From: Desulfoscipio gibsoniae DSM 7213
GTDB lineage: Bacteria > Bacillota > Desulfotomaculia > Desulfotomaculales > Desulfallaceae
Direction: 5' to 3'
DNA: 64,000 bases
NCBI RefSeq assembly: GCF_000233715.2
Contig: NC_021184.1
Location: forward strand, 4,398,001-4,462,000
Numbering within the stretch: the stretch's first letter is position 1; each line of letters starts with the position of its first letter. The translations under genes and the position numbers were made by a program. Below are positions 1 through 64,000 of the stretch, piece after piece. The notes under the pieces were generated by a model. It saw only the letters and a program-made list of their open reading frames with translations, ran no database searches and was not told where the DNA came from.

Positions 1-2
1 GA

Positions 3-956
3 ACGCTAAACCCCAAGCAAGTAATTATTCCGGGAATACTTGTTGATTACCTGGTCGTTGCCAAGCCGGAGTGGCATTATCAAACCAAGGGTACTTATTT
101 TAACCCGGCCTTTACCGGCGAACTGAAACTTACTGTTGATTCGATCAAACCAATGGAACTAAATGAGCGGAAAGTCGTTTGCAGAAGAGCCGCTATGGAA
201 TTATCCCCTAATATTGTTGTTAACCTGGGGTTTGGAATGCCGGATGCTATTTCCAATGTGTGCGCGGAGGAAAAGGTTTCGGAACATTTGTACCTGACCA
301 CAGAAGCGGGCGCAATTGGCGGCATACCAGCGCGACATCTTGATTTTGGTCATGCCGTTAATGCCGATTGTATTATTGAAACGGGTTATCAATTTGATTT
401 TTATGACGGGGGCGGGCTTGATATAGGATTTCTAGGTTTAGGTGAGGTCGACCGTTTTGGTAATGTCAACGTCAGCAAGCTCGGTGGGCGACCGATTGGC
501 TGCGGCGGATTTATCAACATAACACAAAACGCTAAAAAAATAGTGTTTTGCGGGACGTTTACTAACGGAGCTGTTTTGGAGGCTGCGAATGGGAAACTAA
601 ATATTGTGCAAGAGGGAAAAAGGAAAAAGTTTGTAACAGATGTAGAACAAATAACCTTTAGCGGAAAGTATGCCGCTGCTATTGGCCAGCCGGTTTTATA
701 TGTAACCGAAAGAGCTGTTTTCCGGCTTACGCAGGAAGGACTGGAATTAATTGAAATTGCTCCGGGAGTTAATCTGGAAAATGACATTTTAAGGCACATG
801 GATTTTAAACCCATTGTTAAAAATGTTAAATTAATGCCCCGTGGAATTTTTGAGAAAAACTGGGGTGGTTTGGCTAAAATACTTAAATCCCGTAGCAAGC
901 AAAAAAAGCTAAATATTTTATCGGGCACCGTAAAGACCAAGGCCAGCAACTATTAA
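3..956 (+). CDS. Acyl-CoA:acetate/propionate CoA-transferase, C-terminal part (5' end outside window)
   Basis: The frame is open from the left edge, so the gene begins before the window; about 317 residues remain of a family usually near 520. Family I CoA-transferases of the YdiF/Pct type swap CoA between short acyl-CoAs and acetate. Visible features are the IPGILVDYLVVA stretch near the domain junction, the TTEAGAIGG motif whose Glu is the expected catalytic residue forming the glutamyl-CoA thioester, and the conserved GLGEVDRFGNVNVS and CGGFINITQNAKK segments. It is a plus-strand gene converging on uvrC. The ATG at 153 is internal, because family motifs continue upstream of it. Substrate specificity cannot be read from the sequence. 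Confidence 0.9.
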   Translation, partial: TLNPKQVIIPGILVDYLVVAKPEWHYQTKGTYFNPAFTGELKLTVDSIKPMELNERKVVCRRAAMELSPNIVVNLGFGMPDAISNVCAEEKVSEHLYLTTEAGAIGGIPARHLDFGHAVNADCIIETGYQFDFYDGGGLDIGFLGLGEVDRFGNVNVSKLGGRPIGCGGFINITQNAKKIVFCGTFTNGAVLEAANGKLNIVQEGKRKKFVTDVEQITFSGKYAAAIGQPVLYVTERAVFRLTQEGLELIEIAPGVNLENDILRHMDFKPIVKNVKLMPRGIFEKNWGGLAKILKSRSKQKKLNILSGTVKTKASNY

Positions 957-995
957 TCGCAAGCCAGGCGGAGCAAAATTAAAAGGAAAAGAGAT

Positions 996-1093
996 AGTTG
1001 GCTGGTTAGAAAAACCAGCTAATGACAAGGAAAGAAAGGGTAATTTTCGCTGTATCATTTAAGGCTAGGGTAAGCTTGCTTAGCTTACCCTAG
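996..1093. terminator. Two hairpins between convergent CoA-transferase and uvrC genes
   Basis: The first hairpin is GGCTGGTT/AACCAGC around 1000-1020. The second is a perfect 11-bp stem, CTAGGGTAAGC / GCTTACCCTAG, at 1065-1093 with a 7-base loop. Neither has a clear T tract, so termination is inferred from their place between two convergent genes. Confidence 0.4.
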
Positions 1094-1155
1094 CTGATAC
1101 CTTACCCAACCTTAGATTTTCGACTGCACGAATTATTGCCTTACCCTCTACTCCC

Positions 1156-3003
1156 TCAGTCTCGAAAAAAATCATACACCGCCCGGGCCGCCCGGTGATT
1201 CATACCCGGTACCGCGGCCAGATCATCCAATTCGGCTGCCCGGATTTTTTCCACAGAACCGAAAGCTTTAAGCAGCTCCCGGCGGCGTACCGCACCGATA
1301 CCATCAATTTCTTCCAGCATGGACTTGAGATTACGCTTGCCCCGTAGCTGGCGGTGGTAAGTCACGGCAAACCGGTGCGCTTCGTCCCTCAGCCGCTGCA
1401 ACATTTGCAGAGCCGGAGAACCTTCGAGCAAGCGCACAGGCTCTGACCGGCCCGGCAGAAACACCAATTCTTCCTCCTTGGCCAGCCCGCAAACGGGTAG
1501 ATGCCCGAAGCCCTGCTCCTCCATGGCCGCCACCGCCGAAGAAAGCTGCCCCTTGCCGCCGTCCACCACCAACAAATCGGGAAGCCGGTGAAACTTGGCG
1601 TCCCGGCTCGACATCTGCCCGGTGTTCACCAGCTCCCGTTCCTCCCGCCCCCGGGCCAGGCGGCGGCTGAGCACCTCCCGCATTGAGGCAAAATCATCCG
1701 GCCCGGTGACGGTTTTTATCTTAAACCGGCGATACTGCTGGGGTGCCGGTTTGCCTTCCTCGAATACCACCATGGAAGCCACCGGTTCCGCGCCCTGGGT
1801 ATTGGAGATATCGTAGCATTCCAAACGCAGGGGCGGCCCCTTTAAGCCCAGAACGTCAGCCAACTGTTCCAGAGCCTTCCGCAAGTCATCCTTGCGTGCC
1901 GCCCGTCCGGTCTCCACTTCCTGCAACACCAGCAGGGCATTGCGGCCCGCCAGATCCACCAGCTGCTTTTTATCCCCCCGCCGGGGCCGGGCCAGGTAAA
2001 CCCTCCCGCCCCGCTTCTCAGAGAGCCAATGTTCCAGCACCTCAACTTCCCCGCTCAAAACATTTTCCACCAGCACTTCCCGGGGGATAAACTCGGCCTG
2101 CAGGTAATATTGCTTAATGAAACCTGTAAGCACCTCATCCCGCCCCATATCCCCTGTGCCGCCCACTAAAAAATGTTCCCGCCCGATGAGTTTGCCACCC
2201 CGCACAAAGAACACCATCACGCAGGCTTCGTCCTGCCCTCGGGCCATGGCCAGCACGTCTCGATCATTTAAGTCGGCAGCCACTATCTTTTGCCGCTCCA
2301 TCACCTTTTCCACAGCCTGCAGCTGATCCCGCAGTTCCGCGGCCCGCTCAAACTCCAGGTTTTCCGCCGCCTCTTCCATACGCCGGCGCAGCTCCCGCAC
2401 CAAATCCTCCTGCTTGCCCTCCATAAACAGCACCACCCCGTCCACCACCTTGCGGTATTCCTCCGGGGTTACCAGCCCGCAACAGGGTCCCAGGCACCGC
2501 TTGATATGCTGGTTGAGGCAAGGCCGGCTGCGCGGGGCCAGCACCCGCTGTTTGCACGTGCGCAATGGAAAAATGCGCTTCAACAGGCGTAGTGTTTCAT
2601 GCACCGCGCCCACCTGAGTATAGGGACCAAAATATCGGGCCCCGTCCTTGACCACCCGCCGGGTAATAAACACTCTGGGAAATTGTTCATTGGTGGTTAC
2701 CTTTATATAAGGATAACTTTTGTCGTCCTTGAGAAAAACATTGTAGCGGGGGCGATGCTCTTTGATTAAATTGGACTCCAGGATCAGTGCCTCAACCTCG
2801 GAATCGGTGGTAATATACTCAAAATCCCTGGCCCGCTCCATCATGGCCCGCACCTTGGCCTGGCGCTCCGCCACAGCGCTGAAGTAAGACCGTACACGGT
2901 TCTTCAACGACACCGCCTTGCCCACATATATAATCTGCCCCCCGCCATCCCGAAACAAATACACCCCCGGGCTCTCGGGCAGCTGAGCCAGCTTCTCCCG
3001 CAC
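1156..3003 (-). CDS. uvrC: UvrABC system protein C (excinuclease subunit)
   Basis: UvrC makes both incisions around a DNA lesion after UvrA/UvrB loading. At 615 residues it has normal length. Domain order is an N-terminal GIY-YIG nuclease (PGVYLFRDGGGQIIYVGKA, about 11-90), a Cys-containing central part, a UVR/UvrB-binding helix pair near 200-235, an RNase H-like endonuclease region (LECYDISNTQG, DLLVVDGGKGQL) and C-terminal helix-hairpin-helix motifs (IDGIGAVRRRELLKAFG). The start is GTG with an AAGGAGG ribosome site 7 bases upstream. A 31-bp family-A repeat abuts that ribosome site, separating uvrC from the transposase gene behind it. In related Firmicutes uvrC follows uvrA directly; here an insertion lies between them. 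Confidence 0.97.
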   Translation of the reverse strand: MREKLAQLPESPGVYLFRDGGGQIIYVGKAVSLKNRVRSYFSAVAERQAKVRAMMERARDFEYITTDSEVEALILESNLIKEHRPRYNVFLKDDKSYPYIKVTTNEQFPRVFITRRVVKDGARYFGPYTQVGAVHETLRLLKRIFPLRTCKQRVLAPRSRPCLNQHIKRCLGPCCGLVTPEEYRKVVDGVVLFMEGKQEDLVRELRRRMEEAAENLEFERAAELRDQLQAVEKVMERQKIVAADLNDRDVLAMARGQDEACVMVFFVRGGKLIGREHFLVGGTGDMGRDEVLTGFIKQYYLQAEFIPREVLVENVLSGEVEVLEHWLSEKRGGRVYLARPRRGDKKQLVDLAGRNALLVLQEVETGRAARKDDLRKALEQLADVLGLKGPPLRLECYDISNTQGAEPVASMVVFEEGKPAPQQYRRFKIKTVTGPDDFASMREVLSRRLARGREERELVNTGQMSSRDAKFHRLPDLLVVDGGKGQLSSAVAAMEEQGFGHLPVCGLAKEEELVFLPGRSEPVRLLEGSPALQMLQRLRDEAHRFAVTYHRQLRGKRNLKSMLEEIDGIGAVRRRELLKAFGSVEKIRAAELDDLAAVPGMNHRAARAVYDFFRD

Positions 3004-3017
3004 GCGATTACCTCCTT

Positions 3018-3105
3018 GGGGTCAGGCTTTAACTTTATTAAACTAACTATATTATTACAATATGTAGATTATGTAGTTAATTTAAGAAAGTTTAAGCCTG
3101 ACCCC
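3018..3105. repeat. Family-A repeat pair in inverted orientation (REP/BIME-like)
   Basis: Arms at 3018-3048 and 3075-3105 match as imperfect 31-bp inverted repeats (core GGGGTCAGGCTTAAAC) around a 26-bp spacer. The right arm is inside the 3' end of the transposase ORF; the left arm touches the uvrC ribosome site. A head-to-head pair beside a RAYT gene is the arrangement expected of the transposase's own REP sequences. Confidence 0.85.
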
Positions 3106-3974
3106 TTATGCTGTTCCACCCATTTAACGGATTTAGAAGTGGTTACTTCACTGCAACCTAGGTACCTCGCAACGTCCCGCAGACGATGGCCCGCCTGGCG
3201 ACAGGCTAGGTAGGCAAACAACCGACGGGCTAGTACCGCCCGGCTCCCCCGGCCGGTCCCCAAAACCAGCTCAGGTTGCACATCCAGATCAAGGCATAGC
3301 CGGTCCATGATGTCCTCCAAGCTGTGCTGCAACATAGATGGGTGCCTGGGACATTTCTCCGGGGATGAAACCTCCACGGTTTCTTTGAGTACCCTAGCGC
3401 TGAATTGCCCGGCCTCGGCAGAGCTTTCCGGGCGGGGAATGGATTCAGACATCAGCTGGTAATCATCGATTACCGTTCCACCGTATGCAGCCAATAGCTG
3501 TTTGATGAAGCCCGTTTTAATAAAAGATTGTACATTGTAAAAATAGCTTTTGCAACTGGACCAAGTATACTTTGTGGGCTCGTCTACCAAACCGGCCTTT
3601 ACCGGGTTCAAATGAATATAACGGATCAAATCCAACAAGTATTCGTCTGTGTCTACATAAATGCTTTTGTAACGCCCCTGAAACACATGTCCCACCAACT
3701 GCTGCTCTTTGTTGAAATACTGTGTATAGGTCTGCTGCAGCCCTTGCATAAATTTAGCAAGCGGAGTTTCGCCCATCTTTAATAACATGTGTACGTGATT
3801 GGGCATCAACGCGTACCCGTGCACCTCAACATTGTAGCGCTGGCTATAATGACGCATTAACCGCAGGTACGTTATATAATCCTCTTTTTCTTTGAATATA
3901 TACTGTTTACGGTTGCCGCGGGCCATCACATGATAAAAAGCCCCCGGCAAATGCAACCTCGGTTGACGGGGCAT
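3069..3974 (-). CDS. REP-associated tyrosine transposase (RAYT), Y1/IS200-like fold
   Basis: A HUH/Y1-type transposase of the REP-associated family. The N-terminal 140 residues carry the hallmark start PRQPRLHLPGAFYHVMARGN, the metal-binding HUH motif in YALMPNHVHMLLK and the LLDLIRYIHLNPVKAGLV segment; a tyrosine nucleophile is expected in the Q-x-x-x-Y region (MQGLQQTYTQYF). The C-terminal 150 residues are an extension with a helix-turn-helix-like end (RLRDVARYLGCSEVTTSKSVKW). The last dozen residues are translated from a family-A repeat. ATG start with TGGGAGGAA 7 bases upstream; own promoter upstream. It lies between uvrA and uvrC and is probably a resident that maintains the dispersed repeats. 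Confidence 0.9.
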   Translation of the reverse strand: MPRQPRLHLPGAFYHVMARGNRKQYIFKEKEDYITYLRLMRHYSQRYNVEVHGYALMPNHVHMLLKMGETPLAKFMQGLQQTYTQYFNKEQQLVGHVFQGRYKSIYVDTDEYLLDLIRYIHLNPVKAGLVDEPTKYTWSSCKSYFYNVQSFIKTGFIKQLLAAYGGTVIDDYQLMSESIPRPESSAEAGQFSARVLKETVEVSSPEKCPRHPSMLQHSLEDIMDRLCLDLDVQPELVLGTGRGSRAVLARRLFAYLACRQAGHRLRDVARYLGCSEVTTSKSVKWVEQHKGSGLNFLKLTT

Positions 3975-4012
3975 ATCATAATTCCTCCCAACAAAGTAAT
4001 TCTTTAGACATC

Positions 4013-4040
4013 ATTATAGCACAGGTGTTCTGTCTGTGAA
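4013..4040 (-). promoter_or_regulatory. Sigma-A-like promoter of the transposase gene
   Basis: On the minus strand TTCACA is followed after 16 bases by an extended -10, TGCTATAAT. It lies about 40 bases upstream of the transposase ATG. Confidence 0.5.
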
Positions 4041-4112
4041 ATAGGGAGAAATTAGTTTAGATTTAAATCATATCAATTTATTGCCATACGCCTATATTGA
4101 TTATGGTTACCA

Positions 4113-4233
4113 AGGAGTCTGGTCAAAAAGTCCAATATAATCCCGTTAACAACTAAATATTGCACGGGCACCGATAATATTAGTCCATATGTTGATATTT
4201 AAGCTTACACAAATGTTTTTTGTCCAAACTCCT
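4113..4233. mobile_element. MITE-like element, copy 1
   Basis: A 121-bp non-coding unit with imperfect terminal inverted repeats (AGGAGTCTGGTCAAAAAG against AGGAGTTTGGACAAAAAA). The interior (GTTAACAACTAA, CCGATAATRT, TTGATATTTAAGCTT) recurs at 9424-9540. No ORF. It would need a transposase supplied from elsewhere. Confidence 0.7.
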
Positions 4234-4317
4234 GGACTAAATATTAATCTAAAATGCCCTTAATCGCATATAGCTCAAATGGCAGAGTTTCGCCACATGG
4301 GGATTAGCTTTTTAAAG

Positions 4318-4353
4318 TAAGTTTAATTAAGTTAAATCTAACCCTCTTATGCT
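4318..4353 (-). repeat. Degenerate family-A repeat
   Basis: AAGTTTAATTAAGTTAAATC followed by CCCTCTTATGCTG resembles the family-A unit plus the CTTATGCTG flank found at the 3' end of the transposase gene. Together with the MITE and the intact copy at 4445 it fills the 490-base non-coding gap between the transposase and uvrA. Confidence 0.5.
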
Positions 4354-4444
4354 GATATAGAGCCTGATACTCTAACCCGGTCAATCGGATATTGCTCAAA
4401 TAGTAGCGAATTACCACGGGATCTACATTCTTTTACATTCTTGA

Positions 4445-4475
4445 AGTTAGTTTAATAAAGTTTAAGCCTGACCCC
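4445..4475 (-). repeat. Family-A repeat forming the 3' end of uvrA
   Basis: A 31-bp copy read on the minus strand as GGGGTCAGGCTTAAAC... It contains the uvrA stop codon and encodes its last residues. Confidence 0.85.
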
Positions 4476-7269
4476 TTAAAAAGCGGGCGGTGTGGGAGAC
4501 GGTGGATTGGGCCATCTCCTCGGGAGTGCCGGTGGCCAGTATTTCGCCGCCTCGGTGGCCGCCTTCGGGGCCCAGGTCGATGATGTAGTCCGCGGTTTTG
4601 ATGACGTCCAGGTTATGCTCGATCACCAGCACGGTGTCGCCGGCGTCCACCAGACGGTGCAGCACGTTGAGCAACCGGTGAATGTCCGCGATGTGCAGGC
4701 CGGTGGTGGGCTCATCCAGGATGTAAAGCGTCTTGCCGTTGGAGCGCCGGGACAGCTCGGTGGCCAGTTTGACCCGCTGGGCCTCACCCCCGGACAGCTC
4801 GGGTGCGGGCTGGCCCAGGCGGATGTATCCCAATCCCACGTCAAACAACGTCTGCAGCTTGCGCTGTATTTTTGGAAGATGCTGGAAAAATTCCAAGGCC
4901 TGCTCCACCGTCATGTTCAGCACATCGGAAATGCTCTTGCCTTTATACTTAACCTCCAAAGTCTCCCGGTTATATCGTTTGCCCTTGCACACTTCACAGG
5001 GCACGTAAACATCGGGTAAAAAGTGCATTTCTATTTTAATGATCCCATCCCCCCGGCAGGCCTCGCAGCGCCCCCCTTTGACGTTGAAGCTGAACCGTCC
5101 CGGCCGGTAACCCCGGGCCCTGGCCTCGGGGGTTTGGGCATACAAATCCCGAATGTCGGTAAACACCCCGGTATAGGTGGCAGGATTGGAGCGGGGTGTA
5201 CGCCCGATGGGCGACTGGTTCACATCGATAACTTTATCCAGGTGCTCCAGCCCCTGGATTTCCCCGCATACTCCAGGCTTTGCCTTGGCCCGGTGCAGCT
5301 CCTGGGCCAGCTTTTTATAGAGAATTTCGTTCACCAGAGTGCTTTTACCCGAACCGGATACCCCCGTGATACATATAAACAGCCCCAGGGGAAAGGTTAC
5401 ATCGATATTCTTTAAATTATGTTCGCTGGCCCCCACCACAGTAATCGATTTACCATTGGGTTGGCGGCGCACTGCGGGCACTGGGATAAATTTTTGACCG
5501 CTCAGGTACTGGCCGGTGATCGATTCGGGCACCTCCATGATATCCTTTACCGTACCGCTGGCCACCAAATGACCGCCGTGCTCTCCGGCTCCCGGCCCAA
5601 TATCAATGATGTGATCGGCAGCATAAATGGTCTCCTCATCGTGCTCCACCACAATCAGTGTGTTGCCCAGGTCCCGCAGCCGCTCCAAGGTCTCCAGCAG
5701 CCGCTGGTTGTCCCGCTGGTGCAGCCCAATGCTGGGTTCGTCCAAAATATACAGCACCCCCATCAGGCCGCTGCCAATCTGGGTGGCCAGCCGAATACGC
5801 TGGGCTTCGCCGCCGGAAAGTGTGCCCGCGGCCCGGTCCAAAGTCAGGTAATCCAGACCCACGTTAACCAAAAACCCCAGCCGGGCGTCAAGTTCCTTAA
5901 GAATCTGCCGGGCAATGAGCCGCTCCCGCTCGCTCAGTTCCAAACCCTGCAAAAAGCTGTGCGCCTCCAGTACCGGCATAGCGGTTACTTCATTAATGGA
6001 AAAACCGCCCACCTTTACCGCCAGCGCCTCGGGTTTGAGCCTGGCCCCGTTGCAGACCGGGCAGGGGCGGGTGCTCATGTACTGCTCGATTTCCTCCCGC
6101 ATGTAGTCCGAATTAGTTTCCCGGTACCGGCGGTTCAGGTTATTAATTACTCCCTCAAAGGGCACCCGGTAACTGTGCTCAATGCCCATTGCATTGGACA
6201 GGGTCATTTTAATAATGTCCCGGCCCGTGCCGTAAAGCAGTTTGTCCAAGTGCGCCGGGTCCATCTCCCGCACCGGAGTGTCCAGATCAAACCCGTAGTG
6301 CTGCGCCACAGCATCAAGATAACGCATGCCGTTTAAGCTCTTTAACCAGGGCTCGATAGCCCCCTGATGCACCGATAAATTTTTATCAGGGATCACCAGG
6401 TCCGGGTCGAGCTCCATTTTAAACCCCAGCCCGGTGCACTCGGGGCAAGCCCCGAAGGGATTGTTAAAAGAAAACAGCCGTGGGGCAATTTCGGTGATAC
6501 TAATACCGCAGTCGGTGCAGGCAAAGTTTTCGCTAAACACAATTTCCTCGCCGTCCACCACGGCAGCCACGGCCACACCTTCCCCGTGCTTAAGGGCCGT
6601 TTCCAGGGAATCGGCCAGCCGCTTGGCCGAGCCCGGCCGGATAACCACCCGGTCCACCACTATTTCAATGGAATGCTTTTTATTTTTTTCCAATTTGATA
6701 TCATCATTGACATCCAGTACTTCGCCGTCCACCCGTACCCTGACGAAGCCCTCCCGGCGGATTTCTTCCAGTAATTTGACGTGCTCGCCCTTTCTGCCCC
6801 TCACCACCGGTGCCAACAGCTGAAGTCTAGTACCCTCGGGCATGGCCAGCAGCTGATCCACAATTTGCTGCACTGTCTGGCGGGCAATGGGTTTGCCGCA
6901 CCTGGGGCAATGGGGCCGCCCGGCCCGGGCGAACAGCAGCCGCAGGTAGTCGTATATCTCGGTGACCGTACCCACTGTGGAGCGGGGATTGTTACTGGTG
7001 GTCTTCTGATCAATGGAAATAGCCGGGGACAGACCCTCAATATAATCAACATCAGGCTTATTCATCTGCCCTAAAAACTGCCTGGCATAGGCCGACAGTG
7101 ACTCTACATAACGGCGCTGGCCCTCGGCGTATATAGTATCGAAGGCCAGGGAGGACTTGCCCGACCCCGACAGCCCGGTGATCACCACCAGTTTGTCCCG
7201 GGGGATTTCCACATTGATGTTCTTCAAGTTATGGGCGCGGGCGCCCCGGACCACAATTTTATCCTGCAT
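4462..7269 (-). CDS. uvrA: UvrABC system protein A (DNA damage-sensing ATPase)
   Basis: UvrA dimers scan DNA for bulky lesions and load UvrB. At 935 residues it has normal length. It has two ABC ATPase halves: Walker A motifs GLSGSGKSS near residue 30 and GVSGSGKST near 640, and two LSGGEAQR signatures. Zinc-binding cysteine sets are intact (CPRCGK, CTDC/CPEC and CEAC/CEVC). The start is the ATG at 7269 with GGAGG 5 bases upstream; an in-frame TTG at 7281 overlaps that ribosome site and is unlikely. The last four residues, Arg-Gly-Gln-Ala, and the stop are encoded by a family-A repeat, so the native C-terminus was replaced or extended. Confidence 0.97.
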
Positions 7270-7440
7270 AATTGCCTCCAAAATATAAAATCATCCGTAC
7301 CACAGATTGCATAAAATAAACTAGTTACTGTAACGGGTGTAAAAGTGCTGACAAAAAAATGAACCTCTAAAACATTTTACTACATCAAATTATGCGGGCT
7401 TATGGTACAATTAGTAAACATGCCATTTGGCAACCCGCTA

Positions 7441-7492
7441 TTTACAACGACAAATGTAATCAGCTATTTGTATAATATAATAAGCAGGAGGA
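7441..7492 (+). promoter_or_regulatory. Possible promoter and ribosome site of psd-pssA
   Basis: A consensus TATAAT at 7471-7476 has only a weak -35 (ACGACA, 18-base spacing). AGGAGG at 7487-7492 lies 12 bases before the psd ATG, slightly far. It sits in the divergent gap between uvrA and psd. Confidence 0.4.
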
Positions 7493-7504
7493 CTAATTAA
7501 AGGC

Positions 7505-8131
7505 ATGATAGCCAGGGAGTCTATTTTATATATAGCAGTATTATCATTGCTAAGCCTTATTTTGTACATCATGAGCCCTGCATTGGCTATAGCACCGGTG
7601 CTGGTATTACTTTTTGTGATATTCTTTTTTCGCAATCCCCCCCGGCAGGTTACACCAAATAATAACCACATTCTATCTGCCGCCGACGGTACGGTCCAAT
7701 CCATCCAGGAAATCGATGAAGATACCTTCATCAAAGGCAGGGCGATAAAAATAAGCATATTTTTATCCCTGCTCAATGCGCACATCAACCGGAGCCCGGT
7801 AAATGGCCAGATAACCTATACCTCATACAGACCGGGCCAATACCTGCCGGCTTTTAAAAGCCACGCTTCCGACATTAACGAAAGAAACACCCTGGGCATA
7901 GAAAACGGCCCTATTAAAATACTGGTCCACCAGATTACCGGTTTTGTGGCCAGGCGCATCGTTTGCTATAACCAAAAGGGTGATTACTTACAGCAAGGGC
8001 AAATTTTCGGGCTGATTAAATTTGGTTCCTGCACGGAAATAGTTGTACCGGCCGACATCCAGATACTGGTGCAAAAAGGCCAGAAGGTACAGGCGGGAAT
8101 AACCGTCATAGGAGTGTTAAAGAATGATTAA
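7505..8131 (+). CDS. psd: Phosphatidylserine decarboxylase proenzyme (short, archaeal-type)
   Basis: Converts phosphatidylserine to phosphatidylethanolamine at the membrane. The protein has 208 residues, typical of the short class. It starts with two hydrophobic segments (residues 5-45) followed by FFFRNPPRQ, and ends with the self-cleavage region KFGSCTEIVVP; the Gly-Ser bond there is where the family cleaves to create the pyruvoyl cofactor. It overlaps pssA, which makes the substrate, so the two form a phospholipid operon inserted in opposite orientation between uvrA and uvrB. Confidence 0.93.
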   Translation: MIARESILYIAVLSLLSLILYIMSPALAIAPVLVLLFVIFFFRNPPRQVTPNNNHILSAADGTVQSIQEIDEDTFIKGRAIKISIFLSLLNAHINRSPVNGQITYTSYRPGQYLPAFKSHASDINERNTLGIENGPIKILVHQITGFVARRIVCYNQKGDYLQQGQIFGLIKFGSCTEIVVPADIQILVQKGQKVQAGITVIGVLKND

Positions 8132-8654
8132 CGTAAACGGCAACTCGCCCCTGACCCAGCTGCCCAACGTGTTAACCCTGTGCAATATAACTATGGGCCT
8201 AAGCTCCATTATAACCGCTTCTTTCGGTAATTTTACCCTGGCTGGTCTGCTGATTATTATCGGAGCATTTTTTGACCGCCTGGACGGTCACGTGGCCCGT
8301 AAATATCGGATGACCAGCGAAATGGGCAAGCAATTGGATTCACTGGCCGACGTGATTACCTTTGGTCTGGCCCCGGCCATTACCATGTTTCTGCTCAGTT
8401 TTACCGATACCGTTGTCCTGGGCTTTATCATTACCGTTATATTTGTTACCTGTGGAGCGTACCGGCTGGCTCGCTTCAATATCCTTAACTATTCAGATGT
8501 TTTTATCGGCATGCCCATTACCGTAGCCGGCTTTTTACTGGCCCTGCTGACTTTATTTCAAACGCAAATGCCCATCCACCCCTACTGGACAGCGATAAGC
8601 ATGCTGTTTTTAAGTTATTTGATGGTGTGCAAGCGGGAAATTAAAAAAGTATGA
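8124..8654 (+). CDS. pssA: CDP-diacylglycerol--serine O-phosphatidyltransferase
   Basis: Makes phosphatidylserine from CDP-diacylglycerol and serine; membrane enzyme of 176 residues with several transmembrane helices. The CDP-alcohol phosphotransferase signature DG-x2-AR-x8-G-x3-D-x3-D is visible as DGHVAR, then G, then D and D in GKQLDSLAD (about residues 54-76). The ATG lies within the last codons of psd (8-base overlap) with GGAG 9 bases upstream, so translation is coupled. A small GTCGCC/GGCGAC hairpin at 8674-8696 follows the gene. Confidence 0.93.
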   Translation: MINVNGNSPLTQLPNVLTLCNITMGLSSIITASFGNFTLAGLLIIIGAFFDRLDGHVARKYRMTSEMGKQLDSLADVITFGLAPAITMFLLSFTDTVVLGFIITVIFVTCGAYRLARFNILNYSDVFIGMPITVAGFLLALLTLFQTQMPIHPYWTAISMLFLSYLMVCKREIKKV

Positions 8655-8726
8655 CGGTGACAAAGAGTTATATGTCGCCTGGACTATGTCGGCGACAAAC
8701 TAGTAATTAAAACAGTATGACGGTGG

Positions 8727-9128
8727 CTAAGCCGTTTCCGCCATTTTAAAGCCGTATTGGGCAAAATTTTTATCGAAAGTAAAGACCGTGTCCATACCCA
8801 GTCGCTCCATCACCGCAAAACTGATGGCATCTACAAGGGTACAATCCCCGCCCCGGCCGGAAAGCAGTATCTCCATAGCCCGCTTTTCATCCAATGCGCC
8901 GGCCTGCTCCACGGGCCAAATATTACTGCGCACCCACATCCTGGCCGCGTCCGGTCCCAGGCGGGCGGCCAGCAGCGCGTGGGTCTCCGCCAACAAATAA
9001 TTGGTCAGAACCGGTAGTGCCCGCTGCCGCTGCATTTTCCTGAGACCGGCCACAGCGGCCCGGTGGTTTTGATCATCCCGGCAAAGCAGGGCAAACACGG
9101 TCCCAGAATCCACTAATACTCTTTCCAT
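8727..9128 (-). CDS. PIN-domain ribonuclease toxin (VapC-like)
   Basis: A 133-residue PIN domain; such proteins usually cleave RNA as toxins. Four conserved acidic positions are present: Asp in LVDSG, Glu in LLAETHALL, Asp in DCTLVDAISF and Asp in FTFDKNF. The ATG at 9128 overlaps the antitoxin stop as TGATG, giving tight translational coupling. Together with the upstream AbrB-fold gene it forms a VapBC-type toxin-antitoxin pair. It sits on the minus strand between pssA and uvrB, inside what is normally a continuous uvr operon. Confidence 0.88.
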   Translation of the reverse strand: MERVLVDSGTVFALLCRDDQNHRAAVAGLRKMQRQRALPVLTNYLLAETHALLAARLGPDAARMWVRSNIWPVEQAGALDEKRAMEILLSGRGGDCTLVDAISFAVMERLGMDTVFTFDKNFAQYGFKMAETA

Positions 9129-9394
9129 CAACCCAACTCCCCATCTGCCACACGGTGGTCATATTCCATAGCAACAGCATCAGCACGGCGGCGGTCCTCA
9201 AATATGCCCACCATATCCCAAATGGGATCGTTTTCACTAAGCGGTGCCACTTCGTAAACTTTTTTGAGCATCAGTGTATCACCCTTGACGGATACGGACA
9301 GGTGGGATCCTTTTTCCAACCGCAATTTATCCCGGTACTCCTTGGGCAAAGTAAGCTGTCCTTTGCTGGTCAGCTTCACTAATTCAGCTTGCAT
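9128..9394 (-). CDS. AbrB/MazE-type antitoxin
   Basis: An 88-residue protein with an N-terminal swapped-hairpin AbrB DNA-binding domain (VKLTSKGQLTLPKEYRDKLRLEKGSHLSV split over residues 5-33) and an acidic C-terminal tail that would wrap the PIN toxin. Such antitoxins usually bind their own promoter. It is followed immediately by the toxin gene. The 3' end of a MITE-like element lies about 30 bases upstream. Confidence 0.87.
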   Translation of the reverse strand: MQAELVKLTSKGQLTLPKEYRDKLRLEKGSHLSVSVKGDTLMLKKVYEVAPLSENDPIWDMVGIFEDRRRADAVAMEYDHRVADGELG

Positions 9395-9423
9395 GCTGGG
9401 ATTCCCCTTTCCTCCGGTATTCG

Positions 9424-9540
9424 AAACCTGGTCAGAAAGTCCAATATAATTCCGTTAACAACTAATACTGCAAAGATACCGATAATGTCAGCCCACATAT
9501 TGGTATTTGAAGCTTGTACGAACGCTTTTTAACCAGGTTT
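9424..9540. mobile_element. MITE-like element, copy 2
   Basis: A 117-bp unit with terminal inverted repeats AAACCTGGTCAGAAAG and AAACCTGGTTAAAAAG, and the same interior as copy 1 at 4113-4233. No coding capacity. It occupies most of the gap between the toxin-antitoxin pair and uvrB. Confidence 0.7.
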
Positions 9541-9699
9541 ATAGAAATACTTTTATTATGATGTAAACTTTTTTCCTCACACACCCAGTTCAGGTGTCAA
9601 ATGCTGATATCCTTACCTATTTCCTTACTATACCAGAGGAAGTTTCTGGAATCAAGAGATGGTGCTGATCAATTAGTCAATGCAACACACATATCATAG

Positions 9700-9730
9700 T
9701 GAAAGTTTAAGAAAGTTTAAGCCTGACCCC
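9700..9730 (-). repeat. Family-A repeat forming the 3' end of uvrB
   Basis: A copy whose distal bases have diverged; the core GGGGTCAGGCTTAAAC is intact and contains the uvrB stop. Confidence 0.85.
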
Positions 9731-11696
9731 TCAGCTCGATGATGGCGTCGCGAAGTTGGGCGGCCTGCTCGAATTCCAGGCGCCGGGCAGCTTCCTGCAT
9801 TTCTTTCTCCAGGCGGGTCAGCAGCTTTTTAATTTCCTTTTTACTCAGCTTGCCGTTTTTGGCGTCTATAGCGACGTTGTAAACCGCCGGTGTTTCGGTC
9901 ACCCTGGTGGCCTCGATAACACTATGCACCGCTTTGCGTACGGTTTGGGGGGTAATACCGTGGACCAGGTTATATTCGGTCTGCAGCTTGCGGCGGCGCT
10001 CGGTTTCCCCGATAGCTTTAGCCATAGAGTCGGTGATTTTGTCGGCATACAATATCACCTGCCCGTTGACGTTGCGGGCAGCCCGGCCGATGGTCTGGAT
10101 CAGCGAGCGCTCGGAGCGCAGGTAGCCCTCTTTATCGGCATCCAGTATGGCCACCAGGCTCACCTCGGGCAAGTCCAGGCCCTCCCGCAGCAGGTTGATG
10201 CCCACCAGCACGTCAAAGGTACCCAACCGCAGATCCCGGATAATTTCCATGCGCTCAATAGTATGCACCTCCGAGTGCATATAGCGCACCCGAATGCCCG
10301 ATTCCCGCAGGTAATCAGTAAGGTCTTCGGCCATCTTCTTGGTCAAAGTGGTGATTAACACCCGTTCCTGCCTGGCCACTCGCTGGTTGATTTCGCCGAT
10401 TAAATCATCAATCTGGCCCCGGGTGGGCCGCACAAACAATTCGGGATCCACCAGGCCGGTGGGGCGGATAATCTGCTCCACCACCTGCCCGCTGTGCTCC
10501 TGTTCATAGGGGCCGGGGGTAGCGGATACATAAATTACCTGGCCCAGCCGTTCTTCAAATTCCTCAAAGGTGAGGGGACGGTTATCGAAGGCCGAGGGCA
10601 GCCGAAAACCATGCTCCACCAGCGATTCCTTGCGCGAGCGGTCCCCGGCGTACATAGCCCGCACCTGGGGAATGCTCACATGGGATTCATCAATAAACAT
10701 TAAAAAGTCATCCGGGAAATAATCCAGCAGCGTGTATGGCGGCTGGCCGGGCTCCCGCCCGGTTAGGTGCCGGGAATAGTTTTCAATACCATTGCAGAAA
10801 CCCATCTCCCGCATCATTTCTATATCGTACCTGGTTCGCTGCTCCAGCCGCTGAGCCTCCAGCAGCTTTTCCCGCCCCCGCAGCTCGGCCAGGCGCCGTT
10901 CAAGTTCCTCTTCAATACGGGCCACAGCAATATCCATACGTTCCCGGGAAATAGCGTAGTGGCTGGCCGGGAAAACCGAAACGTGCTGCCGCTCCCCGGT
11001 GATCTCACCGGTAAGCACATCGAATTCCAGCAGGCGCTCAATTTCATCGCCAAAAAAGTCCACCCGTATAGCCCGCTCGGAATTGCCCGCCGGGAATATT
11101 TCCACCACATCTCCCCGCACCCGGAAGGTGCCCCGGGTAAAGTTGACATCGTTGCGCTCGTACTGAATGTCCACCAGACGGCGCAGCACGGCGTCCCGGT
11201 CATATTCCGCCCCCCGGCGCAAGGAGAGCACCAGAGTGCTGTACTGTTCGGGGTCACCCAGGCCGTATATGCAGGACACACTGGCCACAATGATCACGTC
11301 ACGGCGCTCGAACAGCGCACAGGTGGCCGAGTGGCGCAGTTTATCGATCTCGTCGTTAACAGAGGAATCTTTTTCAATATAAGTGTCGGTGTGGGGAATA
11401 TATGCCTCGGGCTGGTAATAGTCGTAATAGCTTACAAAATACTCCACCGCGTTATTGGGAAAAAACTCCTTAAACTCACTGCACAACTGGGCAGCCAGTG
11501 TTTTATTATGGGCCAGCACCAGCGCGGGCCGCTGCACCCTCTGAATAACCTGGGCCATGGTATAGGTCTTGCCGCTGCCGGTCACTCCCAGCAAGGTCTG
11601 GTGTTTCAGTCCGTCACCGAGCCCCTCCACCAGCTCATTAATTGCCCGGGGCTGGTCACCCCGGGGCGCGTAGGAGGATTTCAATTCAAATTGCAT
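9717..11696 (-). CDS. uvrB: UvrABC system protein B (excinuclease helicase subunit)
   Basis: UvrB is loaded by UvrA onto the lesion and recruits UvrC. At 659 residues it is typical. Visible are Walker A GVTGSGKT near residue 40, the beta-hairpin [12 protein letters not shown], the DESH Walker B box, helicase motifs ([14 protein letters not shown]) and the C-terminal UVR coiled coil ([19 protein letters not shown]). The ATG at 11696 has GGGGTGA 5 bases upstream; an in-frame GTG nine bases earlier lies inside that ribosome site. The C-terminal Arg-Gly-Gln-Ala and stop come from a family-A repeat, as in uvrA. Confidence 0.97.
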
Positions 11697-11790
11697 AATT
11701 CTCACCCCGCTAAATTATATCACACCGGGCAACGGCAAAAAATTCACCTTAATTTAATATAAGGGTATTGATCGATATGCTTTTGAACTT

Positions 11791-11829
11791 ATGAAATATG
11801 TTTCATAACCGGACAATAAGTTGTATAAT
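11791..11829 (+). promoter_or_regulatory. Palindrome and -10 upstream of the NifU/IscU gene
   Basis: ATGAAA-TATG-TTTCAT at 11791-11806 is a perfect palindrome in the -35 region of a TATAAT at 11824-11829. It could be an operator; the regulator is unknown. Confidence 0.4.
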
Positions 11830-11863
11830 AAAGTAAATGGACAAAATCAAAGAGGTGAATATC

Positions 11864-12334
11864 ATGTCAGTACTGGAATATAACGAATTGACCCTGGACC
11901 ATTTTCAAAATCCCCGCAATGTGGGGGTGGTGGAAAATAATAATGGCTATGGCAAGGTGGGCGAGGCCGGCTGTGGTGACATTTGCGAAATAACATTACG
12001 CATAGAAAAGGATGCCATCAAGGATATAAAATTCCGGGTCTACGGCTGCGCGGGAGCCATCGCCACCTCCAGCGTGGTCACCGAAATGACCAGGGGAAAA
12101 GATATTAATTACGCCTTACAATTAAACGATGACGATGTGGTGGAATACCTGGGCGGTCTGCCCGAAAAGAAAAAACACTGTTCCCTGTTGGCTATCAAAG
12201 CCATGCGTCAGGCTATTTACGACTACCTGCTGAACAGGCGTTTAAAGGAAAGCCAAATCAGCTCTAGAGAGGACTTTGATATTATAGACAATGAAATAAT
12301 GCAGGAAATTATCAGCCGTTCCAACCAGACCTGA
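11864..12334 (+). CDS. Iron-sulfur cluster assembly scaffold protein (NifU-N/IscU-like)
   Basis: Scaffold on which [2Fe-2S]/[4Fe-4S] clusters are built before transfer. The three cluster-ligand cysteines are present in EAGCGDIC, YGCAGAIAT and KKHCSLLA. The start is the ATG at 11864 (MSVLEYNEL) with AGAGGTGA about 6 bases upstream, rather than the ATG at 11837. It has 156 residues, with a C-terminal helical tail slightly longer than classical IscU. No cysteine desulfurase gene is adjacent. It is divergent from uvrB. Confidence 0.92.
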   Translation: MSVLEYNELTLDHFQNPRNVGVVENNNGYGKVGEAGCGDICEITLRIEKDAIKDIKFRVYGCAGAIATSSVVTEMTRGKDINYALQLNDDDVVEYLGGLPEKKKHCSLLAIKAMRQAIYDYLLNRRLKESQISSREDFDIIDNEIMQEIISRSNQT

Positions 12335-12387
12335 TTTTTCCTGCATTACAATATCTACCGGGTGGCTTACATGTTTTAAATATTCCC

Positions 12388-12489
12388 TTTACTACAGCAA
12401 AAAGCATAGCAGATTTTCCGTAGTGCCAGGTGTTGAAAATTGAGAACGAGCTGGGGCATGGCCCAATAAGTAATTTTCGCTGTAGTATT
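12388..12489. repeat. Inverted-repeat element with a degenerate family-B half site
   Basis: TACTACAGCAAAAA near 12388 and its near-complement TTTTCGCTGTAGTA near 12475 bracket a degenerate GTGCCAGGTGTTGAAAA. A similar segment with GGGCAATGCCCAATAGTAA and CTGCAGTATTA lies at 41553-41587. No coding capacity. Confidence 0.45.
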
Positions 12490-12526
12490 AGAAAAATAAT
12501 CAAGATGAAGACATAACTCACTCTAT

Positions 12527-12976
12527 TTATTCCCCGGCCCCAATATTTTTCAGCAGCTGTATTACATCGGTACATCTATTGTCCTCCGCCAGCAGCAGCG
12601 CCGTCAAGCCGCTGCTGCTCACGGCATGGACATTGGCCCCCCGGGACAGCAGCAATTCCACAACACCTGCATGGCCGGCATGGGCCGCCACCATCAACGC
12701 TGTTACACCATCCTCGCTGCTTTCATTTACATCAACACCTGCGGACAGCAGTAATTTAAGTATATCAACATGGCCATTGTGTGCCGCAAGCATAAAAGCA
12801 TTGGCGTCATACATTGTTTTAGCATCAAGTTTTATACCAGCTTCTAAAAATAGCTCTACAGCTCTGGTGTTACCCTCTTCCACACATTTTAAGAAAGTAT
12901 CGTCATCATAGGAAATGTTCATTTGTTCTAATGCCGTACGGGCAGCTTCAGGGTTTCCTTTATAATTTGTAACCAA
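12527..12976 (-). CDS. Ankyrin-repeat protein
   Basis: A 149-residue soluble protein with about three ankyrin repeats: residues 20-55, 56-90 (AFMLAAHNGHVDILKLLLSA) and 91-125 (ALMVAAHAGHAGVVELLLSR), then a partial capping repeat. Ankyrin repeats bind partner proteins; none is indicated by the neighbours. The start is TTG with AAAGGA about 9 bases upstream; no in-frame ATG fits better. It shares the accessory segment between the NifU-like gene and the lipoprotein gene. Confidence 0.85.
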   Translation of the reverse strand: MVTNYKGNPEAARTALEQMNISYDDDTFLKCVEEGNTRAVELFLEAGIKLDAKTMYDANAFMLAAHNGHVDILKLLLSAGVDVNESSEDGVTALMVAAHAGHAGVVELLLSRGANVHAVSSSGLTALLLAEDNRCTDVIQLLKNIGAGE

Positions 12977-13117
12977 AATAAGTCATCCTTTCTGTATACC
13001 AAGCCAGGTGAGTAATTAACGGTTTTTATAATCAGACAATTAATCACCATCTTCACAGTTTAATTTTATCACACCGGGCAAGTCCTCTAATAAAGCCATT
13101 CATCTCTTCAATTGATT

Positions 13118-13176
13118 GGTGCCGGGTGTTAAAAGGTTGAAAATCTTAGATTTTCAACCTTTCAACACCCGGCACC
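13118..13176. repeat. Family-B full palindrome (59 bp)
   Basis: Arms GGTGCCGGGTGTTAAAAGG.. and ..CCTTTCAACACCCGGCACC pair over 28 bases with one mismatch and a 3-base loop. It lies 8 bases beyond the stop of the lipoprotein gene and could act as its terminator, though no T tract follows. Confidence 0.85.
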
Positions 13177-13183
13177 AGCAGCT

Positions 13184-14818
13184 TTACTGGCCGCCTCCTT
13201 GCCCCTGTCCCCCCTGCTGGCCACCTTGTTCACCGTCCTGCTGGCCACCTTGCTGGCCTGCAGTTTCTATTTTCTTTACCTCACCATCTATCTGTACTTC
13301 CATTGTCTTACCATCCTGGGTGGTGATGCGCAGCGTTGTTTTACCCTGCTGTCCCTGCTGGCCTTGCTGAGCACTTTGACCCTGCTGGCCTTGCTGGTTT
13401 TGCTCATCCTCCTGGCTCTGCTGGTCATCCTGTCCCTGCTCGCCGCCCTGCTGTCCACTCTGTTGTTCACCCTGCGCCTGCTGTTGGCCGGCCTGTTCCT
13501 CCCGGGCTTTCTTTAATTCCTTCCAGCGTTCTTCCAATAAATATGCATTTTTAGCGGTTATAAGGCGCACCGGCACAACCCTGGCCGGCACGCTATAATC
13601 GCCGTTATTAAACTTATCGCCGTACTGCCAGTACCCGGTTCTGGCCAAACCCACCGCCGCCTCCAGGGCAAACCGCCCCAGCATCTCGGGCTGCAAATCC
13701 ACCTCTGCATCATGTTCACCGCTGACAAGCCCCTTCGAAGCCTTTTCATCGGCCCCGGCACCCACGGTTAAAACACTTTTATCGAGCCCACCCATTTTTA
13801 AAAACTCCACAGCCGCCATAGCTAAAGTGCTGTCATTGGCCAATATTACGTCAATTCTTCCTTCCCTGCTCATAACCTCGGCCAGATTGGCGGCAACCGT
13901 GGACTGATCCCAGTTGGGGTGTTCATAAACTTCCACAATTTTAAAATCCTCTTGTCCCTGCAGCGCCGCCTGGTTGGCGGCGGTAATTTCCCGGGCTACC
14001 TGATCACGCGGGTCCCCCTGCAGTATAACCATATTTAATGGACGCTGCCGGGGCAGCTGGGCTACCACATTGTAATCCACCGCCCCGGTAACATTTGCCT
14101 GCCCACCGCTACTTCCCTGTCCGGCCCCGGCATTTTCCTGCTGCTCACCGCCACCCCCCTGACTTGCCCCATCCTGCTGTGTACTACCGGCACCCTGACC
14201 AGTCCCACCCTGTTGCTGCCCGCCCTGGCTAGCATCACCCTGACCACCATCCGGTCGAATAATGGTACCCGCCGGTGGTGGTGTAAATTGAATACCGCTT
14301 TGGGCCTCAGCTGCCCGGCTCAGTGCTTCTTGCACAAAACGGGCCTGCAGCCGCCCCACCATTGTGTGATCCGAGGCAATATAACCCTCTACAGGGGTGT
14401 TCACAGGCAGGTTCTCCAGAGCCACCACCTTGATGCCGGAACGGGCCAGGTTTTCCACCAGAACCTGCGCCGTGCCGGGATCAACCGGCTGCAACACCAC
14501 TGCCTTGACCTGTTTATCAGCCAGCCCATTCAGCTGTTTTTGCTGTTCCGCCGGATCATTACGGGCATCCAGCCAGGTTACATCGGCATTCAACTGCTTC
14601 TTTTGCTCATCCACCACTTTTTTTATCGTTTTGTTACCATCCCGGTTCATATCCGCAAAAGCAAAGGCAATCTTTACCGGCGGCTCTGCAGGCTTACGCT
14701 GCGCTTCCTGATTGCTGCAGGCTGTCATTAAAAGCATCAATACCAACAGCAAAGCAGCGACAAGTAAGGCACATGTTTGATTTAAGCATAAATAGCTTTT
14801 TACCCTAGATTCACGCAT
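13184..14818 (-). CDS. Sugar-binding-type lipoprotein with Gln/Gly-rich insertions
   Basis: A 544-residue lipoprotein: signal peptide with lipobox LMTAC (Cys near residue 35), then a periplasmic-binding-protein type 1 (Peripla_BP_4-like) fold (KIAFAFADMNRDGNKTIKK, VVLQPVDPG, ILANDSTLAMAAVEFLKMGG). The fold is interrupted near residues 195-245 by a Gly/Gln/Ser-rich insert, and the C-terminal 110 residues are mostly Gln, Gly, Glu and Asp around one short ordered stretch (TTLRITTQDGKTMEVQIDGE). The start is the second ATG (14818), 6-7 bases after GGAGGT. No permease or ATPase gene is adjacent, so it may be a receptor rather than an importer component. The insertions are unlike ordinary members of the family. 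Confidence 0.82.
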   Translation of the reverse strand: MRESRVKSYLCLNQTCALLVAALLLVLMLLMTACSNQEAQRKPAEPPVKIAFAFADMNRDGNKTIKKVVDEQKKQLNADVTWLDARNDPAEQQKQLNGLADKQVKAVVLQPVDPGTAQVLVENLARSGIKVVALENLPVNTPVEGYIASDHTMVGRLQARFVQEALSRAAEAQSGIQFTPPPAGTIIRPDGGQGDASQGGQQQGGTGQGAGSTQQDGASQGGGGEQQENAGAGQGSSGGQANVTGAVDYNVVAQLPRQRPLNMVILQGDPRDQVAREITAANQAALQGQEDFKIVEVYEHPNWDQSTVAANLAEVMSREGRIDVILANDSTLAMAAVEFLKMGGLDKSVLTVGAGADEKASKGLVSGEHDAEVDLQPEMLGRFALEAAVGLARTGYWQYGDKFNNGDYSVPARVVPVRLITAKNAYLLEERWKELKKAREEQAGQQQAQGEQQSGQQGGEQGQDDQQSQEDEQNQQGQQGQSAQQGQQGQQGKTTLRITTQDGKTMEVQIDGEVKKIETAGQQGGQQDGEQGGQQGGQGQGGGQ

Positions 14819-15139
14819 TGAGCCACCTCCGGGCATGTTCCGTTATACGCTGGTAATAAGGTTACTAATTCCTTATTTTGCAAAAAAAACACGTGACGCC
14901 CTGGTGTAGCTTGCCTTGCAATCCAGTGCCAGGGAGCGCATTAACGTTATTACAAAGCTATATTTATGCTTTGCTGCACGGCAAGTCTTTATTCAAGGGC
15001 AGCCATGACGAAAACAGGAAAAATCATGCGTTATAATATCAATTTTGCAAAAAATTTATCCTCAAAAAAAGACAAACTATACCCGGAGCCAAATGCGGCA
15101 ATAAATAGTGCTAAATATAACCAAACAGGCATAAGTATC

Positions 15140-15167
15140 TGGTATAATAGGTATAATCTGGGAGGTG
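15140..15167 (+). promoter_or_regulatory. Extended -10 promoter and ribosome site of the DUF2508 gene
   Basis: TGGTATAAT at 15140-15148 is an extended -10, with a second TATAAT at 15152. GGGAGGTG at 15160-15167 precedes the chosen GTG start at 15173. Confidence 0.55.
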
Positions 15168-15172
15168 TCTGT

Positions 15173-15508
15173 GTGTATAAAATTTACCTTGATCGCTTTC
15201 TAACATGGCTAACGCCTTTAAAAAAAGAACCGCCCGGGCTGCTGGAAGCTGTTAATTCGGCCAGGCGGGATTGGAAACAAGCTCAGTATGACATTAATTT
15301 TGTCAGTGATAGCAACCTTATTGATTATACAATACACAAGATCAAGGCCGGCGAAAGACAATATATGGCGCTGCTGCAAGAAGCCAGACAGCAAAGTATT
15401 ACAGCCTGGCAGGAGGAACCGCAGTGCCCCTCTGCAACCTGCGAAGCACCCCAAACTTCAAAAGAAGGTCCACAGACCAGGGAAAAGATGATGGGACCAT
15501 CTTTATAG
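15173..15508 (+). CDS. DUF2508 (YaaL-like) small protein
   Basis: A 111-residue soluble helical protein. Residues 10-80 match the DUF2508/YaaL pattern (LLEAVNSARRDWKQAQYDI, SNLIDYTIHKIKAGERQY). Function is unknown; B. subtilis YaaL sits near recR and bofA, which are not here. The frame is open much further upstream, but the GTG at 15173 directly follows GGGAGGTG and begins the conserved part. The C-terminal 30 residues are Pro/Gln/Lys-rich and probably disordered. Confidence 0.75.
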   Translation: MYKIYLDRFLTWLTPLKKEPPGLLEAVNSARRDWKQAQYDINFVSDSNLIDYTIHKIKAGERQYMALLQEARQQSITAWQEEPQCPSATCEAPQTSKEGPQTREKMMGPSL

Positions 15509-15570
15509 CTGTATCGAGGCTGGCAAAGTAAATAATAATAAGCGCTTTGTTGCGTTCACATCCCACAGGC

Positions 15571-16167
15571 TTACCGGGAACTCGAGGCCGGGGTTGCCAA
15601 ACCCAGCTCGACCAGCTTGGCCCGGATGGACTGCATATCCGACCAGGCCTCAGCCTTGCGTGAAGTATCCCGCAGTAGTGCGGCGGGATGGTAAGTAGAG
15701 GTAATCCAGAACCCTTTGCGCTCCGCCCACTGTCCCCGCGTCCTGGTAATACGCGCCTCGGGGCCGATAATGTGCCGCACCGCCGTCGCACCCAGGCACA
15801 CAATGATCCGGGGCCGCACTATATCCACCTGGGCTCTTAAAAATGGCAAACATTTTTCGCCCTCCTCCGGGGTGGGCACCCGGTTGCCGGGCGGCCGGCA
15901 CTTGACAATATTGCAGATGATGGCGTTTTTTTCCCGGCTAAGGTCAATGGCGGCCAGCATCCGGTCCAGCAGCTGCCCGGCCGGGCCGACAAACGGCCGC
16001 CCCTGTAAATCCTCCTGTTCCCCGGGGCCCTCACCCACAAACATCACGGGCGCCTCTAAAACTCCCTCCCCGAAAACCACATTGGTACGCCGGGACGCCA
16101 GGGGGCAAGCACTGCAGCTCAGACATACTTCCTTTACCCGGTTCCAACGAGTGAGTTTATCATTCAC
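15571..16167 (-). CDS. Type 4 uracil-DNA glycosylase (4Fe-4S)
   Basis: Removes uracil from DNA at the start of base-excision repair. Family 4 signatures: the N-terminal cysteine pair in CLSCSACPL, active-site motif GEGPGEQEDLQGRPFVGPAG (about 45-64), cluster ligands in CNIVKCRPPGNR, and the late HPAALL motif. It has 198 residues. GTG start with AAGGTG upstream. It is monocistronic on the minus strand, just downstream of the SIR2/HAM1-like pair but separated by 230 bases and a family-A repeat. Confidence 0.92.
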   Translation of the reverse strand: MNDKLTRWNRVKEVCLSCSACPLASRRTNVVFGEGVLEAPVMFVGEGPGEQEDLQGRPFVGPAGQLLDRMLAAIDLSREKNAIICNIVKCRPPGNRVPTPEEGEKCLPFLRAQVDIVRPRIIVCLGATAVRHIIGPEARITRTRGQWAERKGFWITSTYHPAALLRDTSRKAEAWSDMQSIRAKLVELGLATPASSSR

Positions 16168-16381
16168 CGTACAACACCTTCATTTACTTCATTTTCCGCA
16201 AGTTTCATTTGCCCCGCCAAAGGACGTGCTCTTGGTATCAGTGGTTAGGACAGTGATACACCGCCTGGAAATAGTGTTAACCTAATACAGTTGGTTTGAT
16301 CAACTATGTTTACCGCTGTAACCAGGGTTTTTTAGAATAAGGTGAGGTGCCAGAGCTTATATTTGCTTATTCGCATAATAA

Positions 16382-16412
16382 AGTTAGTTTAAGAAACTTT
16401 AAGCCTGACCCC
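16382..16412 (-). repeat. Family-A repeat forming the 3' end of the SIR2-like gene
   Basis: A nearly consensus 31-bp copy; its GGGGTCAGGCTTAA supplies the final codons and stop of the gene. Confidence 0.85.
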
Positions 16413-17214
16413 TTACGCGATTGCGCAGGTCCACCATGAATTCAGTGAAATCAGCGCTGAAATCATCCGAATCCAGGCAGATGAACTTCATGCCTTTTTT
16501 ACCGTAAATCGTTTCAAATACATAGTTAGGCTTCATGGTGACCATGAAAGCCTTGCAATTAGCTTGCATGATTTTAAAAAGCTTGCTCCACATGTACCGA
16601 ATATCAAGGTCCCGAAAACTGTATCCTAAAAATAATACGGTTTTACCCAGCAGATCCGCACGCAATTTGATATCCACAGGGCCTTCCATGTCCAGCCTGT
16701 TGTGATAGTCTGTCTCACTAATTACCAGCGTCTCGTCAAGATCCAGGGTGCCGTGAAACTTGACAATCTGGGTCACGTTGTCCGGGGCAGCCAGAATATC
16801 GTCCAATGTGGCAATGGGGTAATAGGGTACCCCGTAATACCGGAAGGCCATTTCAATCATTTCATCGAAATTAGTAGTATATATTTTAGGGAAATGCATA
16901 TCCACCAGGCACTTGTGTGCCTGGGAGGCAGCAATATCAATCTTAATGGAGCGCAGGTTGCGATCAATTATTTTACTGATCCGGTTTTTACTGCCACCAT
17001 GGCAGATAATATGGTACTCGGCAATTTGCAAAAAGTCCCCGTGCAAAAACAGTATATCCGGATCAATATCCAGATCTTCAGCCACCCTAGCCATCAAAAC
17101 ATCCCATTCCGGCAGTCCCAAATTGCGTGACAGACCGGCCCCCACAAAGGGGATAATTTTCTTTTCACGGATGTCCTGGGCCAGCTCATCCATTAACTTG
17201 TCGTAACTTACCAT
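16399..17214 (-). CDS. SIR2-like (SIR2_2) NAD-binding domain protein
   Basis: A 271-residue stand-alone SIR2-fold protein. Expected NAD-site motifs are intact: GAGLS (25-29), TTNFD (113-117), the HG pair with the candidate catalytic His (154-155) and GYSFRDLD (197-204). There are no zinc-finger cysteines of classical deacetylase sirtuins. Stand-alone SIR2 domains of this type often act as NAD-depleting effectors in anti-phage systems; that role is inferred here. Its ATG overlaps the 3' end of the HAM1-like gene by 7 bases, so the two are co-translated. The C-terminal Arg-Gly-Gln-Ala is translated from a family-A repeat. Confidence 0.85.
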   Translation of the reverse strand: MVSYDKLMDELAQDIREKKIIPFVGAGLSRNLGLPEWDVLMARVAEDLDIDPDILFLHGDFLQIAEYHIICHGGSKNRISKIIDRNLRSIKIDIAASQAHKCLVDMHFPKIYTTNFDEMIEMAFRYYGVPYYPIATLDDILAAPDNVTQIVKFHGTLDLDETLVISETDYHNRLDMEGPVDIKLRADLLGKTVLFLGYSFRDLDIRYMWSKLFKIMQANCKAFMVTMKPNYVFETIYGKKGMKFICLDSDDFSADFTEFMVDLRNRVRGQA

Positions 17215-17777
17215 GTCCTCACCGCCTGAAGGGATAAAAACTCCTTAAATTTTTTGGCCGCCTGGCCCCGGGCCGATATTTTCAATTTCTCTTCCAGCGG
17301 CATAGCCGCCAGTGATTTGGCCGACCCATCAGGTATGAATAAACATTCCCAGGTATCCGTGGGTCCATCAGGCTCGGTGGCGATGGTACCCTGCATGTCG
17401 GCCTCGAAAATATATATGCGGCGGCTGTTGCAATAACCGATAATGGTACGCACCGTGGCCCGCCGGCTGGTTTCACACTGCATCAGCCGCAAAAAACCGG
17501 ACATACCCAACTGCCCCCACATCTCCGGGGTCATAGCGCCGGGCAAATCATTCCAGGAATCAATGCTTACCCCGGTGTGATCCACAAATAACCGGGCTCT
17601 TTTTTCGGCAAAGGCCAACAGCACCTTGCCGCGCACAACCTCCCGCTGGTTATCCCCCTGGGGTTCCCGGACATTTAAACTAACAGGTATAAACTGATGT
17701 GGAGCCAGTAACAGTTCATATTCCATAATTTTTTGCCGGTTGCCGGTTACAAATCTCATTGGTTTTATCTTATCCAC
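17208..17777 (-). CDS. HAM1/RdgB-like nucleotide pyrophosphatase-family protein
   Basis: A 189-residue protein of the Ham1/ITPase fold, enzymes that hydrolyse non-canonical purine NTPs to NMP. Visible are the phosphate-binding TGNRQKIMEYELLL (residues 11-24), the central VDHTGVSIDSW and LPGAMT segments, and GTIATEPDGPTDTWECLFIP near residue 130. It diverges from housekeeping RdgB (DHTG in place of the usual DDSG, altered C-terminal basic motif), so substrate may differ. GTG start about 9 bases after AAGGAG. It is the first gene of a two-gene operon with the SIR2-like gene. Confidence 0.8.
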   Translation of the reverse strand: MDKIKPMRFVTGNRQKIMEYELLLAPHQFIPVSLNVREPQGDNQREVVRGKVLLAFAEKRARLFVDHTGVSIDSWNDLPGAMTPEMWGQLGMSGFLRLMQCETSRRATVRTIIGYCNSRRIYIFEADMQGTIATEPDGPTDTWECLFIPDGSAKSLAAMPLEEKLKISARGQAAKKFKEFLSLQAVRTW

Positions 17778-17805
17778 AAAAATTATTCTCCTTAGTAAAA
17801 GAGTA

Positions 17806-17868
17806 AAACAGTCTCAATAAAACAGTCCGGTTATTTGCACATTAGCGATATATTGCACATTATTGCAA
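17806..17868 (-). promoter_or_regulatory. Direct repeats upstream of the HAM1/SIR2-like operon
   Basis: TTGCACATTA occurs at 17835-17844 and 17853-17862 (18-base period), followed by TTGCAA at 17863. AAAACAGTC is also repeated near 17806 and 17820. Helically phased repeats just upstream of the start suggest an operator; no clear -35/-10 pair was identified. Confidence 0.4.
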
Positions 17869-17940
17869 ACTAACAACCGCACAAAGATCGCCAAGTAAAC
17901 CGGGATATAATACTATATTTTTCAACCGGCTAATCTTTAC

Positions 17941-18060
17941 AACTATCTTTATGTGATATCTTCTTTTTCCCGGCGAAAATTCCTTCTCTTGTATCCAAAA
18001 GCGACACGCTTTAGCTTGAGGATACGGCTTTACCGGGCTTTACCATCGGTCTTTACCACA
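17941..18060. other. Non-coding stretch with a hairpin and a short tandem motif
   Basis: GTATCC/GGATAC and AAAGCG/CGCTTT form a nested stem near 17992-18026, and CGGnCTTTACC-type units repeat three times at 18026-18058. I recognise no known RNA family. Confidence 0.3.
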
Positions 18061-18101
18061 TTATCCTGGCTATTACAGTCATTTTAACCTTCAAAAAAAA
18101 C

Positions 18102-18147
18102 ATTAAGCCCGCCGCTGGATGCATTCGCTTCCAGCGGCGGGCTTAAT
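18102..18147 (-). terminator. Intrinsic terminator of the CooT-like gene
   Basis: An 18-bp perfect stem (ATTAAGCCCGCCGCTGGA and its complement) with a 10-base loop, followed on the minus strand by eight T residues. Confidence 0.85.
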
Positions 18148-18200
18148 CATACTGCATAACTATCAAGTAGGCATTATTATACATTCAATGTAAAGATATA

Positions 18201-18395
18201 TTATTGATCATGTTTTTCCAGGATAATGCGGTGGTCCACCAGGGCCAGTTCAGCAATTCTCGCCTTAATCTGCTTGCGGCGGCCGAAAATATCCTCCAGC
18301 ACCAGGCCGTCAGCTTCCGGAATTACTTTGTCCACCATTTCCATAATCACTTCTTCTTTGCCATCCTGACGCAGGTATGCATTTGCTTCACACAT
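18201..18395 (-). CDS. CooT-family nickel-binding protein
   Basis: A 64-residue protein starting MCEANAYLRQDGKEE, the hallmark of the CooT family; the N-terminal Met-Cys pair is the nickel site in characterised CooT. VDKVIPEADGLVLEDIFG and KARIAEL continue the family pattern. CooT assists nickel loading of carbon monoxide dehydrogenase; no CODH gene is in the window, so the client is unknown. The ATG at 18395 follows GGGAGGTGA by 5 bases. It is monocistronic with its own promoter, a structured 105-base leader and a terminator. Confidence 0.88.
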   Translation of the reverse strand: MCEANAYLRQDGKEEVIMEMVDKVIPEADGLVLEDIFGRRKQIKARIAELALVDHRIILEKHDQ

Positions 18396-18410
18396 ATAAA
18401 TCACCTCCCT

Positions 18411-18466
18411 GTAAAAGACAAAAGACCACCTCGGTTATACGCAGTTAGCGTCAAACCTCCGTGGCC
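18411..18466 (-). promoter_or_regulatory. Attenuator-like hairpin in the CooT-like leader
   Basis: The leader folds GGCCAC with GTGGTC (18461-18466 and 18424-18429) around inner GGTT/AACC and ACGC/GCGT pairs. It is followed by TTTTGTCTTTT and then the ribosome site. A smaller AGCC/GGCT hairpin lies upstream near 18482-18496. A terminator-like stem before a metal-protein start codon suggests transcriptional control. Confidence 0.6.
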
Positions 18467-18507
18467 GTTTTACGCTGCCCGAAGCCTTCCTGGCTCCATT
18501 TGTTAAA

Positions 18508-18536
18508 TTATATCCTCACTCAAACGAGCGTGTCAA
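18508..18536 (-). promoter_or_regulatory. Consensus sigma-A promoter of the CooT-like gene
   Basis: TTGACA (18531-18536) and TATAAT (18508-18513) on the minus strand, separated by exactly 17 bases; both hexamers are perfect matches. Confidence 0.85.
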
Positions 18537-18577
18537 CGCATAATTTGTGGCACGCTATTTAGCCATATGTATACCGC

Positions 18578-19819
18578 TTATCTGCCCAGCCACCGCCAAA
18601 AACCCGAGAACCAGCGGCCCAGCGGTCCGGCGGTACTCAAATCCATTACCGCCGCCTGCTCGTCACCCTCGGGCACAGGTAAGATACCCAGCGGGCTTTG
18701 TTTATTGCTATAGGATAGTTCCCCCCGGCAGCGCCGCCCCTTGCGGTTGATATAATCCACCTGCAAGGATTGGTTTCCGATATACAGCATGGCCTCCAGT
18801 TCCGCCCGGCTGCGCACCGGCACCCCGTTAACAGCCACCAACAGGTCCCCGGAACGCATGCCGGCCCGCCAGGCCGGCGACTCAGCCAGCACATCCAGTA
18901 CTACCAGCCCATCGGGATGGGGTACATGCACGGGCTCACCCTGTATTTCCAGCTTGCGCCCGATATAGATCACCAGTTCATGTCCCAGGGGCGAGAACAA
19001 AGCAGCCAACACCCCCAGCAGCCAGGACCGGTCGGACAGCACCGCCAATAGAAGCAGCACCAGGCTGTACAGAGCCAGGTAACCTGCGGATATCCAGCCT
19101 TTTTGTCGCGGGCTCCGGGCAATGGCCATATCACCGTAGCCCAGCGCCGCCACCACAGGTATCAGAGTATAGACGATATTTTCCGCATCCTCCGCTCCGG
19201 GGCTGATCAGCGGCCACCATTCAGGCATATCCACACTGCCCGGTGGAACATCAATACCCGCCATAAACGCTAGTGCCGCAATGGGAATCGGCCAAAATTT
19301 TTGCAGTGTAAAACCACCCACCACCCGGCCGGTCCGGTCCCGGAAAAAAGCAGGTACTGCACCAAGATGGCCGCTGAAGAAGATCAGTATGCTCTCCACC
19401 ATGTGCAGCACGGCTACCAGAGCCAGTACCTGGGTAACGTTGACCTGTGGAAAACCGAACAACAACCTGGATAGGGCCAGTATTCCCCCCGCGTAGGCAA
19501 AACAAATAAACCGCGCGTCGATTAACATAAGCAATATAGCCAGGGGCCAGATATACATCAATCCCGAGCCGGTAAGCGTCACCCCAATGAATACCATCAG
19601 TATACTACCCAGCATACCGCCCAGCATACCCAGCAGTAAGGCGGTGCCCACCTCGCTCCAGTTGGATTTAAGCGGCATCCCGTAAATACTTTCCCGCACA
19701 TTATGCATACGCCGGTATTGCAGCCCAATCAGCACCACCACAATCCAAAATATGGGCTCCCGCAGCATCAGCTCCATATTAACGATAATCATGGGCAATA
19801 TATCGCCAAAGGGGAACAT
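18578..19819 (-). CDS. PDZ-domain polytopic membrane protein (MinJ-like position)
   Basis: A 413-residue protein with about eight hydrophobic helices in residues 1-300 and one PDZ domain near 305-375 (LAESPAWRAGMRSGDLLVAVNGVPV). In Firmicutes a PDZ membrane protein of this kind lies between ctpA and uvrB; B. subtilis MinJ, which links DivIVA to MinCD, is the known relative. Function as a division-site adaptor is inferred from synteny and domain layout. ATG start with a GGTGAG site upstream. Confidence 0.85.
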   Translation of the reverse strand: MFPFGDILPMIIVNMELMLREPIFWIVVVLIGLQYRRMHNVRESIYGMPLKSNWSEVGTALLLGMLGGMLGSILMVFIGVTLTGSGLMYIWPLAILLMLIDARFICFAYAGGILALSRLLFGFPQVNVTQVLALVAVLHMVESILIFFSGHLGAVPAFFRDRTGRVVGGFTLQKFWPIPIAALAFMAGIDVPPGSVDMPEWWPLISPGAEDAENIVYTLIPVVAALGYGDMAIARSPRQKGWISAGYLALYSLVLLLLAVLSDRSWLLGVLAALFSPLGHELVIYIGRKLEIQGEPVHVPHPDGLVVLDVLAESPAWRAGMRSGDLLVAVNGVPVRSRAELEAMLYIGNQSLQVDYINRKGRRCRGELSYSNKQSPLGILPVPEGDEQAAVMDLSTAGPLGRWFSGFWRWLGR

Positions 19820-19888
19820 TTAACTCACCTCAAACCAGCCACGGAATAACCCTATGACCTTATACTTTGTATAACCTGCACCGGCTAT

Positions 19889-19979
19889 AACGGCACCCGG
19901 CAATCTTTCAACCTTTCAACACCCGGCACCGAACACAACGGCACCCGGTAATCTTTCAACCTTTCAACAACCGGCACCG
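19889..19979. repeat. Tandem pair of family-B half sites
   Basis: Two units with CTTTCAACCTTTCAACA and CCGGCACCG ends, spaced 48 bases apart. The second ends one base before the ctpA stop codon. Confidence 0.8.
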
Positions 19980-19980
19980 G

Positions 19981-21132
19981 TTACAATTGCTGTTTCACCA
20001 GTTCAACGGCTTTATCCAGCTGCTCGTCGCCGGGTTGGTCCGGCAGGTCTTCCATCACCACGTCCGGCATGACGCCCTTTTTATGGATATCCTTTTTCTT
20101 GGGGGTCAGGTAGCGGGCTGTGGTTAGTTTTAAGCCTGCGTCATTATCCAGTGAGAACACCGTTTGTACAATGCCCTTGCCGAAAGTACGGGTACCCACC
20201 AAAACGCCGACTCCGGTGTCCTTCACGGCACCGGCCAGTATTTCAGCGGCGCTGGCACTACCCCCGTTGACCAGCACGGACATGGGCAGGCCCAGGTAGC
20301 TGCCGTCTGCTTCTTTTACATCCTCGGCACCCGTCCGGTAATCAATATACACTATCGGCCCTTTGGGAACAAAGTTGTCGGCCACCCGGGTGGCCGCAAT
20401 AAGCTCACCGCCGGGGTTGTCACGCAAATCCAGAACAATACCCTGCATGCCCTGGTCCTTCAGATTGGCCAGCACTTGCTGCATTTCATCCGGGGTTTTT
20501 TCATTAAACTGGCTGACGGCAACATAGCCAATACGGGAATTTGGCAGCATCCGCCCCTCCACGCTGGGAACACTGATTTCTTGCCTGGTAATGTTAAAGT
20601 CAATGAACTCGGCATGACCCTCGCGCGCCACACTCAGTTTAATATCACTGCCCACCGGGCCGCGCATCAGGCCAATAGCCGTATCCAAATCAAGCCCCTG
20701 GACATCCCGGTCATCAATGCCCATGATTATATCACCGGCCCGCATACCCTCACCGGCGGCGGGTGTGTCTTCATACACCCGCACCACAGTAAGCAATTCG
20801 TCATTATTAACTCCCACCAGTATGCCCAGCCCGCCAAAGCTGCCGCTGATCTGCTCCTGCAGGCGTTTAAAAGTCTGCGCATCCAGGTACACAGAATAAG
20901 GATCCTGCAGTGACTCCACGATACCACGCATAGCCCCGTCTACCAGGCTGGTGGTCTGCACCGGCTCAATATACTGGGTTCTCACCAGCGAAATTACTTT
21001 AATTAAATTGCCGATATGCTGGTAGTTGCTGCCTACAACACTTCCCACAAGTACAAACAATGCAAAAAAAACAACGGCCAGTACTGTCAGCCAGCGGGAT
21101 ATGCCGCCGCTTTTATATTTGTATCCATTCAT
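19981..21132 (-). CDS. ctpA: Carboxyl-terminal processing protease (S41 family)
   Basis: Membrane-anchored, exported serine protease of 383 residues. There is one N-terminal transmembrane segment (RWLTVLAVVFFALFVLVGSV), a PDZ domain near 85-165 (GSFGGLGILVGV, GMRAGDIIMGIDD), and an S41 catalytic core with Ser in NGGSASAAEILAG and Lys in RTFGKGIVQT. The start is the ATG at 21132 (MNGYKYKSGG) with AGGTGG upstream, not the ATG at 21174. It follows the M23 gene after a strong terminator, so it probably has its own promoter. Confidence 0.95.
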   Translation of the reverse strand: MNGYKYKSGGISRWLTVLAVVFFALFVLVGSVVGSNYQHIGNLIKVISLVRTQYIEPVQTTSLVDGAMRGIVESLQDPYSVYLDAQTFKRLQEQISGSFGGLGILVGVNNDELLTVVRVYEDTPAAGEGMRAGDIIMGIDDRDVQGLDLDTAIGLMRGPVGSDIKLSVAREGHAEFIDFNITRQEISVPSVEGRMLPNSRIGYVAVSQFNEKTPDEMQQVLANLKDQGMQGIVLDLRDNPGGELIAATRVADNFVPKGPIVYIDYRTGAEDVKEADGSYLGLPMSVLVNGGSASAAEILAGAVKDTGVGVLVGTRTFGKGIVQTVFSLDNDAGLKLTTARYLTPKKKDIHKKGVMPDVVMEDLPDQPGDEQLDKAVELVKQQL

Positions 21133-21202
21133 CTTTAAGCCACCTGCCATTTTCCGGGTAAAATCACATACCATATTATACTACATTAAGGCAGGTTGAA
21201 TT

Positions 21203-21253
21203 ACAAGAAATAAAAAGGACGGCCTTTTTCCTGCTAATGGAAAGGCCTGTCCT
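21203..21253 (-). terminator. Terminator after the M23 peptidase gene
   Basis: AGGACgGCCTTT pairs with AAAGGCcTGTCCT; the minus strand then runs TTTTTATTTC. Confidence 0.75.
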
Positions 21254-21339
21254 CTAGTAAGTTCACTCGCTTTAATGCAGTCAACTAAAACATTTGACTC
21301 AACTGCTTCTGTTTATAAAGATGTCTTTGGGGCCATCTA

Positions 21340-21371
21340 CCTTTCAACTTTCAACTTTCAACACCCGGTAC
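21340..21371. repeat. Family-B half site after the M23 gene
   Basis: CTTTCAACTTTCAACTTTCA followed by ACACCCGGTAC, five bases beyond the M23 stop codon. Confidence 0.75.
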
Positions 21372-21376
21372 AAATT

Positions 21377-22510
21377 CTAAACGTAATTTCTCGGATTGAC
21401 TGTTGAACCGTTGACCCTGATTTCAAAATGCAGGTGCGGCCCTGTGGACATACCGGTGCTGCCCACCCTGGCGATGGCCTGGCCCTTGGATACCACTGCG
21501 CCATTGCCCACCAGCTGGGCGGACAAGTGCGCATACAGTGAAACAATGCCACCGCCATGATCGATCATTACCACATTACCGTAACCGCTCATGTAGCTTA
21601 CATTGATTACCCGCCCGCCCTGGGTGGCCTGCACAGTGGCACCTGACGGGGCCGGAATATCAATGCCGGTATGCAACCGCTGGGTTTTTAAAATAGGGTG
21701 TATCCGGTAACCATAGGGTGACGATACAGATGTATGCCCCGGCACCGGCCAGAGGTATGCACCCGTAGCAGCAGGCTGCTGGCCGGCATTTTGTGTGGCT
21801 ATACGCCGGACAATGTCCTCCTCCTGCCGCTCCAACCGGTCTACTTCAGCCTGGTATTTGGTCAAATCATGCTGGGCCTCGGCCAGCATTTGCTTTTTTT
21901 CAGCACTCCTGGAGGCCAGCTCCTGGCGGGCCGCCTCCTGCTGCCGCATTAGTGCAGCGATGTTTTCCTTCTGTTGGGCCAGCGCCTGGCGCATTTTTTC
22001 CAGTTCCTGCTTACGATCCTCCACCTCTTTGATCACGCCCACATCTCGGTCAACCACCCGTTTAAGGAGTTCATAGCGATTTAAAAACTCGCCGAAACTG
22101 CTGGAGGCCAGCAGCACTTCAATATATTGCACATTACCGTTTATGTACATCCCCCGTACTCGTTTATGCAATTCTTCGGTGCTTTCCTGCAGTTCCAACT
22201 CAGCCTGGTCTATTTCCCTCTCATTTTTGGCCAGCTTGGCCGCAGCCACGTCCAGCTGTTCCCGCAAACTGCTTATTTCCTGGTTCTTTTGAACAATTTG
22301 CTGGTCCAGCGCAGCCGCCTCACCGGAGTAATCTTTAACTTCCTCTTTCTTTGCATTTTGCTGCTGCTTGGTTTGATTAATTTTTTGCCTGGTCTGCTGC
22401 AGCATTTCCTGTAGACTGGCCCCGTACGCCGTACCATATCCCAAAGTCATGGCTGCAGCCAGCGTCAGCGCAGTTATCCTTTTTTTCCACGATTTACCAC
22501 CCGAACGCAC
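21377..22510 (-). CDS. EnvC/PcsB-like murein hydrolase activator, M23 peptidase domain
   Basis: Exported 377-residue protein: signal peptide ([21 protein letters not shown]), a long coiled coil (residues about 30-245, rich in Glu/Gln/Lys heptads), and a C-terminal LytM/M23 domain with [11 protein letters not shown] and [10 protein letters not shown] zinc-ligand motifs intact. In FtsEX systems the coiled coil is driven by FtsX to activate wall cleavage at division, and it sits directly downstream of ftsX here. GTG at 22510 is preferred, 6 bases after GGAGGAG; the upstream ATG at 22525 lacks a ribosome site. Confidence 0.92.
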
Positions 22511-22683
22511 CAGAAGCTCCTCCATTCATCATTTTTTTTAGCTTTTTTAACTTATAATGAACAAATGATCGCCAAACGTTGGCACTAATAGCATTGTGCT
22601 AATTACAAAGATGTCATCGCAAATACCATTTCCATGAGGTGGTTATGATTTAGACATTTTAAAATATAAGATAAGTGTTAACG

Positions 22684-23571
22684 CTATACCCGCAGAAAAC
22701 GGCGCAGCGATATAGCACTGCCCAACGCGCCAATTACAAAGCCCGCCCCCAGCAGGCCGCCCAGAACCCGGTAGATAGTCACCGGATCGTCAACCAATTG
22801 GATAAATGGCAATGAAAACATCACTTTGTTCAGCAGCGACAGGTAACCGAAATTAATCAGCAGCGCAGCTATAAGACCGCCCGTCACCCCAATGATCATG
22901 CCTTCCAGCATAAATGGCATGCGTACAAAAATATTGGTGGCCCCCAGCATCTTCATAATGCCGATCTCCCGCCGCCGGGCAAAAACCGACATGCGAATGG
23001 TAGTGGAAATAAGCAATACAGCCGCTACCCCCAGCACCAGCAAAGCCAGCGATCCCCAAATGCGCACCCAGTGGGTGAGGGCCAGCAAATTTTCCACCAC
23101 ACCCTGGCCGTAGCGCACCTGCTCAACGCCCTCCAACTTTTTCAGCTGCCGGGCCGCATCGGGCACCAGTTCGGCCTCCCTGGTTTTCACAACATATGAA
23201 TTGGGCAAGGGGTTGTCGTCCTCCAGCCCGCTGACCAGATAGGCTCTATCGTCCAAGCTTTCTTTTAAATTCTCCAGAGCCTGCTCCTTGGTGACAAAAT
23301 CCACCCGGGCCACCCCGGGCACAAATTGAATCTCCTCCTTCATTTGATCCAAACGGTCCTGCTCCAGATCGTCCTCCAAAAAAACAGTGATCTCCAAACT
23401 GGACTCCACATCGGAAGCAACCTGCCGCACATTAAGCACCAGCAGCAGCGAACTGCCCAAAATAAGCAGTGAAATTACAATGGTACCCACCGAAGCAACG
23501 GTCAGCCAACTATTGCGGATTAAAGATGTGGCAGCCTCACGGATATAATACTTAAAGGTGTTAATGATCAT
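22684..23571 (-). CDS. ftsX: Cell division protein FtsX
   Basis: The 295-residue permease-like half of FtsEX, with four transmembrane segments: one near residues 20-45 before an extracellular domain, and three in the second half (LALLVLGVAAVLLISTTIRM, the GMIIGVTGGLIAALLINFG region, and the C-terminus). The RRREIGIMKMLGA motif is diagnostic. The ATG at 23571 lies within the end of ftsE (11-base overlap), giving coupled translation. Confidence 0.95.
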   Translation of the reverse strand: MIINTFKYYIREAATSLIRNSWLTVASVGTIVISLLILGSSLLLVLNVRQVASDVESSLEITVFLEDDLEQDRLDQMKEEIQFVPGVARVDFVTKEQALENLKESLDDRAYLVSGLEDDNPLPNSYVVKTREAELVPDAARQLKKLEGVEQVRYGQGVVENLLALTHWVRIWGSLALLVLGVAAVLLISTTIRMSVFARRREIGIMKMLGATNIFVRMPFMLEGMIIGVTGGLIAALLINFGYLSLLNKVMFSLPFIQLVDDPVTIYRVLGGLLGAGFVIGALGSAISLRRFLRV

Positions 23572-24247
23572 GGTTGTATACCCCGCCTTCCTCGTCCCGG
23601 ACAATAACACCGTTGACGAGCTGCACCACCCTTTTCTTCATATCATCCACAATGTCCCAGGCATGGGTGGCCATTAAAATGGTGGTGCCCCGGCGGTTGA
23701 TATCCATAAAGAGTTTCATCAAATCCCAGGAGGTATCGGGGTCCAGGTTGCCCGTGGGTTCATCCGCCAGTATTAGCACCGGATTATTGACGATGGCGCG
23801 AGCCACGGCGGTACGCTGCTGCTCACCCCCCGAAAGCTGGGCCGGCAGCATCTTGATCTTCTTATCCATGCCCACCATGCGCAGTACCGCCGGCACCACC
23901 CGCTTTATCTCCTTGCGAGAGGCACCGGTTATCTCCAGGGCGAAGGCTACATTTTCAAAAACAGTTTTGTTGGGAATAAGCCGAAAGTCTTGAAACACCA
24001 TACCAATTTTGCGCCGCAGGTAAGGTACTTCCCGGTTCTTCATCCTTACCACGCTGCGGCCATTGACGATAACCTGCCCGCGACTGGGCAGTTCCTCCCG
24101 GCAAATCAATTTGGTCAAGGTAGACTTACCTGCCCCGCTGGGACCCACTAAAAAGACAAACTCCCCTTTCTTAATGTGCAAAGTAATGTCGTTGAGGGCT
24201 TTTACTTCGTTAGGGTATTTTTTGGATACATTGTATATTTGTATCAT
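23561..24247 (-). CDS. ftsE: Cell division ATP-binding protein FtsE
   Basis: A 228-residue ABC ATPase: Walker A GPSGAGKST (about 36-44), Q-loop MVFQDFRL, signature LSGGEQQR, Walker B ILADEPTGNLD. With FtsX it transmits ATP hydrolysis across the membrane to the hydrolase activator. ATG with GAGGAG upstream. Confidence 0.96.
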   Translation of the reverse strand: MIQIYNVSKKYPNEVKALNDITLHIKKGEFVFLVGPSGAGKSTLTKLICREELPSRGQVIVNGRSVVRMKNREVPYLRRKIGMVFQDFRLIPNKTVFENVAFALEITGASRKEIKRVVPAVLRMVGMDKKIKMLPAQLSGGEQQRTAVARAIVNNPVLILADEPTGNLDPDTSWDLMKLFMDINRRGTTILMATHAWDIVDDMKKRVVQLVNGVIVRDEEGGVYNHDH

Positions 24248-24423
24248 ACGAGCTCCTCATATTTATTCTGCTTTCATCAGGTTGTCGTTTATAGTCCGAT
24301 TGATAGTTCTTCATGTTAAGTTAATTCAACAGTTCAGTTAATTCGACAGCTGCAATAATAAATCCTTCACTAGATGGGCATTTCGACGGCAAAACAAGTA
24401 AAACCTTCAAGAAAAGGAAAAAT

Positions 24424-24445
24424 AAAATACCCCGAAGGGTATTTT
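24424..24445. terminator. Bidirectional terminator after the transketolase operon
   Basis: AAAATACCC-CGAA-GGGTATTTT, a perfect 9-bp stem with a tetraloop and T residues on either side. Confidence 0.8.
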
Positions 24446-24499
24446 TTGCAGGAGCTTGTTCTGTTTTACATAATTTACCATAATATCGTCGCCGGAGCC

Positions 24500-25447
24500 T
24501 CATTTACCTTTACGCTGCAGCACCTCTTGCACTGCCCGGACCAAATCGGCAGGGGTAAGCCCGTATTTTTCCAACAAATCCTGGAGTTTACCGGATTCAC
24601 CGAAAGTATCCTGCACGCCTACCCGGCGCATGGGCACCGGATAATTTTCCGCCAGCACCTCGGCCACGGCACCGCCCAGACCGCCAATAATACTATGTTC
24701 TTCAGCGGTAACCACCGCGCCCGTCGCCCTGGCCGCTGCCACCACCGCATCCACGTCCAGGGGCTTAATCGTATGCATATCCAGCACCTGCACCTCAATG
24801 CCCTGGCCGGCCAGCTGTTCCGCAGCCTCCAGAGCAGCGCTCACCATAATGCCGCAGGCGATAATAACAGCATCATTGCCTTCCCGCAGCGTAACCGCCC
24901 GGCCGGGCACAAAGTTAAACTTATTCTCATCATGCAGTACGGGTACTCCGGAACGCCCCAATCTTATGTAAACCGGCCCGTCAATTTCCGCCGCGGCCAA
25001 CACTGCCGCCCTGGTTTCCACGGCATCGGCGGGCACAAAAACAGTCATATTGGGCAAACAACGCATCAGCGCTATATCCTCCACCGACTGGTGGGAAGCT
25101 CCGTCCTCGCCTACGGTAATACCGGCGTGAGTGGCTCCTATTTTAACGTTGAGACGGGGATAAGCAATACTGTTTCTTATTTGATCGTATACCCGCCCGG
25201 TGGCAAATACGGCAAATGTACTGGCAAAGGAGACTTTCCCCGCTGCAGCCAGCCCGGCAGCCGTACCCATCATGTTTTGCTCGGCAATACCCATATTAAA
25301 AAACCTTTGGGGGGAATTTTTACTAAAGTCATGGGTTTTGGTAGACTTGGATAAATCCGCGTCCAGCACCACAACGTCGGGGTTTTTTTGTCCTAATTCC
25401 ACCAGTGCCGCACCGTACGCTTCCCGGGTGGCTATTTTCTTGGTCAT
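24500..25447 (-). CDS. Transketolase, C-terminal subunit
   Basis: Second half of a split transketolase (pentose-phosphate pathway; thiamine diphosphate enzyme). At 315 residues it contains the pyrimidine-binding domain (FFNMGIAEQNMMGTAAGLA, where the Glu activates the cofactor) and the C-terminal domain (EEHSIIGGLGGAVAEVLAE). ATG after AGGAGG. It follows the N-terminal subunit by 41 bases in one operon. Confidence 0.94.
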   Translation of the reverse strand: MTKKIATREAYGAALVELGQKNPDVVVLDADLSKSTKTHDFSKNSPQRFFNMGIAEQNMMGTAAGLAAAGKVSFASTFAVFATGRVYDQIRNSIAYPRLNVKIGATHAGITVGEDGASHQSVEDIALMRCLPNMTVFVPADAVETRAAVLAAAEIDGPVYIRLGRSGVPVLHDENKFNFVPGRAVTLREGNDAVIIACGIMVSAALEAAEQLAGQGIEVQVLDMHTIKPLDVDAVVAAARATGAVVTAEEHSIIGGLGGAVAEVLAENYPVPMRRVGVQDTFGESGKLQDLLEKYGLTPADLVRAVQEVLQRKGK

Positions 25448-25488
25448 TCGACAAACCTCCTATTAAACTAGTAAAAAAATCCTATTCG

Positions 25489-26310
25489 TTAGAGCTCGGC
25501 CAGTGCTTTTTCCACCTGCTCAGGTTTGGGTGCCGCACCGTGCCAGCCTACCTCATTCTCCATAAAGGAAACACCCTTGCCCTTTACTGTCCGGGCAATG
25601 ATTATCCCGGGCTTGTCCCTGGTTTCCCTGGCCCGGGCAATGGCAGCCAGTATTTGCTCCATATCATGCCCGTCTATCTCCTGCACATCCCAGCCAAAGG
25701 CACGCCACTTATCGGCTAAAGGCTCGGGCGACATTACCTCGTCGGTGGGGCCGTCGATTTGCAAGCCGTTATAATCCAAAAAGGCGGTCACATTATCCAG
25801 TTTATAATGAGCGGCAGCCATGGCAGCTTCCCAGATCTGCCCCTCCTCAATTTCACCGTCTCCCAACAGCACGAACACGCGGTAATCCCTGCCGTCCAGC
25901 TTGCCGGCCAGGGCCATGCCATTGGCCGCGGATAATCCCTGCCCCAGTGATCCGGTGGACATTTCCACTCCGGGGACCTTGCGCATATCCGGATGCCCCT
26001 GGAGCGGGCTGCCCAGTTTGCGCAGCGTCTGCAAATCCCCTACCGGAAAATAACCCCGCTCGGCAAGGGCGGCGTACAGTACCGGCGCGGCGTGCCCCTT
26101 GGATAACACGAAACGGTCCCGCTCCGGCCACCCCGGGTTTTGGGGATCTATGCGCATTACATCAAAATAAAGTGCGGTTACAATATCAGCCGCTGATAAT
26201 GACCCGCCCGGGTGGCCCGAACCGGCCTCCCCCACCATGGAAATTATGTGACGCCTGATCTGCCGGGCCTGTCCCCGCAGTTGCGCCAGTTTTTCCGCTT
26301 GTCCACTCAT
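25489..26310 (-). CDS. Transketolase, N-terminal subunit
   Basis: First half of the split transketolase, 273 residues, carrying the diphosphate-binding motif [19 protein letters not shown] and early motifs [14 protein letters not shown] and [17 protein letters not shown] at 26310 with GGGAGG upstream; a longer reading frame starts 15 bases earlier without support. Split transketolases are common in archaea and anaerobic Firmicutes. Confidence 0.94.
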
Positions 26311-26491
26311 TTTAAAACCTCCCAATTTATTCTGACCAAATCGAAATTTTTATTCGAACTGATAAACACCGTTTGTTAATACCATCAGCGCAAATATTTA
26401 ATATAAACTCAAAGTGAAAAACACAGGGTATATACCGGTTGATGCTGGCGTTAGCCCGGGTTAAAAAGCGCTGGGTGGGCGGCAGACCGTT

Positions 26492-26693
26492 GGTACCGGG
26501 TGTTGAAAGGTTGAATGTTATAGTATTGTTTTATTGAAACCTGGCGGTGATTTTGATATTGGGGTGTTGTAGATTAAGTGTTGCTGTTGGTGTTATTGTG
26601 TTATTGTGTTATTGATGCTGGTTTGGTGTTTTGCTGGTGTCGTGGATTTTTATTTGCAACTTTCAACCTTTCAACCTTTCAACACCCGGCACC
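26492..26693. repeat. Two inverted family-B sites around a G/T-rich stretch
   Basis: GGTACCGGGTGTTGAAAGG at 26492 and AACCTTTCAACACCCGGCACC ending at 26693 face each other over about 150 bases that are strongly G/T-biased on the plus strand, including three GTTATTGT units near 26595. No ORF with coding character. This accounts for the 410-base gap between the transketolase and YitT genes. Confidence 0.7.
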
Positions 26694-26723
26694 AGTTAGA
26701 CGGCACCTATTGGACGGCATCAA

Positions 26724-27581
26724 TTAGAAATCTTTCCCACCGCCGTACTCTTTAAAACCCTCCCCAAGCACCTCCCGAACGTCGGCTACTATGATAAATG
26801 CCCGGGGGTCGACTTCGTAAACCATTTCCTTGAGCCGGGTGACCTCGGAGCGGTTGACCACGGTTAATATCACCTCCCGGTCGCTGCCGGTATACAGTCC
26901 CCGCCCATTAAGAGCGGTGGCACCCCGTCCCAGGTCCGTCAATACCCTATCAGCGATAATACTGGTATGGTCGGAAATTATAAAAAACGCCTTGGCATAG
27001 CTGATACCCTCCTGGACCATATCTATCACACGGGTAAAGACGAATATAGAAATCAAAGCATAAAAAGCCAGCTCCCAGGAATGGAAAACCAAACCCGCCG
27101 CCACCACAACGATGCCGTCCACCAAAAACAGCAATTGGCCAATATTTATACCCGTATAGGTACGCAGGATAGCCGCAGCCAGATCGGTTCCCCCGGTGGT
27201 GCCTCGAAAACGAAAAACGAGACCCAATCCCAGCCCCACCATCACGCCCCCGAACAAGCTGGCCAAAAGAGGATCCCTGGTGGGTACGGGCACGTACAAA
27301 CTGAACAGGTCCACAAGTACCGCAAGGCTTACCGAACCATATAATGACCGGAGCCCGAAACCCAGACCCAGCCTGTATATTCCCAGGATATACAGCGGCA
27401 CATCCAGCGCCAGCATGGTAATGCCCACCGGAGTACCGATGATATAGTGCAATATGGTGGCAATACCACTGGTTCCGCCGGCGGCAATCTTGTTGGGCAC
27501 CAGAAACAGATCCAGTCCCAGGGCGGTAATCGCCACCCCCACTGTTACCCAAAAAAACTTGGTAAATATCTTCCAGGACAC
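26724..27581 (-). CDS. YitT-family membrane protein (DUF161/DUF2179)
   Basis: 285 residues: five to six transmembrane helices in 1-200 (YitT_membrane), then a cytoplasmic DUF2179 domain (ALNGRGLYTGSDREVILTVV, EVDPRAFIIVADVREVLG). Physiological role unknown in the family. GTG start after GGGGAGA. In related genomes a YitT gene often sits near ftsEX/prfB, as here. Confidence 0.9.
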   Translation of the reverse strand: MSWKIFTKFFWVTVGVAITALGLDLFLVPNKIAAGGTSGIATILHYIIGTPVGITMLALDVPLYILGIYRLGLGFGLRSLYGSVSLAVLVDLFSLYVPVPTRDPLLASLFGGVMVGLGLGLVFRFRGTTGGTDLAAAILRTYTGINIGQLLFLVDGIVVVAAGLVFHSWELAFYALISIFVFTRVIDMVQEGISYAKAFFIISDHTSIIADRVLTDLGRGATALNGRGLYTGSDREVILTVVNRSEVTRLKEMVYEVDPRAFIIVADVREVLGEGFKEYGGGKDF

Positions 27582-27687
27582 TAAAATCTCCCCGCAGTTG
27601 GCTACAATATATCCTTAGCTTTTCCCCGCTCTTTTATCATATTCCGTCCGGCCCGGTTATGCTTCAAACCTGCCTTAATATCTCTCA

Positions 27688-27699
27688 AATTGTACAATT
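27688..27699. promoter_or_regulatory. Palindrome upstream of rubrerythrin
   Basis: AATTGTACAATT, a perfect 12-base palindrome about 150 bases before the rubrerythrin start; possible operator. A second stem (GGAGC GCTAT / ATAGC GCTCC) lies in the leader at 27786-27812. Confidence 0.3.
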
Positions 27700-27845
27700 G
27701 GTATATATGGCCTGACATGCCGTAACATAACAGTCCATAATATTCTTGTTTATTTTAAGAAAACCCTTTTTTACTGTCGAAAAAAGGAGCGCTATTTGCA
27801 TAGCAAGGCTCCCCGGGGCTAAAAATAACTTTGAGGTGATGGAGA

Positions 27846-28361
27846 ATGATGAAACCAATGCGCTGTCAAATATGCGGGGAAGTTTACCTGGGGGATACAG
27901 TTCCCGACCGGTGCCCTTTCTGCGGGGCCGCCGGCAGGCAAATGGTGCACGCAGCAGAATGGATCGATTATGGCAAGCTAAATCTGGACCAAAACGATAT
28001 GGAAAAATGCCGAACCGCCCTGGGGTTTGAAATAAGCAACTGGACATTTTACAAGTGCTGTGCAGATAAGTCGGAAAACATATTCAACCAGGCTATATTT
28101 AAGCGCCTGGCCAAGCAAGAAATGGAGCACGCCGAAGTGCTGGCCCGCATGATGGGTGAGGAAATGCCCGGGTTCACCCAGGAAAGCTGCCCGGACAATG
28201 ACAAGGAAAAATTTGAAGAAGCCCACCTGCGGGAACACCGGGCCATTAAATACTACCTGCAATCCGCTGCCCAGGGCCAAGACTCACGGGTACGGGAAAT
28301 ATTCCGTGCCCTTGCCGAAATCGAAACGGAGCACCTCCAAATATCGAACGTATACAAGTAA
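27846..28361 (+). CDS. Rubrerythrin, reverse domain order
   Basis: Peroxide-scavenging non-heme iron protein of strict anaerobes. Unlike classical rubrerythrin, the rubredoxin-like FeCys4 module comes first (CQIC at 8-11 and CPFC at about 24-27) and the ferritin-like di-iron four-helix domain follows, with ligands in EMEHAEV and EIETEHLQI plus Glu in FEEAHLREH. It has 171 residues. ATG at 27846, 6 bases after GAGGTGA. Plus-strand gene between YitT and prfB. Confidence 0.92.
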   Translation: MMKPMRCQICGEVYLGDTVPDRCPFCGAAGRQMVHAAEWIDYGKLNLDQNDMEKCRTALGFEISNWTFYKCCADKSENIFNQAIFKRLAKQEMEHAEVLARMMGEEMPGFTQESCPDNDKEKFEEAHLREHRAIKYYLQSAAQGQDSRVREIFRALAEIETEHLQISNVYK

Positions 28362-28380
28362 AGCACCCCTACCTTTTACC

Positions 28381-28489
28381 GGTGCCGGTTGTTAAAAGAT
28401 TGTCCGCCGGTGCCGGGTGTTGAAAGTTGAAAGTTGTATCCAGCCACATAATAATAATTCCCGGTGCTGAAACAGCAGCACCGGGAATT
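28381..28489. repeat. Two family-B half sites and a hairpin after rubrerythrin
   Basis: GGTGCCGGTTGTTAAAAG at 28381 and GGTGCCGGGTGTTGAAAG at 28409 follow the stop in sense orientation. A perfect 14-bp hairpin, AATTCCCGGTGCTG with its complement at 28456-28489, may terminate the transcript, although no T tract follows. Confidence 0.65.
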
Positions 28490-28580
28490 ACTAGCATTGC
28501 AATGACCTGCTCCACTTGCTTGAATATGTTAATTATGCTTTACCGTGCATAAATATTCTTATCGAATAATAGTAACGGAA

Positions 28581-28635
28581 AATAAAAATAAAACCCGCCT
28601 TTACCAGGGCTTACGCCCGGTAACTTGCGGGTTTT
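28581..28635 (-). terminator. Terminator of prfB
   Basis: AAAACCCGC/GCGGGTTTT with an inner TACC/GGTA and GGGC/GCCC stem; the minus strand continues ATTTTTATT. Confidence 0.75.
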
Positions 28636-28659
28636 AAGTTCTGTCAACAGCAGCTGCAT

Positions 28660-29764
28660 TTACCCGCTGCGGGCTTGCTCCCGCAGGTAGGCAGTAATAA
28701 AATCGTCAATTTCACCATCCATCACGGCATCGACATTACCCATCTCCACCCCTGTGCGGTGGTCCTTAACCAGCGAGTAGGGATGGAAAACATAAGAGCG
28801 TATCTGGCTGCCCCAGGCGATTTCCTTATTCTCACCACGCATTTGAGCCAGCTCGGCATCCTTCTTTTGCATCTCCAAATCAAATAACTTGGCCTTAAGC
28901 AGTTTCATGGCGGTGTTGCGATTGGACAGCTGAGAGCGCTCATTCTGGCACTGTACCACTATACCGGTGGGCAAGTGGGTGATGCGCACCGCCGAATCTG
29001 TCTTGTTTACATGCTGCCCGCCGGCCCCCCCGGAGCGATAGGTATCAATTTTGAGGTCCTCGGGGTCAATTTGCACATCAATATCGTCCTGCACCTCGGG
29101 GAGTACATCCACCGAGGCAAAAGAGGTGTGCCGCCGCCCCGCAGCGTCGAAAGGAGAAATGCGCACCAGCCGGTGCACCCCTTTCTCGGACCTCAGGTAA
29201 CCAAAGGCGTTATGGCCCGCCACTGAAAAAGTAACGCTTTTTACACCCGCCTCGTCACCGGGCAGCATATCCATAATATTAACTCTAAAACCGCGGTTTT
29301 CCGCCCAGCGGGTAAACATGCGCAGCAGCATGGCCACCCAATCCTGGGCCTCAGTGCCCCCGGCACCGGCGTGCATAGCTACGATAGCATTGCCGGCATC
29401 GTACGGCCCGCTGAGCATTACCTGCATCTCCAGGCCGGCCACCCGCCGGTTTAACTGGGCCAAAGCCGCCTCGGCTTCATCCGCCAAACTATCGTCATTC
29501 TCCTCTTCTCCCAGGTCAATAAGCACTTCCAGGTCTTCCATAGCTCCGTAAAGCTCGCTAAAGGCGGTAATTCGTTCCTTCAAATTAGTGACGGTCTGCG
29601 TCACTTCTTGAGCCCGGGACTGTTCTTCCCAAAACCCTTCCAAGGTCATTTCCTTTTCCAGCTCGGCTATTTTTTGTTCCTTACCGGCTATGTCAAAGAG
29701 AAACCCTCAAATCATCAATGCGTTTCTTCAGGGGCTCCAGTTCTCTGCGCAGTTCACTGAACAA
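28660..29764 (-). CDS. prfB: Peptide chain release factor 2 with programmed +1 frameshift
   Basis: RF2 terminates translation at UGA and UAA. The gene starts at a TTG (29764) five bases after GGAGGAG and reads MFSELRRELEPLKKRIDDL. It then meets an in-frame TGA at 29693-29695 in the context AGGGTTTCTCTTTGAC, with a Shine-Dalgarno-like GAGGG just upstream. A +1 shift at CTT leads into the long frame (DIAGKEQKIAELEKE) that carries the release-factor core: RISPF with the RF2-type SPF tripeptide, and GGAGGQHVNKTDS with catalytic GGQ. This is the classical autoregulatory site: low RF2 favours frameshifting. The 329-residue frame beginning at 29649 is only part of the protein. Confidence 0.95.
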
Positions 29765-29790
29765 ATGCTACTCCTCCTTTATTACAAACA

Positions 29791-29995
29791 ACCTTCAACC
29801 TTTCAACAAACTTTCAAGCTTTCAAGCTTCAACATCCAACTTGAACTTTAATTTAACCTTTCAACCTTTAGCATTTCAACCTTTAGCATTTCAACTTTAA
29901 ACTTAAACCCCTTCAACCTTCAACTTTAAACACCCGACACCATTAGTTTCATAATCTTTAACTTTCAACCTTTCAACCTTTCAACACCCGGCACC
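29791..29995. repeat. Family-B microsatellite-like array between prfB and secA
   Basis: About 200 bases built from CTTTCAAC/CTTTAGCATTTCAAC-type units on the plus strand, ending in a full CTTTCAACACCCGGCACC site five bases from the secA stop. No coding function visible. Confidence 0.75.
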
Positions 29996-29999
29996 GGTG

Positions 30000-32627
<2,628 letters not shown>

Positions 32628-32655
32628 GGTTATCACCTTTCTAAAATAAAAGCAA

Positions 32656-32672
32656 GGGAACCCTACGGTTCC
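32656..32672 (-). terminator. Hairpin between hpf and secA
   Basis: GGGAACC-CTAC-GGTTCCC, followed on the minus strand by TTGCTTTTATTTT, 30 bases before secA. It could terminate hpf or attenuate secA. Two GCCGGAGACT-like units at 32753 and 32820 lie between it and hpf. Confidence 0.45.
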
Positions 32673-32865
32673 CGTGAATATGCGCTATATCATTACTATT
32701 TTAGCAAATTGGACTTAACCCTGCAACAAGGGAAGTTTCAAACTACAAAAAAGCCGGAGACTAACCAATGGTTTCCAAAAACAACCCCGCCTTCGATCCC
32801 CTCCTGCACAAACTCAGGTCGGAGACTTCCCGGCGGGGAGTTAAATATCAAATTATAGCAAAACT

Positions 32866-33393
32866 TTAAAACTCGGGTTCAATTAGCCCGTACTTACCGT
32901 CTTTACGCTTGTACACCACGTTAACCTGCTCGGTTTCGGCATTGGAGAAAACGAAGAAACTGTGACCCAGCAGGTTCATCTGCATTACCGCTTCATCTAC
33001 AGGCATAGGCTTGATAGCAAAACGCTTGGTTTTGACCACCTGCATTCCATCATCGTCGTCTTGAAAACGGGGCTGCTCGGCATAAGCCTTTTGTTCACTG
33101 GCCACCCGGCGGCGATTCAGTTTGCCCTTGTATTTCTCAATTTGCTTTTCCAGCTTATCCACAATCAAGTCAATGGAAGAGTACATGTCACCGGTAGCTT
33201 CCTCGCCACGCAGTATCATACCGTTAAACGGCACTGTAACCTCAACCTTGTGCGCATCGCCTTCCACCACTAAAATTACCGTGGCCTCTTTGGCTCCGTC
33301 CAGAAACTTATCCAGTTTACCCACCCGTTTTTCGACATAATCCTTCAAGGCATCTGTTACATCAACATTTCTACCCCTTACCAATACTTTCAT
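32866..33393 (-). CDS. hpf: Long ribosome hibernation promoting factor
   Basis: Dimerises 70S ribosomes into inactive 100S particles under starvation. The 175 residues have an N-terminal HPF/RaiA domain (MKVLVRGRNVDVTDALKDYV) and the C-terminal dimerisation domain of the long form (KRFAIKPMPVDEAVMQMNLL, NVVYKRKDGKYGLIEP). ATG at 33393 with AAAGGAG 7 bases upstream. Preceded by a sigma-H-like promoter, fitting the sigma-H control of B. subtilis hpf (yvyD). Confidence 0.96.
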   Translation of the reverse strand: MKVLVRGRNVDVTDALKDYVEKRVGKLDKFLDGAKEATVILVVEGDAHKVEVTVPFNGMILRGEEATGDMYSSIDLIVDKLEKQIEKYKGKLNRRRVASEQKAYAEQPRFQDDDDGMQVVKTKRFAIKPMPVDEAVMQMNLLGHSFFVFSNAETEQVNVVYKRKDGKYGLIEPEF

Positions 33394-33429
33394 AACTCCC
33401 AACTCCTTTCGAGCGAGTAGTAGTTACTA

Positions 33430-33458
33430 TTATTCCCGAAAATTGTGATAAATCCTGC
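33430..33458 (-). promoter_or_regulatory. Sigma-H-like promoter of hpf
   Basis: GCAGGATTT, 11-base spacer, CGGGAATAA on the minus strand; compare the sigma-H consensus RnAGGAwWW - 11/12 - RnnGAATww. The predicted transcript starts about 30 bases before the hpf ATG. Confidence 0.7.
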
Positions 33459-33569
33459 CAAAGAAATAATAAAATAAGCAAAATTGTCTTTGATTGGCCT
33501 GCAATTAAAAGCTGATTAAATGACATCTGCATGCCCGCCAAAGCAACCGGTGACCAAAGTACACCTTCC

Positions 33570-33602
33570 AAAAAACAGAAAAGCCCCGGCCATAGCCGGG
33601 GC
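33570..33602 (-). terminator. Terminator of the cold-shock gene
   Basis: GCCCCGGC-CATA-GCCGGGGC, followed on the minus strand by TTTTCTGTTTTTT. Confidence 0.9.
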
Positions 33603-33610
33603 CTTGTGTA

Positions 33611-33808
33611 TTATAATTTAACTACATTGGCAGCTTGCGGACCACGGGCGCCCTCAACTATATCGAATTCCACTTCCTGGCCTTCCAGCAGGGTTTTAAA
33701 ACCATCCTCTTGAATGGCAGAGAAGTGTACGAAAACGTCGCCTCCGTCTTCCCTTTCAATAAAGCCGTAACCCTTGTCCTTGTTAAACCACTTGACCTTA
33801 CCTAACAC
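33611..33808 (-). CDS. Cold-shock protein (CspA family)
   Basis: A 65-residue OB-fold nucleic-acid chaperone. RNP1 is KGYGFIER and RNP2 is DVFVHFSAI; the start [13 protein letters not shown] is canonical. GTG at 33808 with AGGAGG 9 bases upstream; the longer frame from 33844 is untranslated leader. Confidence 0.95.
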
Positions 33809-33861
33809 TAAAACATTCCTCCTAAAAAATAATCCCGTGGTCATTTAACTCACGTGGAGTT

Positions 33862-33890
33862 ATCGTATCATATCACCCCATACCTGTCAA
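33862..33890 (-). promoter_or_regulatory. Sigma-A promoter of the cold-shock gene
   Basis: TTGACA (33885-33890), 17-base spacer, TACGAT (33862-33867). Confidence 0.7.
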
Positions 33891-34236
33891 GACTTGCCAC
33901 GCGGTGCCTCAGGGCCGGCGTCCCATTCCTGATTTTGATGCCCGCTGATAAGAAACGATTAAGTTAATTAAGTAATTTTAACCCCAAACAAAATTTCCGT
34001 TGAATGAGTTATCTATAGCTGTGGTCTAGTTTAAACTTCGAGACAAATGCAGTCTCCCTTCCACTGTCCCCTTATGTCGAATTGTTACTTTGTTGAAACC
34101 TGCTTTTATCCCCAAACCTGTGGATAATGTGCATAAGTCTGTTAATAACCTGTGTTGCAAGGGCTAGAAGCTGTGGGTAGATTAAAATAAAAGCGGATGC
34201 ATGTCGTAATTGCTTATAACAAGGTATGTTATTATG
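33891..34236. other. Non-coding gap between cold-shock gene and comFC
   Basis: The gap holds a single exact DnaA-box-like TGTGGATAA at 34119-34127 near AT-rich sequence. One box is not enough to call an origin. Nothing else was recognised. Confidence 0.4.
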
Positions 34237-35106
34237 TCACTTTTTTCCGCTTTGTCGCGTTCCAGCAAATGTTAATACCAGCACACTGCGAGCCCCAGCC
34301 TGTCGCAATAAGTGGGATATTATGGAAACAGTGCTGCCTGTGGTGAAAACATCATCAATAATGGTTAATATTTTACCTTTTACGGGTTCGGGCTTAGCAA
34401 CCACAAAGGCTTGCTGCAGGTTTTTTCGCCTTTGCGATGCCGATAGGGAAGTTTGGGAAGGTGTCTCCCTTATTTTGACCAGCACCCGCTCCAGCACGGG
34501 CACCTGCAGTAATTCCCCCAAAGCACGGGCCAGCAGCACCGACTGGTTATAGCCCCGCTCGCGCTCCCGCCCCGGGTGCATTGGTACAGGCACCAAAGCA
34601 TCTGTCCGGGCAAAAGCCCCTTCCCGCAGAGACGCATTAGCCATCAATTCTCCCAACGGCACGGCCAGTGACTTCATACCCCGGTATTTAAGCCGCTGCA
34701 CCGCTTCCCGCACCGGCCCTTCATAAGGCGCCACAGCACGGGCCAGATCAAAGGGGCGGTTTTCGGCCCGGCAAGCCGGGCACATTAACCAGGAGCTTTG
34801 CGATAAAGACGCGCCCAACCGGTTCACGGAACCACAGCTAATTAATTTATCCTCGTATCCCGGCGGTTGTTCCCGGAGCAGCGCTGAATCACCGGGTGTG
34901 GGATAGACTAACCCATCCAGATGATATCCCCTCACCCCCAAAAAGCCCCCGCAAAGGCAGCAAACCTGTTCTCCGGCATAGCCATCCAACAGTTGCCTGC
35001 AGTCCAGACACAGCGAATTGTCCGGGCTTTGAGCACCGCACAAAGGACACTGCAAACGCGGCGGATAAATCAACTCTATAACAGCTCGCAGCAAATCCCT
35101 CCACAC
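34237..35106 (-). CDS. comFC: ComF-family phosphoribosyltransferase-like protein
   Basis: 289 residues with N-terminal zinc-finger cysteines (CPLCGAQS, CLDCRQLL, CCLCGG, and CPAC near 115) and a C-terminal PRTase fold with the PRPP-binding motif ILTIIDDVFTTGSTVS. ComFC homologues assist DNA uptake during natural transformation. The start is uncertain: GTG at 35106 is the first in frame after a stop and has only a weak ribosome site. A family-A repeat ends 17 bases upstream and may have disturbed the 5' region. ComFA is not adjacent. Confidence 0.88.
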   Translation of the reverse strand: MWRDLLRAVIELIYPPRLQCPLCGAQSPDNSLCLDCRQLLDGYAGEQVCCLCGGFLGVRGYHLDGLVYPTPGDSALLREQPPGYEDKLISCGSVNRLGASLSQSSWLMCPACRAENRPFDLARAVAPYEGPVREAVQRLKYRGMKSLAVPLGELMANASLREGAFARTDALVPVPMHPGRERERGYNQSVLLARALGELLQVPVLERVLVKIRETPSQTSLSASQRRKNLQQAFVVAKPEPVKGKILTIIDDVFTTGSTVSIISHLLRQAGARSVLVLTFAGTRQSGKK

Positions 35107-35123
35107 CCAGCATCACCATCCAT

Positions 35124-35154
35124 GGGGTCAGGCTTAAACTTTCTTAAACTAACT
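35124..35154 (+). repeat. Family-A repeat upstream of comFC
   Basis: A consensus 31-bp copy in the opposite orientation to most other copies. No gene ends here. Confidence 0.85.
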
Positions 35155-35273
35155 GTATTATCCGAATAACCAAATGCAAAACATCATGGTACCATCCGCC
35201 TGAGAGGTTAACAGTATCCAACCAATCTTCAGCGTACCCCTTTCAGCCGGCCAAGTTTGCTTATCGGTGGCAA

Positions 35274-36929
35274 TTATACGCCCGGTCCCTCACTCTCCAG
35301 CCCCTTTATGGCAGTCTTAAGGAGAGCATCCAGGTCGGATGCACCATCCGGAAAAGTGGCTATACCTGTATTAATACTAATCAGGATGCTTTGGTCATAA
35401 GCCTCGAAAAGGCTCTCACGCACGATCCTCCGCAGTCTGTCCGCCACATGCTTGGCCTCGGCGGGTCCTGTTTGAGGCAGCAGTATTGCAAATTCGTCCC
35501 CCCCGTAGCGGGCTACCAGGTCGCAGTCGCGCACCTGCTCCCTGATCAACCCGGCCACCCCGATCAGCACCGTATCCCCCGCCAGGTGGCCATACCGGTT
35601 GTTTACCTGTTTAAAATTATTAATATCCAACATCACCAATGATATCTGCTCATCCGAACGCTGGGCCCACTCCAGCTCGCCCATGGCGCGGTGATAAAAA
35701 TAACGGTAATTATACAGCCCGGTTAGTTTATCGGTAATAGCCGCCTGGTCCAATTGGCGAGCCAGCTGTACATTGGCAATGGCTACAGCAGCTTGCCCGC
35801 CGATAATGGTCAGCACTTGCACATGTTTTTCCTCGAAAAAACCGGCACGCTTGTCCCCCAGTACCAGCAAACCCAACACCTCGGTCTCCGCCATTAAAGG
35901 CACCACCACCAGAGAGCGATGCAGCTGGGTCAATCCCGTATCATCTTCCGCAGTACGCTCATCTTCTCTGGTATCATCCACCAGATGGGACTCCCCGCTT
36001 TCGGCCACCCGGCCCAGGAACCCCTCACCCCGCTGTACCACAGAGCTCCGGAGCAGGTCGGCTTGAGCCCCCGAGACCGCTTCCACCAGATAACACTGTT
36101 TTTCCTCCGACCAAAGGTAAATAACACCGTTGTGAAAGCTGATCACCCGCCTGGTCTCACGCAGCAGTAAATCTAATATTTCCTTTAAGTTCAAACTCCC
36201 CCCCAGCCGCCGGGCCACTTCGTACAGCACCCGTAATTCCCGGTTGGCCAGCACCAGGTGCACATAAAATTTCAGCACAAACTGCACCGCCAGCATGGGT
36301 ATGAATAACAGCAATGTACCGTATATACCAATGTGGTTATATAACAATGCCATTAAAAAGCCCACAGGCACCGCTATAAGATAGGTAATGCCGTCCCAGC
36401 GCAGAGCGTCGGGCCACTGCAGCAAAGGATAACCGTCACGCACCGGCAAAGTATAAATATATACAAATAACTGGTTGAGCAAATAATACGCTACTATGAA
36501 CAACACCAGGGGCCAACCGTTGTCCCAATGCAATCCCCGTTCAGATGCACCGCCCGCCAGCACATATATAAAATTAGCCCCCAGCACTACAGGTACATAC
36601 TGGGCGGCGTTAAACAGCGTGGTGCGCAGTGGATTGCCGCGGTTGGCCACGCCCTGCCCCAGGACCGTGGCCAGGGCGTTTACCCAGGCTGCGGGCACAG
36701 GCCCGTAAATCAGGTAGGTGGATAGTATAACGGCAAACCCTCCGGTCAGCTGCCCTTGAGGGAATACCACGGCCAGCCACTCGGCCAGCACTCCAAAGCT
36801 CACCATAATTAATAGTTCCCGTCCCAAATCCAGGTTCAGCAGAGGAAAAGTGTAATAAAGCAACCATACGCCCAGCCCGATAACCAGCCAGGTATATAAA
36901 ATAAAGGGTAACTTCCTGACTTTGCGCAA
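35274..36929 (-). CDS. Membrane diguanylate cyclase with GAF domain
   Basis: 551 residues: seven to eight transmembrane helices (residues 10-220), a GAF domain (about 235-385), then GGDEF (about 395-551). The active site ARYGGDEFAILL is intact, and an RxxD inhibitory site (RDCD) sits five residues before GGDEF, so it should make c-di-GMP with product feedback. No EAL domain. TTG start with a GGGTGA site. Preceded by a sigma-H-like promoter, suggesting expression at the transition to stationary phase. Confidence 0.92.
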   Translation of the reverse strand: MRKVRKLPFILYTWLVIGLGVWLLYYTFPLLNLDLGRELLIMVSFGVLAEWLAVVFPQGQLTGGFAVILSTYLIYGPVPAAWVNALATVLGQGVANRGNPLRTTLFNAAQYVPVVLGANFIYVLAGGASERGLHWDNGWPLVLFIVAYYLLNQLFVYIYTLPVRDGYPLLQWPDALRWDGITYLIAVPVGFLMALLYNHIGIYGTLLLFIPMLAVQFVLKFYVHLVLANRELRVLYEVARRLGGSLNLKEILDLLLRETRRVISFHNGVIYLWSEEKQCYLVEAVSGAQADLLRSSVVQRGEGFLGRVAESGESHLVDDTREDERTAEDDTGLTQLHRSLVVVPLMAETEVLGLLVLGDKRAGFFEEKHVQVLTIIGGQAAVAIANVQLARQLDQAAITDKLTGLYNYRYFYHRAMGELEWAQRSDEQISLVMLDINNFKQVNNRYGHLAGDTVLIGVAGLIREQVRDCDLVARYGGDEFAILLPQTGPAEAKHVADRLRRIVRESLFEAYDQSILISINTGIATFPDGASDLDALLKTAIKGLESEGPGV

Positions 36930-36984
36930 ACCCGTTTCACCCGCTTCTCATTTTACTCATCATGGTCCCGTCCATTGGTAAAAT

Positions 36985-37013
36985 AAATTCGACAAAAAAA
37001 AAGGTTTACCTCT
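36985..37013 (-). promoter_or_regulatory. Sigma-H-like promoter of the diguanylate cyclase
   Basis: AGAGGTAAA, 11-base spacer, GTCGAATTT on the minus strand. The -10 fully matches RnnGAATww and also contains a Spo0A-box-like TTTGTCGAA. Confidence 0.65.
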
Positions 37014-37051
37014 GGTTTACAGGCAAATAATCCCGAGGCAAACAAATTAAG

Positions 37052-37516
37052 TTATACTTCACCCCTGCATCCCGACTTCAGGCAAGTTAAATCAAATTTC
37101 ACCAAATCCTCATTGGATAGGCCGCGCAAATCAAGACGGTGCACGGGGCCATGTACAATGCCGGGTCCGGTTGTCCCAGCCAGGCAAGATTTATCCCCTA
37201 CAAGCCGGTGACACTCCATATTATAGCGCCGGGCCAAGCGCTCCAAAATTACCCCTGTCTCGTCGGCGGAGCCTCCATCCACCAGAGTCACCATCCCCGT
37301 GCGACACTGCAAGGCTGTCGCCAGCCGGTGCACGAAGCCCTCCAGGCCGTCGGCTTGATCCTGCACCAGCACCTCCAGCCGGTGCGGCACAGCTTCGCTA
37401 TTGTTGCCGAGTGCGACCGTGCCGGCTCCCCTGTATGAAAGCATCCGCCACACCCGGTACAGCATCACCAGCAGCCAGCTTATAAACATTGCAGCTGTCA
37501 CATATACAGCTATCAT
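37052..37516 (-). CDS. Small membrane-anchored protein with glycosyltransferase-2-like fragment
   Basis: 154 residues: one N-terminal transmembrane helix (AVYVTAAMFISWLLVMLYRV), then a short GT-A-like region with MVTLVDGGSADETGVILERL, resembling the nucleotide-sugar-binding start of family 2 glycosyltransferases. The rest of that fold, including the acceptor region, is missing, so it is either a truncated glycosyltransferase or a distinct small family conserved in this group. ATG at 37516 after a G-rich ribosome site. Confidence 0.65.
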   Translation of the reverse strand: MIAVYVTAAMFISWLLVMLYRVWRMLSYRGAGTVALGNNSEAVPHRLEVLVQDQADGLEGFVHRLATALQCRTGMVTLVDGGSADETGVILERLARRYNMECHRLVGDKSCLAGTTGPGIVHGPVHRLDLRGLSNEDLVKFDLTCLKSGCRGEV

Positions 37517-37762
37517 ACACCAGCCCCCCAGCAATCTCTTTATACCACCATATGCAAATTACTCATAAGTGGTTAATGCAGGTGGCTTTGACGCAGGATT
37601 AAAGCATTCATACAGCTGGTGGGGCAGGGGCATAACAATACTATGAGCGGTAACTAACAGGTTGTCTCCTTTAACAAATAGTTTTAATTATAATAAGAGA
37701 GCATCGCTCACTACTTTATAAATGAAAATAGTTTTTACGACCCTCCCTTATTATTTATTGTA

Positions 37763-37815
37763 CAAAAAAGGGGCTGTTACACTACGAACTATTTAGCTCG
37801 TCGTGCAACAGCCCC
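37763..37815 (-). terminator. Terminator of metK
   Basis: GGGGCTGTT/AACAGCCCC with an inner ACGA/TCGT stem; six T residues follow on the minus strand. The other sequence between 37517 and 37887 shows nothing recognisable. Confidence 0.85.
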
Positions 37816-37887
37816 AGCTGCTACAGACAAAGGCACTGACTAAACCGCCAGGCACACGGGCGCGAACGCCGTCCAATTTTCGAGCTG

Positions 37888-39078
37888 CTACAGGTTAAAG
37901 GCACTGCGCAATATGTCAACTTTATCGGTGTTCTCCCAGGGAAGCACAATATCCCGCCGGCCAAAATGGCCGTAAGCCGCAGTATTTTTGTAAATGGGGC
38001 GGCGCAAATCCAGATTTTTTATAATGGCGGCAGGTCGCAGGTCAAATACTTCCTGTACCACCTGAATCAGTTTTTCCTCATCCACCTTGCCGGTGCCGAA
38101 GGTCTCCACCATCACCGAAACGGGGCGGGCCACCCCAATAGCATAGGCCACCTGTACCTCGCACTTATCCGCCAAACCGGCGACCACAATGTTTTTAGCT
38201 AAATAACGCATGGCATAGCTGGCTGAACGGTCTACTTTAGTAGGATCTTTGCCCGAGAAGGCACCGCCTCCGTGCCTGGCCATGCCGCCATAAGTATCCA
38301 CAATAATTTTGCGTCCCGTAAGCCCCGCGTCCCCCTGGGGTCCGCCCACCACAAACCGCCCGGTGGGGTTGATCAGGTACCTGGTGGCCGTATCAATCAT
38401 TTCCCGTGGCACCACGGGCTTGACCACCTTTTCAATAATCTCCTCCCGGATAACGTCCAACCCCACCCGGGGGGAGTGCTGGGTGGAAACTATAATTGTA
38501 TCCAGCCGCACAGGCCGGCCATCTTCATATTCTACAGTTACCTGAACCTTGCCGTCGGGCCGCAGGTAGGGCAGCTCTCTGGTTTTCCGCACTATGGTCA
38601 GGCGGCGGGCCATGCGATGGGCCAGGGAAATGGGCAAAGGCATCATTTCCGGCGTTTCATTGGTGGCGTAACCAAACATCATTCCCTGGTCCCCGGCACC
38701 GGTGGCTTCCAGCTTCTCGTCCACATCTTCACTGGAACGGGCCTCCAGGGCCTTGTCCACGCCCATGGCAATATCCGGCGACTGCTCATCAATGGAAGTA
38801 AGCACCGCGCAGGTATCGCAATCAAACCCGTACTTAGCCCGGGTATACCCAATCTCCCGCACCGTCTCCCGGGCTACCCGGGGTATGTCCACATAACACT
38901 TGGTGGTTATCTCCCCACCCACCAGCACCAGGCCGGTAGTGACAAAGGTTTCACAAGCCACCCGGGCGTAAGGGTCCTGGCCGATAATCTCGTCTAGAAT
39001 AGCATCAGAAATCTGGTCGGCTATCTTATCGGGGTGACCCTCGGTAACCGACTCGGAAGTAAACAGGCGCTTAGCCAA
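37888..39078 (-). CDS. metK: S-adenosylmethionine synthetase
   Basis: Makes SAM from methionine and ATP. At 396 residues it is typical. Signatures [10 protein letters not shown] (start), [12 protein letters not shown] and [19 protein letters not shown] start with AGGAGGT 7 bases upstream. I see no SAM riboswitch in the 300-base leader. Confidence 0.97.
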
Positions 39079-39386
39079 ATAACAGACCTCCTTTGCGGCT
39101 GCACCAGATACATGCAGTCCGGTAACATCTTATATCGCCATAACTATAAACCAGAGTACAATATTGTCTGCATTAACTTTTCCCGTTGCGACAAAAACCA
39201 TGTTTATTCTAGCAGGGGTAGAAATTACTGTCAACAAAGCAGCCGACAAAAACCGGGGATTCCACCGGTTGTGAACAAAATAAAAAACACTGCGGAATAA
39301 TTAATTACATCAACTCACGCAGGTTCCTGTAGGTCATGTAGGTATAAAACGTAAACCTAACACGTGGACTTGCTGCTATCCTACCT
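39079..39386. other. Leader and upstream region of metK
   Basis: About 300 non-coding bases. Only a minor CTGCA/TGCAG stem near the ribosome site is visible; no known riboswitch fold and no clear promoter were identified. Confidence 0.4.
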
Positions 39387-39620
39387 CTAATCCACCTCGA
39401 CCAATACCGCGTCCACGCCGATTATTTTAATCTTTTCCCAGGGCACCACAATATCTCCACCCGCGCTAAATAACCGTAAATATTTGCGCGGACCCTCCAA
39501 AACAATAGCCCGCACCTTCCCCTCGGCCATATCAATCTGCACATCCTTCACCGCACCCAATTTAGTACCATCCTTTATATTAATAATATCCTTGCGGGTA
39601 AGTTCAGTAATTTTAAACAC
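39387..39620 (-). CDS. PRC-barrel protein, YlmC/YmxH sporulation family
   Basis: A 77-residue PRC-barrel domain (FKITELTRKDIINIKDGTKL, VPWEKIKIIG). The YlmC/YmxH family is restricted to spore formers and has no defined biochemical role. The GTG at 39620 is 9 bases after GGAGG; an earlier GTG overlaps the ribosome site. Confidence 0.88.
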   Translation of the reverse strand: MFKITELTRKDIINIKDGTKLGAVKDVQIDMAEGKVRAIVLEGPRKYLRLFSAGGDIVVPWEKIKIIGVDAVLVEVD

Positions 39621-39797
39621 CGGGTCCACCTCCCGGATTATACTATGCCGGAAGCCGGTGAGATGTTACTCTATCCGATAAAACCATTGACATATCAGAC
39701 TCACCCCTTTAAAATCCCTTTCCCCCATTATAAGCTTTCTTACAAAATTTAGTCCAGCAATCAACTTTATTAAAGCTTGTTCGGAAAAACAGGCTTT

Positions 39798-39856
39798 GGT
39801 GCCAGGTGTTGAAAGGTTGAAAATCTTTGATTTTCAACCTTTCAACACCTGGCACC
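39798..39856. repeat. Family-B perfect palindrome (59 bp), copy identical to 49022
   Basis: 28-bp perfectly complementary arms (GGTGCCAGGTGTTGAAAGG...) around TTT. It stands alone in the 410-base gap between the divergent PRC-barrel and aminotransferase genes; the remainder of the gap shows nothing clear. Confidence 0.9.
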
Positions 39857-40032
39857 TATCGAAGCAGCAAATGCTTTGTAGGCGAGACTTTTAGCTAATC
39901 GTTAACCGGTCAAATTTTTTTAAAGCGAACATATACTTATTTGTGAAAACCAGGGAACACCGGGGTGACGGGCGCCAGGCGCCCCGCATATATCTGGTAA
40001 TACAAATTGATATATGTGGAGTGAATTATATA

Positions 40033-41244
40033 ATGCCAAAGCTGGCCATAAATGGTGGAAAGCCCGTCCGCACAACCCCCTTTGCCCCGTGGCCTTATTT
40101 TGCCACAGAGGAAATTGCAGCGGCATCTGCCGTGTTAAAATCCGGTAAAGTCAACTACTGGACCGGCCAGGAGGGGCGACTGTTCGAAAGCGAATTTGCC
40201 AGGTTTGCCGGGTGCAAGTACGCTATAGCCCTGGCCAACGGGACTGTGGCACTGGAACTGGCCCTGTACGCCCTGGGCATAGGTCCCGGGGATGAAGTTA
40301 TTGTAACCAGCCGGACTTTTATAGCCTCGGCCAGCTGCGCAGTGATGCGCGGTGCCATCCCGGTGATGGCCGACGTAGACCCGGTAAGCCAGAATATCAC
40401 TGCCCAAACCATCGCGGCGGCCCTCACCCCCAGAACCAGGGCCATCATTGCGGTACACCTGGCCGGCTGGCCCTGTGATATGGACCCTATTTTGGAGCTG
40501 GCCAGGGAGAAAGGGCTATTCGTTATTGAAGACTGCGCCCAGGCACATGGAGCCAAATATAAAGGGCGCCCGGTGGGGTCAATGGGCGATGCAGCGGCTT
40601 TCTCATTTTGCCAGGACAAAATTATGACCACCGGCGGTGAAGGCGGCATGCTGACCACCAGTAATAAGGATATATGGAAAAAAGCCTGGAGCTATAAAGA
40701 CCACGGCAAAAGCTATGAGGCAATATATAACCGCCGGCACCCACCCGGCTTTCGCTGGCTGCACGAATCCTTCGGCACCAACTGGCGGTTAACCGAAATG
40801 CAGTCCGCCATCGGGCGGGTTATGCTCAAAAAATTACCCGGTTGGCTCGAAAAACGCCGCAATAATGCAGCTATACTCAATAAGCGCTTATGCGGGATTC
40901 CCGCGCTCAGGGTCACCCTCCCGCCCCAGGGTTTTAAACATGCCTACTACAAATATTACATTTTTATCCGGCCGGAAAAAATAAAGGACGGGTGGAACAG
41001 GGATCGCGTTATGGCTGCCCTGTGTGCCGAAGGAATCCCCTGTTTCAGCGGCAGCTGCAGTGAAATTTACCTGGAAAAAGCGTTTGCCGGTCAAGGTCTG
41101 GGCCCGCCTGCACGCCTAAAGACCGCCCGAGAATTGGGTGAAACATCATTAATGTTCCTGGTACACCCCACCCTTACTGAAGCTGATATGGAAGATGTCT
41201 GTTTGGCTGTTGAAAAAGTTTTCCGTGCCACCGCAATGGCTTGA
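40033..41244 (+). CDS. DegT/DnrJ/EryC1-family PLP-dependent aminotransferase
   Basis: A 403-residue fold-type I aminotransferase typical of sugar or cyclitol amination. PLP-binding Lys is in FSFCQDKIMTTGGEGGML; the ECAQAHGA-type motif appears as EDCAQAHGAKYKGRPVGS. ATG at 40033 with GGAGTGA 8 bases upstream. It stands alone on the plus strand; the phosphohexomutase, epimerase and galU nearby are on the other strand, so a shared nucleotide-sugar pathway is possible but unproven. Confidence 0.9.
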   Translation: MPKLAINGGKPVRTTPFAPWPYFATEEIAAASAVLKSGKVNYWTGQEGRLFESEFARFAGCKYAIALANGTVALELALYALGIGPGDEVIVTSRTFIASASCAVMRGAIPVMADVDPVSQNITAQTIAAALTPRTRAIIAVHLAGWPCDMDPILELAREKGLFVIEDCAQAHGAKYKGRPVGSMGDAAAFSFCQDKIMTTGGEGGMLTTSNKDIWKKAWSYKDHGKSYEAIYNRRHPPGFRWLHESFGTNWRLTEMQSAIGRVMLKKLPGWLEKRRNNAAILNKRLCGIPALRVTLPPQGFKHAYYKYYIFIRPEKIKDGWNRDRVMAALCAEGIPCFSGSCSEIYLEKAFAGQGLGPPARLKTARELGETSLMFLVHPTLTEADMEDVCLAVEKVFRATAMA

Positions 41245-41316
41245 GTACTTCATGGTTCGATAGACCAGGTTTGGCGAAGTTAAGTAGACCACCCACCTGC
41301 AAGAAGCGTAACCATC

Positions 41317-41402
41317 GCAAAAAGGCTGCACTAACGCAGTGCCTTTCACTGTTATTCGTGATAAACATTGAAAGCCCGGGCTAATATTTTACTGCCCGGG
41401 CT
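41317..41402 (+). terminator. Hairpins after the aminotransferase gene
   Basis: AAAGGC/GCCTTT with an inner CTGC/GCAG near 41320-41345, then AGCCCGGGC/GCCCGGGCT at 41373-41402 with a 12-base loop. They lie between convergent genes. Confidence 0.6.
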
Positions 41403-41453
41403 CTATAAAATACGACTATGACTAAACATAGCTTATTAACATTACATCTAGCT

Positions 41454-41587
41454 GGTGCCAGGTGTTGAAAGGTTGAAAGTTATACAAAGGTTGATAGTAA
41501 TACAGTAGTATGGAAAATGGATCATGTTTTTAGGAAATGGATTATGTTTTCGGGCAATGCCCAATAGTAATTATCTCTGCAGTATTA
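41454..41587. repeat. Family-B half site and short tandem duplication
   Basis: GGTGCCAGGTGTTGAAAGG at 41454, then two tandem units of AAATGGATnATGTTTT at 41515-41550, then a segment (GGGCAATGCCCAATAGTAA) resembling 12454-12490. Confidence 0.6.
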
Positions 41588-43081
41588 TTCATCGAGACCT
41601 ATCTGCACTGCAACTTCCCGGCTCAACTCCTTAATCCGCTCCGGCCGGTGGGATTCCACATAAATTCTAAATAGCGGTTCGGTACCCGAAGGCCGCACCA
41701 GCACCCACTCACCGCTGTCCAGCACCAGCTTGACACCATCTAAAGTAATACGCTGGGTTACCGGTATACCGGTTAATTCAGCGGGATTAAATTGCTGCAG
41801 TTTTTCCAGCACCATTTGCTTCCTGCCGGATGTAGTATGCACATCCAGGCGTTCACTGTATAGCTGGCCGCCGTATTCTTTAGCAACATCCTCAGCTATG
41901 GCCAACAGTCTTTTACCATGTACCGCCACCAGCTCCGCCGCCAGAAGTCCGGCCAAAATACCGTCTTTTTCCGGAATATGTCCTTTAATTGACAGCCCGC
42001 CGCTTTCTTCACCGCCCAGCACACAACCCTTTTCCAATAGATTTTGACCGATATATTTAAAGCCTACAGCGGTTTCATATACCTGCTGGCCATGCTGTTG
42101 GGCGATACGGTCCAGCATGTGGGTGGTGGCCACGGTGCGGGTGACCGGGCCAACAATGCCTTTAACCGTAATCAGGTGATGATACAGTAGGGGCAAAAAC
42201 TGGTTAGGGGTTACATAAACCCCGGAGGAATCGATAATGCCAAACCGGTCGGCGTCCCCATCCAGCGCCAGGCCCAAGCGTCCCTCATCTTCCTGGATCC
42301 ACTTGCAAACATCCTGAAGAGTTTTACCGGTGGGTTCGGGCATACCGCCGCCGAACAGCGGGTCGCGATAGCAGCGGCATTGTTTAACCGCAGAGGTAAC
42401 CTTTTTGAGCATCACATCCAGGTAGCCCACACCACTGCCGTGCATGGCATCAACCATCACCTCCAGGTTGGCCCGCCTGATAGCTTCCATGTCCACCAAT
42501 TGCTCCAGGTGTTCGAAATATTCAGGGCGGGGATCAATAATGATACGTTCGGCCACGCTGGGTTCCCCCTGGCGGGTGGCTTTGCCAACGGCATCCCTTG
42601 TGTTAAAAACGTCGGCCAACTCCACCGCCTGTTCCTGGTCCGTCCACCGCCCCTGCATGGCACCTCCCTGCAAACGGGCAATATTTTCCTCAATGGCCCC
42701 GGTGATGTGCGGCAGTGCAGGACCGGCGTAATCGGGGATAAACTTGAATCCATTGTATTCCGGCGGATTGTGACTGGCTGTAAGCATCACCGCACCGGCC
42801 GCTTCATGCACTTTAACGGCAAAGGCCGTCACCGGGGTGGGCAGCGGACTGCCAGCCAGATATACTTTAATGCCGTTTTGGATCATTACATCCGCCACGG
42901 TATCCGCGAACCGGTCCGATAAAAAGCGGTTGTCATATCCCACCACTATACCTTTATGCCCGGCGCCTTGTCCGTTTACGTAATCGGCCACTGCCTGGGA
43001 AACTATGCGCAGGTTATCAAAAGTAAAATCATCGGCTATAATACCACGCCAGCCATCCGTGCCGAACTTTATTTTTCTCAT
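41585..43081 (-). CDS. Phosphoglucomutase/phosphomannomutase family protein
   Basis: 498-residue alpha-D-phosphohexomutase. The phosphoserine loop TASHNP (about 100-105), metal loop DGDADRFG and C-terminal phosphate-binding RPSGTEPLFRIYVES are intact. It would supply hexose-1-phosphate for galU, which lies in the same block. ATG with a GGGAGGGG-type site. Confidence 0.93.
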   Translation of the reverse strand: MRKIKFGTDGWRGIIADDFTFDNLRIVSQAVADYVNGQGAGHKGIVVGYDNRFLSDRFADTVADVMIQNGIKVYLAGSPLPTPVTAFAVKVHEAAGAVMLTASHNPPEYNGFKFIPDYAGPALPHITGAIEENIARLQGGAMQGRWTDQEQAVELADVFNTRDAVGKATRQGEPSVAERIIIDPRPEYFEHLEQLVDMEAIRRANLEVMVDAMHGSGVGYLDVMLKKVTSAVKQCRCYRDPLFGGGMPEPTGKTLQDVCKWIQEDEGRLGLALDGDADRFGIIDSSGVYVTPNQFLPLLYHHLITVKGIVGPVTRTVATTHMLDRIAQQHGQQVYETAVGFKYIGQNLLEKGCVLGGEESGGLSIKGHIPEKDGILAGLLAAELVAVHGKRLLAIAEDVAKEYGGQLYSERLDVHTTSGRKQMVLEKLQQFNPAELTGIPVTQRITLDGVKLVLDSGEWVLVRPSGTEPLFRIYVESHRPERIKELSREVAVQIGLDE

Positions 43082-43287
43082 CTAAACGCCCCTCCCTTAT
43101 TTATACTACCCAATGTATTTGTTATTTGTATTTGTGAATTCTTATTTGTGAAATACTTCCCAGTTAATAATTATAGCATATGGATACATATTTTGCCATC
43201 GCCCCGCGTATTAATGTACAAACATTATTCTGCCTGTGTCATGGCTGTTTATACATTATTCACCAGCAATGAAGGGATTGATCATTT

Positions 43288-43500
43288 ATGATTATGCAAA
43301 ACGCCCACAGTTTAAAACTAACCAAAGTTGAAAATGCCCAACAGCATATGAACATGTACCTGAATTATATAAACTGGTTAAAGGGGAACAGGGGCCACTG
43401 TTTAGCTGGTTCCGCAAAGGGTATGGATTTTCAACTTTCAAAAACCTATACTGACTTGCAACTTTCAACAACCGGCACCAAGATTAACTTTCAGGATTAG
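43288..43500 (+). CDS. Doubtful small ORF ending in family-B repeat
   Basis: 70 codons with AAGGGATT before the ATG, but the C-terminal third (from about residue 48) is read through repeat sequence. No family recognised. It lies in a 490-base gap between the mutase and epimerase genes. Confidence 0.25.
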   Translation: MIMQNAHSLKLTKVENAQQHMNMYLNYINWLKGNRGHCLAGSAKGMDFQLSKTYTDLQLSTTGTKINFQD

Positions 43501-43533
43501 CTTTCAACATTCAACCTTTCAACACCCGGCACC
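43430..43533. repeat. Family-B half sites before galE terminator
   Basis: Copies at 43459-43479 and 43500-43533 (AACCTTTCAACACCCGGCACC), 45 bases beyond the epimerase stop. Confidence 0.75.
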
Positions 43534-43536
43534 ATC

Positions 43537-43579
43537 AAAAAAAACGCAGGACCTTGGTTCACTGGTCCTGCGGTTTTTT
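43537..43579. terminator. Bidirectional terminator of the epimerase gene
   Basis: CGCAGGACC/GGTCCTGCG with T runs on both strands; the stem starts 6 bases after the epimerase stop. Confidence 0.9.
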
Positions 43580-44534
43580 AGCGTATTTGTCTGTAATAAT
43601 CCACCGTATCGCGCAGCCCGTCGACCAGGCTGCGTTTCGCCTGCCACCGCAGGCCCGTCACCGCTGCCTTTTCGTCCAGGTAGCTGTGTTCAATATCACC
43701 GGCCCGGGGTGGGCAGTATTCCGGCTCCAGATCACTGCCGGTGATCTGCCGTAATGTATCGTACAGCTCATTGACCGATGTTGGAATGCCGGTGCTGATG
43801 TTAAAAATACCGCAGCCACCCGACCTACGGGCAGTGCCGGAACCGGCGGCGCTGTCTATATCAATTGCAGCCAGGTTGGCCCGGGCCACGTCACCCACAA
43901 AGATAAAGTCCCTGGTCTGCCTGCCGTCGCCGAAAATCCGGCACCGCCGGCCCCGCAACAGCCGGTCCGTAAATATGGCCACCACGCCACCTTCCCCGGT
44001 GGCGTCCTGCCTGGGACCGTACACGTTGGCATAACGCAGTGCGATGTATTTTAAGCCGTAAAGCGCCTGGTACGCCACCAGATAATGCTCCACGGTGTGC
44101 TTGGACACGCCGTACCCCGACAGCGGCTGCACCGGATGCTCCTCGTCAACGGGCAGGTAACGGGGATTGCCGTAAACTGCCGCAGAAGAAGCATAGACAA
44201 TTTTCTTAACCTCGCAGGTGCGGCAGGCTTCAAGTAAATTAATGGTGCCCAATATATTAATAGCAGCGTCAGTTGCCGGGTCATCTACGCTGGTTTGCAC
44301 GTCAATCTGGGCGGCGTGGTGGATAACATAGTCGGACTTTTCGGCCTGCAATACCTCCCGCACAAACTTCCCATCCCGAAGATCACCTTTATAAAAGTTC
44401 ACCCGGGGGTCAATATTTTCAAACCGCCCGCTGGACAAGTTATCCAGCACAGCGGTACATGCCCCCCGGGCAATCAGAGCATCCACTATATGAGAGCCTA
44501 TAAAACCGGCCCCACCTGTAACCAAAACTCGCAT
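43578..44534 (-). CDS. NAD-dependent UDP-sugar epimerase (GalE-like)
   Basis: 318-residue extended SDR: GGAGFIGSH nucleotide-binding loop at the N-terminus, catalytic Tyr/Lys in SGYGVSKHTVEHY, Ser in ASSAAVYGNPRY. Length and motifs fit UDP-glucose 4-epimerase or a related WbpP-type enzyme. ATG at 44534 after GGGAGGC. It is followed in the transcript direction by a terminator and preceded by galU. Confidence 0.92.
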   Translation of the reverse strand: MRVLVTGGAGFIGSHIVDALIARGACTAVLDNLSSGRFENIDPRVNFYKGDLRDGKFVREVLQAEKSDYVIHHAAQIDVQTSVDDPATDAAINILGTINLLEACRTCEVKKIVYASSAAVYGNPRYLPVDEEHPVQPLSGYGVSKHTVEHYLVAYQALYGLKYIALRYANVYGPRQDATGEGGVVAIFTDRLLRGRRCRIFGDGRQTRDFIFVGDVARANLAAIDIDSAAGSGTARRSGGCGIFNISTGIPTSVNELYDTLRQITGSDLEPEYCPPRAGDIEHSYLDEKAAVTGLRWQAKRSLVDGLRDTVDYYRQIR

Positions 44535-44604
44535 AAAAGCCTCCCACGGGTGCCCAAAGCCACCCCGCCTTAATAATAACATTGCACCTTACAACGTGAA
44601 ACTA

Positions 44605-45477
44605 TTATATCCTATTCGCTACTACATCCTCCAGATAGCTGCGAAACTCTCCGGCCAGGTCAGGCCGCTTCAGGGCGAACTCCACCATCGCCTTGAGATA
44701 ACCCAGCTTATCACCTACATCGTAACGCTTGCCCTCGAAAACCAGCCCGTACATGGCCTTTTGCATAGCCAGTTCTTTCAGGGCATCGGTAAGCTGGATT
44801 TCTCCGCCCGCTCCGGGTTCGATACGGGCTAAAATATCGAATATATCAGATTCTATGATATACCGTCCCATTATAGCCAGCCGGGATGGAGCTTGTTCTG
44901 GGGCTGGTTTTTCCACCAAACTGCGCACCCGGTAGATATGCTCCCTTAGCGATTCGGCGTCTAGAACGCCATATTTGCTAACATCCGCCGGGGGTACTTC
45001 CTTGACACCGATAACGGTACTCTGCACCACCGCGTATAAATCCATAAGTTGTTTCAGACAGGGCACGTTACTGTGCACAATGTCGTCACCCAGCAACACA
45101 GCAAATGGCTCATCGCCCACGAACCGCCGGGCACAAAGCACAGCATGCCCCAGCCCGAGGGGTTCCTTTTGCCGCACGTAATGAATTTCCGCCAGGTTGC
45201 CGGTTTCCTCCACTATTTTGAGTAAATCCTGCTTACCTTTACTGCGCAAGTGCTCTTCAAGAAGTGTAGATTTATCAAAGTGATCTTCAATAGCTTTTTT
45301 ATCCCGACCGGTAATGATTAATATGTCCTCTATACCTGATTTTACTGCCTCTTCAATTATGTACTGAATGGTCGGTTTGTCCACAATGGGAATCATTTCC
45401 TTTGGGAGTGCCTTAGTGGCCGGTAAGAAACGCACCCCCAGGCCGGCTGCGGGAATAACCGCCTTTCTAATCCGCAA
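44605..45477 (-). CDS. galU: UTP--glucose-1-phosphate uridylyltransferase
   Basis: Makes UDP-glucose. 290 residues with AAGLGVRFLPATKALPKEM near the N-terminus and the KYDVGDKLGY-type motif near the end (KRYDVGDKLGYLKA). TTG start with AAGGGGGT upstream. It supplies the substrate of the adjacent epimerase and probably the cell-wall polymer made by the TagO/TagA-type enzymes. Confidence 0.96.
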   Translation of the reverse strand: MRIRKAVIPAAGLGVRFLPATKALPKEMIPIVDKPTIQYIIEEAVKSGIEDILIITGRDKKAIEDHFDKSTLLEEHLRSKGKQDLLKIVEETGNLAEIHYVRQKEPLGLGHAVLCARRFVGDEPFAVLLGDDIVHSNVPCLKQLMDLYAVVQSTVIGVKEVPPADVSKYGVLDAESLREHIYRVRSLVEKPAPEQAPSRLAIMGRYIIESDIFDILARIEPGAGGEIQLTDALKELAMQKAMYGLVFEGKRYDVGDKLGYLKAMVEFALKRPDLAGEFRSYLEDVVANRI

Positions 45478-45703
45478 TGTTATACCCCCTTACCCATGTT
45501 GCTGGTAAGCTTGTTCACATCATGATCACTAGAGCAAGTTACCGATTGATTTTATGCAATACCCTTTAAAAAGGTTACTGTATTAAATAAATAATTCCAT
45601 ATAAAACTCAATAATCCTTTAATGTAAATATTCTAATCAAAACAAAAACAAGTAAATAAGCAGCTAAGAGTCATTGCACCAAGCATAAATTAAAAAAGCG
45701 GTC

Positions 45704-46807
45704 CTACATTTTCGAGGACCGCCGTTGCCTGTATTTATCAGTTATTCCGCGCCTCATTCGATGAGAAATGCCCAGCACTCCCACTCGATCGGCCGAATAA
45801 ATCAGCAATATCGCCAGCACTACCAACATAGCCAGTGCATGATCGTTACTTACCAGGTTCAATACCACAGCGGTTAAACCCAGAAAAGCACTAATAGCGT
45901 ATATCACCAGCACCGTCTGACGGTGGCTGAGCCCCATCGCCATGAGCTGGTGGTGCAAATGTTCACGGTCGGGCTGAAATATGGGCTTGTGTTTATTATA
46001 ACGCCTGATCACCGCGAAGAAAGTGTCCAACAAGGGCACCCCCAGTATAACCAGGGGTATAATCACCGACACAGCCGTGGCGCTCTTGGTCAAGCTCATT
46101 ATAGACATTACCGCCAGTGTAAAACCTAAAAACAGTGACCCCGAATCGCCCAGAAATATCGTGGCGGGGTGAAAATTATGTTTCAAAAAACCGGTTACCG
46201 CAGCCACCAGCACCAGCGCCAACATAATCATTTCAGGCATACCGCTGAGGCTGAACAAGTGCCACTGTGTCCAGGCCACCGCGGCCATGGTCAATGCGGC
46301 AATACACGATACACCACCGGCCAAACCGTCCAGACCATCGATAAGGTTTATGGCGTTGGTTACAGCTACTACCCAGAACACGGTGAGCGGTATGCTCAAC
46401 AACCCTAAAAACAGCAACTGCCCGGTTAGCGGGTTAGTTATATAATGTATCTGAATGCCAAACGGAATGACCGCCAGCGCAGCCACAATCTGCCCCAACA
46501 ATTTAACCCGCGGGGTAAGACCCCGCATGTCATCCAGCATCCCCACCAGCAATATTATCGTGGCACCGGTAAGCAATCCCCACACCGGCAGCGATGCGTT
46601 CGGCAGTAAATACCGGATCAACAGCACTGCGGGCACAAAGGCCAAGTAAACAGCCAGTCCACCCATCCGGGGCATTACACCGCTATGGACCTTGCGGGGA
46701 TTGGGATGATCCAGGGCCCCCGCTTTAATCGCCAGCACCCGCACACCGGGGGTAATCAGGTAACCCAAGGCCAGTGCCAGCACCAGGGGCAGTATATATT
46801 TTTCCAC
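45704..46807 (-). CDS. Undecaprenyl-phosphate glycosyl-1-phosphate transferase (TagO/WecA-like)
   Basis: Polytopic membrane enzyme (367 residues, about ten helices) that starts a lipid-linked polymer by moving a sugar-1-phosphate to undecaprenyl phosphate. Motifs: HPNPRKVHSGVMPRMGGLAV, DDMRGLTPRVKLLGQ, NAINLIDGLDGLAGG, FLGDSGSLFLGF and the HLHHQL histidines. GTG start after GGAGGG. It probably initiates the secondary wall polymer handled by the downstream genes. Confidence 0.93.
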   Translation of the reverse strand: MEKYILPLVLALALGYLITPGVRVLAIKAGALDHPNPRKVHSGVMPRMGGLAVYLAFVPAVLLIRYLLPNASLPVWGLLTGATIILLVGMLDDMRGLTPRVKLLGQIVAALAVIPFGIQIHYITNPLTGQLLFLGLLSIPLTVFWVVAVTNAINLIDGLDGLAGGVSCIAALTMAAVAWTQWHLFSLSGMPEMIMLALVLVAAVTGFLKHNFHPATIFLGDSGSLFLGFTLAVMSIMSLTKSATAVSVIIPLVILGVPLLDTFFAVIRRYNKHKPIFQPDREHLHHQLMAMGLSHRQTVLVIYAISAFLGLTAVVLNLVSNDHALAMLVVLAILLIYSADRVGVLGISHRMRRGITDKYRQRRSSKM

Positions 46808-47018
46808 TTTAATCCCTCCAGCCGGTTGTTATTCGGCTCAAGACAAGTCTATTAATTTTATCACCGGCGGCGGCATTTACACAAAGCGCAGTTATCGCCA
46901 ATATTCAAGCGTAATCCCCAAATACCTCACTAAAACGCAGGGTTTGTCCATACAACACCGCAGCACGTCAATTTGCGCGACAGGGAAACTATTTGACAAT
47001 AAATTATCCGGCAATCCT

Positions 47019-47462
47019 TCATTCCCTGTCCACCAGCGCAAATAACAGATCGGCCTCGGCCACAAGATCGTCCCCCACCTTGGCAATACCTTTGCCCTTG
47101 CCAAAATTACCACGAAGGCGCAGTAATTCCACCTCCATGCGCAGCACATCACCTGGCACCACCTGGCGCCGTAAACGGGCTTTATCAATACCTGCAAAAA
47201 GAGCCAGCTTGCCGGCAAATTCCGGCTTGCTCAGCACAGCCACCCCACCCACCTGGGCCATAGCTTCAATAATCAGTACTCCCGGCATCACCGGGTATCC
47301 TGGAAAGTGCCCCTGGAAAAACTGCTCCCCTGCGGTTACATTCTTGGTGCCCACCGCCCGCACACCAGGCACTACTTCCTCAACCCTGTCCACCAGTAAA
47401 AACGGGTAACGGTGGGGTAATACATCCATAATTTCTTTTATGTTCATAACACCGTTGGCCAT
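47019..47462 (-). CDS. fabZ: 3-hydroxyacyl-[acyl-carrier-protein] dehydratase FabZ
   Basis: Fatty-acid elongation dehydratase, hot-dog fold, 147 residues. [13 protein letters not shown], catalytic His in [13 protein letters not shown] and Glu in EAMAQ. ATG at 47462 with AAGGGAT 7 bases upstream; the ATG at 47471 touches the ribosome site. Expression may be from the sigma-H-like promoter upstream. Confidence 0.95.
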
Positions 47463-47561
47463 ATTCAACATCCCTTCTTGTTTTTTCTGCAGTTAAAATG
47501 AACTACCCCGCGTAAGCTCAGAACAGGGATTTTCCGGCAGGGAGTTAGAATCTATATTCAT

Positions 47562-47590
47562 TATTTCCACAAAAAACCTGCAAATCCTGC
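47562..47590 (-). promoter_or_regulatory. Sigma-H-like promoter upstream of fabZ
   Basis: GCAGGATTT, 11-base spacer, GTGGAAATA on the minus strand; the -10 has one mismatch to GAAT. The remaining sequence up to 47800 is AT-rich and unassigned. Confidence 0.5.
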
Positions 47591-47800
47591 AATCTAACAT
47601 TTTATGGGTAGCCGGCCGGAAAACCTTATAAACAAGATGATATTGTAAAGTGGTACTTGACATCGATAATTTTTTTGCTAAATTGAAGGATCTTACGACA
47701 AAACGAACAGGATTGTCATGTTATTAGTAGTTTATGATCCCCCAGCCGCTACTATAACGATAAGTAAGCCACCCTTTGCAGTATAACCATTGCAATATAT

Positions 47801-47841
47801 CTTTCAACTTTCAACCTTTCAACCTTTCAACACCCGGCACC
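47801..47841. repeat. Family-B site forming the 3' end of csaB
   Basis: CTTTCAACTTTCAACCTTTC continuing to CAACACCCGGCACC. Read on the minus strand it encodes the last residues and stop of csaB. Confidence 0.85.
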
Positions 47842-48944
47842 AGCTTTCGCACCAGTTCCGCTGTGTAAGCGGCGGCTTGTTGCAAATCTTCCAGTTTTCG
47901 GGCCATATCATCCACCAGCTGTTCTTTATTGGACAGATAGGTTTCTGCCTGTTGGGCCAGGGCCTGGCTTTCGATTTCGGCCGGTTTTCCCGCGGGGGCC
48001 AGTCCAAGGCGGCTTAAAAACCGCTCCACCTTGGGATCATAGGCGATACCTACCGGGGGCACACCGCAGACCGCCGCAAAAATCAAGGCATGCAGGCGCA
48101 TGCCCACCAGCAGATCCAGGTTGCCCACCAAGGAGATCATTTGCGGTACAGATAGTTTAGTACTGATAATTGTACGCGACTCCCGCATCGCAGCCGCCAC
48201 TTCACGGGATGCTACCAGGTCGGCCGGGCTTTGCATAGGCAGAAACACGATGGTCCGCCCCGCCCGGGCCAGCCTGTCGCATGCTTTGGCCAGTTCCATT
48301 TCCCAAATGGGGGGACCGGGCAACGGCCGCACCGAAACCCCCACTACCCCCGACCCAACCTGTATATCATGACGGCGCAATATTTCCGCTCCCACAGAAA
48401 GGTCAATATCACCGGGGCGCAGGCCCAATACAGGGTCAGCGGTCACCTCAACGGGCCGTCTCACCCCCATGGCCTGTAGATCCTGCAGAGACTCTGCATC
48501 GCGTACTGTGACTGCCTGCACCCGCTGGGTGGTAAGCCCCACCAGCCGCCGGCCCGCTTTTGTGGTCACCGGGCCGATGCCCTGGGCATAGTACATCACA
48601 GGCCGGCGAAAGAACCTGGCCAGCCAGATCACCCCAAGATAATACATCAGGCTTTGCAGGCCGGTGACGTCCTGCAGCAGGCTGCCCCCGCCGCTGATCA
48701 AAAGATCGGCACGGCGAACTGCCCCGGCCACCTCCCGCATATTCCAGCGATCCACTGCATGTACCCCGTAGTCCCGGGCAGTGTTCCGGGGTTCATTGGA
48801 TAATACGGTGACTTCCAATTCGGGTACGCTGTGGCGCAATACACGCAAAATACTGTACAGCACAGCCTCGTCTCCCAAGTTACTGAAACCATAATAACCG
48901 GATATAACCACCCGGTTGCGTTGTTTACTACCTTTGCTAACCAC
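47811..48944 (-). CDS. csaB: Polysaccharide pyruvyl transferase CsaB
   Basis: Adds ketal pyruvate to the secondary cell-wall polymer, creating the ligand bound by SLH domains. 377 residues with the GYYGFSNLGDEAVLYSIL start, SGGGSLLQDVTG and YYAQGIGPV motifs. GTG at 48944 is chosen, 7 bases after GAGGAAGG; longer starts overlap it. The C-terminal VPGVERLKG and stop are translated from a family-B repeat. An SLH protein is encoded at 59384-61795. Confidence 0.9.
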   Translation of the reverse strand: MVSKGSKQRNRVVISGYYGFSNLGDEAVLYSILRVLRHSVPELEVTVLSNEPRNTARDYGVHAVDRWNMREVAGAVRRADLLISGGGSLLQDVTGLQSLMYYLGVIWLARFFRRPVMYYAQGIGPVTTKAGRRLVGLTTQRVQAVTVRDAESLQDLQAMGVRRPVEVTADPVLGLRPGDIDLSVGAEILRRHDIQVGSGVVGVSVRPLPGPPIWEMELAKACDRLARAGRTIVFLPMQSPADLVASREVAAAMRESRTIISTKLSVPQMISLVGNLDLLVGMRLHALIFAAVCGVPPVGIAYDPKVERFLSRLGLAPAGKPAEIESQALAQQAETYLSNKEQLVDDMARKLEDLQQAAAYTAELVRKLVPGVERLKG

Positions 48945-49021
48945 GGACACACCTTCCTCGCACGACAAATGCTACTATATTATTACATTAACTTGCATAC
49001 TCGCGCAACCGGCCAGTTATA

Positions 49022-49080
49022 GGTGCCAGGTGTTGAAAGGTTGAAAATCTTTGATTTTCAACCTTTCAACACCTGGCACC
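49022..49080. repeat. Family-B perfect palindrome (59 bp), copy identical to 39798
   Basis: Same 28-bp arms and TTT loop, base for base, as the copy 9 kb away. Located between the LCP terminator and csaB. Confidence 0.9.
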
Positions 49081-49102
49081 TTTGGGAACAGATTCTTTTA
49101 GC

Positions 49103-49141
49103 AAAAAAATAAAAACGCAAGCCGGATAAACCAACTTGCGT
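49103..49141 (-). terminator. Terminator of the LCP gene
   Basis: ACGCAAG/CTTGCGT with TTTTATTTTTTT following on the minus strand. Confidence 0.8.
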
Positions 49142-49156
49142 CCCACTTGTTTTTGG

Positions 49157-50473
49157 CTAGGGCAAAGTATCTATAATTATCTCCACATGCCTGCTTGCAG
49201 CAGACTCTTCCTGCTTACTTTCTTCGAGTGAGCCAGGGGTATGGTTGGTTGAAGGTGTATGTGTCGATGCATCATCCAGTGACTGCTGCCCATCTACATA
49301 GCCACCATCACTATCCCAACCGCCACCTTGATCTTCCCCAGCATTGTTATATTCAATAACGTCCGGTGTCTCGTTATAATAAGTGTCATTGATATTGTCA
49401 CTGGTGTTATTTTCATTGCTGTCAGTGGCTGAGTTGTTAGTTGCAGTGTCCGAAGTGTTCTGCCGCACCTGCCCTGCAGACCCGGTTTGCTCCATGGCTA
49501 CTTGTGTTGGAGTATTACCTGTCATGGCTCCCCGCACAACCTCCATAACCTTGCCTTCTTCAAACAGTGACCTGGCTACTTCCTTGGCATTTTGCGGATC
49601 TACATACCAGTAGCTGATGCCGTGCTCATCCAAAAACCAACCCGGCATGGTCTGGGTTACCAGTTGTATATTATTCAGCTTGCTGCCTGCCTGGGCCAGA
49701 GCAATCATCTGCTTTAAACCCATATTGGTTTCAACATTTTTTTGTATCTGGGGTATCAGCTTGTGCAGTTTGGTGATGGACTGTGGTTTCATCGCCTCAT
49801 CGGCAATGGCGGCAAGCAATTTTTGCTGGCGCTGTGTGCGGGTGATATCTCCCAGCTCATCACTACGGTAGCGGACATACATCAAAGCATGCTCGCCATC
49901 AAGTTTTTGCACGCCCTCGGTTAGATGAATGTCGTAAGCACCGCCGTAGGCATTTTCATGGTGATTCATATCTTTTTCAACATCAATGGTCACGCCGCCC
50001 AGGGCATCAACGATATCCTTAAAACCGTTGAAGTTGGTAAGAATATAATAATCCACCGGCATCCCAACGAGTTCCGATACCGTTTCCATAGCCATTTCCG
50101 GCCCACCGTACACAGATGCCGCGTTAATTTTATTAACCCCGTGTCCGGGCAAATTCACCTTCGTATCCCTTGGTATGGAAAGCAATGAAATACGGTTATC
50201 TTTATTGTTAATATTGGCCAGAATCATGGTATCAGTCAGTAAACTTTTGTCGCCGTCTCGTTCATCCACAGCCATCATTAAAACATTGATGCTGGGCAGC
50301 TTGGTAATTTGGTCATCCCCTTCGTCACCAGCCATATTATCCTTACCGGTGAACAGAGGCCAAAGATAGTTATTTGCCGCCGCAAAACCGCCGGCGAACA
50401 GGCCAATCATCAATAGTAAAAATATAACCAAACGCAGTTTACTTTTTAATTTTCTTTTTCTTCTTATGGACAT
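49157..50473 (-). CDS. LytR-CpsA-Psr (LCP) family cell-wall polymer ligase
   Basis: 438 residues: short basic N-terminus, one transmembrane helix (LRLVIFLLLMIGLFAGGFAA), LCP domain (INVLMMAVDERDGDKSLLTD, LLSIPRDTKVNLPGHGVNKI, MYVRYRSDELGDITRTQRQQ) with the conserved Arg and Asp that bind the polyprenyl phosphate, then an Asn/Ser/Thr/Asp-rich C-terminal tail of about 110 residues. LCP enzymes attach teichoic-acid-like polymers to peptidoglycan. ATG at 50473. A decayed copy of its 3' end lies at 59262-59347. Confidence 0.92.
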   Translation of the reverse strand: MSIRRKRKLKSKLRLVIFLLLMIGLFAGGFAAANNYLWPLFTGKDNMAGDEGDDQITKLPSINVLMMAVDERDGDKSLLTDTMILANINNKDNRISLLSIPRDTKVNLPGHGVNKINAASVYGGPEMAMETVSELVGMPVDYYILTNFNGFKDIVDALGGVTIDVEKDMNHHENAYGGAYDIHLTEGVQKLDGEHALMYVRYRSDELGDITRTQRQQKLLAAIADEAMKPQSITKLHKLIPQIQKNVETNMGLKQMIALAQAGSKLNNIQLVTQTMPGWFLDEHGISYWYVDPQNAKEVARSLFEEGKVMEVVRGAMTGNTPTQVAMEQTGSAGQVRQNTSDTATNNSATDSNENNTSDNINDTYYNETPDVIEYNNAGEDQGGGWDSDGGYVDGQQSLDDASTHTPSTNHTPGSLEESKQEESAASRHVEIIIDTLP

Positions 50474-50595
50474 ACCTGACAGGACACCTCCCTTTCGCTG
50501 CCAAAAACACTGCTCATGGGACAAACTACATCGACATAATATACCTTTCTCAAGCTTTATTCAATTGAAATTATCGCATAAATATTAAAAAAATA

Positions 50596-51333
50596 TCATA
50601 GTTTTCGACCTAAACGGTATGTCTTCAGCACCAGCCAGGCAAATTTAGGCAATACCAGCATGCGCCGCCAGCGCGATGGCTCACTGATTAGCCGTCCCAG
50701 CCATTCTATTTTCAATTTCTGCATCCACAGGGGCGCTCTAGCCACCCGGCCGGAAATTACGTCAAAACTGCCGCCCACACCAACGGCCACCACGTGGCCA
50801 ATGCTTTCAATATGGCGGTCAATCCATTTTTCCTGGGCCGGTGCCCCCAGGGCCACAAACAACAACTGCGGTCCCTTTTGTTTTATAGATTGTACAATAG
50901 CGACCTCTTCGTCCGATTTGAAATAACCATGCTGGGTCCCTACCACCTGCAGCCCGGGAAAGCGGCGGGTTAATTGTTTCGCTGCATCTTCAGCCACCCC
51001 GGGAGCAGCCCCCAACAGGTATACTTTCCAGCCTTCAGCGGCGGCCCGATCCACCAGGCGCAGCATCAAATCAATACCGGTAACCCTCTCCGGGAACGGC
51101 GTACCAGTCACCCGTCCGGCCCAGACAATACCCTCTCCATCAGCGGTAACCAGGTCCGCTTTGTTGATTAGTTCTAAAAGGTCATGATCAACCTGCACAG
51201 CCCGGTAAAGAATTTCAGGGTTCAGGGTAATTACCCGGCGGGGGCCTCCCGCACTGATCAATTCAGCCACCCGCTCTACGCTCTGGTCCATGGACAGGCA
51301 GTCAATTGGTGCGTTTAATAGTTTAACTCTCAT
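50596..51333 (-). CDS. WecB/TagA/CpsF-family glycosyltransferase
   Basis: 245-residue GT26 enzyme that adds the second sugar (often N-acetylmannosamine) to a TagO/WecA-made lipid intermediate. Motifs: ITLNPEILYRA, ADLVTADGEGIVWAGR, TGIDLMLRL, GVGGSFDVISGRVARAP. ATG at 51333 after AGGTGAT. Upstream is a sigma-H-like promoter; downstream is the LCP ligase gene. Confidence 0.93.
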   Translation of the reverse strand: MRVKLLNAPIDCLSMDQSVERVAELISAGGPRRVITLNPEILYRAVQVDHDLLELINKADLVTADGEGIVWAGRVTGTPFPERVTGIDLMLRLVDRAAAEGWKVYLLGAAPGVAEDAAKQLTRRFPGLQVVGTQHGYFKSDEEVAIVQSIKQKGPQLLFVALGAPAQEKWIDRHIESIGHVVAVGVGGSFDVISGRVARAPLWMQKLKIEWLGRLISEPSRWRRMLVLPKFAWLVLKTYRLGRKL

Positions 51334-51441
51334 AATTATCACCTGGTATATAGTTGTTGACGTAAAAAATCAGTCATTTGTTGCAAAAAAATTAGCACGA
51401 TACAAAAAATTATTCATCCCCAAAACCGGACTTATGGTTTT

Positions 51442-51470
51442 TACTTCGACAACACGGTTACATTTCCTGC
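51442..51470 (-). promoter_or_regulatory. Sigma-H-like promoter of tagA-like gene
   Basis: GCAGGAAAT, 11-base spacer, GTCGAAGTA on the minus strand, about 110 bases before the start codon. The segment around it resembles 58436-58510 over about 75 bases. Confidence 0.6.
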
Positions 51471-51531
51471 ATATTACCTTGTCCTGGATAAATCCTTTCT
51501 ATGTGCATGCTGGAAGGAGGACGGGGGAGGA

Positions 51532-51560
51532 GGAAGCAAGAGAACCATCCCCCTGCTTCC
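51532..51560. repeat. Family-C palindromic repeat, copy 1
   Basis: GGAAGCAAG ... CTGCTTCC around AGAACCATCC; same unit as 52461-52489, same orientation. Confidence 0.75.
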
Positions 51561-51658
51561 TTCCCTTTTTCCCTACTTTTTAACTTTTTTTATCTTTACA
51601 AACAAATGTTTGAATGGTATAATTTTCACAAATAAATAAGAATTAGGGTGTGTAGCAT

Positions 51659-51979
51659 ATGTATAATACATTAATAAACATTTATAATTCCATTCATAAT
51701 ATAGAGTCAAAACTGAATCATTTAGAGTGTAAATATCCCCATATTGTCAAAGAAGACGATGCAACTAAAGTATACAATCTACTCGCGGAGCTCTGTGAAG
51801 AAACCAACATCCTGGGCAATCTAATAGATGCTTTTTTACAGCTGAATACGCCTACTCTTATTACAATAAACATCTTACTAACTAATGAATTAAACAGCAA
51901 CAATAATAATAAGAAAGTAACCGAAGATTTGTTAATTTTTAAGAAAATTGTGGAAGAATTAATATTACTAAAGAAATAG
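51659..51979 (+). CDS. AT-rich small protein of unknown function (first of pair)
   Basis: 106 residues, predicted all-alpha and Asn/Leu/Ile-rich (IYNSIHNIESKLNHLE, LLAELCEETNILGNLIDAFL), no signal peptide or transmembrane segment. No family recognised. Base composition is much more AT-rich than the flanking genes. A weak GGGTG ribosome site precedes the ATG. It ends 10 bases before a second gene of similar character. Confidence 0.65.
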   Translation: MYNTLINIYNSIHNIESKLNHLECKYPHIVKEDDATKVYNLLAELCEETNILGNLIDAFLQLNTPTLITINILLTNELNSNNNNKKVTEDLLIFKKIVEELILLKK

Positions 51980-51989
51980 GGAGATTGAC

Positions 51990-52304
51990 ATGCATAGCAC
52001 AGCAAAAGAACATATACTATTAGTTCTCCAGCGCATCAAACAAGCTCTATGGAAAATGGATAAAGAATACGGACTTGCGGGCAATCATTTTAAATCAATG
52101 CGACATGAATTAAATACAATTGCCACCAACATGAACACTCTAAGTATATTTTGCATGATGAATATAGAGTCGTTGGAAAAATTAATAGATATAATAAAAA
52201 ACCACGTTAACAACGAAGAAGATCCAGTTATAAAGGCAGATCTAAATAAGTTAATTGATAACCTGGAAAAAGAATTAGTAAAAAAAGTAAAAGAGTTAAA
52301 TTAG
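51990..52304 (+). CDS. AT-rich small protein of unknown function (second of pair)
   Basis: 104 residues, predicted helical and charged (KEHILLVLQRIKQALWKMDK, LIDNLEKELVKKVKELN), cytoplasmic. GGGAGA lies 5 bases before the ATG. It forms an operon with the preceding ORF; both are AT-rich and bracketed by family-C repeats. Length and helical pattern are similar in the two proteins, so they may form a complex; this is inference. Confidence 0.65.
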   Translation: MHSTAKEHILLVLQRIKQALWKMDKEYGLAGNHFKSMRHELNTIATNMNTLSIFCMMNIESLEKLIDIIKNHVNNEEDPVIKADLNKLIDNLEKELVKKVKELN

Positions 52305-52335
52305 GGAATGTTTTTTTCTCATGTTATAATCATTA

Positions 52336-52410
52336 AAAAAAGTATGTTCCTTTCTTGGTATGTTGGTTTTGGCGGATTAACAATACCACAAAAAGGAAAC
52401 ATACTTTTTC
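52336..52410. terminator. Large imperfect inverted repeat after the AT-rich pair
   Basis: AAAAAGTATGTTCCTTT and AAAGGAAACATACTTTTT with inner GGTAT/ATACC pairs, about 75 bases in total and ending in T residues. It is either a terminator or a small mobile hairpin. Confidence 0.55.
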
Positions 52411-52460
52411 TATTTAAAACCATCGCAAAGCAATTTCGTTTTTCTCTTTCTTGCTTTCAT

Positions 52461-52489
52461 GGAAGCAAGAGAACCGTCCCCTTGCTTCC
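52461..52489. repeat. Family-C palindromic repeat, copy 2
   Basis: GGAAGCAAG-AGAACCGTCCC-CTTGCTTCC; perfect 9-bp arms. Confidence 0.8.
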
Positions 52490-52543
52490 AAACTTTTTTG
52501 CCGGAATTGATCAAAAAGGTGACTTTCACGCTTTGGGCCCGGG

Positions 52544-53596
52544 TTACACATCATATCTATAACTATCCAGCAAATCGTTGTCTTCATCATAGAAATATAA
52601 TCTTACGGTTTCAACTTTAACATCCTCATCTTTAAATTCATTGGCTATATCCTTGCCAATATCTTCCACAGCGTCTTCAATAATGCGCCTGTTTAGATCA
52701 TCCCATTTTGTTGCACAGTCTGTATCCTCTGGTTCAAAATTCACTCTAACCTCATCATCATCTTTATCATAGCTGATATCGGATACCGTAAATTTCAAAT
52801 CATCTACTCTAAATCTTTCATTTAACAGATTGTCTTCCACGTCAGAAGCATTTTCACTGCCGCCCCGGAAGTAATCATCGTTAAAATCCACCTCCAGGCG
52901 GTCTTTGCCGTCTTTATCGAATTCAACCAGTTCATCATCATCCGTACTGTAAATAGTACCGTCAACCACCGTCTCGTCCGTTAGCTCATCCTGGATATAT
53001 TCAACCAGATCATCCAGCCAGTCTTCTATATTCCTGTCCGTTAAATCTTCCCACTCATCTTCATAATCGTCCAAATCCACTTCAATTTCAACTTTCACAT
53101 GATCCTCGTCGCCGCGCAGCTTAATACTGTCTATATATACATCTTCCAGTTTATCATAATCATCCATCAAATCATCTTCCAGGTCACTTAGATCATCATC
53201 ATCTTTGTCATCTTTGTCATCATTATTTTTTTTCAAATCTTCAACTTGTTTTTTCAAATTGGCGATTTCCTGATCCTTTAAAGCCATCTGTATTTTAAGG
53301 TTATTTTCTTCCGTAGAAGCGCCACTTGTTATATAGATGCTTTTTGTATCGGCCACCCAGTTCACGTTACTATTTAGTGCCTCCCCGGCCACACGCAGCG
53401 GTACGTAAGTAACCCCGTTCAATAAAAAAGGCTCCTGGCCGGCCGATAAGCTAACCGCTTTTCCATTGGCATATATCACTATATTATTATAATTAACCTT
53501 AATTTGTTTGGTGGCCACCGATGCTTCCGCCATACCGCCCAAAGCCAGCAGCATAACCGCTGTCATAATTAATACTGCAAATCTCCTTCTAAAAAT
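52544..53596 (-). CDS. Exported copper-amine-oxidase-N-domain protein with acidic C-terminal region
   Basis: About 350 residues. A signal peptide is followed by one copper amine oxidase N-terminal-like domain (VNYNNIVIYANGKAVSLSAG, FLLNGVTYVPLRVAGEALN), a short coiled coil (MALKDQEIANLKKQVEDLKK), an Asp run (DDKDDKDDDDLSDLEDD) and an acidic domain of unknown fold. The ATG at 53566 leaves a signal peptide without its basic start and has its ribosome site 15 or more bases away. An in-frame ATT at 53596, 6 bases after AGGAGGGG, would add FRRRFAVLI and complete it. The true start is therefore uncertain. Role unknown, presumably cell-surface. Confidence 0.8.
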   Translation of the reverse strand: MFRRRFAVLIMTAVMLLALGGMAEASVATKQIKVNYNNIVIYANGKAVSLSAGQEPFLLNGVTYVPLRVAGEALNSNVNWVADTKSIYITSGASTEENNLKIQMALKDQEIANLKKQVEDLKKNNDDKDDKDDDDLSDLEDDLMDDYDKLEDVYIDSIKLRGDEDHVKVEIEVDLDDYEDEWEDLTDRNIEDWLDDLVEYIQDELTDETVVDGTIYSTDDDELVEFDKDGKDRLEVDFNDDYFRGGSENASDVEDNLLNERFRVDDLKFTVSDISYDKDDDEVRVNFEPEDTDCATKWDDLNRRIIEDAVEDIGKDIANEFKDEDVKVETVRLYFYDEDNDLLDSYRYDV

Positions 53597-53726
53597 AACG
53601 AACCCCTCCTAAAAAAAATTATTTTTTTAATTAATTATTTGACGTATTAATATAGCAACTTGTTCCTTACAATGTAAAACTTTTATATTATAGATCTGGA
53701 TTCCTGCATACAAAGAATTTTAAGAG

Positions 53727-53761
53727 ATAAAAAAGAAAGCCCGTCGATAGACGGCTTTCTT
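53727..53761 (-). terminator. Terminator of the DUF5693 gene
   Basis: AAGAAAGCCCGTC pairs with GACGGCTTTCTT; TTTTTATCTC follows on the minus strand. Confidence 0.8.
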
Positions 53762-53807
53762 ATACTGGAAGCTATACCGTAAATCATTAGTTTACCCCCA
53801 CTGCTTT

Positions 53808-55769
53808 TCAATCTTCCTGAAACCATCCCCAGCGCTTGATAAGAAGTTTTTCCCCGGCACGCCAAAGAATAATCAGCGCCAGGCCAATGATAATACCCAG
53901 CCAGAGACCGTGTATACTGCGGGTCAATGATATGGCCAGGGGGGTATGGATATGGGCATAAGTGTTAACCAATGAAATCTGGCCAATGGCACCACCCAAC
54001 AACAACGGTATATATTGATTATTCCGATAGCCCAGATATAACAGCAGCAACAGCAGCGGGTGTCCCAGTAAAAACTCCTTGGTACGGGGACGCACACCTA
54101 AAATATTATCCAACAAAGTGCGAAACTGCAATTCCCAATCGGATATAGCCGCGGATTCGTTGCCGGTACGGGAAACATAAACCAACAGCGCCGCAAACAG
54201 TACCCCACCGAGAATGGTAAACTTGACCAGCACCGGTTGCTCTAAAAACTGCTGCAGCTTTCGCTGCCAGCTACCATCGCCCTTTGCTCCAGCAAAACAG
54301 AATACCATCGTCAGCAGCAGCAACGGGACCACATGGGCCAGTTTAACCCCGGTAAACTGATCCAGCTTAAGCATAAAGCCTACATCGCCCAGCAGGCCCA
54401 CCATTAATAATGCCCCAGCCAGCGAGTAAAGGGAAGTACGCAGCAATAGCAACACACTGCGACCCAGCGAGACCCCGCCCTGCCGCACATTCAACATCAG
54501 AGATAAGGTGGGGAAAACCACTACCGCAATGAAGGCCATTATCTTACAAGCCGGAGTAACCATATCCACGGCCAGCAATCCTGTCCAGGCAATCAGGCCT
54601 ATAATACCGCAGCCCAAGGCTAATCGGGGCCAGCCCATCATTAAAACAAGCAGCATCGCCCCGGCAATAACACCCAACCCGATTACAAACAATACCAACC
54701 GGGAAACTCCAAGGGGCTGCAGCACAGATGCCTCACCCACCTGCAATCCTTCGGCCTGTAAATTTTCCCTGGTCTCTTCCACCAACTGCAGATTCATAGC
54801 CAACATATCCGGCACATCAGTTTTCATATAAGTATGCAAAAGTAAAACCCTGATATTGCGTTCCGTAGCCGCCAAATTAAACCGATCCACCATGGCGGCA
54901 ATATCGTAATCTTTTTTGATATCTTCCTCCAGGGTCAGCGTGTGCAGCCTGACTACATTTTTATCCAGCAGCAGGCCCAGTTTGGCCAGGCCCTTCTGGC
55001 TGGAAAACTCAATCTGCACCAGCGGAACATCCTGTTCCTCCATTAAATATGACAGCAACCTGACCTGTTCCGGAAAACCGGGCAGCACCGGGTCATTGAA
55101 TAATACCCCGGACAGGTTTGGTATCTTTCTAAGCTCCCGGAAAACATAGGTTAATCCTTCCGGGGTTACCTGGTTCCAGGTACGCACCTGCACCATGGCC
55201 TGCAACCCGGCGGCATTGACCTCCTTCACTGCACCGGCCAGAAATCCCAAACCCATTTGTTCAAACAGGCCCCAGTTGTAAGCCACCTCTATAATATTAA
55301 CACTCGTTCCCTCTCTACCTTCCCAGGAGCGCACCGGTACCTTCTTGGCCTGCAGCTGGCCCTGCACCCTCTGGTATACTTCAGTGTCCCAAATGATCAA
55401 ATAGCGGTAATCCGGTTTTATCTGCTCCCTGAATGACTCGCCAAATTGCTGCCATATGGCGGCATTACCAGGCAAAAGCAGTTCATTGCCGGTACGCATC
55501 AGCAGTTCACCAGCAGCTTGGGCATCGCCTACGGTAGGTTCTTTAATTAATACTGTGCTTACTCCACTTTCTCTGAACATGCCCAGCGCTTCCGCCACGT
55601 CCAGGCCATTCATCCTGGCCAGTGAAGCCACCTCATCATAAACAACCGACATGGCCACGCTTTGATTATTTTCTTCCAGCCCATGCCTCTGCCATGCTAT
55701 ATATCCGGCGGCCAGCAAAGAAACAATGATTACCCCAATTAATATAACTTTCCACTTATTCTCGCGCAA
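53808..55769 (-). CDS. DUF5693-family membrane protein
   Basis: About 653 residues. One N-terminal transmembrane helix is followed by an extracellular TIM-barrel-like region (residues about 40-350, with SVVYDEVASLARMNGLDVAE and VVRLHTLTLEEDIKKDYDI), then about eight to nine transmembrane helices to the end. The family typically lies next to csaB in Clostridia, so a role in secondary-polymer or surface assembly is likely but unproven. A TTG at 55769, 8 bases after GGGGG and just before the basic stretch preceding the first helix, is my start; the frame is open to 55853. Confidence 0.82.
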   Translation of the reverse strand: MRENKWKVILIGVIIVSLLAAGYIAWQRHGLEENNQSVAMSVVYDEVASLARMNGLDVAEALGMFRESGVSTVLIKEPTVGDAQAAGELLMRTGNELLLPGNAAIWQQFGESFREQIKPDYRYLIIWDTEVYQRVQGQLQAKKVPVRSWEGREGTSVNIIEVAYNWGLFEQMGLGFLAGAVKEVNAAGLQAMVQVRTWNQVTPEGLTYVFRELRKIPNLSGVLFNDPVLPGFPEQVRLLSYLMEEQDVPLVQIEFSSQKGLAKLGLLLDKNVVRLHTLTLEEDIKKDYDIAAMVDRFNLAATERNIRVLLLHTYMKTDVPDMLAMNLQLVEETRENLQAEGLQVGEASVLQPLGVSRLVLFVIGLGVIAGAMLLVLMMGWPRLALGCGIIGLIAWTGLLAVDMVTPACKIMAFIAVVVFPTLSLMLNVRQGGVSLGRSVLLLLRTSLYSLAGALLMVGLLGDVGFMLKLDQFTGVKLAHVVPLLLLTMVFCFAGAKGDGSWQRKLQQFLEQPVLVKFTILGGVLFAALLVYVSRTGNESAAISDWELQFRTLLDNILGVRPRTKEFLLGHPLLLLLLYLGYRNNQYIPLLLGGAIGQISLVNTYAHIHTPLAISLTRSIHGLWLGIIIGLALIILWRAGEKLLIKRWGWFQED

Positions 55770-55886
55770 AAGCAAAACCCCCAACGATTGATAGAATAGG
55801 CTCCGTTCCTCAAAGTTTTCGCCGCCTTGATAGGTGCCATTCCATATAACCAACTCTTCCCGGTCAATACTAAATCAGGTAAACCG

Positions 55887-57770
55887 CTATCGTCTTTTAT
55901 CTTGCAGCATTTCCACAAACTCTTTCATCAATAGATAAGCTGCCCCGTGGCTTAACGGTTTTTCAGGGTCCATATAATCCCGCCAGTAATCTTCCTGTCC
56001 CGTAAATATACCTTTCTCTGCAAGATAATCCAACGATGCTTGTTTGCTTAAATCTAATCCCAGGAATTTAACCAGCATATAGCCGGCATCATGCAGGTTA
56101 AAGATATTTCCCTCGGGATACAGCGAAGGTAATTCGGAGATATCCAAAACGCTTTGTTTGATCACCTGGTATAAGATATTGATATATCTTTGCTCAGCAA
56201 TATCCTGATCCAGCCGATAATCATTATTATATCCACCCGAAGCCAGCCCAAGCCCACGAATAAATTTCAAACCAGCATACGCCTCGTGACCGGCCAGTTC
56301 GTTGTCTATGTGGAAAGGTTCCAACTCAACACCCTGTTCCTCTAGCCTGCGCTGCAGCTCAGCAATCAACTGCCGGTTGGCAGCCAGTTCCCGGAAGGTT
56401 AAGTGATGTTCCGCCACCAGTGCCGCTGCCGCACCGGCAGCCTGTCCCGCAGCCATACCCACGGGAACCGTTCTGGCACTGCCGTGGGCCAGAGAATCAA
56501 AGCTGGCCGTTCTGCCCACCACCAACAGCCCGTCCACCTGCTGCGGCACCAAACACCTGAATGGTACAGCATATTGCTGTGGAGCACCGATGATTATGCC
56601 CGGAATACCGGGGTCAGTTGGCTGCATGTCCACTGGATATGACCCAAAGGCTATCCTATCGTCAAAATCCCGGTTTTCCAGAACATCATCCAGGGTCAAC
56701 CGGTACTCACCATAAATATGCCTTGATTCACGAACGTACAGCTCAGGTGCCACTCCCCCCAAACCGGCTTTGCTTAAACCGGACACCTTCTTATTAAGAA
56801 ATTCTACAATTGCAGGCAATTCCTTAACGGCTATTTCCCTGGCTTCCTCCCTGGAACCGGGATCAAGGGGGTCGACCCCATAAATCAGCAGTGCGTTAAT
56901 CAACAGACTGCCGTCATTTTGCCGGCCGATATTCAGCCCCCTCAAAAAAAGCCTGTCAGTGGACGGCTTGTATAAAGCTGTTTGATCATAAAACCCCCAG
57001 GCGCTGTGCCTATTGGCACCGGTGCTTTTTCTGGCATCGGTAAAGGTCAAATAAAAACGGATTTTCCACCAGTCCAGCCAGCTTACATTTTCCAACCTGA
57101 ATACCAGGGTAGCTGCCATCAGACTGGACTGCCTGCCGATATCCTCCTGGCCCAGGCTGAAAGGCACACCGGCCAGGGCCGCCATGTCCCCGTCCTGGGT
57201 GGCGTCAATAACATTACGGGCTATGATTTCCCTGGTCACGCCGCCGTAAACCAGCCTGATGCCCGTGACCACCCTGCCGCCCGGTGGCTCGTTTTTCACA
57301 TCTTTCACAACAGGTATTACAGAATCAGCGTTAAGCAGCACGGTAAGTTTTTCTTCAGCGTTCACCAGCCGGTTAAATGCCCGGACAGCGGTTTGCACAT
57401 CAAAGGAATCTCCCTCAACCAGGTCATAAAACTCCTGAAAGATACCTTTATTTAATATTTCCCCGCCCGGGCCGTAGTTCATGTCTATGCTGTTCAACCA
57501 ACCCCTGGTCATCAGCCCCCCCAGTTCGGGCCGGGTATCCACAAGTAAAACATCAAGGCCGTTCCGTGCCCCCGACACTGCGGCGGCCACCCCTTCGGGA
57601 TCGCCACCCACAACGATTAAGTCATAAGCATCCCCCACAGAACGGGGTGGGGGTAAGTACTCGTTGCCTGTATCTCTATTTATGATACTGTTGATAGCCG
57701 CATAGGCCAGCGCTATAACCGCCAGCCCGGCTAGCAGGGCTAACATAGCAATCTTTTTGTTACTGCTCAT
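55887..57770 (-). CDS. Exported or anchored FAD-dependent oxidoreductase
   Basis: About 627 residues. N-terminal membrane anchor (AMLALLAGLAVIALAYAAIN), Rossmann FAD motif (YDLIVVGGDPEGVAAAVSGA), TRPELGGLMTRGW and NVIDATQDGDMAALAG, matching the FAD_oxidored (PF12831-like) family, and ending in an uncharacterised helical region. Substrate unknown. It neighbours DUF5693, as in other Clostridia. ATG at 57770 (or the TTG just before) follows AGGAGG by 10-13 bases. Confidence 0.85.
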   Translation of the reverse strand: MSSNKKIAMLALLAGLAVIALAYAAINSIINRDTGNEYLPPPRSVGDAYDLIVVGGDPEGVAAAVSGARNGLDVLLVDTRPELGGLMTRGWLNSIDMNYGPGGEILNKGIFQEFYDLVEGDSFDVQTAVRAFNRLVNAEEKLTVLLNADSVIPVVKDVKNEPPGGRVVTGIRLVYGGVTREIIARNVIDATQDGDMAALAGVPFSLGQEDIGRQSSLMAATLVFRLENVSWLDWWKIRFYLTFTDARKSTGANRHSAWGFYDQTALYKPSTDRLFLRGLNIGRQNDGSLLINALLIYGVDPLDPGSREEAREIAVKELPAIVEFLNKKVSGLSKAGLGGVAPELYVRESRHIYGEYRLTLDDVLENRDFDDRIAFGSYPVDMQPTDPGIPGIIIGAPQQYAVPFRCLVPQQVDGLLVVGRTASFDSLAHGSARTVPVGMAAGQAAGAAAALVAEHHLTFRELAANRQLIAELQRRLEEQGVELEPFHIDNELAGHEAYAGLKFIRGLGLASGGYNNDYRLDQDIAEQRYINILYQVIKQSVLDISELPSLYPEGNIFNLHDAGYMLVKFLGLDLSKQASLDYLAEKGIFTGQEDYWRDYMDPEKPLSHGAAYLLMKEFVEMLQDKRR

Positions 57771-57864
57771 CAACTAGAAATGACCTCCTCCCCCCCACCA
57801 AGGTGAGGGGCATCCGGAAAGCCCGAAGCAAGCAACCTAACTCGCGTAACAGTGCCTTGCTCAC
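57760..57864 (-). CDS. Candidate 34-residue leader ORF overlapping the FAD oxidoreductase start
   Basis: GTG at 57864 lies 8 bases after a perfect GGAGGTG and reads MSKALLRELGCLLRAFRMPL followed by 14 further residues. Its TAA stop overlaps the start of the FAD oxidoreductase by about 11 bases, suggesting translational coupling. An AACTCG/CGAGTT stem covers the start codon. No homologue is known to me; it could be a leader peptide or chance. Confidence 0.4.
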   Translation of the reverse strand: MSKALLRELGCLLRAFRMPLTLVGGRRSFLVDEQ

Positions 57865-57879
57865 GAGTTATACACCTCC

Positions 57880-57912
57880 AAAAAGCCCGAAAAGCAACTG
57901 AGGGCTGAGGGC
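57880..57912 (-). terminator. Terminator/attenuator between exported-protein gene and FAD oxidoreductase
   Basis: AGCCC/GGGCT stem followed on the minus strand by TTTTT and then directly by the GGAGGTG of the small leader ORF. Confidence 0.55.
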
Positions 57913-57957
57913 TTATTCAAAATATCAAGAACGCCCCCCTTTGGCTAACCCGTTGTT

Positions 57958-58410
57958 CTACAATCCCCGGTACATAATAGTGGTTGGTTTTTGGGCTTGG
58001 ATGCCCCGGCCGTCAGACCTGGGCAAGCTAAGCAGGTGGTTGTTTTCCACCACCTGGCCGGCCAAGACATTTTTCCCGGCCGTTAAATCAGGTATGCCGC
58101 CACCGCTGCTGGGATCCACCACCACAGCGCTGCCGCTGCGCACGATGATTTCGGTGCCCGCCTTACCGATAAATTCCTGGCCGGTTTCCAGATTCTTAAC
58201 GATCCATTCTAAAGAACTAGAGCCACCTAAAGAGCCCAGACCGCCAATGTACTCCTGCACATACTTTTCCACAAAGCTTTTGGTGACCAGAGGGTCAGCA
58301 GCGGAACCAGGCTCACCACCGCTGGCCGCAGCCAGACCTGCATACCCAATGATGGCCACCGCAATGAGCAGCAGAGATACCATCACAGCTTTAGATTTCT
58401 TATTTCTCAC
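57958..58410 (-). CDS. Exported protein of unknown function
   Basis: 150 residues with a signal peptide (NKKSKAVMVSLLLIAVAIIG, cleavage probably after AGLAAA). The mature part has VTKSFVEKYVQEYI, then a beta-rich stretch EFIGKAGTEIIVRSGSAVVV and GGGIPDLTAGKNVLAGQVV ending in SLPRSDGRGIQA. I recognise no named family; the pattern looks like a compact surface domain. GTG at 58410 after GGAGG is preferred over the ATG at 58434, which overlaps that site. Confidence 0.75.
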   Translation of the reverse strand: MRNKKSKAVMVSLLLIAVAIIGYAGLAAASGGEPGSAADPLVTKSFVEKYVQEYIGGLGSLGGSSSLEWIVKNLETGQEFIGKAGTEIIVRSGSAVVVDPSSGGGIPDLTAGKNVLAGQVVENNHLLSLPRSDGRGIQAQKPTTIMYRGL

Positions 58411-58446
58411 CGAGCAAAACCTCCATTTTTTCATATGATGGTTTCC

Positions 58447-58475
58447 TACTTCGACAAGACGAGTGTATTTCCTGC
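58447..58475 (-). promoter_or_regulatory. Sigma-H-like promoter of the exported-protein gene
   Basis: GCAGGAAAT, 11-base spacer, GTCGAAGTA on the minus strand; identical boxes to 51442-51470. About 37 bases before the start codon. Confidence 0.65.
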
Positions 58476-58614
58476 ATATACCTTATCCCGCTCAAACTCT
58501 CTATACAATCACATGGTTATTCATTTTAGTAAAACCGTTTATGAATTTTTATTAATTTGTAATGGGTACATTCATTCCGCACACTTATATACCATATTAA
58601 ATGCTGCCAATAAA

Positions 58615-58660
58615 AAGACGGAAAACACTGGCTAAATGTTCCCCGCTGTGTAGTGTTTCT
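58615..58660 (+). promoter_or_regulatory. Conserved upstream element, copy 1
   Basis: AACACTGGCTAAATGTTCCC with flanks matching 61921-61967. It contains a GGAA..ACA/TGTTCC stem and lies 245-290 bases before the plus-strand copper-amine-oxidase-N gene. Confidence 0.5.
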
Positions 58661-58903
58661 CTGTTTCTATTTGATATTTAAACAAGCATAGCCCAGCCAG
58701 TTTTTTACAGGCCGGTTTTATGCAACCGTTAGAATTTGTTGACAAATGTGTAATTTTGTAAAAAAGAAGGATTTTAAGCATCCAACATCAAAATAAAAAT
58801 ATAACAACTTAATCTTAATATAAAGGAGGTGGTTGTTACTGCCAATAACCTCAGATCAAGGGTCTGAACAAAAAGAAATATCAACAAAATCAGGAGGTTA
58901 AGC

Positions 58904-59227
58904 ATGAAAACAAAATTGATAGCAGTGTTAACTTTGAGCCTTTTCTTATTCAGCAGCAGCTTGGCTATGGCGGTAGCATCTCCGGCTATTTTCATCAACG
59001 AAACCCGTCTGGTTACAAAAAACTCCGCTGTTGTTGAAGACGGCCAAACACTGGTGCCCTTAAGAGCAATTTTTGAGGCACTGAATCAACAGGTAGACTG
59101 GAACGCCGATGACAAGTCTATTACATCAGGAAATATATGGTTACAGGTTAACAATCCCGTGGCTACCATTAATGGAGAAGATGTAAATTTAGAAATCCCT
59201 GCCAAAATAATAAAAGATAGAACGTAA
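58904..59227 (+). CDS. Truncated copper-amine-oxidase-N-domain exported protein
   Basis: 107 residues: signal peptide (KLIAVLTLSLFLFSSSLAMA) and a single domain (AIFINETRLVTKNSAVVEDG, TLVPLRAIFEALNQQVDWNA, SGNIWLQVNNPVATINGE). It stops at PAKIIKDRT, exactly where relatives continue with an LVPLR-type second half, so it is probably a truncated member, possibly still expressed: the ribosome site AGGAGG is strong. A second ribosome-like AAAGGAGG at 58823 precedes a 23-codon frame in its leader. Confidence 0.7.
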   Translation: MKTKLIAVLTLSLFLFSSSLAMAVASPAIFINETRLVTKNSAVVEDGQTLVPLRAIFEALNQQVDWNADDKSITSGNIWLQVNNPVATINGEDVNLEIPAKIIKDRT

Positions 59228-59261
59228 GCATTATATAAAAACTGCCTACATCCTATCTTTT

Positions 59262-59347
59262 ACTAGGGAAAAGTGTTTATAATTACCTTCCATATTTCCT
59301 GGTATCAGACTCTTCCTGGTTACTTTCTTCTAATGAAGCGGGAATGG
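59262..59347 (-). pseudogene. Remnant of an LCP-family gene 3' end
   Basis: Read on the minus strand it gives PASLEESNQEESDTRKYGR and then stops, against PGSLEESKQEESAASRH near the end of the intact LCP protein at 49157. DNA similarity extends past the stop on both sides. A family-C-like repeat (GGTAACAAG...) lies next to it at 59350-59378. Confidence 0.6.
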
Positions 59348-59383
59348 GGGGTAACAAGTAAACCGGTCCCCGCTTGCCATCTT

Positions 59384-61795
59384 TTACTTGACTGCTATTT
59401 CACACACCATATCCCGGAGCATGTATAGGTCAACGATTTGGCCCTTCTTGATATTATTCAACCTGATTACAGTACCGTAGGAGTTATGGGCATACACATC
59501 TTCGTTTAGTTTGTAAGCATTCCAACTACTTCCACTTTCAAGATATACCTTGTCTTCCTCATCATCCATATCAAAGGCCAGCTTACCGGAAAGTTTCTTC
59601 ATGATCATAAATGTATAACCACCGCCCGGATTCTCCAAAACCTCCACCCGGTCACCGGTATCCAGCGTACTCAGGGAATCATACACCCGGCCATTTGAAT
59701 TAATTCTGCTGCCGGTGGCAAAACTGAATTCAGTGGTCTTACCGCTAAACAGCTTTACCACTATCTTCTTCTGACTTGTGTTTATAAAAGTAACTTCACC
59801 AAGTTGAGATTTAATTACCTCCACTTTTTCTAAATCACGACCCAGGTAAGTGGCTCTTACCAGATCACCCTTGTGCACATCATCCAGGTTGGGGTAGGTA
59901 ATACCCGGCACTATCAAATCTACACCGCCCCTTACAGATAACCTGAGACTGTCGCCATCTTCATCCACCACTTCCAGCCGGTCATACACCTCTCTGACAT
60001 TTTCCACCCTACAAATAACCAAAGTGCGCAGGTTAATCTCTTCCACCCGATTATTATCCAGTACTATGCTGGCGTAATCCCCTCGTTTTATTTCATCCAG
60101 CTCATCCCGGCTATCTTTACTTTCCACATCCACATCTTTATCTATCACATACGTTTTACGCTCGCCATTATCTCGCTGCAGCACCAACAACAACCCGTCT
60201 TCATCTATACTAACTATGGTTCCCTTAAGGGTATCGTCTATTTCTACAGCGATAATATCGCCGTCCAGCAGACGCACTGTTACTTCCATATCCCTTTCCA
60301 GATCGCTTAATGAATCATTTTTACCATCAACTGTAATCCGGGCTTCTTTTAACACATCATAAGACTTTAACTTATCCTGGCCATCTATTAAAGTAAGCAC
60401 ACGGTTTTGGGTATCCACGGCGTAAACAGTGGCTTCTACAATATCATCGTCCTGCTGACCGCTTATTTCCAGCGCGATAATCTCACCGGAATCTACTTCA
60501 ACAGTAACCGTATCACCCTCGTCCACGTCAGAGAGAAAGGCCTTTGACAATCCAGGCGAGGTAACTTGTACTACGGAAGAAAGCTTATACGCGCATAACT
60601 GTCCGTCAACATCCAAGGTAATGACGCCATTGTCCTCGTCCAACACCAGCACATTACCTGTAACCTTCAACTGCGAAGCCAGCTCCAATACCTCTATACC
60701 GGTAACCCAACCGTCTTGAACGGTAACCTTCACCCGATCGCCCTTGCGTATATCATTTATGGTGGGGAAACGAACACCTTCCGCCCGCACACTGACGTAA
60801 TCACTCAGGCGAAAAGAAGATAAACGTTCATTATTATCCGATTGAAGAGTCAGCAGACGAGCTTCCATATCCAGGTCATAGACCACGCCCTCGTTACCAA
60901 CCATACCCGTTCTAGCTTGCACCACAATACTTATCACATAGCCCTGTGAGTTAAGACCAACCTCCACTTCATCACCGGGCTGCAAAGCATTCAGCCCTTG
61001 CTGGCTGGAGCCCGTCACGGAAATATCGAACCCACCGGGCAAATATAGGGTTTTCAAACCACCGCTGATATCTTCTAATACAAAAGCATCGCTTTCGGCA
61101 TAGATTTTGACCACTGTCCCGCTAAGCGTTGTTTTTGCCTGCTGATTGGAATTAGTAACGGTGCCACTTTCGGGCAAACTTTCCATGGCCCGGCTCAAAA
61201 AAGTAACCAACTCAGCACGATTAACCTCATTGTTCGGGCGAAAAGACCTGTCATTATATCCAGCAATCAGATCATTATCCTGCGCCACCCGCACATAATA
61301 CAAAGCCCAATCGGGTATTTGGTTGGAATCCGTAAAATTGGGCAGCAGCAACCTTTCCTCAGCCTCGGATTCCTTACCGATCATACGTACCAGCAATCTG
61401 GCCACCCAGGCCCGGGAAGCCCCGGAATTAGCAGAAAACTGGTCGGACTTATCAAGTAAACCGTGCTGCACAGCCAGCTTGGCTTCCCCTTGAGCCCAGG
61501 TGGGCACGGGGAAAGGCACCTCAATCAAGTCAGTGGTTGACGATGCTTTAAGACCCATGACCCGTACGACCATAGATAAAGCTTCTACCTGTTTAACAGT
61601 TACATAGGGGCGAAAGGTTCCGTCAGTATACCCCCCAGCCACCCCCAGTTCACTCATTTGGATAATATCCTTGGCCGCCCAGTGACTTTCGGCAACATCA
61701 GAAAATCCGGCCATAGCAATACCTCCAAAAGCAAACACGGAAAGCGCCGCAATTAGTACAATAAAGGAAAGCCATGTCAGGCCCCGCTTTCGCAT
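59384..61795 (-). CDS. S-layer-homology (SLH) domain surface protein
   Basis: 803 residues: signal peptide, then SLH domains at about 30-75 (FSDVAESHWAAKDIIQMSEL), 80-150 (weaker) and 155-205 (DLIAGYNDRSFRPNNEVNRA). The remaining 600 residues are about eight beta-rich repeats of 60-75 residues alternating 'V-x-V-x-GxI-x-x-I' and 'GDxVxV' patterns (e.g. ALQPGDEVEVGLNSQGYVIS). The SLH part should bind the CsaB-pyruvylated wall polymer. ATG with GGGGGAGTG upstream. Probable S-layer or surface stalk component. Confidence 0.92.
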   Translation of the reverse strand: MRKRGLTWLSFIVLIAALSVFAFGGIAMAGFSDVAESHWAAKDIIQMSELGVAGGYTDGTFRPYVTVKQVEALSMVVRVMGLKASSTTDLIEVPFPVPTWAQGEAKLAVQHGLLDKSDQFSANSGASRAWVARLLVRMIGKESEAEERLLLPNFTDSNQIPDWALYYVRVAQDNDLIAGYNDRSFRPNNEVNRAELVTFLSRAMESLPESGTVTNSNQQAKTTLSGTVVKIYAESDAFVLEDISGGLKTLYLPGGFDISVTGSSQQGLNALQPGDEVEVGLNSQGYVISIVVQARTGMVGNEGVVYDLDMEARLLTLQSDNNERLSSFRLSDYVSVRAEGVRFPTINDIRKGDRVKVTVQDGWVTGIEVLELASQLKVTGNVLVLDEDNGVITLDVDGQLCAYKLSSVVQVTSPGLSKAFLSDVDEGDTVTVEVDSGEIIALEISGQQDDDIVEATVYAVDTQNRVLTLIDGQDKLKSYDVLKEARITVDGKNDSLSDLERDMEVTVRLLDGDIIAVEIDDTLKGTIVSIDEDGLLLVLQRDNGERKTYVIDKDVDVESKDSRDELDEIKRGDYASIVLDNNRVEEINLRTLVICRVENVREVYDRLEVVDEDGDSLRLSVRGGVDLIVPGITYPNLDDVHKGDLVRATYLGRDLEKVEVIKSQLGEVTFINTSQKKIVVKLFSGKTTEFSFATGSRINSNGRVYDSLSTLDTGDRVEVLENPGGGYTFMIMKKLSGKLAFDMDDEEDKVYLESGSSWNAYKLNEDVYAHNSYGTVIRLNNIKKGQIVDLYMLRDMVCEIAVK

Positions 61796-61840
61796 GGCAA
61801 GTTCACTCCCCCTTTGTAAAAATAATTACCTTAGGGTATT

Positions 61841-61870
61841 TATTTCGACACCCCCGGCCCCACATCCTGC
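61841..61870 (-). promoter_or_regulatory. Sigma-H-like promoter of the SLH gene
   Basis: GCAGGATGT, 12-base spacer, GTCGAAATA on the minus strand, about 45 bases before the ATG. Confidence 0.5.
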
Positions 61871-61920
61871 CAGAAAAAGAGAAAAAGACCGGCATAGCTG
61901 GGTATAATTGTGCTATAAGT

Positions 61921-61967
61921 AAGACAGAGAACACTGGTGAAATGTTCCCCGTTGGGTAATATTTTCT
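61921..61967 (+). promoter_or_regulatory. Conserved upstream element, copy 2
   Basis: GAACACTGGTGAAATGTTCC within a stretch matching 58615-58660; a GAACA/TGTTC stem is shared. Confidence 0.5.
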
Positions 61968-62197
61968 TTTGCGGACAGTGGCCCCCAGCTCGCATCAAAC
62001 CCCTGGCTCTTCCCAAAACTCTCAAGCATATTCTTAGTAGGGGTTACTTTTATCACTAGATTGCTGACATACTAGTGAATCGGAAAGGTGGTAACAGGTT
62101 TGAAAAAACTGTGGATTATGTGCCAAGTATCAGAAGGAATATGTAAATTTATCTAGAACTAAACCAAATAATATAATAAAAGGAGGGCATTGATTAA

Positions 62198-62752
62198 ATG
62201 CACAAAAAACCAATTACGTTAGTTATTATTTTATCCCTAGCCATGTTGGTCTTTGCAGCAACTGCTGTAGCGGAACAAGGTGACACACCCAATTACAAAG
62301 CCACATTTAAACTTGGTGAAGCCAGCTACACAGTTAATGATGTGACCAGCGCCATGGACGTGGCCGCCTTCGTTGAAAACGGTCGCACCTATGTACCATT
62401 TCGCTATCTGGGCTATGCCCTGGGTGTAGCAGAAAATAACGTAACCTGGGATGCCGATTCCAAAACAGCCACCCTCACCCTGGAAGATACCACTGAAAAG
62501 TTTACTGTAGGCAGCACAAATTATTATGTTAACGACGAGGCCAAAACTATGGATGTGGCACCCCTGATCCGGGATAACCGCATTTTCCTGCCAGCTCGTT
62601 ACGTGGCTCAGGATTTTGGTTATCTAATGGACTGGGATGCAGAAGCAAAGGTAGTCACAGTAACCAAGAATGTCCCGGAGCAGCAGCCTGAGGAAACCCC
62701 CTCGGTGTCAGATGATGATAACTCGGTAACAGATCAGGTATACGGTAACTAA
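62198..62752 (+). CDS. Exported protein with two copper-amine-oxidase-N-type repeats
   Basis: 184 residues: signal peptide (KPITLVIILSLAMLVFAATA), then two tandem half-domains, FKLGEASYTVNDVTSAMDVA..NGRTYVPFRYLGYALG and FTVGSTNYYVNDEAKTMDVA..DNRIFLPARYVAQDFG, each followed by a W-D-A-x-x-K strand; a short acidic tail ends the protein. Such domains are common on surface proteins of Clostridia and do not imply amine oxidase activity. ATG after AGGAGGG. Confidence 0.9.
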   Translation: MHKKPITLVIILSLAMLVFAATAVAEQGDTPNYKATFKLGEASYTVNDVTSAMDVAAFVENGRTYVPFRYLGYALGVAENNVTWDADSKTATLTLEDTTEKFTVGSTNYYVNDEAKTMDVAPLIRDNRIFLPARYVAQDFGYLMDWDAEAKVVTVTKNVPEQQPEETPSVSDDDNSVTDQVYGN

Positions 62753-62790
62753 TTAGCAAAGCATGTCCTTAACAAAAGCATATCATATAG

Positions 62791-62829
62791 AAAAAGAGCC
62801 CGGCCCTTATGGGTAGGAGCTCTTTTTTT
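62791..62829 (+). terminator. Terminator of the preceding exported-protein gene
   Basis: AAAAAGAGC/GCTCTTTTT with an inner CC-GGCCC/GGG-TAGG stem and seven T residues. Confidence 0.85.
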
Positions 62830-62891
62830 ATTATTCACCATTATAGAAATTTAGAAGGCCGACATGGAAACAAAAATAGATTGTCACACAA

Positions 62892-62915
62892 AGGCCCGAC
62901 CTATAGGTCGGGCCT
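62892..62915. terminator. Perfect 24-base palindromic hairpin
   Basis: AGGCCCGACC-TATA-GGTCGGGCCT; no T tract. Possible second terminator or protein-binding site. Confidence 0.45.
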
Positions 62916-63008
62916 CCTTATTTCCATATCTAACCATTTGTCATAGGCAGAAAATGCCGATACTTTCGTTAAGTGCTATTACCGAAAATATTACATCTAC
63001 AGTTTAAT

Positions 63009-63066
63009 AATAGTACCACAACTAAGATCACACTGGATGAAACTTTAGTTGTTGGTGCTATTTTTT
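63009..63066 (+). terminator. Long hairpin with T tract in the 550-base gap before the integrase
   Basis: AATAGTACCACAACTAAG pairs with CTTTAGTTGTTGGTGCTATT, followed by T6. No gene reads into it, so it may be a remnant of a lost gene or a small element. Apart from this and the hairpin at 63387, the gap 62916-63467 is AT-rich with nothing recognisable. Confidence 0.5.
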
Positions 63067-63386
63067 ATTAGCTTTGAACATTAAGGGATCCCCTTTAATG
63101 ACATAAAGGTTGTCTATACTATTTCCGAAGTAGATAGCATATTGTTAACGATATTACCCTAGTGTTATCAAATAAATTGGGCAATAAAATAGACTTCAGT
63201 CTATTTTGATCATAGATTGTGCCGTATACCATTAACCAAGTTAATGCTATAATTGTTAATGGAGCGATTTCAATGTTATAAATAAATATTATTATAGTTA
63301 ACTAAACTTGTAGTTAATTATGTTGCAGTTTTAACTGAAGTAAACGGCATCGTTTGCCCAATCATAATAACAAACAGTATAATAAG

Positions 63387-63424
63387 CCCCAAGCGACTTC
63401 CGGTATATCTGGGAGTCTTTTGGG
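63387..63424 (-). terminator. Hairpin downstream of the recombinase gene
   Basis: CCCAAG-CGACTTCC / GGGAGT-CTTTTGGG around GGTATATCT, 44 bases beyond the recombinase stop. Confidence 0.4.
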
Positions 63425-63467
63425 TTTCTGCAACTTTCGACACAATCTATCACGAGATAACAAATAA

Positions 63468-64000
63468 CTACAACTTTTCTATGGCATTTCGTAAGTGGTC
63501 TGCTGATGTGTGAGTATAAATGGTTGTGGCCCTCAGGTTTGCATGTCCAAGCAGTTTGCTTATTCGTAAAAGGTCTACCTGCCCGTTCTTATAAAGCATG
63601 GTAGCAAAGCTATGTCTAAAAACATGCGGAGTTACTTGTGCCGGGTCAATACCTGCTTTAACAGCATATTTTTTTACCATTTTCCGTATATATTGTGTAC
63701 TTAAAGGAACTCCATTTTTGTTTGGAAACAGGTATTTTGAGGTGCTCAACCTTTTAGCTATGTAATAACCAATAACTTTTTGCAGCTCATTATGCATCGG
63801 TATAATTCTGCATTTACCACCCTTACCTTGCCTTATAGATAAGTCATGTAATTCAGCCACATCGTTAACTGCCAAGTGTACTAATTCGGAAACCCTGAGC
63901 CCCGCGTAGTACATGGTCATCAACATAGTATAGTCCCGAAGGCCACTATAGGTACTTAGATCAACACACTTACAGATTTTCTGTATTTCTTCCTTGCTTA
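63468..64000 (-). CDS. Tyrosine recombinase/integrase, C-terminal catalytic domain (5' end outside window)
   Basis: The frame is open to the right edge; about 176 residues are visible. Catalytic residues of the family are present: Arg in YAGLRVSEL, Lys in GKGGKCR, HxxR in HVFRHSFA, His in LLGHANL and the nucleophile Tyr in TTIYTHTS. It ends shortly after the Tyr, as XerC/XerD-like enzymes do. Whether it is a Xer paralogue or belongs to a mobile element extending to the right cannot be decided here. Confidence 0.9.
   Translation of the reverse strand, partial: SKEEIQKICKCVDLSTYSGLRDYTMLMTMYYAGLRVSELVHLAVNDVAELHDLSIRQGKGGKCRIIPMHNELQKVIGYYIAKRLSTSKYLFPNKNGVPLSTQYIRKMVKKYAVKAGIDPAQVTPHVFRHSFATMLYKNGQVDLLRISKLLGHANLRATTIYTHTSADHLRNAIEKL

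Follow-up and report, generated by a model that had tools for sequence, protein, structure and literature searches.

The leader of the cooT gene in Desulfoscipio gibsoniae DSM 7213 probably belongs to a nickel (or nickel/cobalt) regulon under protein-dependent transcription antitermination, exerted via two small hairpins that we call P1 and P2. Comparison among relatives shows that this predicted P1/P2 element, with a covarying P1, is conserved. The window analyzed here is a stretch of 64,000 nucleotides (positions 4,398,001 to 4,462,000 of NC_021184.1), and the genome as a whole is one contig of 4,855,529 bases.

The cooT leader of D. gibsoniae

The features of the leader are listed in Table 1. 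The original prediction, made from the sequence of the window, had a perfect TTGACA-17-TATAAT promoter driving a leader of 105 bases with two hairpins. The promoter does match the consensus at 12 of 12 bases, but its spacer is one nucleotide longer than had been stated. Two other promoter-like sites, each with 9 of 12 consensus bases, are found in 2.4 kb; as three sites are no more than shuffled sequences give (mean 3.7), it is the complete match and not the number of sites that stands out. The position of the promoter relative to the leader is the same in relatives. A leader of about 105 bases (about 18500-18396, minus strand) with P1 and a long hairpin is what we find, and the predicted order of a GGCCAC/GTGGTC hairpin, the tract TCTTTTGTCTTTT and the ribosome site is borne out as well (18466-18401). 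The earlier reading overlooked a second copy of the P1 loop, which is embedded in the terminator.

Table 1. Features of the cooT leader and gene in D. gibsoniae (window coordinates).
Feature	Position	Strand	Description
Sigma-70-type promoter	18507..18536	-	TTGACA 18536-18531, 18-nt spacer, TATAAT 18512-18507
Hairpin P1	18481..18497	-	GGAGCC-AGGAA-GGCTTC; pentaloop, C-G closing pair; covaries in sets of 14 and 22 leaders
P1-P2 linker	18467..18480	-	Variable among relatives
Hairpin P2 (proposed antiterminator)	18454..18466	-	GGCC-ACGGA-GGTT; loop of the P1 type
Terminator hairpin GGCCAC...GTGGTC	18424..18466	-	Holds both P2 strands; predicted by folding and conservation
U-rich tract TCTTTTGTCTTTT	18413..18425	-	Sequence
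Ribosome-binding site GGGAGGTGA	about 18401..18409	-	Sequence
cooT	18201..18395	-	64 aa; CooT family nickel protein, Cys2 present; PF10133, 6fan relative, AF2 model

The leader (109 nt) folds at -34.5 kcal/mol, compared with -26.8 ± 3.1 kcal/mol for shuffled sequences (z = -2.5), and 3 of 200 shuffles fold as well. The long hairpin was not listed by a simple terminator scan of this region of the window, presumably because the scan takes loops of 3-8 nucleotides only and no internal loops; folding and conservation support its role as a terminator. In the window leader, P2 alone has a predicted energy of -1.8 kcal/mol and the terminator one of about -19.8 kcal/mol, and P2 would therefore need an outside stabilizer.

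The cooT start codon is an ATG at 18395 on the minus strand. Its product matches PF10133 (E = 1.4e-26, 93 bits against a curated cut-off of 27), as expected of the CooT-like nickel protein that had been proposed, and an NCBIfam profile search gave no family for it. A long inverted repeat directly after cooT (18102-18147, minus strand) is a possible terminator of the cooT transcript. Further downstream, the gene at 16399-17214 (minus strand) encodes a 271-aa protein with a weak match, far below the cut-off, to the Dsr2 sirtuin-type defense family. The same genome has a second partial CooT match (locus L002, 1501-1596), a 39-codon frame with one stop inside, which is probably a remnant.

Conservation and gene context of the P1/P2 element

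A CooT match is present in 51 of the 60 genomes examined, that of the window included. In the family of the window, cooT is found in 15 of 16 genomes and the same leader in 14 of these 15, all 14 having been located via the CooT protein and not via the RNA. In the remaining genome (G004, loci L007/L133), cooT is kept, but of its leader only the promoter region and the terminator's 3' arm are left, through natural deletion or assembly error. In the alignment of the 14 leaders, the P1 stem changes and the loop plan A-N-G-R-A stays fixed, with A, G and A at loop positions 1, 3 and 5 invariant in all 14. P1 is followed by a variable linker, the sequence ACCACGRAGGT (GCCACGGAGGT in two leaders), a variable stretch, and a 3' part that mostly reads RACCRAGGTGGT and then T's, from which L014 and L018 deviate. 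The segment RRCC-ACGRA-GGYY can fold as P2, or both of its halves can pair downstream and form the terminator. Comparison thus shows P2 and the terminator, as predicted structures, to be mutually exclusive.

The structure anticipated for related leaders does covary, and it does so in P1. In the 14 leaders, 96.4% of the cells of P1 plus P2 are paired, and pairing falls to 51-53% when the partner is slid by one column. Double-change cells number 17 compared with 6.5 in shuffles, and none of 500 shuffles reaches as high; for P1 plus the terminator, 96.4% of cells are paired and double-change cells number 20 versus 8.1. With 22 leaders the P1 plus P2 count is 36 versus 12.8 (again 0 of 500 shuffles as high), and paired cells drop from 96% to at most 50% in the slid controls. 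None of these shuffle controls takes relatedness into account. Counted as pairs with any double change, covariation is no higher than in shuffles, with 5 such pairs in the 14 leaders (reached by 122 of 500) and 7 in the 22 leaders (reached by 93 of 500). Variation in P2 and the terminator is small, as every base takes part in both structures, and it is for this reason, the double constraint, that the strong evidence of covariation is that of P1.

A covariance model of P1 and P2 with the 14 leaders as seeds (R1) was used to search 113 genomes of the order. The seeds came out on top; the matches after them lay upstream of cooT in other families, or of cbiM, cbiQ, an ABC ATPase gene or a FlpD-like gene. 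A second model with 22 seeds (R3) was run over the class (the same 113 genomes), 398 genomes of the phylum and 32 chosen genomes; absence in the phylum search means little, because scoring there was limited to 13 candidates per genome and missed even the site of the window. In the genome of the window, the site before cooT is the only R3 site at E ≤ 0.05. By eye, from the places viewed and partly with knowledge of the downstream gene, we have curated 82 sites; they come from 58 genomes and 18 families, of which 6 lie outside the order. Dropped as chance matches were 41 viewed R1/R3 loci (40 distinct, L219 being the same as L056) that lie in coding sequence or have no terminator: L049, L052, L055-L059, L062, L117, L127, L130, L212-L216, L219, L221, L223-L225, L227, L230, L237, L239, L240, L242, L243, L250, L252-L255, L257-L259, L288, L291, L294, L296 and L297. 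Three others (L217, L218 and L222) look genuine, though incomplete, and are not counted among the 82.

The anatomy of the element was counted at 80 of the 82 sites, L123 and L234 being without a usable P2 plus U-run. P2 bases pair into the last 22 nucleotides before the U-run at 76 of the 80 sites, compared with 47% of shuffles, a high control. A strict P1 (at least 5 pairs and an ANGRA loop) is found at 51 of the 80 sites and in 0.9% of shuffles, the former figure being inflated since model R3 itself selects for P1; of the other 29, some have tetraloops (such as UGGA or CGGA), a hexaloop (ACUGGA) or no visible P1. The P2 loops are ACGGA (51), ACGAA (21), AUGAA (5) and AUGGA (2), with one automatic mis-pick. 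P1 hairpins with at least 4 pairs number 56 and are spread over eight ANGRA sequences, among which ATGAA (14), ACGAA (9) and AAGAA (4) have no GGA, a few of the 56 being automatic mis-picks. The spacing between P1 and P2 ranges from 3 to 79 nucleotides at 55 of these 56 sites and is -1 at one, and the linker sequence is not conserved. The automatic choice of hairpin was wrong at L287, L290 and L299 (another hairpin) and at L121 (P1), which were excluded from later computation. At L287, a second P2-like hairpin with its own terminator stands in tandem after the first unit, before an open frame of 982 codons.

Comparison also shows the set of downstream genes, which reads as a nickel/cobalt regulon. 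Sixty of the 82 sites precede cooT (24), cbiM (17), cbiQ (7) or nikA-, nikB- or nikD-like genes (12, made up of five SBP5 genes plus one fragment, five nikB-like and one nikD-like). The other targets are CobN-like (4), FmdE (2), TM1266-like (2), FlpD (2), lipoprotein (2) and DUF3842 genes (2, plus one DUF3842-cooT operon), together with single others. Profile matches support 15 of the 17 cbiM targets (L233 and L277 by their own matches, the remainder by CbiM matches in the same positions), 6 of 7 cbiQ, 4 of 5 SBP_bac_5, 4 of 5 permease, 2 of 4 CobN, both FmdE, both TM1266-like, 1 of 2 DUF3842 and 1 of 2 FlpD targets; those without profile support were named by reading the sequence. Nickel is the likely, not proven, substrate of the transporters, because the NCBIfam models of NikA, NikB, NikD and CbiM match them below the curated cut-offs, and the cbiM/cbiQ transporters may carry cobalt. 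Several targets (FmdE, TrmO, a methyltransferase, FlpD and TM1266-like) are not plainly nickel genes. One target, a small TM1266-type protein, has a marginal NikR_C match (23.7 bits, cut-off 22). By reading, the element is followed by nikM, nikN, cooT, nikQ and nikO at L286 (genome G162) and by DUF3842 and cooT at L289. At another locus of G162 (L232), two cobalamin riboswitches (RF00174; 1792-1977 and 827-1013, minus strand) flank the element and a DUF3842 gene; one of them, about 220 nucleotides upstream, may share a leader with the element.

The proposal of a structured terminating attenuator before a CooT-type gene is thus strengthened by a covarying structure and by its recurrence before nickel/cobalt uptake genes, and the search of other genomes has placed the element upstream of cooT, cbi and nik-like genes, much as had been suggested. 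The leader could also be constitutive, its conserved terminator setting a low basal level of expression and regulating nothing. The loss of most of the leader in the near relative G004, which keeps cooT, would suit such a leader, but P1, which is not part of the terminator, covaries with its loop unchanged, and across 18 families the element stands before various genes with a common theme, so that we regard a constitutive leader as very unlikely.

Candidate readers of the element

We infer, as follows, a reading protein in dimeric form, the metal that is involved and the direction in which the system responds. P1 and P2, which share the A-N-G-R-A loop with C-G closure, would be bound by a trans-acting RNA-binding protein, in the simplest case a dimer with one hairpin in each half, and linkers of such different lengths suit two separate protein contacts. 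P2 is built from the 5' half of the terminator; if it is not stabilized, the stronger terminator would win and the transcript would end before the ribosome site. A protein on P1 and P2 would block the terminator and allow expression of cooT, or elsewhere of nikM, nikQ, nikA or nikB. Since the genes import or handle nickel, binding would most likely take place when nickel is short. Between a riboswitch and a protein-controlled attenuator, the two options first named for this leader, it is the protein that we favor, given two hairpins with the same loop at very variable spacing.

The loops themselves recall CsrA/RsmA, whose consensus sites are ANGGA-type loops, closed by C-G and present in several copies. 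The C-A-N-G-G-A-G loops of the element resemble this consensus, and CsrA is encoded in 38 of the 60 genomes, including that of the window. However, the GGA is not kept, AAGAA, ATGAA and ACGAA loops being common; overlap with the terminator is the rule in the element; and a CsrA match is absent from 11 motif-bearing genomes of the 60 (G002, G008, G011, G014, which is 86% complete, G020, G031, G035, G041, G045, G047 and G053). Binding of these loops by CsrA is accordingly an extremely improbable explanation. The idea of short hairpins that serve as CsrA sites reaching the ribosome site was dropped, as the loop motif is not kept there in relatives.

A true riboswitch, an RNA that needs no protein and controls the terminator by its own binding of Ni2+, Co2+ or a metabolite, would fit the terminator-embedded layout and the metal gene set, and the purine-rich loops are strongly conserved. 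Rfam, however, finds no known aptamer in the element: no family reaches the gathering score in the whole window, two snoRNA chance matches are all that appears in the leader region at E ≤ 10, and three cobalamin riboswitches are the only families found in 20 motif loci. The NiCo (czcD) riboswitch, a four-way-junction aptamer, shares the theme of nickel and cobalt genes with the element. We have rejected that identity, with no match in the window at the gathering threshold or in the 20 loci, which agrees with the initial remark that the leader was not recognized as the known NiCo fold. Moreover, the conserved part consists of two short hairpins with loops of about 5 nucleotides only, a compact pocket is hard to see across linkers as variable in length and sequence as these, and with one loop occurring twice the layout is that of a protein target, like the ANTAR RNAs described in the excerpted text of PMC3369931. 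We therefore think a riboswitch unlikely.

A close parallel in logic is the dual-hairpin RNA of the eut, nas and ami leaders that is read by ANTAR response regulators. As set out in the same excerpts, this RNA too consists of a pair of small hairpins that share loop residues, the second being formed from terminator bases, and antitermination comes from stabilizing the latter; ANTAR targets are also reported in Desulfotomaculum species (PMC3369931). ANTAR proteins occur in 56 of the 60 genomes, that of the window included. In those excerpts, however, the loops are hexaloops with A1 and G4, and the linker has an optimal length, induction having dropped when it was altered (PMC3369931), whereas the element has pentaloops with A1, G3 and A5 and linkers of 3 to 79 nucleotides. 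In addition, an ANTAR match is absent from two motif-bearing genomes, G029 (96% complete) and G031 (99%), unlike what is expected for an RNA read by ANTAR. These differences make an ANTAR regulator a highly improbable reader.

We then consider CooT itself as the best-placed candidate reader. It is tentatively conceivable, though we would not count on it, that an apo-CooT dimer is the nickel-sensing antiterminator on its own leader and on the nik and cbi leaders, and that nickel at the dimer interface releases the RNA. cooT is the commonest gene behind the element (24 of the 82 sites), and also lies behind it within the nik operon (L286) and the DUF3842 operon (L289). CooT is present in 56 of the 58 motif genomes, a figure to which the 24 sites at cooT itself contribute. 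Among genomes of the order with a curated site before a gene other than cooT, CooT is found in 28 of 29, compared with 83 of 113 overall (P = 4e-4), and among genomes outside the class with sites in 9 of 10, compared with 107 of 383 (P = 6e-5), relatedness being ignored in both cases. CooT is absent from all seven genomes without a curated site in the same search, the seven having been deliberately chosen, and is present in two (G125 and G241) of the 14 out-of-class genomes of the phylum search without a curated site (G120 unviewed).

It is also evident that some genomes have the element and no CooT match: in G406 (98% complete), P1, P2 and a terminator precede cbiM, and in G096 (84% complete) the element precedes FmdE. 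The association between CooT and the element is weakened by two further CooT-less genomes, G057 (92% complete), with P1 and P2 before cbiM and no clear terminator, and G076 (100% complete), with P2 and a terminator upstream of cbiM; counting them, the figure for the order becomes 28 of 31 (P = 0.009, relatedness ignored). In a scan of the cbiM upstream regions of 17 CooT-less genomes of the order with one P2 pattern over 350 nucleotides (63 in one region), the pattern is absent from 21 of 25 regions; the matches are in G057, G076, G101 (P2-like) and G099 (weak). The same scan matches 2 of 6 regions from CooT-bearing genomes. Genomes that use nickel may simply carry both CooT and nik genes.

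The protein encoded in the window has the CooT fold, its AF2 model (pLDDT 90.5) matching 6fan (Z = 12.6, rmsd 0.9 over 61) and 5n76 (Z = 10.0, rmsd 2.2 over 61). In a fold search with the model for an RNA-binding relative, the clear matches are CooT chains only (Z = 9.1 to 12.6), and rows for ATP synthase epsilon, RimM and a ribosomal protein (Z ≤ 5.1) mean little. M1 and C2 are invariant in 37 of 37 CooT sequences, and the clostridial-type CooT keeps a basic stretch, mostly GRRK..KAR. In seven genomes examined, CooT is fused to a His-rich C-terminal part (L305, L306, L307, L308, L342, L343 and L344; 271 to 328 codons), and the two fusions scanned (L305 and L307) match DUF4198, which suits CooT as a metal carrier. 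To our knowledge, the only role described for CooT is that of a nickel-binding accessory protein to CO dehydrogenase, and its family, COG1532, was once annotated as a predicted RNA-binding protein. In the excerpted text of a CODH survey, CooT is listed as COG1532 and the term "RNA-binding" does not occur (PMC6344411). In such excerpts, CODH papers treat CooT as a maturation or metallochaperone protein (e.g., PMC6006190, PMC6344411), and the CooT of R. rubrum is described as a dimer with one nickel, Cys2 being involved in nickel binding (PMC6006190).

Relation to nickel regulation and biological meaning

The nickel regulon theme of the element is shared with another regulator. NikR is a repressor that acts at the level of DNA, with a nickel regulon that includes nik transporters, and differs in this from the element, which is an RNA leader. 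We have found no description of the element in the open-access literature, and Rfam 15 has no family for it. In the main text, as excerpted, of a comparative study from 2009 on the use of nickel, cobalt and B12, the strings "terminator" and "attenuat" are absent, and "riboswitch" occurs at 3 places, two on B12 riboswitches and one in a reference (PMC2667541). The element gives the impression of a nickel-shortage switch that has so far gone without a name.

If this is true, anaerobes with nickel-dependent CO dehydrogenases and hydrogenases would have an RNA-level response to nickel with its own loop code. Two A-N-G-R-A hairpins with a terminator make a searchable signature that would mark a regulon, and genes of uncertain role in this regulon (DUF3842, FmdE-like, TrmO-like and CobN-like) may belong to nickel acquisition. 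The element also allows a direct test of the role of CooT, which may be a metal carrier, an RNA-binding sensor, or both.
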